36,789 bases of DNA, taken from positions 1-36,789 of the forward strand of contig CALAGR010000512.1 of NCBI GenBank assembly GCA_937891735.1. Reading direction: 5' to 3'. Origin of the DNA: an uncultured Pseudomonadota bacterium (GTDB lineage: Bacteria > Myxococcota_A > UBA796 > UBA9615). Shown piece by piece: positions 1 through 36,789 of the stretch. The first letter of the stretch is position 1. Each line of letters begins with the position of its first letter. A program made the translations under genes and the position numbers. The notes beneath the pieces are model-generated. The model searched no databases and was not told the DNA's origin. It saw nothing but the letters and a program-made list of their open reading frames with translations.

Positions 1-1
1 G

Positions 2-1318
2 CACGACCGCGCGGTCGCCGCCCACCGCGCCGGTCAGCGGGCCCGGGAGGCGTTCAAGAGAGAAGGTCCTCAACGACGGCGGGAGCTCGCAACGCTCTGC
101 GTCGCCTCGGTCGGGCCTCTGACCGCGACGGGCATCGCAGTCCTCAAGGACGCTGGGCTGGCTTCACCCGTCCCCGATCCCACGCCGGCCCCCATGCCTC
201 CGCCGACGCTCCCGTCTGCTCCGGCTCCGCCGCCGACTCCAGCCCCTGCGGTCGCCGCTGACGGCCCCATGATCAAGGCCACCACGGAGCTCGATTCGCA
301 GGGCGCCGCGCCCAGTCTCGTGCGCGCGGTCCAGCGCCGAATGGCCCCGGTGGGCCAGTGCCTCCGCATGAGGACCAGCGGCCGGATCACCTCCGTGGAC
401 ATCGATGTGACGTTTTCGGGCCAGCCGGACGGAGTTGTCCGATTGTCGCGGACCGCCGTCGTTCCTTCGGGCGAAGACGCGATCGAGACGTGTGTCGAGG
501 AGTACCTCTCCAAGGTCGAAGTGCCCGACGCAGGGGACCAGGAGCAGACCCTCCGATTCAAGGTCACGTCCATCGAGGAGCCGGCCGAGCCGGACTGGTT
601 GGTCGGGGGGACCGGCGCACAGGTCGGGCACTGCGCCGCCAACGAGACCCCCTTCTTCTCCTGCACGGTCGGCGGCGACAAGACCCTCTCGGTCTGCGGC
701 TCCACGCCCTCGCCTCGAGGCTGGCTGCAGTACCGGTTCGGTCGCCTCGGCGCCGTCGAGCTGGCCTACCCGGACGACCGCGCCTACTGGCACTTCACCT
801 ACGAGCACACGCAGGACTCCCGAGGTGAGTCGACCAACCTCGAGTTTCGCGATGGCGGGCACCACTTCACCGTCTCCCGGCAGGTCGGTGGTGGCGAAAA
901 GAACTTCGTGGGGGTCCGCGTTGTCCGAGACGGCGAGACCGTCTCCCGGAGGGGGTGCAAGGGCGATGACCTCGTCGTCGATCTCGTCGCTCTGTCCGCT
1001 GTCGTTCCGCTGGCGGTCGAGGGGAAGTACGAGAACGAGCGCGGGAGCGTCTCGATCCGGGATCGCGGGCAGGACGAGCTCGGGCTCTCGCTCGACATCA
1101 GCCGTGGCCCCCCGTCGTACAACCTGGGCACGCTCGACGATGTGCTCGCCCACCGCGACGGCAACCGAGCGGTCTACAAGTCCACGGAGCCTGGCGAGTG
1201 CACCATCAGCCTCGCGTTCGAACCCGGTCGGGTCACCCTCGCGCAGGAGGGAAGCGACATGGACTGTGGATTCGGTTACGGGGTCCTCGCCGGGGGTGTC
1301 TTCCTCCGGAAGAGGTAG
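2..1318 (+). CDS. AgmX/PglI-type C-terminal domain protein, 5' end outside window
   Basis: The frame is open from base 2, so I call a partial gene rather than starting at the ATG at 194; 438 residues are visible. Visible order: a short basic segment, one moderately hydrophobic stretch (about residues 29-48, possible membrane helix), a Pro/Ala-rich linker (about 52-85), and a domain at about 103-190. In that domain a 'VGQCLRM' segment, alternating strands and a late 'IETCVEEYL' match the pattern of AgmX/PglI (TonB-like) C-terminal domains common in myxobacteria. The last 230 residues start with 'HCAANETPFFSC' and contain 'LQYRFGRLGAVELAYP', a pattern I associate with uncharacterised secreted bacterial proteins. 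By inference it is an envelope protein with a cytoplasmic N-terminus and periplasmic C-terminus. The alternative is an independent gene starting at 194 and lacking the hydrophobic segment. Confidence 0.55.
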   Translation, partial: HDRAVAAHRAGQRAREAFKREGPQRRRELATLCVASVGPLTATGIAVLKDAGLASPVPDPTPAPMPPPTLPSAPAPPPTPAPAVAADGPMIKATTELDSQGAAPSLVRAVQRRMAPVGQCLRMRTSGRITSVDIDVTFSGQPDGVVRLSRTAVVPSGEDAIETCVEEYLSKVEVPDAGDQEQTLRFKVTSIEEPAEPDWLVGGTGAQVGHCAANETPFFSCTVGGDKTLSVCGSTPSPRGWLQYRFGRLGAVELAYPDDRAYWHFTYEHTQDSRGESTNLEFRDGGHHFTVSRQVGGGEKNFVGVRVVRDGETVSRRGCKGDDLVVDLVALSAVVPLAVEGKYENERGSVSIRDRGQDELGLSLDISRGPPSYNLGTLDDVLAHRDGNRAVYKSTEPGECTISLAFEPGRVTLAQEGSDMDCGFGYGVLAGGVFLRKR

Positions 1319-1682
1319 CGGTCTGGCCGTAGCCGCAGTTGGTCTAGTTCAGCAGATCCGAAGTCGTGCCCTGGTTCTTGTCCGTCCCGAAAACCCCATC
1401 CGAGCGTTCGAGGGGTGGCGAAGCCAGCGATCACCGAGCGGCCGACGGCGTCCTGTCCAACTGCTCAGCCGGGCTTGACGTCGACCATTCAAGCAGGCGG
1501 TCCAACGGCTGGGTCGCCGCAGCGCGACTGACGCCATCTTGGCGCCAGCACCGATCTCTGACGCATGAGCAGCCGCCGTGGGCTTTAGGACAAGATCCCC
1601 TCTAATGACATCAGAGGGGATCTTGTCCAAAAGCCGACGTCTCGCCTGTCGGAGTGATCGAGGGGCGGCTACCGTTCTCCCC
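1319..1682. other. 364-bp gene-free stretch with large palindrome
   Basis: No convincing coding frame is present. The listed ORFs here (for example 1349-1882 minus and 1366-1605 plus) have no recognisable domain. The only structure I see is the 55-bp inverted repeat at 1581-1635, annotated separately. The stretch separates the AgmX-like gene from the SprT-like gene. Confidence 0.6.
1581..1635. repeat. 55-bp near-perfect palindrome (23-bp arms, 9-nt centre)
   Basis: The left arm is 1581-1603 and the right arm 1613-1635. They are exact reverse complements except for one A-A pair (1587/1629). The innermost 16 bp of each arm (GGACAAGATCCCCTCT and its complement) match perfectly. The 9-nt centre itself contains ATG-A-CAT. 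There is no clear T-run immediately after either arm, so a simple Rho-independent terminator is not obvious, although transcripts of either strand would fold strongly. It could be two abutted mobile-element ends, a dimeric protein site, or a bidirectional terminator. I do not recognise the sequence with confidence. Confidence 0.85.
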
Positions 1683-2333
1683 ATGCCCACGATGTTGCCC
1701 CCACCGCTTGCCCTCAAGGCAGACAATCGCGCGATCTGCCCCTCAACCGGCTCCGCTGGCTTCCTGCTACGCGCACTCAAGTCCATGGACCCCGAGGTCC
1801 TGCAGGCCCTCAAGAAGATCCAGCGCGACGCGGTGAAGCGGGAGCCCCGCGTCGAGCCCGAGCTGTCGGGGATGGACTTCATCGAGTTCGAGTTCGCGCG
1901 CCTTCAAGCACTGCCGTTCGCCACGACCGACGCGGGGTCCGAAGCTGACCCGCCGATCGCCGCCGAGGACGTGCAGCTTGCGATGCGGCTGCGCGAGCGG
2001 CCAGCCCACTGGCACTCCGTCACGGGCGCCCACCTGCCCGAGCAGGGCTGCATCACGATCACCGCAGACCCCGAGGCAACCAGAGCCGAGATCGCTTCCG
2101 TGCTGATCCACGAGCTTGCCCACGCGGCAACCCCGACGCCCCGCTCACCGTCTGGTCGTCGCACCGTCCACGGTCGAGCCTTCCGCACCATGCTGGTCCG
2201 CGCGGCCAAGGAGGCGTACGGGCTGGACCTGGATCCCGAAGCCATCACCTGGTCATCGTGGCGCATCGACGACGCCATCGTCCGCGAGCTACACGCGCTC
2301 GGCGGCGAGTGGCGCCTTGCTGTGGGCTCGTAG
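1683..2333 (+). CDS. SprT-like zinc metalloprotein
   Basis: A 216-residue protein with the zincin motif 'IHELAHAA' (H143, E144, H147). A third candidate ligand follows in 'HGRAFRTML' (H163). The HExxH then HGxxF arrangement is that of SprT/Spartan-like and related metallopeptidase domains, which bind one zinc; the bacterial members are mostly uncharacterised. The long ORF start at 1578 would translate through the large palindrome, so I prefer the ATG at 1683; the ATG at 1785 is also possible. No signal peptide is evident, so it is probably cytoplasmic. It is convergent with the PcfJ-like gene, only 7 bp apart. The family call rests on the motif; the substrate is unknown. Confidence 0.65.
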   Translation: MPTMLPPPLALKADNRAICPSTGSAGFLLRALKSMDPEVLQALKKIQRDAVKREPRVEPELSGMDFIEFEFARLQALPFATTDAGSEADPPIAAEDVQLAMRLRERPAHWHSVTGAHLPEQGCITITADPEATRAEIASVLIHELAHAATPTPRSPSGRRTVHGRAFRTMLVRAAKEAYGLDLDPEAITWSSWRIDDAIVRELHALGGEWRLAVGS

Positions 2334-2340
2334 GCCTCAG

Positions 2341-3552
2341 CTACTCCAGGCCCGCCACCCACGTCTCCAGCCGCCGCGTGATGCCCGGTGGAACCCGCAT
2401 GCCCTCAGGCCCAGCAAGCTCCGCGATGGTCCAGCCTCCACCGTCATCGCGGCGCAGCCAGAGGGTCGCTCTGGCGCCCTTTCGGCCCCAGGCCACCGCG
2501 TACATCGCCCCGATCCCCCGAGCGGCGCGCCGCACGTAGCGGTCGTCTCCGGGGATGCAGGACTCCATCTGGAGCCCGTGTGTGCGCATCGCTTCCGACG
2601 TGCACACCGGCAGAAGGGTCAGCAAGGGTCTGCCACAAAGGGCCATCTCGCCAGTCGGCGCGATGAAGTTGCCGGGGTGGTCAGCGGGGTTCCACTGCTC
2701 GGCCTCCAGCCGCCGGAGGTCGGCAGGCAGGGCCTGGTGCGCAGCTTCGACCTCGGCCCGCGAGCGGTACCGGCGGCCTCGGCCTGCACGGTCGAGTCGG
2801 ATCAGGTTCTCGACCAGATCGCCCTCCCCTTTGGCCGGGTCGGCCAGGAGCCCGTAAGTCGTCAGACGTCGGAGCTTGGCGTCGGCGATCGCCACGACGA
2901 CATCGGCGGGCAGGCTGGGGAGGTGCTGGAGCCGCTGTCGGACCTCCCTGTCGGTCGTGCTGAGAAGCTTGATGAGCCCGTCGTCGAGAAGCTCGCGGAG
3001 GACACTCGGGTCCATCTTGGCGATCACCCGGATGATCCAGGCGGCGTCGGTGAGTCCGACCAAAGGGAGGAGCCGGCGACGGGGCTGGTGGATGACGGCG
3101 CGGATCTCCGCGTACGGGGCCGGCTGGCCATCCGGCGAAGGGAACGCCAGCAGCCCCGCGAGCACCGGAAGCTCGCAGGCGAGGTCGAGTGCTTCGGGCA
3201 GCGCGTCGATCATTTGCAAGACGCGCCAGGCGAAGACGCGGGGCTGGCAGGCGATGGCGTCGCGCACCTCCTGGGGGATCTGCGCCAGCAGCGTGCGCAG
3301 GTCGATGTCCCATCCCTGAAGCTCGCGCACGTCGATGTGTTCAGCCTGGGGGTTCGCCAGGGCTGCCCCAGCAGCGCAGACCGGTCCTTGCATCCACCGC
3401 CGCCGACCCGGCCCCGCGAAGGCCATGCGGGGCCCCGGATAGACCCGGAGGGCGATGACTGTGGCCTCGTCCCACCCTCGCTTGACGACCTTGATCGCCT
3501 GCGGCTTGAAAGGGCAGCAGGCGATGATCTCGGGGATCGTGGGTTCGAGCAT
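2341..3552 (-). CDS. PcfJ-like protein
   Basis: 403 residues. The C-terminal third carries the pattern I associate with PcfJ-like proteins: 'LLPVCTSEAMRTHGLQMESC', then 'MYAVAWG...ARATLWLRR' and 'WTIAELAGPEG'. The N-terminal two thirds are helical with no recognised domain; 'CPFKPQAIKV' and 'GPVCAAGAAL' contain isolated cysteines. PcfJ was named from an enterococcal conjugative plasmid, and relatives are scattered through mobile and accessory DNA; their biochemical role is not established. The ATG at 3552 has a GGAG about 10 nt upstream. The neighbours (SprT-like protein, winged-helix protein) suggest an accessory region, but no conjugation genes are visible. The family call is moderately secure; the function is unknown. 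Confidence 0.55.
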   Translation of the reverse strand: MLEPTIPEIIACCPFKPQAIKVVKRGWDEATVIALRVYPGPRMAFAGPGRRRWMQGPVCAAGAALANPQAEHIDVRELQGWDIDLRTLLAQIPQEVRDAIACQPRVFAWRVLQMIDALPEALDLACELPVLAGLLAFPSPDGQPAPYAEIRAVIHQPRRRLLPLVGLTDAAWIIRVIAKMDPSVLRELLDDGLIKLLSTTDREVRQRLQHLPSLPADVVVAIADAKLRRLTTYGLLADPAKGEGDLVENLIRLDRAGRGRRYRSRAEVEAAHQALPADLRRLEAEQWNPADHPGNFIAPTGEMALCGRPLLTLLPVCTSEAMRTHGLQMESCIPGDDRYVRRAARGIGAMYAVAWGRKGARATLWLRRDDGGGWTIAELAGPEGMRVPPGITRRLETWVAGLE

Positions 3553-3672
3553 CGGGTACGGACTCCAGCGGTGGTCACCCCAGGGTGAGCGCCTTCAGAT
3601 GAGCCGTCAAGACCGACTGAACCGCTCGACGTCGCCCAAGCCTGAGGACGTGTAGGCCGTATTCCAGAAATG

Positions 3673-3719
3673 CGAAACCCCCGGATCGGCGCGGGGGGGT
3701 GCACCTACCGGGGGTCTCG
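3673..3719 (+). other. Stem-loop with competing pairings in the 5' region of the winged-helix gene
   Basis: CGAAACCCCCGG (3673-3684) can pair with CCGGGGGTCTCG (3708-3719) with a single mismatch and a 23-nt loop. The same C-run can instead pair with the G-run at 3692-3700. The element lies in the 264-bp divergent region between the PcfJ-like and winged-helix genes, roughly 100 nt before the latter's ATG. No T-run follows. Two mutually exclusive pairings could allow regulation, but C/G runs also pair by chance in GC-rich DNA. Confidence 0.3.
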
Positions 3720-3816
3720 GGCGCCCAGGCCACCTCGCGGTGACCAGGCTCCGCACCCATGGTTGGTCGTCCGGGCAGCACGCGCAACCACCAATTCGCC
3801 CGGTACGCTCGCAGAC

Positions 3817-4812
3817 ATGACGCCGATCCACTTCGCCTACCGCATCACCGTCGAGCATGGTCCCGAGGTTCGGGAGTACATCGGCGCTGGCACCAGCTTG
3901 CTCGATGCCACCGAGCACGCCGCGGCTCGCCTGGAAGAGCTGTACGGCCCAGAGGCGAGCCTGATCGCCATCTCGAGGCTGGGGCCCGCCCTGCTGCCCG
4001 GGACGCTCCCAGAGGTTCCTCCGCGGCCTCCCGCCAAGGCGACGGTGAAGCCATCTCCGCCAGCCACGAAGGCGACGAGGCCGGCGAAGGCGAAGCCGTC
4101 GAAGCCCCCCAGGCCCGCGAAGACCGCAACGGAGAGCAAGCTCGCAGGGATAACCCGCGTCGAGCAGCTTGTCGCGCTGCTACAGGAGCGTGGCGGGCAG
4201 GTGCACCTGGATCAGATCGCCAAGGCGCTGGGCACCGGAAAGCAGAACGCGCAGAACGTGATCGCGGCGGGAGTGAAGCAGGGCCTTGTCCGTCGACTCG
4301 GCCAGCGAACGGGTGAGGTCTCCCTGGTGCAGGCTGAGGCCCCGTCGCCGCAACCGGCGGAGCCCCAGGTGGCCAGCACGGTGAGTTCCGGCCCCACCCG
4401 TGCCGAGCAGGTGGTCGCCTTCCTGCATGAGCACGATGGGGAGGCGCACATCACCGAGATCGCGGATGCGCTCGGCACCAACGCCGCGAACGCTCAGAAC
4501 AGCGTCGCGGCGGGAGTGAAGCAGGGGCTGGTGCGGCGTGTGGGCTCTCGGAGTGGACGCGTCGCGCTGATCACCGCTGGGGAGAAGGAGCCGGAGGCCC
4601 AGCCGTCCGTGCGGCCCGAGGACCTCGAAGGATTTCAGCGGCAGGTCTATGACGCGCTCCGTGAGATCGGGAAGCCGGCCACGGCGAAGGAGATCGCCAG
4701 CCGGGTGGGCGGCAGACCGCGGGAGGCGGGAAACGTGGCGGCGCTACTGGTGAGCGCGCGGCTTGCGCGGCGTGTGGGGGATGAGCGGCCTGCGAGGTAC
4801 GAGAGCGTGTAG
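3817..4812 (+). CDS. Tandem winged-helix-like protein with Lys/Pro/Ala-rich linker
   Basis: 331 residues. After about 65 residues ('YRITVEHGPEVREYIGAG') comes a basic linker (about 66-110) built from K, P and A, then two clear internal repeats. Repeat 1 (about 115-174) contains 'VEQLVALLQERGGQVHLDQI' and repeat 2 (about 195-255) 'AEQVVAFLHEHDGEAHITEI'. Both continue into 'VIAAGVKQGLVRR' or 'SVAAGVKQGLVRR'. A third, weaker unit (about 273-331, 'VYDALREIGKPATAKEIASR') is similar. Each unit has the helix-helix-'GLVRR' strand layout of winged-helix DNA-binding domains. The repeats share a 22-nt identical DNA stretch (4262-4283 and 4505-4526), pointing to internal duplication. I infer a DNA-binding protein; the family is not recognised. 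The ATG at 3817 has a weak ribosome binding site. Confidence 0.6.
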   Translation: MTPIHFAYRITVEHGPEVREYIGAGTSLLDATEHAAARLEELYGPEASLIAISRLGPALLPGTLPEVPPRPPAKATVKPSPPATKATRPAKAKPSKPPRPAKTATESKLAGITRVEQLVALLQERGGQVHLDQIAKALGTGKQNAQNVIAAGVKQGLVRRLGQRTGEVSLVQAEAPSPQPAEPQVASTVSSGPTRAEQVVAFLHEHDGEAHITEIADALGTNAANAQNSVAAGVKQGLVRRVGSRSGRVALITAGEKEPEAQPSVRPEDLEGFQRQVYDALREIGKPATAKEIASRVGGRPREAGNVAALLVSARLARRVGDERPARYESV

Positions 4813-5023
4813 CGGGCATGCAGGGACGCCCAGACGCGTGAACCATGGCATTCGATCTCGGTGTCGCCGTAGCGCTCCTGGAGCACGGGGACACCATGGT
4901 GATCGCCGCGACGGGCACAGAACCCTCGCGCCCCGTCGTAGGCTGACGTCAGGTCCAGGGGGGCCATCGAGGGGATCCCCCGGGAAGTGGATCTGGACGA
5001 GGCGGACGCTTTCGGAGGGGACC

Positions 5024-5869
5024 ATGAAGATCGTCGAGCACCTCAAGAACTTCTCGGAACAGACCCCGGAATGGCTGCGCACGATTCGTGCGGGCGACCC
5101 GTTTGATCGGTCGGCCTTCTTTGGGAGCCGTGTGGTCGTGTATCCCGGTTCAGGTGACGATGGCCATGCAGTGCGGACCTTCGGACGGGCCGCTGCCGCG
5201 CACTGCTTCCTGCACATCGACTACGCGGTTCCCGAGGCGGTGATCCGTCGCAAGCTCGCCCATCCTGTCCAGGGCTTCCGGGGGTACCGGGCGACCATCC
5301 TCCTCAACGTCACCGAGCGAGAGCTGTCGCCCTCCGGCTGGGTGTCCCACCCTCGACAGGGTCGCCTTGACCGACTTGTCCCACCCCTGCCGGCAGTCAC
5401 TCCGTACGCCCTCCTGGCTGTCCTGGATCGACGCGACGGGTTCGACGAAGACCACGGCCCCGCGAGGTTGGCGGTGCTCTTCCTCGCAGGGGATGGCCAT
5501 GCGTCCTTTGACGCCCTCTTCTGCCAGAAGGACTCCCTCCGCGCACCTTTCGCAATGCTGCTGGAAGACCACGGTTTCGGAGGCGACTACTCGCGCTGGG
5601 GCGCTGGCGGAATCGCCAACGAGATCGCCGTCGATCAAGGTGTCCTTGCCGACCTCCTGTTGGTGGGGCCCACCACCAGGGTCTGGGAGGGATATGAAAG
5701 CGTGCCAGGCGTCGAAGCCGATCTTGGGGGCGTGTGGGGCAGGCCGCGGCGGCTCTACAAGCGGATCTCCTCGTCACAGCAGCAGTCAGTCTTTGGTGAC
5801 CCCAGCCCCTGGGACACCTCCGCCCGCGACACGCGCTCCCAGCGCGCGAGAGCCGCTCTGTTCGGGTAG
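5024..5869 (+). CDS. Conserved-looking protein of unknown function (YPGSGxDG motif)
   Basis: 281 residues from an ATG preceded by GGAGGGG at a good distance, which decides against the longer ORF starting at 4763. It contains 'VVVYPGSGDDGHAVRTFG' followed by 'AAHCFLHIDY', then a mixed alpha/beta body and a polar, Ser/Gln/Arg-rich tail. I associate the YPGSGxDGxxV...HxFxxxDY pattern with hypothetical proteins of about 280 residues in environmental bacteria, but know no function or named domain. There is no signal peptide or membrane segment, so it is probably cytoplasmic. It is the last gene before the presumed recombination junction at 6223. Confidence 0.6.
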   Translation: MKIVEHLKNFSEQTPEWLRTIRAGDPFDRSAFFGSRVVVYPGSGDDGHAVRTFGRAAAAHCFLHIDYAVPEAVIRRKLAHPVQGFRGYRATILLNVTERELSPSGWVSHPRQGRLDRLVPPLPAVTPYALLAVLDRRDGFDEDHGPARLAVLFLAGDGHASFDALFCQKDSLRAPFAMLLEDHGFGGDYSRWGAGGIANEIAVDQGVLADLLLVGPTTRVWEGYESVPGVEADLGGVWGRPRRLYKRISSSQQQSVFGDPSPWDTSARDTRSQRARAALFG

Positions 5870-6222
5870 ACGCCGTTCTCGAGGATCTCTGCCCGGCCCC
5901 GAGTTCGCTCTCCGACGAACGGCCTGAGTTCTGGCGGCGGAACGGGTTCGGGAGGCAAGCACGCAGTCAGGCGTGCGTCCGTGGTGGTTGGCCCAGCGGC
6001 CGGGGAGTTCCAACTACCAGCGGAGTTGCCGGAATTGGATCACGTCCCTTGTCTGCGACGGAGGCCTCAGCACGGACGCCGGACCGCCGGTACTCGCTGC
6101 CGCCGCTGGCCTTCAGAGGCGTTATCAGATCCGTTAGCAACTACCCCTGAAAGCGGTCGAGAATGGCCGAAAACGCTGCCAGAGACGATCTGCCATGGGC
6201 TCGCAGTACAGCGTTCGTGGCC
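5870..6222. other. 353-bp gene-free stretch next to the truncated GH15 gene
   Basis: No credible coding frame. Composition is visibly less GC-biased near 6125-6225 (for example GTTAGCAACTACCCCTGAAA) than in the genes to its right. The stretch 6125-6170 faintly recalls the terminal repeats of some IS21-like elements, but this is from memory and no transposase is present. Its right edge coincides with the premature end of the GH15 gene, so it may be the flank of an insertion or deletion. No hairpin terminator or RNA gene was seen. Confidence 0.4.
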
Positions 6223-7650
6223 CTACAACCTCTTGAAGTTGAAATCTCCATCGCCCAGGGTGTCGCTCTCCTCCACCCCGAACCCGTGGTGCCGGCACAG
6301 CGAAATCGCGTAGGGCGCGATGGGCACCCCGGCCAGCTCGTCGTACCCCCGGTAGCGGTCCGTGTCCGCGTCGAGCAGGTACTCCAGCACGGCCCGGGCC
6401 TCCTGCTGCATGCCCGCCCAGGACATGCCCACGATGGCGTAGGCCCCGTCCCGCGGCCACGCGTACGTCCACTGTCCCGGCGGCAGGCTCGCGAGCACCC
6501 CGCCCGCCGCTGCGTGCTGCACCATCGCCGGGAGCTGGGCCCCCGATCCGGTCCAGCGGGGCTCGCCGTCGGTGCTGAGCCACTGCCGCAGATACGCCTG
6601 CGTCTCCCGCACCTGGGCCATGCGCAGGACCACCGCGCTGTGCCGGTACAGCGCCTCCTCGTCCGGGGTCAGGTTCACAGGCACGCTCAGCCCGTCCTGG
6701 AAGGCCTGCCAGCTCGTCCGCTCCGCGGTGAGGATGGCCTCGATGGTGCGGCCACCGATCCACGTGTCCACGTCCGCAGACGCCGCGGCGTAGGCGAAGG
6801 GATCGCCGTGGTGGGCCATCACGAGCCCGAAACGCCCCGTCTCCCCGACCCCCAGAGCGCCGCTGTTCCATTGGTAGTAGGCCACGGAGTCGTCGTGCAC
6901 CCCCTGGTCGCCGGCCACGCCGACGAGATCCGTGCTGCCTCCGCCGTTGACGACTTCCCAGGGGTTCGGGCCGCTGGCGCCGGGGTACCAGACGCTGGCG
7001 GATACCGGCTCCCGGAGGGGCGCGGTGGCGATCACCCCGGCGAATCCACGCTCCTGCATGCGTCGCGTCGCTCCGTCCACGGAGATCGTCTCGTTCTGGG
7101 CCCCGATCTCCTGGGTGGGTCCCGGGCGGCCCTCCCCCAGGTGCAGGTTCTGGATCGAGAACACGCTGATGCCCCCGGTGGCCGCGCTGCCCACGTTCTG
7201 CACCTCCAGGGCCAGCGCCATCGCCGAGCGCTCCAGCCCCCAGGGCGCCCAGGCCCAGGTGGTCAAGCGCAGGTCGCCCAGGCTCTGGACCATCTGCACC
7301 ACGTTCGTGCCGGGCAGCCAGCCGCTGGCGTCCAGATCCACCGGCAGGTCCGTCAGCCAGCGCTGCTCGCCGTCCACCCGGACCCCGAAGTAGGCGTCGA
7401 ACAGCAGGTCCCGGGAGGGCACCGCCTGCGGAAGCCCGCCGCTCCAGACCTCGACCCCGGCCGCGTCCCAGCGCGGCTCCTCGGTGGCGAACAGGTGGTC
7501 GCGCCAGTGATGGACCCGCGCCTGCTGCAGATCGAGCACGACCGCTCCCCACCCGTTACTCGAGGGCAGATCGAAGAAGCTGCGGTGGGGCTCCGCGGCG
7601 GACGCGGAGGCCGCCCTGAGCAGGACGAGGCCGACCAGGATGGTGCGCAT
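6223..7650 (-). pseudogene. Secreted GH15-type glucoamylase, C-terminally truncated
   Basis: 475 residues from the ATG at 7650 ('MRTILVGLVLLRAASASA', a signal peptide; export to periplasm or outside inferred). The first ~300 residues form a beta-rich region typical before GH15 catalytic barrels. 'WTYAWPRDGAYAIVGMSWAG' near residue 400 is the conserved W-x-RD segment of the GH15 (alpha/alpha)6 barrel, followed by 'CRHHGFGVEESDT'. The frame stops at 'FNFKRL', where family members continue for some 200-300 residues, including the region expected to hold the catalytic base. No continuation is visible in any frame left of 6223. GH15 enzymes release glucose from alpha-glucans; this copy is probably inactive. 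It follows the FNR gene by 44 bp on the same strand. Confidence 0.7.
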
Positions 7651-7694
7651 TCCGCCAGGGTACGGGCGATGACACCGGGGGATCCGGTCCTCGC

Positions 7695-8687
7695 TCAGTA
7701 CACCTCGAGGAAGGTGCGCGGGGTCGGCTTCAACCCCCGCCGCACCTCGCGGTCCGGCCACTGGTTGGGGTCGGTGCCCGCGAGGTCGGCCGGCACCGTC
7801 ACGTAGGCATGGGCGAGCCCGTGAAACGCCAGCGTGCGGAACAGCCCGGTCTGCATGCCGTCGAGGCCGCACACGTACAGCAGCGTCCGCGGATCCTGAA
7901 GCAGCGTGCGGTAGTGGTGCATGCGGCGATTGATCAGGTGGTGCGTGTACTCACCGTGCCCCTCGGGCCCCTCCTCCCGCGAGATCGCCTGCGCGTAGTC
8001 GAAGTTGCCGTGCCGCTCCGCGAGGGCGCAGAACGCGTCGTGGTAGAGCAGATCCGTCCGATAGGGGCTGCCCGTCACCAGGCTCACCCGGCTTCGGACC
8101 GGACCCTCCGGGCGCTCGAACAGCTCCCGCAACATGCCGCGGAAGGGCGCCACTCCCGTGCCGGCGGCGACGAACAGGAAGTGGTGCCGGTCCGGATCCT
8201 GGGGCAGCACGAACGCCTTGCCTGCGGGGCCGGTCAGCTGGATCTGTGTTCCCAGGGGCGCGTCGCACAGGAAGTTGCTGCAGGCGCCCACGAAGAGCCG
8301 GTGGTCGTCAGGACCCTCGGCCTGCTTGTCCGGCGGATGTTCGGCGAGGTCCCGCTTGACCGTCATCGACAGTACCTGACCCTGGCCGTCCTCGCCCCAG
8401 GCGGGGCACGCGATGGAGTACAGGCGCACCTTGTGCGGCTTGCCCCGCGCGTCCAGGCCCGGCGCGAGCACCCCGAGCGACTGGCCCGGTCGGACCCGGC
8501 CCGCGAGCACGGTGCCCGACACATCCACCGCGATGTGCCGCACGAAGCTCGCCGACTTGCCGTTCATGCACAGGTCACTGCCCACCAAACGACCGGTCAC
8601 CGGCTCCTTGCTGCGCGCCAGGTTCAGCTCGACATCGGGGAGCAGGGGGGCGTTGTCGGCGTGATCCGGGGGAGCCGTCGATGCCAT
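7695..8687 (-). CDS. Plant-type ferredoxin-NADP(+) reductase
   Basis: 330 residues. It shows 'RLYSIACPAW' (FAD-binding RxYS), 'GACSNFLCDAPLG' (the second flavin motif, GxCSNxLCD, diagnostic of PetH-type reductases), 'AAGTGVAPFRGML' (NADP pyrophosphate loop) and 'YVCGLDGMQTGL'. It ends in tyrosine ('FLEVY'), the residue that stacks on the flavin in plastid-type enzymes. It transfers electrons between reduced ferredoxin or flavodoxin and NADP in the cytoplasm. The length fits a stand-alone reductase without the cyanobacterial phycobilisome domain. The start at 8687 lies 77 bp from the divergent multidomain gene. It may provide reducing power for lipid synthesis next door, which is only a neighbourhood inference. 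Confidence 0.85.
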   Translation of the reverse strand: MASTAPPDHADNAPLLPDVELNLARSKEPVTGRLVGSDLCMNGKSASFVRHIAVDVSGTVLAGRVRPGQSLGVLAPGLDARGKPHKVRLYSIACPAWGEDGQGQVLSMTVKRDLAEHPPDKQAEGPDDHRLFVGACSNFLCDAPLGTQIQLTGPAGKAFVLPQDPDRHHFLFVAAGTGVAPFRGMLRELFERPEGPVRSRVSLVTGSPYRTDLLYHDAFCALAERHGNFDYAQAISREEGPEGHGEYTHHLINRRMHHYRTLLQDPRTLLYVCGLDGMQTGLFRTLAFHGLAHAYVTVPADLAGTDPNQWPDREVRRGLKPTPRTFLEVY

Positions 8688-8764
8688 GGCCCACTGTACA
8701 AAGGGCGGCGAGCGGTTGCTTCCTGTTGACCCGGCCGGGCCCGGCGCGGCACCCTCGCGCTCCC

Positions 8765-11700
8765 ATGCCTTCGACCCTTCCCCGTGTCCTCGACGCCCGC
8801 GGTCCCCTGGATGTTCGCGCCCTGCTGCAGGACGCCCAGATCCTCATCGTGGGCGGCACCGGCTTCCTGGGGAAGGTGTTCCTGTCGATGCTGCTGCACC
8901 GCTTCCCCCGGATCGGGCGCGTGCACCTGGTCGTTCGGGGCAAGACGGGGCTCGATCCCGAGGCCCGGTTCTGGGCCGAGATCGCGTCGTCCCAGGTCTT
9001 CGATCCGCTGCGCCAGGCCCACCCCGGCACCGCCTACGACGGCTTCATGCGGGACAAGGTCAACCCGATCCAGGGGGATGTGTCCAAGCCCTTCGCCGGC
9101 GTGCCCGCCGAGGTGCGCCACCACCTCCGGGGCCAGCTCGCCGCGGTGATCAACGCCGCCGGGGTGGTGGACTTCAACCCGCCCCTGGACGACGCCCTGG
9201 GCGTCAACGCCTTCGGCATGCAGAGCCTCGTCGCGCTGAGTCGGGACCTGGGTGACGTGCCCGTGCTGCACACCTCCACCTGCTTCGTGGCGGGCCTGCG
9301 CACGGGTCAGGTCGATGAGATCGACCCGCGACGGCACCCGTTTCCCCGGGCTGGTCAGCTCGAGGGCTCGCACTGGGATCCGGAGCAGGAGATCCGCGAG
9401 TGCGTCGATGTCGTCGAGCACGTCCGGCACCGCGCGAAGGACACGTTCCGCCAGTCGGCGTTCCTGGACGAAGCGAAGGGGAACCTGCGGGCGAAGGGGG
9501 AGCCGGAGCGCGGCAGCGCCCTGGATGACGAGCTGACCAAGGTCCGGCGCCGCTACATGGACAAGGAGCTGGCCCGGGCCGGCACCGAGCGCGCCAACCA
9601 CTGGGGGTGGCCCAACACCTACACCTACACAAAGTCCATCGGCGAGCAGATCCTGCTCGCGTCGGGGCTGCGGTGCGCCATCAACCGGCCCGCGGTGATC
9701 GAGTCCTCCCTGGAGTTCCCGGTGCCCGGCTGGAACGAGGGCATCACCACGTCCGCGCCCATCATGTACCTGTCGATGCAGGGCATGACCGGCATGCCCA
9801 GCTCCGAGGGCTCGGTGCTGGACGTGATCCCCGTGGACACCGTCGCCGCCGGCATGATCCTCGTGCTCGCGGAGCTGCTCGACGACAGCCATCGGCCCGT
9901 CTATCAGCTCGGCACGAGCGACGTGAACCCGCTGCCCATGAAGCGCCTCATCGAGCTCACGGGCCTGTACAAGCGGCGCCACTACACCGGCAAGACGAGC
10001 GGCAACCCCCTCATGAACTGGGTGCAGTCCCAGTACGAGACGGTGCCGATCACCGCCGAGCACTGGCGCACCAAGGGAGCGGGGCGCACCGCGGAGCGGC
10101 TCCAGGGCCTGTCCCGGTTCCTGCGGGACACCACGAAGAAGATCGCGGTGCTCGAGCCCCTCACGGCCCCCACGGCGCGCCTCGTGGACACCATGGCGAG
10201 CGCCTCGGCAGGCACCCACAGGGTGATCGACCAGTACGTGCCGTTCACCGCGCTGAACACCTACGTGTTCTCGTGCCGGAACGTGCGGGATGCGCTGGCG
10301 CGGGTGCCCCAGGACCAGGCCGCGCTGCTCCCCTGGGACCCGGAGGCCCTCGACTGGCGGCACTACCTGATGGAGGTGCACCTGCCCGGCGTGGAGACGC
10401 TGGTGTGGCCGCGCATTGAGGAGCGCCTGCATCGCCCCGTGAAGCCGCTGCGAGCCCACGACGACCTCGTGTCGCTGCTCGACCAGGTGGCGGCCCGACA
10501 CGAGCACGCGCCCGCGCTGCTCCTGCGGCACCCCGACGGCTTCGCTCGGGTGACCTACGCCGAGCTCCGGGACCGGGCCCAGGTCGCCGCGGCGACGCTG
10601 ATCGGCGTGGGCATCGAGCCCGGTGACCGCGTGCTCCTGTCGGGCCGGAACCACCCCGACTGGGTGGTGGCCTACTTCGGGATCCTGCTGGCGGGGGCGG
10701 TGGCGGTGCCGACGGACCCCGAGCTCACCGCCGCCGAGATCACCAACATCGCCCGCACCGCGTCCATCGCCGCCGCCGTGCTCGACGCCGCCGCGGCGAC
10801 CCGGTTCGGCGAGGCGCTGGAGCCCGCCAACGCGCCCAACGGCTCGGCGCTGCTGTCGCTCTCCGAGCTCACGGCGCCGGGCGATCCGGCCCTGTGGGAC
10901 GAGGTCCGCGGCCAGGCGGGGCGTGGGCGCCCGACATCGCCGGACCAGCTCGCGTCCATCCTGTTCACCTCGGGCACGACCGGCGAGCCCAAGGGCGTGA
11001 TGCTGACTCACGGCAACTTCTGCGCGCTGCTCGCGGCCCTGGCGCGGGTGTTCGACATCGGCCCCGATGATCGGGTGCTGTCGGTCCTGCCCCTGCACCA
11101 CACGTTCGAGTTCACCTGCGGGCTCCTGCTGCCGCTGTCCCGGGGGGCCCGCATCGCCTACCTCGACGAGCTCACGGGGGACGCCCTCGGCTCGGCCCTG
11201 GACGAAGGACGGGTGACCGCGATGATCGGGGTGCCGGCCCTGTGGCAGCTGCTCGAGCGCCGGATCCAGGCCCAGGTGAGGGCCCGCGGTCCGCTCTTCG
11301 CCAGCGCCTTCGACGCGGCCCTGGAGCTCAACCGCATGCTGGGCCGCACCACCGGCCTGGACATGGGGCGGCTCCTGTTCGGCGTGGTGCACCAGCAGCT
11401 GGGCGGCGAGATCCGCCTGCTCGTCAGCGGCGGCGCGGCCCTGCCCGCCGACACGCACCGCTTCTTCGCGGGCCTGGGCCTGCCCCTGTCCGAGGGCTAC
11501 GGCCTCACCGAGGCGGCGCCGGTCCTGGCCGTGGCCAGCGCGCGACCCGGCAGCAAGCCCGGCGGCGTGGGCGTGGCCATCCCCGGCGTGGACCTGCGGA
11601 TCTCGGAGCCGGACGCCGATGGGGTCGGGGAGGTGCAGGCCCGGGGCCCCAACGTCATGGCCGGCTACTTCCGGGATGAGAAGGCCACGTCGGCGGCGCT

Positions 11701-13525
11701 CACGGACGACGGCTGGCTGCGCACGGGCGACCTGGGGCGCCTGGACCGCCGCGGAGGCCTCAAGCTGGTGGGGCGGGCGAAGGACGTCGTGGTCACCGCC
11801 TCGGGCGAGAACGTGCACCTGGACGACGTCGAGCGGAAGCTCGGGGTCATCCCCGGCGTCAGTGAGTTCTGCCTCGTGGGCCTGCCCGATCCCCGGGGAG
11901 GCGAGCGCCTGGGTCTGCTGGCGGTGCCGGAGGCGAGCGACTCGGAGCTGGGGCGTCAAGCCGCCCACACCCGGGCCCGCAAGGCGATCCGGGACGCCGC
12001 GGCGGCCCTGCCCGGCTGGTCCCGGCCCGGCGTCGTGCACCTGGTGGAGGCGCCGCTGCCCCGCACCGCCACCCGCAAGGTCCGGCGCAACGAGGTGCGC
12101 GATCTGCTGGCGCGGATCGAAGCCGCCACCGCCCGTCCCCAGGCCGGCCCGGAGGGCGCGACCACCCTGGTGCGCCACGCCCTGGCGCAGGTGTCGGGCG
12201 TGCGCGGCGCGGAGCTGTCGTCGGCGAGCCGGCTCGCTGAAGACCTGCGCTTCGACTCCCTGATGTGGGTGGAGCTGTCCGCCGCCCTCGATGATCTGCC
12301 CGGAGCCCGTCCCGGCGTCGAAGCCCTGGCGCGCTGCGAGACCGTGGGCGACGTCGAGGCGCTGGTGGCGGTGGCCCGCCCGGCGACCCAGGCACCGGCA
12401 GAGGCCGTCCCCGTCCAACGGATCGTCATCCCCGCCGCCCTCGTGCCGCCGCTCAAGAGGGCCCTGCGGGAGGGGCAGCGGGCGATCTACGACCGGGTGC
12501 TGGACGTGAGCGTGAGCGGGCGCGCCTTCATCCCCCAGAACCGCAACTGCGTGATCGTCAGCAACCACACGTCCCATCTGGACTTCGGCCTCGTGAAGAC
12601 CGCCCTGGGCCGCTACGGGGAGGGCATGGTGGGGCTCGCCGCGGCGGACTACTTCTTCGAGGGAAACGGCTGGTGGGTCGCGTACTTCGAGCAGCTCACC
12701 AACCTGCAGTCGTTCGACCGGGGCACCCGCTTCCGCCAGTCCCTGCGCCAGGCCTCTTCGGCGATCCGCAGCGGCCACGTGGTGGCGCTGTTCCCCGAGG
12801 GAGGGCGGCAGCCGGACGGGCTCCTCAAGGAGTTCAAGCCCCTCGTGGGAAAGCTCGTGCTCGAGACGAGCGTCGACGTGCTGCCCATGTGGATCGACGG
12901 GACCCACGCCGTGCTGCCCAAGGGCGGCCGGATCCCGCGGGTGGGCAAGCCGATCCACGTGCGCATCGGACCGGCGCTGCCCAACGGGCGGCTGCGTGAG
13001 CTGGCCCTCACGCCGGAGCGCACGCGGGGGCAGGCGGCCCGGGTGGTGTCGTCCATCCTGCACGACGCGGTCGATGCCCTGGGGCGCGGCTCGGTGCTCG
13101 ATCTGCAGCCCCTGGAGCGCTGGGACCTCCCGGACGAGGCGCCGGTCGATCCGCTGCTGTCCCTGTTCGGAGAGCTCAGCCACCGCTTCGTGCCCGACGG
13201 CGTCGAAAAGCCCCTGACCTGGTACTTCAGCCTGGGCGGCGATCACGGGAGATGGACCGTGAGCGTGAGTCCGGCTCACGGCGACGTGGCGGCGTCCTGC
13301 ACGGTGGCCGAAGGACGCGCAGAGGGCGAGGCGGACTGCGTGGTCAAGACCGCCGGGGGGCTGTGGATCCGCATGGTCCGGGAGGCCTGGGCGCCGGAGA
13401 TCTCCGACTTCATGGGCGGCACCATCAAGACGAACGACATCGAGCTGCTGCTGAGCTTCGCGCGCTGCTTCCGTCTGGGGCCCGAGGGGCTGGACGGCCC
13501 GTCGCTGGCACGGTCGCGGTCGTGA
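8765..13525 (+). CDS. Five-domain fatty-acyl reductase / AMP-ligase / ACP / PlsC / SCP2 protein
   Basis: 1586 residues from the ATG at 8765; the ORF start at 8681 would overlap the divergent FNR gene. Domains in order: NAD(P)-binding fatty-acyl reductase ('GGTGFLGKVF' at about 30, catalytic Y286-x3-K290), then a reductase C-terminal region to about 560. An adenylate-forming acyl ligase (about 565-1120) has 'FTSGTTGEPKG' at 734-744. An acyl-carrier domain has 'FDSL' with the phosphopantetheine Ser1165. A PlsC-type acyltransferase has 'NHTSHLD' 1267-1273 and 'FPEGGR' 1343-1348. An SCP2-like lipid-binding domain covers about 1466-1580. All core motifs are intact. The protein could activate a fatty acid, reduce an acyl chain to an aldehyde or alcohol, and acylate a glycerol backbone. 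From memory, myxobacterial ElbD, a multifunctional ether-lipid enzyme, has a related build; equivalence is inference. Confidence 0.85.
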   Translation: MPSTLPRVLDARGPLDVRALLQDAQILIVGGTGFLGKVFLSMLLHRFPRIGRVHLVVRGKTGLDPEARFWAEIASSQVFDPLRQAHPGTAYDGFMRDKVNPIQGDVSKPFAGVPAEVRHHLRGQLAAVINAAGVVDFNPPLDDALGVNAFGMQSLVALSRDLGDVPVLHTSTCFVAGLRTGQVDEIDPRRHPFPRAGQLEGSHWDPEQEIRECVDVVEHVRHRAKDTFRQSAFLDEAKGNLRAKGEPERGSALDDELTKVRRRYMDKELARAGTERANHWGWPNTYTYTKSIGEQILLASGLRCAINRPAVIESSLEFPVPGWNEGITTSAPIMYLSMQGMTGMPSSEGSVLDVIPVDTVAAGMILVLAELLDDSHRPVYQLGTSDVNPLPMKRLIELTGLYKRRHYTGKTSGNPLMNWVQSQYETVPITAEHWRTKGAGRTAERLQGLSRFLRDTTKKIAVLEPLTAPTARLVDTMASASAGTHRVIDQYVPFTALNTYVFSCRNVRDALARVPQDQAALLPWDPEALDWRHYLMEVHLPGVETLVWPRIEERLHRPVKPLRAHDDLVSLLDQVAARHEHAPALLLRHPDGFARVTYAELRDRAQVAAATLIGVGIEPGDRVLLSGRNHPDWVVAYFGILLAGAVAVPTDPELTAAEITNIARTASIAAAVLDAAAATRFGEALEPANAPNGSALLSLSELTAPGDPALWDEVRGQAGRGRPTSPDQLASILFTSGTTGEPKGVMLTHGNFCALLAALARVFDIGPDDRVLSVLPLHHTFEFTCGLLLPLSRGARIAYLDELTGDALGSALDEGRVTAMIGVPALWQLLERRIQAQVRARGPLFASAFDAALELNRMLGRTTGLDMGRLLFGVVHQQLGGEIRLLVSGGAALPADTHRFFAGLGLPLSEGYGLTEAAPVLAVASARPGSKPGGVGVAIPGVDLRISEPDADGVGEVQARGPNVMAGYFRDEKATSAALTDDGWLRTGDLGRLDRRGGLKLVGRAKDVVVTASGENVHLDDVERKLGVIPGVSEFCLVGLPDPRGGERLGLLAVPEASDSELGRQAAHTRARKAIRDAAAALPGWSRPGVVHLVEAPLPRTATRKVRRNEVRDLLARIEAATARPQAGPEGATTLVRHALAQVSGVRGAELSSASRLAEDLRFDSLMWVELSAALDDLPGARPGVEALARCETVGDVEALVAVARPATQAPAEAVPVQRIVIPAALVPPLKRALREGQRAIYDRVLDVSVSGRAFIPQNRNCVIVSNHTSHLDFGLVKTALGRYGEGMVGLAAADYFFEGNGWWVAYFEQLTNLQSFDRGTRFRQSLRQASSAIRSGHVVALFPEGGRQPDGLLKEFKPLVGKLVLETSVDVLPMWIDGTHAVLPKGGRIPRVGKPIHVRIGPALPNGRLRELALTPERTRGQAARVVSSILHDAVDALGRGSVLDLQPLERWDLPDEAPVDPLLSLFGELSHRFVPDGVEKPLTWYFSLGGDHGRWTVSVSPAHGDVAASCTVAEGRAEGEADCVVKTAGGLWIRMVREAWAPEISDFMGGTIKTNDIELLLSFARCFRLGPEGLDGPSLARSRS

Positions 13526-14481
13526 AGGTCCTCGTCACCGGCGCCAGCGGCTTCCTGGGGCGGCATCTGCTCGCCCGCCTGCACGCCCGTCCGGATCTGG
13601 AGGTGTCGGGCCTGTGCCGGCATCCCGAGCGCCTGGGGGATGTGCCCGTGCCCGTACACCGCGCCGATCTGCTCGACGGGCAGGCCCTGGCCGCGGCGCT
13701 GGAGGGGATCGACGCCGTGGTGCACGCCGCCGGCGCGGTGACCCACCTGCCCGACGGCGCCGAGGCGATGTACGAGACCCATGTGCGCGGCACGGAGCGC
13801 CTGCTCCAGGCGGCGCAGGCCCAGGGCGTCACCCGCCTGGTGCACCTGTCCAGCTCCGGCACCATCGCCGTGAGCCGCCGTGAGTCCACGCTGAACGAGA
13901 CGGCGGAGCGGCCCCTGGCGGTGATCCGGGGCTGGCCCTACTACCGCGCCAAGCTGTTCGCGGAGGACGCGGTGCTCGCCTCGCCCCTGTCCACGGTGGT
14001 CCTGAACCCGTCGCTCCTGCTCGGTCCCGTGGCGCCACCCCCCTTCGATCAGAACGGCACCGCCCGGGCCCGGCTGCTCGAGCCCCTGCTCGCCTCAGAG
14101 CTGCCCGTGGCGCCCTCCGGGGGCGTGTCCTTCGTGGACGTGCGCGACGTGGCCGACGCGGCCCTCGTGGCGCTGCTGCGCGGGCACCCGGGCCGGCGGT
14201 ACCTGCTCGCCGGGGCGAACTGGACCTTCGCGGACTTCTACGCGCGGGCCGCCCGGATCGCGGGGGTGGCCGCACCGGTGGTCCGGGCGCCGAAGCTCGC
14301 CGGCCGCCTGCTTGGCCTGCTCCCCCCCAAGCAGGCCGACCGCCTCCCGGCCGATCCGATCGAGCTGCAGATGGCGTCCCACTACTGGTGGGCCGACGCG
14401 TCCCGGGCCCGCGCCGAGCTGGGCTGGTCCACGCGGGAGCCGATGGAGACGTTGGCGGAGGCCGTCGCGGCCTCGATCTGA
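13522..14481 (+). CDS. NAD-dependent epimerase/dehydratase-like SDR
   Basis: 319 residues from a GTG whose bases overlap the stop of the five-domain gene (GTGA), indicating translational coupling. It shows 'VTGASGFLGRHLL' (extended-SDR dinucleotide motif), 'VVHAAGAV', 'LSSSGT' and the catalytic 'YYRAK', then 'NPSLLLGP'. Similar proteins are annotated as dihydroflavonol-4-reductase, 3-beta-HSD-like or HpnA-like reductases acting on hydroxyl/keto groups of lipids or isoprenoids. Coupling to the upstream gene suggests the same pathway, perhaps a keto or aldehyde reduction on a lipid intermediate. The substrate cannot be told from sequence. It ends 1 bp from the convergent MBL-fold gene. Confidence 0.8.
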   Translation: MKVLVTGASGFLGRHLLARLHARPDLEVSGLCRHPERLGDVPVPVHRADLLDGQALAAALEGIDAVVHAAGAVTHLPDGAEAMYETHVRGTERLLQAAQAQGVTRLVHLSSSGTIAVSRRESTLNETAERPLAVIRGWPYYRAKLFAEDAVLASPLSTVVLNPSLLLGPVAPPPFDQNGTARARLLEPLLASELPVAPSGGVSFVDVRDVADAALVALLRGHPGRRYLLAGANWTFADFYARAARIAGVAAPVVRAPKLAGRLLGLLPPKQADRLPADPIELQMASHYWWADASRARAELGWSTREPMETLAEAVAASI

Positions 14482-14482
14482 G

Positions 14483-15313
14483 CTACCGCCGGGGGAGGCT
14501 GAAGGTCATGCCTTCGCGCGCCGCGAAGGTGTTCGGCCGAATCGCCTGGGCCTGCTGCTCGATGGCCGCGACCTCCGGGTCGGTGCGCTCGGGCAGGTGG
14601 TGGAAGATGACGAACGTCTCCACGTCCGCCCGCGCGGCGAACTCGACCCCCGCCTCCCAGGTGGCGTGGCCCCAGCCCAAGCGGGCCGGGTACTCCGCCT
14701 CGGTGAACGAGCAGTCCATGATCAGGACGTCCGCGCCGCGAATGAAGTCGATGAACACCGTGTCCAGGTCCGAGCCGTGCTCGATGTCCGTGGCGTACAC
14801 GACGCTGCGGCCTGCGTACTCCACCCGGTAGCTCAGGGCGTGCTGGGGATGGTTCAGCCGGCAGGTCTTGACCGTCACGTCACCCAGGACCACGTCCTCG
14901 TCGGGCTCGACGGGAGTCCAGTCGATGTCGGCGGTCACCATGTTCCACTTGATCGGGAAGTACGGCGGGTGCATCTGGCCGGACAGGATCTCGAGCACCG
15001 ACTGGCCGTTCTTCGTCTCGCCGTACAGGTGCAGCGGCGCGCCGGACACGTAGATCGGCGCGAAGAACGGGAACCCCATGATGTGGTCCCAGTGGTAGTG
15101 CGAGAAGAACAGATGCACCGGCGGGGGCGATCCGCCCTGCATCAGCGACGTGCCCAGCTCACGGATCCCCGTGCCGGCGTCGAAGATGAGGACCTGATCA
15201 CCAGCGCGCACCTCGATACACGAGGTGTTGCCACCGAAGATCTGGGTGTGCGGACCGGGCGCGGGCAGCGACCCACGCGTCCCCCACAATCGCACCTCGA
15301 GACAGTCGCTCAT
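14483..15313 (-). CDS. MBL-fold metallo-hydrolase
   Basis: 276 residues. 'WGTRGSLPAPG' and 'FGGNTSCIEV' open the protein, and the metal motif 'SHYHWDH' (H72, H74, D76, H77) follows 'LIFDAGTGIRELG'. Later ligand candidates are the His in 'LNHPQHALSY', Asp in 'MDCSFTE' and His in 'IFHHLPERTD'. This is the RNase Z/phosphodiesterase-like branch of the metallo-beta-lactamase fold, often annotated near PhnP or cyclic-nucleotide phosphodiesterases. Likely a cytoplasmic two-metal hydrolase; the phosphodiester substrate is an inference from the branch. There is no signal peptide. Complete length; start ATG at 15313. Confidence 0.8.
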   Translation of the reverse strand: MSDCLEVRLWGTRGSLPAPGPHTQIFGGNTSCIEVRAGDQVLIFDAGTGIRELGTSLMQGGSPPPVHLFFSHYHWDHIMGFPFFAPIYVSGAPLHLYGETKNGQSVLEILSGQMHPPYFPIKWNMVTADIDWTPVEPDEDVVLGDVTVKTCRLNHPQHALSYRVEYAGRSVVYATDIEHGSDLDTVFIDFIRGADVLIMDCSFTEAEYPARLGWGHATWEAGVEFAARADVETFVIFHHLPERTDPEVAAIEQQAQAIRPNTFAAREGMTFSLPRR

Positions 15314-15435
15314 AGACCGCTGGGCTCTCTGCAGACGTCCATCATTCCCGCGTTCGCGTCACCCTATCGCGTGCAGGGGCGCCGGTCCACGACCCCACAA
15401 GAAGGAGTGACGGATGCGGGTGTGGGCCGCCCAAC

Positions 15436-15464
15436 GAAAAAGGGCGGAGCCGAAGCCCCGCCCT
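15436..15464 (-). terminator. Rho-independent terminator with UUCG loop
   Basis: Read on the minus strand: AGGGCGGGGC-TTCG-GCTCCGCCCT followed by TTTT, a 10-bp stem (one G-U pair) with an extra-stable UUCG tetraloop and a U-run. It begins about 25 nt after the stop of the 98-aa gene and would end that transcript. Confidence 0.85.
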
Positions 15465-15489
15465 GTCCGGATCCGGCTGGGCAATCGGT

Positions 15490-15786
15490 CTAGTTGACCT
15501 CTTCCTCCGGCCACTTGAACTCGATGTGATCCCGTCCCGTGGACTTCACGATCGCGTCGCGAAGCGTCTCGCGCACCTCGGGCTGGGGGAAGCGGGGCGG
15601 CTGGATGAAGAGCCGGTTGCTGTTGGAGCAGGTGGCGACCATCCAGACGTAGGGAGCACCGATGCCCGGGTCCAGCGTGAACGAGCGCCACCGCAGGGTG
15701 GTGCCGCGGCGAAAGACGCCGTTGTGGGTCCAGGTAAGGGCCGCGACGCTGCCCTTTACGATTTGGTACTGCGAAGTCCTAAGCAT
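15490..15786 (-). CDS. 98-aa hypothetical protein
   Basis: I use the ATG at 15786, preceded by GGAG at 5 nt, rather than the 120-residue ORF start. The product begins 'MLRTSQYQIVKGSVAALTW', has several Trp/Arg residues and ends acidic ('FKWPEEEVN'). No domain recognised. There is no signal peptide or membrane helix, so probably cytoplasmic. A 6-bp GC hairpin with an ATGT loop (15800-15815) lies just upstream of the ribosome binding site. A strong terminator follows, so it looks like a true transcription unit, perhaps cotranscribed with the TPR gene 72 bp upstream. Confidence 0.5.
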   Translation of the reverse strand: MLRTSQYQIVKGSVAALTWTHNGVFRRGTTLRWRSFTLDPGIGAPYVWMVATCSNSNRLFIQPPRFPQPEVRETLRDAIVKSTGRDHIEFKWPEEEVN

Positions 15787-15799
15787 TCTCGCTCCGGCA

Positions 15800-15815
15800 C
15801 CCGGCATGTGCCGGG
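15800..15815 (-). promoter_or_regulatory. Small GC hairpin in the leader of the 98-aa gene
   Basis: CCCGGC-ATGT-GCCGGG on the plus strand forms a perfect 6-bp stem about 14 nt ahead of the ATG at 15786, next to the GGAG. It could influence ribosome access or be a processing or weak stop structure; nothing further supports a role. Confidence 0.3.
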
Positions 15816-15858
15816 GCCAGCGAAAGGTATTGCCGCGACCGCGGAATCGCAAGCTCGG

Positions 15859-17721
15859 TCAGTTGGAGAGGGCCTCCGTGACGATCTGCAGATTCGTCCG
15901 ACAGGCCTTGCCCGTGTCCCCCTCCAGCTCCGGGCAGGCGGCCCCCAGCAGCTCCCTGGCTTCGGCGTTGCGACCCGCGACGCCGAGCGCCGTGCCGGCG
16001 TTGTAGTGGGTGATCGGATCCGCGGCCCGGTGCCGTGCCCAGGTCAGGGCCTGGTCCAGCTCCCCGCGATCCAGGTGCGCGGAGACCAGCAGCGCCACCG
16101 CCCAACCGCCCTGCGGTCCGTCGGCCGACCCACAGCGCCGCAGGTGCGCGATGACCGCGTCGAGCTGCCCTGCGTCGTACAGCTGGTCCGCGTGGCTCAC
16201 CGCGGCCCAGGCCGGCACGGATCCCCAGCCCGCGAGCGCACCGAATCGCTCCGCGGCAGCGAGATCCGGCTGCCGGACGGCGCAGTCGTAGCCCAGGCCC
16301 AGCACCCCGGGGAGCAGCTCGGGGAGGTCCTGCACCCACCGCGCGAGGTCCGCGCGCTTCGGGTCCGGCGCGGCCACGAGCACGTCCACCAACGACAGGC
16401 AGCGCCCCTGCAGTCCCGCGTTGGTGGACCCCACCGCGAGGTTGTAGACCAGGGTCGGGCTGCCCCTCTCGGCGACCGCCAGGACCGCGTCATCCGTCGC
16501 CGTGGCGGGGGACTCGGCCACCAGCACCGACGCGATGCGCAGCACGTAGGAGGACGACTCTCCCCGCAGCGCGTGGGCCAGCATCGACCAGGCCTTGCCC
16601 TCCTGCCCCTGGGCCCGCACCACCATCGCCTCGGCCGCCTCCAGGGCCGGGAAGTCCCCGAACGCCAGCCGGGCGTCCACCACGGCCTTGCTCGCCCCCT
16701 TCAGGTCTCCCTCATCGACGTGCAGCAGCACCAGCACCGCGGCCCCACCGCGCATCCACTCGCCCAGCTCGAGCTCCTGGCTCTTCGTGAGCACCCCCGT
16801 GAGGGACCCCTGCTTCGTCACCCGGACCCAGCTGCCGTCATCGCCGAGCACCTCCCGCAGGTCCTTCCGCGCCGCCGCCGCCTTGCCCAGCTCGTATCTC
16901 GCCCGCGCCCGGAGCAGGGTCGGGGCAGGAGTCGGGTACTGCAGCTTGATCGCGCGGCTGGCCAGCGCCTCGACCTCGTCGAACCGACCCTGGTTGAAGG
17001 CGTCGATGGCGTGATTGAAGGCGGTGGACGCGTCGTCGCCCAGTTCCTCGGCGAACCGGCTGACCGCCTCTGCGTCCCCGCGGGCCTCGGCCACCGCGGT
17101 CTCCGAGTTCCAGACCAGCGCCTCGCTCTCGGCGTCGCGGCACACCATCATGGCGGCCTCGGCGGCGTCCGCCTGCTCCATCTCCGCCAGCACCTGCGCC
17201 GCGTAGCAGGCCAGGTCCGGCGTGTCCCTGACGGCACGCAGGCTCGCCAGCCGGTCGGCGATGCGCGGGTAGGTGCCCAGCCGCACCTCGGACATCACGA
17301 GGATCTGCCAGGCGTCCTGGGCGTCCGGCAGGGCATCCACCGCGCGGGAGGCCGCGGCCTGGGCCTCTTCGAAGCGCTGCGCGCCGAACAGCGCGTACGC
17401 CAGCGGCGCCAGCACCTCTGCGTGGTCGGGAGCCGACGCCACCACCCGCTCGTACGCCGAGATCGCCTCGCCGGGCCGGTCCAGCCGGTACAGGGTCTGG
17501 CCCAGGGCGATCCACGCGGGCCCGAAGTCCTCCTGGAGCTTGAGGACCTTGCGAAACCGCGCCTCCGCCGGGCCGGGCTGGCCGGTGTTGAGCAGATCGA
17601 TGGCCGCGTTGAACACCCCCACCACCCGGTTGTCCTTCGGCTCCCAGACGAGCCCGTCACCGGCCACCGCGGGCGAGGCCAGCGTCAGCAACCCCACCAA
17701 CAGCCAGCCCCCCGCCCTCAC
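15859..17721 (-). CDS. Secreted TPR-repeat protein
   Basis: 620 residues from a GTG that overlaps the stop of the upstream lipoprotein gene. The N-terminus reads as a signal peptide ending 'LTLASPAVAGDG'. TPR-like helical pairs follow ('FNAAIDLLNTGQPGPAEARF', 'AWIALGQTLYRLDRPGEAIS', 'VLAPLAYALFGAQRFEEAQA'). More units appear in the middle ('FNHAIDAFNQGRFDEVEALA') and near the end ('DQLYDAGQLDAVIAHLRRC', 'HYNAGTALGVAGRNAEAREL'). Such proteins act as periplasmic scaffolds or assembly partners; no enzyme motif is visible. The 1171-residue ORF in the track extends upstream through the lipoprotein gene and is an artefact of an open frame. Coupling to the lipoprotein suggests the pair works together in the envelope. 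Confidence 0.7.
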   Translation of the reverse strand: MRAGGWLLVGLLTLASPAVAGDGLVWEPKDNRVVGVFNAAIDLLNTGQPGPAEARFRKVLKLQEDFGPAWIALGQTLYRLDRPGEAISAYERVVASAPDHAEVLAPLAYALFGAQRFEEAQAAASRAVDALPDAQDAWQILVMSEVRLGTYPRIADRLASLRAVRDTPDLACYAAQVLAEMEQADAAEAAMMVCRDAESEALVWNSETAVAEARGDAEAVSRFAEELGDDASTAFNHAIDAFNQGRFDEVEALASRAIKLQYPTPAPTLLRARARYELGKAAAARKDLREVLGDDGSWVRVTKQGSLTGVLTKSQELELGEWMRGGAAVLVLLHVDEGDLKGASKAVVDARLAFGDFPALEAAEAMVVRAQGQEGKAWSMLAHALRGESSSYVLRIASVLVAESPATATDDAVLAVAERGSPTLVYNLAVGSTNAGLQGRCLSLVDVLVAAPDPKRADLARWVQDLPELLPGVLGLGYDCAVRQPDLAAAERFGALAGWGSVPAWAAVSHADQLYDAGQLDAVIAHLRRCGSADGPQGGWAVALLVSAHLDRGELDQALTWARHRAADPITHYNAGTALGVAGRNAEARELLGAACPELEGDTGKACRTNLQIVTEALSN

Positions 17722-18701
17722 TGGTCCACCTCGTCCAACGCGATGGGCGACGGCGTGGAGGAGAACCCGAAGGTGACCGCGTCCGGGACCCCGTTGCCGT
17801 TCGTGTCCACGTCCGGCCGGCTCCCGGCGATGGCGGTGTGCCAGCCCTCGCTCACGTCGGCCAGGAGCAGCAGGGAACGGGTGCCGAGCACCCCCGTGAG
17901 CGTGAGTGAGTCCAGACTCACGGTCGTCCCGGCGAGGGACGCCGTGCCCGTCAGGGTCACCTCGGTCATGTGCAGGAGCGACACGCCCTCCGAGCTCCAC
18001 AGCGGCAGGAACAGGGCATCGGCCTGCGCGCTGAACCCACCGTCGGCGCCGAACGCCACGCCCCGCACCACGGACACGAAGCCCCACTCCACGTGCACCA
18101 CGTACTGGGGCGACACGTCGTCGAGGCGGCTGGGCGCGAAGACGAAGTCCACCACCTGGGGGAGCGTGGCGGGGGCGCTCACCCCTTCCAGCTGCAGGGT
18201 CCACAGCGGGAAGCTCCCCGGGATGAAGAGCTCGTTGATCAGCCCCAGCTGGCCCGTGCCGCCGCCGAACCGCTCCACATCCAGACCCGTGCTCATGTTG
18301 TACGCAGGCCCCGTCGGCGACGCGGTCGTGAAGTCCAGCTCGGCGCTCGGCAGGCCGCCCAGGCTCAGCTGGCCCGAAAACCCGCGGTCCCGCTCGAGCA
18401 CCCCGGCGGCGAACCGGACCCCCAGGTCGTCGGCGTCGCGGCGCGGCGTCGTGGGGATCGCCTCCCCGGCGTCGTCCACCAGGTCGAGGGTGACGCTCTC
18501 GGTGGTCCGAAGGGGCCGGCTCAGCAGCAGGTAGGGCGAGAACTCCTGGCTGATCCCGACGCTTCCGGCCGTCGGCAGCGAGTCGACCACCGCGAGGGGC
18601 AGCCCCTGCATGGCGTCCAGGGTGACGGCCCACTCGTCTTCGAGCCGGCTCGTCGAGCAGCCCACCAGCAGGGCCAGCAGAACGGACCAACGCGTCGCCA
18701 T
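17718..18701 (-). CDS. Lipoprotein with Ig-like N-terminal domain and Ca-binding-type motif
   Basis: 327 residues from the ATG at 18701 ('MATRWSVLLALLVGCSTS'). 'LLVGC' is a clear lipobox, so the mature protein is lipid-anchored at an envelope membrane. After the anchor, 'LPTAGSVGISQEFSPYLLLS' fits the start of a bacterial Ig-like (Big_5/SbsA-type) fold. The rest is beta-rich, and near the end 'DVDTNGNGVPDAV' is a thrombospondin-type-3-like aspartate repeat that usually binds calcium. No catalytic motif. It is divergent from alkD with 40 bp between starts and is coupled (4-nt overlap) to the TPR gene downstream. Confidence 0.65.
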   Translation of the reverse strand: MATRWSVLLALLVGCSTSRLEDEWAVTLDAMQGLPLAVVDSLPTAGSVGISQEFSPYLLLSRPLRTTESVTLDLVDDAGEAIPTTPRRDADDLGVRFAAGVLERDRGFSGQLSLGGLPSAELDFTTASPTGPAYNMSTGLDVERFGGGTGQLGLINELFIPGSFPLWTLQLEGVSAPATLPQVVDFVFAPSRLDDVSPQYVVHVEWGFVSVVRGVAFGADGGFSAQADALFLPLWSSEGVSLLHMTEVTLTGTASLAGTTVSLDSLTLTGVLGTRSLLLLADVSEGWHTAIAGSRPDVDTNGNGVPDAVTFGFSSTPSPIALDEVDQ

Positions 18702-18741
18702 CACATCGCCTCCGGGATCGGATCTGGAGCACAGTACCCAC

Positions 18742-19449
18742 ATGTCCTCCCTGGCCAACCCGCTTCGCAGATTCGTCGCGTCCGCCCTCGCCGAGCGTGC
18801 GAACCCGGAGCACGCCGGGCCGATGCAGGCCTACATGAAGACGGACATGCCGTTCCTGGGCGTCAAGAAGCCCGACCGGATCTCCATCGAGCGGGAGATG
18901 AAGAGGCGCTTCGCCCCGGCGGATCGGCAGGAGTGGGAGGAGGGCGTGCTGGCGCTCTGGTCGCTGCCCCACCGGGAGGGCAAGTACCTCGCGATCGAGT
19001 ACGCGAAGGCGTATCGGGCCCATGCGGTGCCCGCGAGCCTGCCGCTGTTCGAGCGCCTCATCCGGGAAGGCGCGTGGTGGGACCTCGTGGACGACGTCGC
19101 CGCCCACCTCGTGGGGCGGGTGTGGAGCACCGCCCGGGACTGGACCGGACCCCGCATGGACGCCTGGATCGACGACCCGGATCTGTGGATCCGCCGGACC
19201 GCCATCATCGGCCAGCTCAAGCACAAGGCCGACACCGACAGCGAGCGCCTGTTCCGCTACTGCCGCGCCCGCATGCACGAGCGGGAGTTCTTCATGCGCA
19301 AGGCGATCGGCTGGGCGCTGCGCCAGTACGGTTACAGCGCGCCGGGACCCGTTCGTGAGTTCCTGCTCACGCACCGTGCGGAGCTGAGCGGCTTGAGCTT
19401 TCGGGAAGGTGCTCGCGTCCTGATCAAGCAGGGCTTGATGGAGCCCTGA
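18742..19449 (+). CDS. alkD: AlkD-type DNA alkylation repair glycosylase
   Basis: 235 residues. 'YMKTDMPFLGVKKPDRISIE' is the characteristic N-terminal signature of the AlkC/AlkD HEAT-repeat glycosylases. The catalytic region reads 'WWDLVDDVAAHLVG'; W113 and D117 match the spacing of the W109/D113 pair of Bacillus AlkD. 'LWIRRTAIIGQLKH' and 'FMRKAIGWALRQYG' supply the Arg and second Trp of the cleft. AlkD enzymes remove N3- and N7-alkylated purines from DNA without base flipping. The length fits. Start ATG at 18742; the next start upstream would run into the divergent lipoprotein. Its 3' end overlaps the convergent methyltransferase gene by 26 bp. Confidence 0.9.
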   Translation: MSSLANPLRRFVASALAERANPEHAGPMQAYMKTDMPFLGVKKPDRISIEREMKRRFAPADRQEWEEGVLALWSLPHREGKYLAIEYAKAYRAHAVPASLPLFERLIREGAWWDLVDDVAAHLVGRVWSTARDWTGPRMDAWIDDPDLWIRRTAIIGQLKHKADTDSERLFRYCRARMHEREFFMRKAIGWALRQYGYSAPGPVREFLLTHRAELSGLSFREGARVLIKQGLMEP

Positions 19450-20422
19450 CCCGTCGGGCCACGACCATCACGATGTCGCCCTGCCAGCGGTTGAGCAGCG
19501 GGCCCAGGGTCGCGTCGAAGAGCAGCACGAAGGGCATCCCCAGGAGCCCCGCGGCCCAGCTCACCCCCTTCATCAGGGGGTTGTTCGCGAAGCGGCTGCG
19601 ACGGCCCAGCGTGTTCTGCACGCGGTGCACCCAGGACGCCGAGAGGGTGAGCGGGTAACCACTCACGCCCCAGCTCACGGGCTCCAGCCCCGCCGCGCGC
19701 AGCGCCCGCTCCAGGCCCGGGCGGGAGAACAGGTGCACATGCTGGGGCGGCAGATGCGGCCACCACCAGCGGCCCAGCAGGCGGATCCCCCAGCCGTCCC
19801 CCCGGGGCACCTCGACCTCCACCAGCCCACCCTCACGCACCAGGCTCGCGGCGTGGGCGAGGGCCTGCTCGGGTCGCGGATGGTGCTCGAGGAAGTGGTT
19901 CATGGACACGACGTCGGCGGGCGCCTCGAGCGTGACGTCGTCGAACAGCCGACGGATCACGCGGGGTCCCGACCCTGCCCCGAGCGCCTGCTCCAGGCGC
20001 GCTTCGGTCGCGTCCGCCGCCGGGCCGCCCAACTCGACGCCCTGCGCATCGGTGGTGCCCAGCGCGACGGCGAGCTCGCTGAGGAAGTGGCCCAGCCCAC
20101 AGCCCACGTCCAGGATCCGGACCGGCCCCTCCGAGTCCAGCGCCGCCACCACGGCCGCGATCCGCGCCCGGCGCAGCCCCCGGTCGAACCCCGACTCGTT
20201 CGCCTTGCGCATCACCTCGAGGTTCTCGGGCGTGTAGAGCTGCCCGTAGAACTCCGCCAGGACCGCCGCGTCGGGCATCGGGGCGAGGGTGCCATGTCCG
20301 CAGGCGCACCGCGCGAACGTCCAGGTGCCCTGCCCGTGCAGGACGAGGTCCCGAACGGGATAGGCCGCGGTGGCCTCATTGGCGCCACACACGGGACACG
20401 GAGGGGTGCTGACGGTGCTCAC
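19424..20422 (-). CDS. Class I SAM methyltransferase with N-terminal zinc ribbon
   Basis: 332 residues from a GTG overlapping the stop of the sigma-54 activator gene (GTGA). The N-terminus '[10 protein letters not shown]' with a later 'CACGHG' suggests a zinc ribbon. Motif I, '[16 protein letters not shown]', and '[18 protein letters not shown]' place it in the Methyltransf_23/11 group. The C-terminal part has a hydrophobic segment ('[19 protein letters not shown]') that may associate with the membrane. Relatives of this layout modify sugars or lipids in surface polysaccharide loci; the substrate is unknown here. Coupling suggests production together with the activator. Confidence 0.75.
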
Positions 20423-21927
20423 GGCGCGGATCGTACCGGTCCCTGCCGCCAACGCAGGCGGCGCAGCAGCGTGTTGCGGCCGATCCCCAGCCGACGGGCG
20501 GCCTCGGAGTGGTTTCCGCCGCAGGCCTGCACGGCGTCGGCGACGTAGTCCGACACCACCTCCCGCAGGGGGCGAATCGCGTCGGGGCGCCCGGGGCGTG
20601 GTGCCGCCACCGGTGGGGGCACGGGCGTGCTCCCCTTCGCCCCCCGCAGCTCCAGGTCCGCGACGCCGATCCGCTCCCCCGGGGCCAGCACCACCCCGGA
20701 CTCCACGGCGTGCTCGAGCTCCCGCACGTTCCCGGGCCACCCGTGTCCGTGCAGCCGCGCCCTCGCCTCAGGGGTCAGCCGCATGCCGGACCGACCGTAC
20801 TTGCGGGCCGCCTCGAACAGGAAGTGGTCGATCAGTCGATCCAGATCCGCGTGGTCCCGCTCCCGAAGCGGCGGGACCCGGATCTCCACCACCCGAAGGC
20901 GGTAGTACAGGTCCTGCCGGAACGTGCCCTGCTCGATCCGCTCCTCCAGATCCTGGTGCGTGGCCGCCACCACCCGCAGATCCGCGGTGTGCAGGGCCGT
21001 CCCCCCCACGCGGAACCAGGTCCGGTCCTGCAGGAGCCGCAGCAGCCGGCTCTGGGCTGCGATGGGCAGCTCTGCGATCTCATCGAGGAACAGCGTGCCG
21101 CCGTCCGCCGCCGCCACCTTGCCGTCCACCGCCTCCCCGGCGCCGGTGAAGGCGCCCCGCTCGTGGCCGAACAGCTCGTTCTCCACCAGCCCCCCGGGCA
21201 GCGCGCCGCAGTCCACCTTGATGAACGGCCCCTGGGCGCGGGGTGAGTTGTGGTGCACGGCCCGCGCGATCAGCTCCTTGCCGCTGCCGCTCTCTCCCAG
21301 CACGAGCACGGTGGCCTGGGTGCGGCTCGCCCGCTGCGCCCGGTCGTACACCCGCTGCATCGCCGCCGACTCTCCGACGATGCCGTTGAAACGGAACGAG
21401 AGGGGCCGGGCACCCTCCCGGAGCTGGCTCCACAGGGACGTCGCGTCGAGCAGGCGACCCAGCTCGATGGCCGTGATCTCCAGCTCACGCCGGTCGCCAG
21501 CGCCGAAGCGCCCGTGCAGTCGATTGAGGACCTGGACCACGCCCACCAGCTCCCCATCCGGGGTGCGGATCGCCGCGGCCATCAGCGAGTCGGTGCGGTA
21601 GCCGGTCAGGGCGTCGTAGCGGGCCGCGAACCGCTCGTCGGCGGCGGCGGTGTTGACCACCACGGTCTCGCCGGTGCGCGCGACCTCGCCGGCGATGCCC
21701 TCCCCCACGGCAAGGCGGATCTCCTGGTTGGACAGCGCGGTGGCGACCCGGCTGATCAGCTCGCCCCGGGCGCGATCCAGCAGGTACAGCGTCGCTCGGT
21801 CCGATCCCAGGTGCTCCGCGACCCCGAGCATCAGGACGGCGAGCAGCTCGTCGAGATCGACCGGCGCCGCGCCGAGGTCGGCGGTGACCCGTGCGATCCG
21901 TTTCGGATCATATGAGGCGGTCTTCAT
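20419..21927 (-). CDS. Sigma-54-dependent activator (GAF-AAA+-Fis)
   Basis: 502 residues from the ATG at 21927; the longer ORF start would run through the divergent promoter region. An N-terminal GAF domain (about 20-160: '[20 protein letters not shown]', '[18 protein letters not shown]') is the sensory input. The AAA+ domain has Walker A 'GESGSGK' (211-217), 'GAFTGA' (258-263, the sigma-54 contact loop, intact) and '[12 protein letters not shown]' (Walker B). The C-terminal Fis-type HTH is '[20 protein letters not shown]'. It opens sigma-54 promoters by ATP hydrolysis; the GAF ligand is unknown. A perfect sigma-54 promoter lies 80 bp away, pointing outward to the 64-aa gene, an obvious candidate target. 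Confidence 0.93.
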
Positions 21928-22006
21928 CGATCCACTATGAACCACCTGGACGATTCTGGCGCACATCGATCTGCCCGATTCGCACGACGCCGCACCGTGG
22001 CCGCGT

Positions 22007-22022
22007 TGGCACGGCCATTGCT
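22007..22022 (+). promoter_or_regulatory. Sigma-54 (-24/-12) promoter
   Basis: TGGCACG-GCCA-TTGCT is an exact match to the consensus TGGCACG-N4-TTGCW. The GG (22008-22009) and GC (22020-22021) are 12 bp apart as required. Transcription would start near 22033 and give a ~25-nt leader containing AGGAG before the ATG at 22058. The site lies between the divergent sigma-54 activator gene and the 64-aa gene. Confidence 0.88.
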
Positions 22023-22057
22023 CTCCCGAGGTGGGCCCGAAGGAGAGGAGTCCACCC

Positions 22058-22252
22058 ATGACGGATCACACCCACCTGCTCACCAACGCCATCGCCGGCC
22101 TGCGCGGCGGGGGCCCGACGCCGCCCGACGAACCCCTGAGCCCTGAAGACGCGATGGCCCTGGCCGCGTTCCTCATCGCGGAGCTGGCTCCCCTCCGCGA
22201 GACACGGCTGGACATCGCCACCTTGAGGAGGGACCCGGAGCCAGAGGGCTGA
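22058..22252 (+). CDS. 64-aa protein behind a sigma-54 promoter
   Basis: The product begins '[19 protein letters not shown]', has an Ala/Leu-rich probable helix ('[19 protein letters not shown]') and ends polar. The AGGAG at 22046-22050 is 7 nt from the ATG. No domain recognised. The helix is amphipathic rather than clearly membrane-spanning, so it is probably cytoplasmic. Its reality is supported by the correct distance to a perfect sigma-54 promoter and a good ribosome binding site. It precedes the diguanylate cyclase gene by 78 bp on the same strand, so the promoter may also serve that gene. Confidence 0.6.
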
Positions 22253-22330
22253 GGGGTCTGCGGCGCCGTCGAGAGTCCTCGTGACCCATTCGTCTCAAGT
22301 CCGCGGCGGGACCGGCCGATAGGTGCCGCC

Positions 22331-23512
22331 ATGGCAGGTGTATTCGGGCGACTGAAGGGATGGGGCGCAGCGCCCGGGGGGACCCCTGCGCCGGTCGAGG
22401 CCCCGGCCCCTGGATCCGACGGGCTCGTCACCGCGGATGCAGGGCTCGACGCCGCCCTGGACACGCTCGCCTCGGTGCTGCGTTCCTACGGCCGGGCCGC
22501 CCTGGACACGGAGACGGCCACCGCCGAGAGCATTGACGAACGCTGTGAGTCCTGGGCCCGCCACGTCCTGAACGGCTCCCCGATCCCGGGCCCGCACGGC
22601 GCGTCGCCGACCGACGAAGAGCCGGCCCCGGTGCCCGTGGAGCAGCGCGCGTGGGCCCCCTTGCGCAGGTTCTTCCGGGACCAGCGGCAGGGGGAGGTGG
22701 CCCACCACGGGCAGGTCGGAACCACGCTGCGGGGCACCGTCCTGGAGCTCGTGGACGTCGTCTACAAGGCCTTCGAGGACGGACGCGGGGTGGACGAGGA
22801 GCTCAGCGCGCGGGCCTGTGAGCTTCGGGCGGCCCTCGCCAGCGAGGACGTCACGACCCTGCGCACCGCGGCCCAACGGGTGACCGCATCCCTGGAGCAG
22901 AGCCTGGAGCGCCGGGAGGCCATTCACGAGCGGGCCGTGAAGTCCCTGGGGCGCCGGCTCCGGGTGGTCCGGGACCAGCTCAAGGAGGCCACCCGGGCCG
23001 CGGAGGTGGATGCCCTCACGGGGCTGGCCAACCGCGCCGCGCTGGACCGGCGCATCGAGGCGAGCATCACCCTGAGCCGCTTCACCGGCCAGCCCGAGTG
23101 CCTGCTCATGCTCGACATCGATCACTTCAAGACCGTCAACGACACCCACGGCCACCGGGTCGGCGACCGGGTGCTCGCCGAGATCGGCGCCTGCCTCGCG
23201 CGCACCGTCATCCGCCGCAGTGACTTCGTGGCCCGTTATGGCGGCGAGGAGTTCTCGGTGGTGCTGAGCGACACCGACTCCGAGCAGGCCGTGTCCGTCG
23301 GGGAGCGGGTGCTGCGGGACATCCGGGCGCTCCGCGTGCCCCTGGAGGGCGGTGGGAGCCTGTCCGTGACGGCGAGCCTGGGCCTCGCGGACCTGCGCAG
23401 CGACGACGACGCGCCGAGCTGGATCGACGCGGCGGATCGCGCGATGTACCGCGCGAAGGATGAGGGCCGCGACCAGCTCTGCGTTCGGGGGTCCACGTCG
23501 GGCGGGCGCTAG
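22331..23512 (+). CDS. GGDEF diguanylate cyclase
   Basis: 393 residues. An N-terminal region of about 220 residues, mostly helical and without a recognised sensor domain ('VELVDVVYKAFEDGRG'-like helices), is followed by a coiled segment ('HERAVKSLGRRLRVVRDQLK') and a complete GGDEF domain. The active site is 'YGGEEF' (G304-F308), with 'DIDHFKTVNDTHGH' for metal and GTP binding. The product-inhibition I-site RxxD is intact (R295-D298, five residues before GGEEF). The enzyme should make cyclic di-GMP from two GTP in the cytoplasm and be feedback-inhibited. The next gene begins 10 bp later, so the two are probably one operon. Confidence 0.9.
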   Translation: MAGVFGRLKGWGAAPGGTPAPVEAPAPGSDGLVTADAGLDAALDTLASVLRSYGRAALDTETATAESIDERCESWARHVLNGSPIPGPHGASPTDEEPAPVPVEQRAWAPLRRFFRDQRQGEVAHHGQVGTTLRGTVLELVDVVYKAFEDGRGVDEELSARACELRAALASEDVTTLRTAAQRVTASLEQSLERREAIHERAVKSLGRRLRVVRDQLKEATRAAEVDALTGLANRAALDRRIEASITLSRFTGQPECLLMLDIDHFKTVNDTHGHRVGDRVLAEIGACLARTVIRRSDFVARYGGEEFSVVLSDTDSEQAVSVGERVLRDIRALRVPLEGGGSLSVTASLGLADLRSDDDAPSWIDAADRAMYRAKDEGRDQLCVRGSTSGGR

Positions 23513-23521
23513 ACTGCCGGC

Positions 23522-24562
23522 GTGCCGCCCGTCCACCGCAGCGAATCGCCCCTGTGGCAGGTCACCCGCGAGCCGCTGATCCACCAGCTGCTGGGCTACC
23601 TGACCGACGCGCGCCGACGCATCGACGAGGGCCCCGGGCCCCACCGGCTCGAGTTCAGCCGCAGCCGCATCGCCGAGGTCGAGCACGCCTACCGCCGCAT
23701 GGTCCGACAGGGCGAGGAGCGCCTGCATCGGCTGGGGCAGCTGATGTGCGACTCCCTGTTCGAGGCGGGCCGCGATCTGGACAGCGTGGTGGTGGGCGAG
23801 GTGGTGGCCACCGGGCGCCGGTTCACCCTCACGCAGCCCCTGAGTGAAGCGGACCTCTTCGGACTCACGGACCTGGAGCTGGGGGACCGCGTCCTGCGCC
23901 GGGTCGCCATCGACGGAGGCGCCTGCCGCCTGATCGCGAACCGGGTCGAGTACCTGCCCCACCGCGAGAACCCCTTCGGAGTGCACAAGCTCGTGTGCCG
24001 GGTGAAGGCCGAAGAGGAGCTGTGGAACAAGGTCATCGACGAGCTGTTCGACCTCGACTCCATCGTGCAGCGCGACAAGGAGCTGCGGCACCTGTCCAGG
24101 TACGTCAAGGACGTCTTCGGGCTCAAGTTCGTGGTCAGCAACGAGCAGCAGGTGCTCGCGCTCCAGCGCCACCTCACGGACCTGCGCTGGAGCCGCGACG
24201 CCCTGTCCGAGCGGGAGATCCCCGCCAGCGACGACACCGTGCGCCTGCACTTCCTGGAGACGAAGGACTACCTGAGCCGGAGCAAGTCCTCGGGATGGAC
24301 GGCGGTGAAGTCCGTCGTGCGCTGGTGGGATGGGCTCTTCGAGATCCAGGTGCAGCCGCTGGTCAACTACTACCGTGAGCGGGAGCGGCTCACGCGCGAG
24401 AGTCACCAGGCTCACAAGCAGCGCCGGGACCTGCTGCGGGAGCAGGTCGGGGAGCGACTCCCCCTGCTCACGTTCACCCGCCAGCTCCTTCAGTGGCTCT
24501 TCACGGGAGCCCAGGGAGCGCCGCCGGAGCACCCGGGAGTGCAGATCGTGGTGGGGCCCTAG
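23522..24562 (+). CDS. Divergent RelA/SpoT synthetase-like protein
   Basis: 346 residues from a GTG 10 bp after the diguanylate cyclase. The N-terminal half is unrecognised. The C-terminal half follows the order of a (p)ppGpp synthetase domain: 'SIVQRDKEL', then '[11 protein letters not shown]' (like DlvGiRi; D197), '[20 protein letters not shown]' (like KDYIxxPKxNGYxSLHTxV), 'FEIQVQP' (like EIQIRT; E274) and 'ESHQAHK'. The two acidic residues expected for metal and catalysis are kept. The guanine-stacking Tyr is Trp259, the following His is Lys263, and the Arg of EIQIRT is Gln. So it may be a synthetase with altered specificity or a degenerate nucleotide-binding protein. The family call is by motif order only. 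Confidence 0.55.
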
Positions 24563-24627
24563 TCTCTCTGTCGCCCCTGAACCCCGGGTATCGAGGCCTC
24601 TGGATCGACTCCTCGCCGATCCACCCT

Positions 24628-24679
24628 TTGAATCTGGACCAAATTGGTCCATTATTGCATCGTGGACTGAAACGGTCCG
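24628..24679 (+). promoter_or_regulatory. Sigma-factor gene promoter with two GGAC-N7-GTCC sites
   Basis: Within AT-rich DNA, TGGACCAAATTGGTCCA (24635-24651) is a perfect 17-bp palindrome. TGGACTGAAACGGTCCG (24663-24679) repeats the GGAC-N7-GTCC frame exactly 28 bp later with weaker symmetry. A possible -35 (TTGAAT, 24628-24633) and -10 (ATTATT, 24651-24656) with a 17-bp spacer would place the first palindrome in the promoter spacer, a typical repressor position. The form GACYAAATTRGTC recalls Rrf2/IscR-type sites (inference). The ATG of the sigma factor is at 24723. Confidence 0.6.
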
Positions 24680-24722
24680 CGCTGCGAGACCAAGGGCGCA
24701 GCCAACGAGACCCGGAGCAGAC

Positions 24723-25577
24723 ATGGCAGGCAGCCGTCGTGAGAACCGCATCCTCGACCACTACCTCAAGGTAATGGGGGCCCATCCCCTCATGAACCGC
24801 GCCGACGAGTACGAGACAGGGCGCTTGATCATGGAAGGCACCCCCGTGGAGAAGATCCGCGCGCGGGAGAAGATGATCAACTGCAACCTGCGCCTCGTCG
24901 TGCACATCGCGAAGCAGTACGGCTACCGGGGCATGCCCCTGTCCGACCTGATCCAGGAGGGCAACATCGGGCTGATGCGCGCCGCGGAGAAGTTCGAGTA
25001 CCACCGCGGGTTCAAGTTCAGCACCTACGCCACCTGGTGGATCCGGCAGGCCATCGTGCGGGGCATCGAGTCCAGCTGCCGCACCATCCGCGTGCCCGTC
25101 TACAAGGTCGGCCTGATGAACTCCGTGCGCCAGAAGGGCAAGGAGATGGCCGGGATCCTCGGACGGGAGCCCAGCCGCGAAGAGCTCGCCGCAGAGATGC
25201 ACATGGAGCTCGGTGAGCTCGAGGACCTGCTGGGCATGGGGCGTGATCCCGTGAGCCTGGACAAGCCCGTGGGCGAAGACGGCACGACCTCGCTGGGCGA
25301 GCTGATCGCCTCCGACGCGGAGATGCCCGACAAGGCGCTCGTGGTGGAGGCGCTGCAGGATCAGGTGTTTCGCGCCCTCGCGACCCTGACCCCCCGGGAG
25401 GAGCAGGTGCTCCGGCTGCGCTACGGCATGGACGAAGGCGACGCCCTGTCCCTGGAGAAGATCGGCCGCGAATTCAGCCTCACCCGGGAGCGGATCCGGC
25501 AGATCGAGCTCCGGGCGTTGGAGAAGCTGCGCGGCACCAAGCGCCAGCACTACCTCGCGGACTTCGCGGTCGCCTGA
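24723..25577 (+). CDS. Sigma-70 family factor (group 2, RpoS/SigB-like)
   Basis: 284 residues. Region 1.2 ('[20 protein letters not shown]') is followed by region 2, with core-binding '[20 protein letters not shown]' and -10 recognition and melting '[15 protein letters not shown]'. Region 3 ('[16 protein letters not shown]') and region 4 ('[15 protein letters not shown]' HTH for the -35) complete it. Region 1.1 and the long RpoD insert are absent, so it is an alternative, RpoD-related sigma factor. The ATG at 24723 follows the operator-bearing promoter by about 45 nt; the longer ORF start at 24330 lies inside the preceding gene. Target promoters unknown. Confidence 0.92.
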
Positions 25578-25600
25578 CTCCGACGTAGACTGGTCCCCGC

Positions 25601-27001
25601 GTGGCCGGACCGGACACCACCTTCGACGTCGCAGAGACCCGCTCCCTGCACGCCCACCTCCCGGCGGATCTGTCGATCTCCCGGCTGCTCGTGGCGTGGT
25701 CGCCGGACGCGGACCAGGTGGGGCGCGCGGTGGCGCTGGAGTCGAGCCCGGTGCGCATCGGTCGCCGCTCCAAGAAGAGCGGACCGGAGCTCCAGCTCGC
25801 CGACGCCGCCGTGTCCCGCGAGCACGCGGTGGTCGAGCCGGCCCAGGGGGGCTGGCAGGTCCGAAACCTCGGCAGCCGGAACGGCACCTGGGTGCACGGT
25901 CAGCTCCGGGACGTGCAGGTCCTGAGCCACGGCACCGTGATCCGCATCGGCGAGACCCTGCTGCTGTTCCAGGAGCTGACCGTCAAGCTGAACGAGCGCC
26001 TGCTCGCCGAGGTCGCACCCCTCATGGGCCCGTCCCTGGCCATGGAGCGGGTGCGCGGGCAGGTCGCCGACGTCGCCCGGTCCGACATCCCCGTCCTGGT
26101 GACCGGGCCCTCCGGCACCGGCAAGGAGCTCGTCGCCGCCGAGGTGCACAAGCGATCCGGGCGGCGCGGGGCCTTCGTGCCCGTCAACTGCGGGGCGCTC
26201 CCGCGGGAGCTGGTGGAGAGCGAGCTGTTCGGACACGTGGACGGCGCCTTCACGGGGGCCCGCAAGGCGGCCCCAGGCCTGTTCCGGGCGGCCGACGGCG
26301 GCACGCTGTTCCTCGACGAGATCGGTGAGCTGCCCCTGGAGATGCAGCCGCGGCTGCTGCGCGTGCTGGCCACCGGCGAGATCCGCCCGGTGGGCTCGGA
26401 GCGGGCGACCCGGGTCGATGCGCGGGTCGTCGCCGCCACCAACCGCGACCCCGAGGGCGACGTCGCCGCGGGCACCTTCCGCGGGGACCTGCTGGCGCGC
26501 CTGTCGGGGTGGCGGATCCACATGCCCACGCTCCGGCAGCGCCGGTCGGACGTGCTCCCCATCGCGCGCCACTTCGCGGACGGGCGACTCATCCTCACCG
26601 CCGACGCCGCCGAGGCGCTGCTGCTTCACGACTGGCCCTGGAACGTCCGGGAGCTGGAGCAGACCATCCGGGCCAGCCGGGTGCGCGCCGGCAGCGGGCC
26701 CCTGACCCTGGAGCACCTGCCGGAGGCGATCCGCGAGCCCCTCGACGCGCGACACCGCGCGATGGATCAGAGGGTGACCGACGCCCTGCCCCCGGTGAGC
26801 GTGCAGGCGCCGGCGCGGATGCCCCCGGCGCTCAGCGTGCCCCGGGACCGCACCCCCGACGCGGCGGATCTGCGGCGGGTGCTCGACTGGTACGAAGGCA
26901 ACGTCTCGCAGGTGGCGGCGTTCTTCGGCAAGGAGCGGGCCCAGGTGTATCGCTGGGCGCGCCGGCTCGAGATCGACCCCACCGACTTCCGCAAAGCATG
27001 A
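25601..27001 (+). CDS. Sigma-54-dependent activator with FHA input domain
   Basis: 466 residues from a GTG 23 bp after the sigma-70-type gene. An FHA domain (about 48-125) shows 'RIGRR', 'SREHAVVEP' and 'LGSRNGTWVHG', the residues that read phospho-threonine. The AAA+ domain has 'GPSGTGK' (169-175), intact 'GAFTGA' (215-220), Walker B 'LFLDEIGEL' (D239-E240) and 'NVRELEQTI'. After a Pro-rich linker the C-terminal HTH is 'NVSQVAAFFGKERAQVYRWA'. FHA-type activators are characteristic of myxobacteria and are thought to respond to Ser/Thr kinases. No kinase is visible here, so the input partner is elsewhere. It ends in an ATGA overlap with the next gene. Confidence 0.92.
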   Translation: MAGPDTTFDVAETRSLHAHLPADLSISRLLVAWSPDADQVGRAVALESSPVRIGRRSKKSGPELQLADAAVSREHAVVEPAQGGWQVRNLGSRNGTWVHGQLRDVQVLSHGTVIRIGETLLLFQELTVKLNERLLAEVAPLMGPSLAMERVRGQVADVARSDIPVLVTGPSGTGKELVAAEVHKRSGRRGAFVPVNCGALPRELVESELFGHVDGAFTGARKAAPGLFRAADGGTLFLDEIGELPLEMQPRLLRVLATGEIRPVGSERATRVDARVVAATNRDPEGDVAAGTFRGDLLARLSGWRIHMPTLRQRRSDVLPIARHFADGRLILTADAAEALLLHDWPWNVRELEQTIRASRVRAGSGPLTLEHLPEAIREPLDARHRAMDQRVTDALPPVSVQAPARMPPALSVPRDRTPDAADLRRVLDWYEGNVSQVAAFFGKERAQVYRWARRLEIDPTDFRKA

Positions 27002-27402
27002 CGCCTGCCCCCCTGCGCGTGGCGTTCCTCGGCCTGACGGCGCTCCTGGCGTCGTCCTGCACGGGCCCCTCGTGTTCGTCCGCGATCTGCGGCTGCTGGG
27101 AGCCGTTCCGGGTGGATCTCGAGATCACGGTGGTGGACCAGGACGGCGACCCACTTCAGGACATCGAGGCGATCTGCCTCAACGAAGGGGAGCCCATCGC
27201 CGTCAGCGGCGTGGACGGCGTCATCGCCCACTCCTTCGACACCCGCGTGAGCCCCGGGTGCGGTCCCGAGCGCTGCAGGACGATCACGCTGTCGGATCCG
27301 GCCGGGCTGTGTGACGGCACCCAGAGCACCATCGCCGTCTTGAACTTCACCACGGTCGAGCTGACCTGCGAGGCTCCCGGGGACGACGACTCGGCGCGCT
27401 GA
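26998..27402 (+). CDS. Small cysteine-rich lipoprotein
   Basis: 134 residues; its ATG overlaps the stop of the FHA activator gene. 'VAFLGLTALLASSC' is a lipoprotein signal with the lipobox before Cys. The mature part is rich in cysteine ('SCSSAICGCW', 'GCGPERC') and contains 'EITVVDQDGDPLQDIEAICL', compatible with a single carboxypeptidase-regulatory-like or Ig-like beta sandwich. The tail is 'GDDDSAR'. Probably envelope-anchored, with disulfides. Function unknown; coupling to a regulator gene may be incidental. Confidence 0.65.
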   Translation: MTPAPLRVAFLGLTALLASSCTGPSCSSAICGCWEPFRVDLEITVVDQDGDPLQDIEAICLNEGEPIAVSGVDGVIAHSFDTRVSPGCGPERCRTITLSDPAGLCDGTQSTIAVLNFTTVELTCEAPGDDDSAR

Positions 27403-27412
27403 TCAGGGCTCG

Positions 27413-28600
27413 TCAGAGCGCGTCGGGGCCCACCATGCAGCCGTCGGGAGCCTCCGAGCGGCCCTCGAAGCCAGCCTCCCACTGCCAGCTCAGGTGGATG
27501 TGGTGGTGGTGGAACGGCCAGCCACTGCCGTAGGCCAGCAAGCCCACGACCTTCTGCCGCTCGGTGTTGCTGATGAGGCCCTCGTCCTCCATCTCGTAGG
27601 CCCGCGGCTCCACCAGCTCCGCCACCGCCGGATCGACCCCCGCGACCCGCACGTGCTCCGAGTCCATGAGCTTGGCGAGGAAGAACGTGGTGCGGTCCAC
27701 GTCCAGGTCCGAGGCGGGCCCGGTGCAGAAGTAGTTGTCGTTGGTGCAGATCGCCTTGCCGTTGTTCCCGTCGGACAGGCTGTAGTAGGCGATGTCCATG
27801 TCGTTGCCGTTCTCGTGGGTGCCCTCGGGGTGGCGCAGCGAGCCCACCATCCGCCCCGGCACGTCCCCGTCCCACTGGCTCATGTCCATGAACGCCAGGG
27901 CCTCGGTGTCCTCGAACTCGGCCATGGTCTCGCGGGCGGCGTACCGCGCCAGGTAGGCCACCTCCCGGCGCAGGTTGCTGTAGTGGGCCTCGTGCTCGAC
28001 GAAGTAGCCCTCCTCCAGGCTGTTGGTCTGGGGGAACTGCATGATCCGGTTGCAGGGTCCGCCCTCGTCGTCGGGATCCTCGTCGGGGAAGAAGGCGTCG
28101 CAGTCCAGGCCCTCGTGCCAGGCGCTGTTGCGGATCTCGATGTTGTAGTCACCGCGGCCGCCGTTGTACCCCTGCACCCGCAGGAACCGGCTGTAGGGGA
28201 CATCACCCGGGTTGAACCACGCGAGGCGCTCGAAGGGCTGGGAGGCCGCGGACATCCAGACGTCCTCGTCCTCTTCGTTCACCTCGTACAGGTCCAGGTC
28301 GTCCTGACCGGAGCCGTCCTCCATCTCGATGGTGACCTGGAGCCAGCGGCGGGGCGGAACGTCGACCCGGTAGTAGTCCAGATCGTCGCTGCACAGCCGC
28401 ACGCCTTCGTGGCGGGTCCAGTTCTCGGACGCGAGCCCCGCGGCCTCGTCCAGTCGGTCGTTCACCCCGGCGCCGCAGTCCTCGGAGAACGCCGGCAGGG
28501 GGTTGCTCTCGGCGTCGTCGTCGTCACCCACACCAGCGGTGGTGCAGGCCAGGGCCGGCGTGAAGAGCAGGAACAAAGCCAGGGAGCGGGTCGGTCGCAC
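27413..28600 (-). CDS. Lipoprotein with PPC-like domain and MepA/LAS-type peptidase motifs
   Basis: 395 residues. I choose the GTG at 28600, which has GGAGG at 5 nt; it gives 'MRPTRSLALFLLFTPALAC', a clean lipoprotein signal (Cys19), followed by an acidic 'GVGDDDDAE' linker. A bacterial pre-peptidase-like (PPC) beta domain (about 45-160, 'SDDLDYYRVDVPPRRWLQVT') precedes the catalytic region. There 'THENGNDMDIAYY' (HxxxxxxD, near residue 259) and 'HHHHIHLSW' (HxH, 364-369) match the zinc ligands of LAS metallopeptidases such as penicillin-insensitive murein endopeptidase MepA. By inference it cuts peptidoglycan cross-links in the periplasm; another peptide substrate is possible. Confidence 0.7.
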   Translation of the reverse strand: MRPTRSLALFLLFTPALACTTAGVGDDDDAESNPLPAFSEDCGAGVNDRLDEAAGLASENWTRHEGVRLCSDDLDYYRVDVPPRRWLQVTIEMEDGSGQDDLDLYEVNEEDEDVWMSAASQPFERLAWFNPGDVPYSRFLRVQGYNGGRGDYNIEIRNSAWHEGLDCDAFFPDEDPDDEGGPCNRIMQFPQTNSLEEGYFVEHEAHYSNLRREVAYLARYAARETMAEFEDTEALAFMDMSQWDGDVPGRMVGSLRHPEGTHENGNDMDIAYYSLSDGNNGKAICTNDNYFCTGPASDLDVDRTTFFLAKLMDSEHVRVAGVDPAVAELVEPRAYEMEDEGLISNTERQKVVGLLAYGSGWPFHHHHIHLSWQWEAGFEGRSEAPDGCMVGPDAL

Positions 28601-28713
28601 AGCCACCTCCGGCGCGGGGAGGGGCTGTTGAAGCGACCCCACGCGGCCGCGGCTTGTACCAGCGGGGGCTCTGGGGGTCCAGGCGAGTCGGGGGTGTCCG
28701 GGCCCCGGAGCGC

Positions 28714-30483
28714 TCAGACTTCGGCGTGGGTCACGTCCTTGCGAAGGAGCCGGACGGTGCCGCGGGTCAGCGCCAGCATCCCGGCGTCCCCGGCGTTCAG
28801 ATCGGCGGCGTTCGCCTCGTCGGTGTCGATGTGCATCTCGAGCAGGTAGCTGCTCTTGACGCGCACCAGCACGTCCCCGAAGACCAGATCCCGGGCCTCG
28901 GAGTCCACCGCCACGCTGACCACGTCACCGTCCTTCACGCCGTAGTGCTCGGCGTCCTCGGGCTGCATGTGGATGTGTCGCCAGGCCTGGACCACGCCCT
29001 CTTCGAGGGTGAGCCGCCCCGCCGGACCCTGCAGGGTGATGCCGGGGCTGTTGGCGACCTGGCCCGAGCGTCGGATGGGCGCATCCAGGCCCAACGCGTA
29101 CTCGTCCGTGCGCGAGACCTCGATCTGGCAGTCCCGCCGCACGGGTCCGATGATCCCGACCCGCTCGATGCTGCCGCGGGGCCCATGCAGCGTCACGCGC
29201 TCCTCGCACGCGAACTGGCCCGGCTGGGACAGCCACTTGCGGGGCGTGAGCTTGCCGTCCGGGCCGAAGAGCGCCTTGACCGCGTCCTGCGTCAGGTGCA
29301 CGTGACGAGCCGACACGGCGATGGGGATCGGCTTGTGGGCCCCCACCGCGCCCAGGTCGAGCACCATGCGCGCGACGTCCCGGGCGATGGCGTGAGCCTC
29401 GTCGGTCTTCACCACGAGGATCCGGCAGCGGGCGTGGGGCGGGCTGATCTCCACCACCGGAGCGTCCCGGGTGACCTCGCAGTCCCGGTTGAGTTCCTCG
29501 TCCAGACGCGCACCCAGGAACTCCAGCCGCTGGGCCGTTCGGTGGCGCACCAGGGCGCTGTTCTCGCCGATCCCCGCCGTGAACACGATCGCGTCCACGC
29601 CGCCCATGACCGCGGCGTAGGCGCCGATGTACTTGCGCAGGCGGTGACAGAACGCGTGCAGCGCGGCCCGGCATCGATCGTCGCCGTTCGCGGCGGCCTC
29701 CTCGATGTCCCGCATGTCGTTGCCGATCCCGCTCAGGCCCGCCAGACCGGACTCCTTGTTGAGGATCCGGTCGAGCCCGTCGGCGTCCAGGCCCTCCTGC
29801 CGCACCAGGTGCAGCAGGACGCCGGGGTCCACGTCCCCGGAGCGCGTGCCCATCACCAGCCCCTCGAGCGGGGTCATGCCCATCGACGTCTCGACGCTGC
29901 GGCCGTACTCGACGGCGGTGGCCGAGGCCCCGTTGCCCAGGTGGCAGGTGATGATGCGCAGTTCCTCGAGCGCGGCCCCGAGGTGCTCCGCGGCGCGCTC
30001 CGCCACGTACTTGTGCGACGGCCCGTGGAACCCGTACCGCCGGATCCCGTGCTTCTCCGCGAGGGCCAGGGGCAAGGCGTAGCGACGCGCGCGGTTGGGC
30101 AGGGTCGCGTGAAACGCGGTGTCGAAGACCGCCACATGAGGCACGTCGGGCAGGACGGCCCGCGCCGCGGCGACGCCCGCGAGGTTGGCGGGCACGTGCA
30201 GCGGAGCCAGCGGGATCAGGCCCCGGATCGCGTCCGTGACCGCGTCGTCGAGGTGGGTGGGGGACGTGAACAGCTCACCGCCGTGCACCACCCGATGCCC
30301 GACCGCGGCCAGCTTCACGCCGCCGGACGCGAGCAGGGCCGGAAGGGCCCCCTCCAGCGCCGCCTGGTGCCCTCCTGCGGGGATCCGCTCCACCGTGGAC
30401 TCCGCCGCGCGCGCGCCGGTGGCAGGCTCGACGATGCACAGCTTCAAGGAGCTGCTGCCAGCGTTGACTACGAGGACATGCAT
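28714..30483 (-). CDS. ackA-pduL: Acetate kinase fused to PduL-type phosphotransacylase
   Basis: 589 residues from the ATG at 30483 (GGAG 5 nt upstream; the TTG at 30498 is less likely). Residues 1-380 are acetate kinase: 'VVNAGSSSLK', 'GHRVVHGGE', 'VFDTAFHATLP', 'RYGFHGPSH', 'HLGNGAS', 'MGTRSGDVDP', with catalytic Arg and Asp positions intact. Residues about 383-589 are a PduL phosphate acyltransferase: 'IAVSARHVHLTQ', 'GPVRRDCQIEVS', 'RHIHMQPEDA', 'LEMHIDTDEANA', with the zinc-binding His residues present. Together they interconvert acetyl-CoA, acetyl-phosphate and acetate with ATP yield. The linker is short. No shell-protein or other microcompartment gene is nearby and no encapsulation peptide is evident, so it is probably cytosolic. 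It lies 39 bp downstream of the phosphorelay genes. Confidence 0.93.
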   Translation of the reverse strand: MHVLVVNAGSSSLKLCIVEPATGARAAESTVERIPAGGHQAALEGALPALLASGGVKLAAVGHRVVHGGELFTSPTHLDDAVTDAIRGLIPLAPLHVPANLAGVAAARAVLPDVPHVAVFDTAFHATLPNRARRYALPLALAEKHGIRRYGFHGPSHKYVAERAAEHLGAALEELRIITCHLGNGASATAVEYGRSVETSMGMTPLEGLVMGTRSGDVDPGVLLHLVRQEGLDADGLDRILNKESGLAGLSGIGNDMRDIEEAAANGDDRCRAALHAFCHRLRKYIGAYAAVMGGVDAIVFTAGIGENSALVRHRTAQRLEFLGARLDEELNRDCEVTRDAPVVEISPPHARCRILVVKTDEAHAIARDVARMVLDLGAVGAHKPIPIAVSARHVHLTQDAVKALFGPDGKLTPRKWLSQPGQFACEERVTLHGPRGSIERVGIIGPVRRDCQIEVSRTDEYALGLDAPIRRSGQVANSPGITLQGPAGRLTLEEGVVQAWRHIHMQPEDAEHYGVKDGDVVSVAVDSEARDLVFGDVLVRVKSSYLLEMHIDTDEANAADLNAGDAGMLALTRGTVRLLRKDVTHAEV

Positions 30484-30522
30484 GGGGACTCCGTGCAACG
30501 CCGGGCGGGATCGGCGCGGGAC

Positions 30523-30843
30523 TCAGCTCAGGGCGCGCGCGAAGCGCTGAAGCGCCGACACGGTCACTTCGAGCTGCCTTTGGGCCTGGGTGAGGTTGGT
30601 CAGGATCGTGCGGAGCTCGGCGAGGTCCGCCGCGGCGGGCCCGTGGGCGGCCGGCCCGAGGCTCTCGAGCGCTCCCACGAGCACCTCGTCGAGGCTGAAC
30701 AGCTCGAGGCCGAGGGTGCCCAGCGGGTTGTTCAGGTCGTGGCAGCTCTGCCGCAGATGCTCGCCCAGGGCCTCGCGCGCGGCATCGGTCATGTCCGCGC
30801 GGAGCTCAGCGACGAGCTTGGTGGTGTCGGTCCCCCCGGCCAT
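30523..30843 (-). CDS. Stand-alone histidine-kinase DHp-like protein
   Basis: 106 residues from the ATG at 30843, with GGAGGGG 4 nt upstream (a GTG lies one codon earlier). 'RQSCHDLNNPLGTLGLEL' resembles the H-box of histidine kinases (like HEINNPL), with His35 as the candidate phospho-acceptor. A second long helix follows ('LRTILTNLTQAQRQLEVTVS'), so the protein looks like an isolated dimerisation/phosphotransfer helical hairpin. There is no ATPase domain. It could be a phosphotransfer intermediate or a kinase-dimer inhibitor. It begins 14 bp after the HTH-receiver gene, so probably one operon. Confidence 0.65.
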   Translation of the reverse strand: MAGGTDTTKLVAELRADMTDAAREALGEHLRQSCHDLNNPLGTLGLELFSLDEVLVGALESLGPAAHGPAAADLAELRTILTNLTQAQRQLEVTVSALQRFARALS

Positions 30844-30857
30844 CACACCCCTCCGCG

Positions 30858-31457
30858 TCAGGCGCGCGTCTGCGCCACCCGCAGCGGCGGCGGCAGCATC
30901 GCGTCCACGATGTCATGCACCACCGTCGGCGCCAGCGGCTTGCGGAAGCAACGCTCGACCCCGAGCCTGAGGAGCTCGCGCTCCGCCTCGTCCGTCAGGA
31001 AGCCGGACACGATGACGATGCGCACGCTGTTCAGCGCTGCGTTGGCGCGGATCCGACGGACCACCTCGACCCCGCCGAGCCCCTCCATCTGCACGTCGAG
31101 CAACAGCAGGTGGGGCTGCTCTTCGGACACGAGCATTCCGCCTGAGAACCCGTCCGAGGCGGTGAGCACGCGGGCGTCCGGGCGGCGCGCCGACACGATG
31201 CGACGCAGCGCGCTGGCGAAGCCCACGTCGTCATCGACGATGACCACCGTCGGACTGGCGGGCGCCAGGTCCAGCGGGATCGGCATGCCCCGGGCCTGCA
31301 TGAAGGACACGAGATCGGTGCGAAGGATCCGCCAACGCCCGCCGCCGGTCTGGTAGCTCGAAAGCACACCCGCCTTGACCCACCGCAGCATGGAGCGTCG
31401 GTCCACCCCACACAGCGCGGCGGCCTGCTGCGTTGAAAATGCTTCCTGTTCAGTCAC
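30858..31457 (-). CDS. HTH-receiver protein (excisionase/MerR-like HTH, then REC)
   Basis: 199 residues from a GTG preceded by AAGGG. Residues 8-58 are an excisionase/BldC-like HTH ('STQQAAALCGVDRRSMLRWV', 'GGGRWRILRTDLVSFM'). Residues 70-190 are a receiver domain: 'VVIVDDDVGFA' (D75-D77), phospho-acceptor D121 in 'LLLLDVQMEG', 'IVSGF' and the conserved Lys in 'FRKPLAP'. The order is reversed relative to most response regulators, in which the receiver comes first. It is likely phosphorylated by the hybrid kinase encoded 68 bp upstream or by acetyl-phosphate. DNA targets unknown. Confidence 0.85.
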   Translation of the reverse strand: MTEQEAFSTQQAAALCGVDRRSMLRWVKAGVLSSYQTGGGRWRILRTDLVSFMQARGMPIPLDLAPASPTVVIVDDDVGFASALRRIVSARRPDARVLTASDGFSGGMLVSEEQPHLLLLDVQMEGLGGVEVVRRIRANAALNSVRIVIVSGFLTDEAERELLRLGVERCFRKPLAPTVVHDIVDAMLPPPLRVAQTRA

Positions 31458-31525
31458 CGTTTGCCCTTCGTCCCGCCCCGGAATGCGACAGATGAGACCT
31501 GCCCGTCGTCGTACATGACCGGGAT

Positions 31526-33766
31526 TTAAGCAGAATCGGCGGCATCCGTCCCGGGGACCCCCGGCCCGTCCGGGCCCATCAGCCGTCCGACCGCAGCCCG
31601 CAGTTCCAGAGGCTGGACCGGCTTCTCCAGGCAGGGGTTGGAGATCTGGTCGAGGAAGCGCCTCGCCTCCTCCGTGAACGCCCCACCCGTCAGGAACAGC
31701 GTGCGCCGCGCGAGCTCGGGGTGGTCCGCCTCCAGCCACCCGTGCAGGTCCATTCCCGAGCCGTCGTCCATCATCAGGTCCGACACGATCACGTCCCAGG
31801 TGCCGTTGCCCTGGACCTGGGCGAGGGCCTCCCGCCCCGACGAGGCGATGCTCACGTCGTACTGCCGGCGCAGCAGGCGGCTGATCGCCGCGGCCACCAG
31901 CGGCTCGTCATCGACCACGAGGACCCGTGGCCTGTCGCCGGGGTCCACCACCGGCGACGCCTCCACCGCAGCGGCGCCGCGCTTCTTGAACCCGAAGCCG
32001 ACCGGGGACGGGAAGACCCCCGAGTCGTCGGCGCTGCGCGGGAACTCGGCCGTGGTGACCGACTGCGGCTCGGAGGACAGCTCCTGTGGACGCGCGCCGC
32101 CGACCCGGGGGATCCGCACGCGGAACGAGGTGCCGGTGCCCACCTCGCTCTCGACCTCGATGCTCCCGTCCACGGACCGGATGATGTTGTGGCAGATCGA
32201 CAGCCCGAGCCCCGAGCCCACCCCGACGGGCTTGGTGGTGAAGAACGGATCGAACAACCGCGACAGGTTCTGCGCCGAGATCCCCGGGCCGTTGTCCCTG
32301 ACCTCCGCCACGACCTGGTCCCCATCGGCCCAGCTGGACACCCGCAGCAGGTTCCGCTCCGGGTCCGCCGTCTCGAACGCCTGCGACGCGTTCACCACGA
32401 GGTTCAAGAACACCTGGGACAGGCGCCCCTCGTTCACCAGGACGGGGGGTGTGTCCCCGAAGACCCGCTCCACCGACGCCCGATAGCGAAGCTCGTTGCG
32501 CGAGACCTTGAGGGCCACCTCCAGGGCGGACTCGACCTGCACGGGCTCCCGGCGGTCGTCGGCGCCGTGGCTGAACGTCTTGAGGGCCTTGACGATGGCC
32601 CGGATCCGGCGCGCCCCCTCGCTCGCCTCCCGGGCCCGCTCCAACAGGTCGGCGGGATCGGCGGTGGTGAACCGCTCCAGCCCCTCCTCCAGCTCTTCGA
32701 GGTTTCCGAGCACCCAGGTCAACGGGTTGTTGATCTCGTGGGCCACGCCGGCGGCGAGGGTGCCCACGGAGGCCATGCGCTCGGCCAGCGCGAGCTGCGA
32801 CTCGGCCCGCTTCCTGCGCTCCCGTTCCTCGATGGACTGCAGCGTGGAGACGACCTCGACGATCCGGCCCTCGGCGTCGAACACCCCCTGGCTGTTGAAG
32901 ATGACGGGGATCTCGGTGCCATCGACGCGGGTGGCCACCATCTCCACCCCGAACCGCGCGATGGTGTCGTGGGCGGTGCGCCTCGGTGGCAGGTCGTTCC
33001 ACCGCTGCACCTCGCCCGACGGGGTGCGGAAGAGGCACTCGGTGATGCGGTCCACCGGGGCGTCCGGGGGCAGGCCCAGTATCTCCCGGAGCCCTTCGTT
33101 GATGCGGGTCGGATCCCCGGACGCGTCGGTCACGAGGATCCCGCCGGGCACCGTGTCCAGCACGGAGGCGAGCTTGGCGGCGGTAGCCTTCTCGCGCTCG
33201 CTGAGGGACTGACCCAGCCCCACCACGTCCTCGAACGCGCTGACGAGGAGCGACAGGATGTGCTCCCGATCCGACGCGATCCGGTACTCGTGCCCCAGCA
33301 CGCGGACCCGCGCCGCCACCGCGTCCGGGTCCGTCTGGCGCCAGGTCGCGGGGGGCTCCTCCAGGAGCCGGCCGACCCGCTCGACGATGCGCTCGGTGCC
33401 CGCGGAGCGCGGCAGGAACGCGTCCACCCCGGCTTCCAGGGAGCGCAGCACGTTCCCCGGATCGGCCTGGTCGGTGAGCATCAGGACGGACGCGAAGCGA
33501 TGCTCCGGGTGCCTGCGGATCGCACGACACAGCTCGAACCCGCTGCCCTGCCCGAGGGCGAGGTCCAAGATGATCAGGTCGCAGGGCGTCTCGTCGAGCT
33601 GGACGAGCGCGGCCTCCTCGTTGAACGCCGCGGCGGTCCGGTACCCCTCGCCCTTGAGCCGCAGCGTCAGCATCAGCGAACGCGCGGGCTGCTCCTCGAC
33701 GATGAGGATCCGCGCCGGCGCCAACGAGAAGTCGCGGCGCCGCCCTGGTGCTGGGGTCGAGGTCAT
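31526..33766 (-). CDS. Hybrid histidine kinase (REC-PAS-HisKA-HATPase-REC)
   Basis: 746 residues from the ATG at 33766. The N-terminal receiver (about 18-135) has phospho-acceptor D68 ('LIILDLALGQG'). A coiled region and PAS domain (about 205-325, 'LDTVPGGILVTDASG') lead to the HisKA domain with H343 ('GVAHEINNPLTW'). The ATPase domain has the N-box 'FLNLVVNASQAF', 'DNGPGI' and 'GSGLGLSICHNI'. A C-terminal receiver (about 615-735) has its Asp in 'VSDLMMDDGSG' near residue 660. No membrane segments, so a cytoplasmic sensor. It autophosphorylates and relays internally; the downstream HTH-receiver and DHp-like proteins are plausible partners. It is divergent from the TonB receptor gene with 67 bp between. 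Confidence 0.9.
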   Translation of the reverse strand: MTSTPAPGRRRDFSLAPARILIVEEQPARSLMLTLRLKGEGYRTAAAFNEEAALVQLDETPCDLIILDLALGQGSGFELCRAIRRHPEHRFASVLMLTDQADPGNVLRSLEAGVDAFLPRSAGTERIVERVGRLLEEPPATWRQTDPDAVAARVRVLGHEYRIASDREHILSLLVSAFEDVVGLGQSLSEREKATAAKLASVLDTVPGGILVTDASGDPTRINEGLREILGLPPDAPVDRITECLFRTPSGEVQRWNDLPPRRTAHDTIARFGVEMVATRVDGTEIPVIFNSQGVFDAEGRIVEVVSTLQSIEERERRKRAESQLALAERMASVGTLAAGVAHEINNPLTWVLGNLEELEEGLERFTTADPADLLERAREASEGARRIRAIVKALKTFSHGADDRREPVQVESALEVALKVSRNELRYRASVERVFGDTPPVLVNEGRLSQVFLNLVVNASQAFETADPERNLLRVSSWADGDQVVAEVRDNGPGISAQNLSRLFDPFFTTKPVGVGSGLGLSICHNIIRSVDGSIEVESEVGTGTSFRVRIPRVGGARPQELSSEPQSVTTAEFPRSADDSGVFPSPVGFGFKKRGAAAVEASPVVDPGDRPRVLVVDDEPLVAAAISRLLRRQYDVSIASSGREALAQVQGNGTWDVIVSDLMMDDGSGMDLHGWLEADHPELARRTLFLTGGAFTEEARRFLDQISNPCLEKPVQPLELRAAVGRLMGPDGPGVPGTDAADSA

Positions 33767-33833
33767 TTCTGGGCAGTGTACTGCTGGGTCGGGGGCACGG
33801 CGAATCGGGCGACGTGGCATCCTCGGAGCGCCC

Positions 33834-36128
33834 ATGGCTCGCCGCACGCTGCTCACCCTGGTCGCCCTGCTCGCCGGCTTCACGCTGCCCGCACCCGCCG
33901 CCGGGGCCGAGCTGCTGACCGGCCACGCAGTGGATCCGCGCGGACGGCCCGTTCGTTGCGAAGGCGCGGTGCTGGTCGAGCTGGACCTCGCCGCGGCCTG
34001 TGATGACTCCGGGCTGTTCACCTTCACGCTGCCCGAGCAGCGGCCCGCCGAGCTCTCCGTGGTGGTCTACGCCCCCCGCTACCGGGACGCGCACGTCCGG
34101 ATCGAGGCCGGCGCCGATCTGACGATCACGTTGCGGCGGGGGCGCTCGAGCCGGTCGCAGTCGACGACCTTCGGCGGGGGGTGGCGCCCGCTGGACCGCA
34201 CGCCTCCGAGCGTGGACGAGGGGCTGGAGATCGGGGCCGCCTCGGTCACTCCCAGCACCCACGCCCTCCAGGGCGGAGGCTACGGCGACGTCAATCGGAG
34301 CCTGCAGGCCCTGCCCGGCGTCACGGGGGACACCGCAGCCTCGGCGCGGATCCGGATCCGCGGCGGCGAGCCCCACGAGACCCTCGTGTTCGTGGACGGG
34401 ATCCGGCTCAGGGAGCCCACCCACCTCGGAGGCCTGTTCGGCGCGTTCGACCCCGACCTCATCGAGCGGGTCACCGTGTCCACGGGGCTGTCCTCCGCGG
34501 CGATGCCCGAGTCCCTGGCCGGCTCGGTGGACGCGGAATACGTGGACGGGCCGCGGGACCGGATGGACGGGACCATCGACCTGTCGTTCCTGGCCGCGGC
34601 GGCCAACATCGCGGTGGCCCTGGACAAGGACCGGGAGCAGAGCCCGCGGGCCTCCCTCGTGCTGGGCGCGCGTCGTTCGCTGCTGCAGGCCTACCTGGGC
34701 GCGTTCCAGGCGGCGGGGGCGGTGGACATCCCGCTGCGCACCGTGGACTACGGCAGCTACCTGGGGCGCTTCGTGCTGGAGCCCACGGATCGACAGCGGC
34801 TGCGGGTCTCGTTGCTGCATCTGCACGACCGCTCGCTCTTCGACGACGTGAACGAACGACACCGGGTCTGGGGCGGGTCGCTGGACTGGACCGCCCAGCC
34901 GGGGCCGCGCACCCGCCTGTCCACCCTGGTGGCCTGGGGCTGGGAGCAGCTCGCCGAGCCCGAGACGGACTTCCAGTACCCCGGAAAGCGCACCTGGACC
35001 GACGAGGAGCACCGGGGACGCGTGCGGGGGATGGTGGAGCAGGGCTTTGGCGAGGCGCACCTGCTGCGGTTCGGCGTCGACGCCGGGCTGGTCCTGAGCC
35101 GCACCCGGGGGGAGTTCGTGGACACGCGGAGCCTGCCCGCCTGGGCCGCGCTGCCCAACGCCGACCTGCTGCGGCCCCTGGTCCTGCTCGACGAGGAACG
35201 GAACCACGCCGAGCTCGATGCGTTCGCGGAGGTCGAGCTCCTGGATCTGGGTGGGCTGGTGAACCTGCGGGGCGGGCTGCGGGCGACGGTGCTGGACGTC
35301 ACGCTGGTGCCTCGGCTGTCCCCGCGCCTGGCGATCACGGTGCCCCTGCCGAGCGGCACGGTGCTGCGCGGCTCTGCGGGGCTCGTGCACCAGGCCCGCA
35401 CCGATCCCCTGATCCTGTCCGAGGCGCTGGGCACCGAAGGTCTCAAGCCCGAGCGGGCCTTCCTGGCGCTGCTGGGCGCGGGTCAGGATCTGGGCCCCGC
35501 CGGCGTGGTGGAGGTGCTCGGCTGGGTCCGGGCCATGGACCACCTCGTGGTGGCCACCGACAGCGAGCTCGGCGAACCGGTGTGGACCAACGAAGGCACG
35601 GGCCTCGCGGGCGGCGCGGACGTGAGCTGGCGCTGGGCGCTCGGGCGCTTCGAGGCGGACGCCGCCTACTCGCTGCTGGTGTCGCGGCGCCACAACCCCC
35701 GGCACGTCGTGTTCCCGAAGTCGGTGGCCCCCGGGGGCGATCAGCGGCACGAGGTGACCCTGGGCGGCCGGGTCTTCCTGGGGCGTCGGCGGGGCTTCGT
35801 CATCGGTCTGGGGTGGACGAGCAAGAGCGGCTGGCCCGCCTCCACGCTGGAGCCGGTGCGCACCGATGATCGCTGGGCCTGGCAGGTGGTGGGCTTGAAC
35901 GACCGACGCCTGCCCGCGGTGCACCGGCTGGACCTGCGCCTGGAGCACCGGATCCCCACGCGGCGGGTACGGATCCGCGGCAGCTTCGAGCTCAACGCCG
36001 ATCTCGGCGGCCGGGTCTTCCTCGAAAACTGCGGCGCCGAGGGACCGGCGTCCGAGCCGCCGGAGTGCCAGGCCCTGACCTTCTGGCCGCCCCTGCGGCC
36101 CTGGCTGGGCCTCAAGGTGGACTGGTGA
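33834..36128 (+). CDS. TonB-dependent receptor-like outer-membrane protein
   Basis: 764 residues from the ATG at 33834 with a signal peptide ('LLTLVALLAGFTLPAPAAGA'). A carboxypeptidase-regulatory-like N-terminal domain (about 27-105) is followed by a plug domain ('DVNRSLQALPGVTGD', 'RIRIRGGEPHETLVFVDGI', 'GAFDPDLIERVTV') and a long beta-rich barrel ending in an aromatic residue ('GLKVDW'). This layout imports siderophores, vitamins or glycans across the outer membrane using ExbBD-TonB energy. The substrate is not deducible. It lies divergent from the hybrid kinase and is coupled to the following TPR gene. Confidence 0.8.
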   Translation: MARRTLLTLVALLAGFTLPAPAAGAELLTGHAVDPRGRPVRCEGAVLVELDLAAACDDSGLFTFTLPEQRPAELSVVVYAPRYRDAHVRIEAGADLTITLRRGRSSRSQSTTFGGGWRPLDRTPPSVDEGLEIGAASVTPSTHALQGGGYGDVNRSLQALPGVTGDTAASARIRIRGGEPHETLVFVDGIRLREPTHLGGLFGAFDPDLIERVTVSTGLSSAAMPESLAGSVDAEYVDGPRDRMDGTIDLSFLAAAANIAVALDKDREQSPRASLVLGARRSLLQAYLGAFQAAGAVDIPLRTVDYGSYLGRFVLEPTDRQRLRVSLLHLHDRSLFDDVNERHRVWGGSLDWTAQPGPRTRLSTLVAWGWEQLAEPETDFQYPGKRTWTDEEHRGRVRGMVEQGFGEAHLLRFGVDAGLVLSRTRGEFVDTRSLPAWAALPNADLLRPLVLLDEERNHAELDAFAEVELLDLGGLVNLRGGLRATVLDVTLVPRLSPRLAITVPLPSGTVLRGSAGLVHQARTDPLILSEALGTEGLKPERAFLALLGAGQDLGPAGVVEVLGWVRAMDHLVVATDSELGEPVWTNEGTGLAGGADVSWRWALGRFEADAAYSLLVSRRHNPRHVVFPKSVAPGGDQRHEVTLGGRVFLGRRRGFVIGLGWTSKSGWPASTLEPVRTDDRWAWQVVGLNDRRLPAVHRLDLRLEHRIPTRRVRIRGSFELNADLGGRVFLENCGAEGPASEPPECQALTFWPPLRPWLGLKVDW

Positions 36129-36789
36129 GCCAGCTCGTCAGGGCCCTCCGCGGGGCCCTGCGGGCGCTGGACGAGTCACCGAGCGACGCCCGCCGGCTGC
36201 TGGATGCGGTGGGGCCGCGGCTGCACCGGGCGGGACCCGCAGCCCGCATCGCGGCAGGCCTGATCGCCTTCGACGCCCGCCGGTACGACGAGGCGCTGGG
36301 CTGGGTGGAGGAGGCGGCGACGGACCCGAGCCCCCTCGGCGCGAGCGCCCTGAGCCAGGCCGCGGCGCTCGCCCGCCAGCTGGGGTGGAACCACCGGGCG
36401 ATCCGGCTGCTGCGCCAACGCCTCGAGCTGGACCCCACCCACCGGGGCACGCGGCTGCGGCTCGGATCGATCTTCGCCCTGAACCGCAACCATGAGGACG
36501 CGGCGCTGGTGCTCGGGCAGGGACCGGTGAACAGCGACGGGGCCCGGCTGCGGGCGGAGATGCTCGTGGCGCTGAACAGCGCGGACGCCGACGCTGCGCT
36601 GACGACCTGGGAGCGCGGCCTCCGGTTCCTGGAGCCCGACAGCGCGACGCACCTGGCCTCCCTGCGGGGCCGGCTGGATGGTCCCGAGGCGGCGCTGGCG
36701 GTGCTCGCGCGGACCGAGGCGACCCCGGAGGTGCTGGCCCAGCAGGCCCTGTACCTGCTCCGGGCCGGGCGCTACGCCGACGCCGCGAG
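36125..36789 (+). CDS. TPR-like protein, 3' end outside window
   Basis: This gene is missing from the ORF track because it runs off the edge. The GTG at 36125 overlaps the stop of the receptor gene (GTGA), and the frame is open for 221 codons. It encodes helical pairs of TPR type: 'IAAGLIAFDARRYDEALGWV', 'LSQAAALARQLGWNHRAIRL', 'LGSIFALNRNHEDAALVLG', 'QQALYLLRAGRYADAA'. No signal peptide is visible, so it is probably cytoplasmic or inner-membrane-associated. Coupling suggests a role with the receptor, such as assembly or regulation. The C-terminus is not seen. Confidence 0.7.
   Translation, partial: MSQLVRALRGALRALDESPSDARRLLDAVGPRLHRAGPAARIAAGLIAFDARRYDEALGWVEEAATDPSPLGASALSQAAALARQLGWNHRAIRLLRQRLELDPTHRGTRLRLGSIFALNRNHEDAALVLGQGPVNSDGARLRAEMLVALNSADADAALTTWERGLRFLEPDSATHLASLRGRLDGPEAALAVLARTEATPEVLAQQALYLLRAGRYADAA

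Follow-up and report, generated by a model that had tools for sequence, protein, structure and literature searches.

In Borrelia, the Rrp2-RpoN-RpoS cascade places an RpoS-like sigma factor under the control of a sigma-54 promoter (PMC11109971, PMC4014564). In Myxococcus xanthus, Nla28 and other sigma-54 activators form cascades by controlling the genes of further regulators (PMC9765219), and promoter scans covering many classes reported a link between sigma-54 and genes of the sigma-70 family (COG0568) (PMC12316311). Our search of the literature on activator cascades returned no small gene comparable to the one described here. We analysed a stretch of 36,789 nucleotides, hereafter the window, from the genome of an uncultured bacterium, probably a myxobacterium, in which a site that is very probably a working sigma-54 promoter lies between a gene for a 64-aa protein and a divergent gene for a sigma-54 activator. 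For the small gene, the comparison within the genus comprised the window genome and one other genome, G001.

Results

The promoter site and the genes on either side

The region around the site contains the following features.

20422 to 21927, reverse strand: sigma-54 activator (bEBP) with GAF, AAA+ (with GAFTGA) and Fis-type HTH_8 domains (PF01590, PF00158, PF02954)
21931 to 21971, no strand assigned: conserved block near the activator start, alignable to the corresponding position in G001 (score equalled by 5 of 1000 shuffles)
22007 to 22022, forward strand: sigma-54 -24/-12 promoter, very probably working, TGGCACGGCCATTGCT; exact consensus, also present in G001
22033, forward strand: probable transcription start, about 12 nt past the GC of the -12 element
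22040 to 22050, forward strand: ribosome-binding site, SD-like AAGGAGAGGAG, seven nt 5' of the ATG
22058 to 22252, forward strand: gene for a 64-aa small protein, supported by a homologous ORF in G001 and by codon bias; two helices predicted by AlphaFold2

The site, TGGCACG-GCCA-TTGCT, agrees with the consensus at all 12 of 12 positions, and its GG and GC dinucleotides are spaced ten bases apart inside TGGCACG-N4-TTGCW. The window contained no other exact match, and 0.01 were expected from dinucleotide shuffles. When the whole genome (a draft assembly of 542 contigs and 7.87 Mb) was searched, 10 exact sites were found, versus 2 for a reversed-pattern control. All 10 sit 29-106 bp 5' of a same-strand ATG or GTG, indicating that the exact-match class consists largely of real promoters. 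As named by eye from sequence, the genes behind these sites include those for membrane-fusion-type, MotA-like, outer-membrane-efflux-type, molybdopterin-oxidoreductase-like and rhodanese-like proteins as well as lipoproteins. The genome also contains an rpoN gene.

In G001, 18 of 18 promoter bases (TGGCACGGCCATTGCTCT; the site and two further bases, the free N4 spacer included) are identical, whereas the remaining intergenic DNA has mostly diverged. Since the activator, these 18 bases and the small ORF are all kept in G001, 22007-22022 very probably functions as a promoter. The gap between the site and the small ORF is 35 nt (51 bp from the site start to the ATG at 22058), and the SD-like AAGGAGAGGAG lies within it, so that the earlier note was right in describing a consensus-perfect sigma-54 site just before a small ORF with a good ribosome-binding site. 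The reading that we favour, and consider probable, is that the divergent activator and sigma-54 together drive the small gene, which heads a regulatory cluster.

The downstream cluster and its sigma factor

Behind the small gene, the window contains the following features.

22331 to 23512, forward strand: diguanylate cyclase (GGDEF, RYGGEEF; PF00990, E 3e-42), lineage-specific
23522 to 24562, forward strand: ORF with weak RelA/SpoT-region resemblance (PF04607, E 0.02, below the cut-off), lineage-specific
24635 to 24651, no strand assigned: perfect palindrome of 17 bp, TGGACCAAATTGGTCCA, 5' of the sigma gene; identical and in the same place in G001
24723 to 25577, forward strand: RpoS/RpoD-like alternative sigma factor (TIGR02394), a genus-specific second copy, 84% identical to that of G001
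25601 to 27001, forward strand: FHA-domain sigma-54 activator (PF00498 and PF00158), 63% identical to that in the same place in G001

The gene order in G001 is activator, small ORF, sigma factor (84%), FHA activator (63%) and lipoprotein (64%), and the syntenic locus has no counterparts of the diguanylate cyclase and ORF 23522-24562. The diguanylate cyclase had been proposed as a partner of the small gene; since it is missing from G001, this link is not conserved. The conserved downstream neighbours are instead the RpoS/RpoD-like sigma factor and the FHA-type activator, on both of which the earlier note was silent. In the window genome itself, co-transcription of the small gene and the diguanylate cyclase is possible (gap of 78 nt, no terminator-like site). 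ORF 23522-24562, which had no PDB match in a solved-structure search, lies directly 3' of the cyclase, and the two are possibly nucleotide-signal genes side by side.

The sigma factor scored 262.6 bits against the RpoS model TIGR02394, under the equivalog cut-off of 378.7. Relatives were present in 62 of the 71 genomes of the class, and a phylum-wide search outside the class returned mostly long RpoD-type frames. Of 63 loci, orthologs and paralogs together, 60 had a sigma-54 site (score of at least 14 within 300 bp) 5' of the sigma gene, at about 60-130 bp from it, versus 0.2 expected from shuffles; loci with the site include L142-L144, L152, L153 and L160-L207. This class-wide site points to a candidate cascade from sigma-54 to an RpoS-like factor. 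Three loci had no such upstream site: that of the paralog L208 and those of the two genus-specific copies, one in the window and one in G001, which have it 5' of the small ORF instead.

This displacement raises the question of whether the sigma factor is the true output of the promoter, the small ORF having originated as a leader cistron between promoter and duplicated sigma gene. The locus would then be a rearranged copy of the class-wide switch from sigma-54 to a sigma-70-family gene. The co-oriented genes in the window, separated by gaps of 78, 9, 160 and 23 nt in which no terminator-like site was found, are also consistent with such an output. However, 2.7 kb separate the promoter from the sigma gene in the window (about 540 bp in G001), a palindrome of its own precedes the sigma gene, and the frame of the small protein is conserved. 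We regard this explanation as possible, if on the doubtful side.

The exact form of the palindrome TGGACCAAATTGGTCCA occurs once per genome in the window genome and G001, and other matches to its pattern were no commoner than a control in the two genomes; it is a candidate operator for some regulator. In G001, a stretch of 275 bp that contains the palindrome and two weak terminator-like hairpins (2 vs 1.2 in shuffles, scarcely above them) separates the small gene from that for the sigma factor, suggesting that the small gene may have a transcript to itself.

The divergent activator

We return to the favoured reading, in which the small gene is driven by the divergently encoded activator. The motifs of this protein are intact (Walker A GESGSGKE, GAFTGA and Walker B FLDEI, with a Sigma54_activat domain), and its DNA-binding HTH was detected at E 6e-9 (PF02954). 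With its GAF domain, it is thus the divergent GAF-type activator with intact GAFTGA that had been proposed from the sequence. ATG 21927 was preferred as its start; the start at 22059 in the ORF list is an upstream extension. The activator is 62% identical to its ortholog in G001 and 51-59% identical to orthologs elsewhere in the class and among named MAGs of the Myxococcota; these named relatives are the grounds for regarding the phylum as probable.

In these distant orthologs, of both the class and the named MAGs, no small ORF was found alongside, and the activator mostly follows a metallo-beta-lactamase-fold hydrolase as the second gene of an operon. A sigma-54-like site was found 37-72 bp 5' of the hydrolase start in 6 of the 8 loci where the hydrolase was located, with scores of 18.7, 15.5, 14.4 and 14.3 and two weak ones of 11.9 and 11.0, on a scoring matrix whose weights were set by hand from the known consensus. 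Judging from these sites, orthologs of the window activator are usually tied to a nearby sigma-54-like promoter, and in this genus to that of the small gene. For the hydrolase-activator operons behind a sigma-54-like site (L017, L019, L021-L023 and L062), autoregulation is probable.

The window also encodes a metallo-beta-lactamase-fold hydrolase (14483-15313), a relative at about 45% of the one adjoining the activator in other genomes. It lies 3' of the activator on the same strand in both genus members, and no sigma-54-like site was found before the window gene. At locus L029, another GAF activator and an Amt-like ammonium-transporter gene are transcribed divergently; the transporter gene has a perfect sigma-54 site (TGGCACGCCCCTTGCT), about 290 bp 5' of the activator.

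Enhancer repeats, which the earlier note had suggested looking for, were sought in 21928-22006; no clean repeated inverted motif (dyad) was found there, the only conserved element being the block 21931-21971, which may be an activator-binding site or the promoter of the activator itself. The search did not identify a binding site for the activator, and the genome has 19 matches to activator-type genes at E <= 1e-60, 20422-21927 included. Both observations would suit a promoter that is used by another activator of the genome while the neighbour acts elsewhere. We consider this unlikely, given that the divergent pairing is conserved in G001 and that orthologs of the activator are usually linked to a sigma-54-like site.

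The small protein

The 22058-22252 ORF has GC contents of 0.73/0.53/0.89 by codon position, resembling neighbouring genes, and in-frame codon log-odds were positive in this frame only. A longer form starting at GTG 22031 is unlikely because that codon is at or before the inferred transcription start. The protein had no family match in Pfam, NCBIfam or PHROG, in line with what the earlier note had said of it, and an Rfam search gave no match. AlphaFold2, run on a two-row alignment, predicted helices at residues 4-15 and 29-58 (pLDDT 77, pTM 0.43), and such a two-helix prediction is too plain for naming a fold.

The counterpart in G001 is a 73-aa ORF in the same place, 46 bp from the site start (51 in the window). 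The two proteins (64 vs 73 aa) share 32% identity with a 9-residue indel, and the residues LS, ALAA, EL and LRR are kept in both. Their alignment score was equalled by 4 of 5000 shuffles, and the frame holding the homolog was the best-scoring open frame across the whole G001 locus. A homologous ORF, the promoter bases and the activator are all kept in G001, indicating that the frame is conserved; conservation of ORF and promoter in relatives was one check that the earlier note had suggested, and loss of the frame, which would have refuted its claim, was not what we found. Divergence and the 9-residue indel explain why tblastn missed this homolog.

Other weak tblastn matches lay in long unrelated frames and none was convincing. 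A profile search of the 71 genomes of the class gave no convincing member beyond the genus; weak profile matches in G043 and G031 were rejected as they lie inside long frames. With a homolog in G001 and no other member in the class, the small-protein family is real yet confined to the genus, and it evolves faster than the genes around it.

The modest identity and the indel in so short a product, the weaker codon bias of the G001 ORF and the weak hairpins downstream of it are features that would also be expected if the ORF were untranslated and the sigma-54 transcript a small RNA or leader. This is improbable in our judgement, since a strong SD precedes the ORF in both genomes, the shared residues are kept, the window ORF shows codon bias, and Rfam had no match. 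As for a chance match of 22007-22022 that is no promoter at all, a consensus match alone does not prove function, but with 0.01 expected and 18 bases conserved in G001 we give this explanation hardly any weight.

Discussion

According to our model, sigma-54 RNA polymerase would bind at 22007-22022 and be activated by the divergent GAF-type activator bound between both genes. We infer that the 20422-21927 activator in particular acts here, with its signal presumably sensed through the GAF domain. Transcription would begin at about 22033, the first product being the 64-aa two-helix protein; that the small gene is the main output of the activator, as had been suggested, is plausible. The promoter and small gene would head a co-oriented regulatory cluster, of which the sigma factor and the FHA-type sigma-54 activator are the conserved members and the diguanylate cyclase and ORF 23522 are lineage-specific extras. 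Read-through perhaps reaches the regulatory genes behind the small gene, the sigma gene among them. Since the small gene heads a cluster with an alternative sigma factor, its expression probably feeds into a series of regulatory switches.

Rather than an enzyme, the small protein is probably an adaptor for one of the neighbouring factors or its feedback regulator, a role in keeping with its shortness and helical form, its restriction to one lineage and the position of its gene. A more specific proposal, which we put forward as speculative and rather unlikely, is that a genus-specific two-helix protein made from sigma-54 transcripts controls the duplicated sigma factor or the activator, adding a feedback layer to a class-wide cascade. 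In any case, the locus offers a small protein restricted to one genus, along with a promoter that is defined and open to testing and a candidate for its regulator.

Among known activators, NifA gave the best named model (TIGR01817, 339 bits, under the equivalog cut-off of 528.9 bits) and the best solved relative (PDB 9qq6, residues 26-490, E 1e-82). NifA and the window activator have the domain order GAF-AAA+-Fis in common, but no nif genes were recognised near the window activator. Nla28 of M. xanthus, which is connected with starvation and fruiting, is a different activator from that of the window. The Borrelia cascade resembles this class in that nearly all loci examined in the class have a sigma-54 site 5' of the orthologous sigma gene. 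It differs in its activator, which has a receiver domain where that of the window has a GAF domain, and in that the window copy has a small gene between the promoter and the sigma factor. Within this class of probable Myxococcota, nearly all genomes have a sigma-54 site 5' of an RpoS-like sigma gene. This suggests that the wiring from sigma-54 to an RpoS-like factor, for which Borrelia is the best-known example, is a regular trait of the class as a whole.
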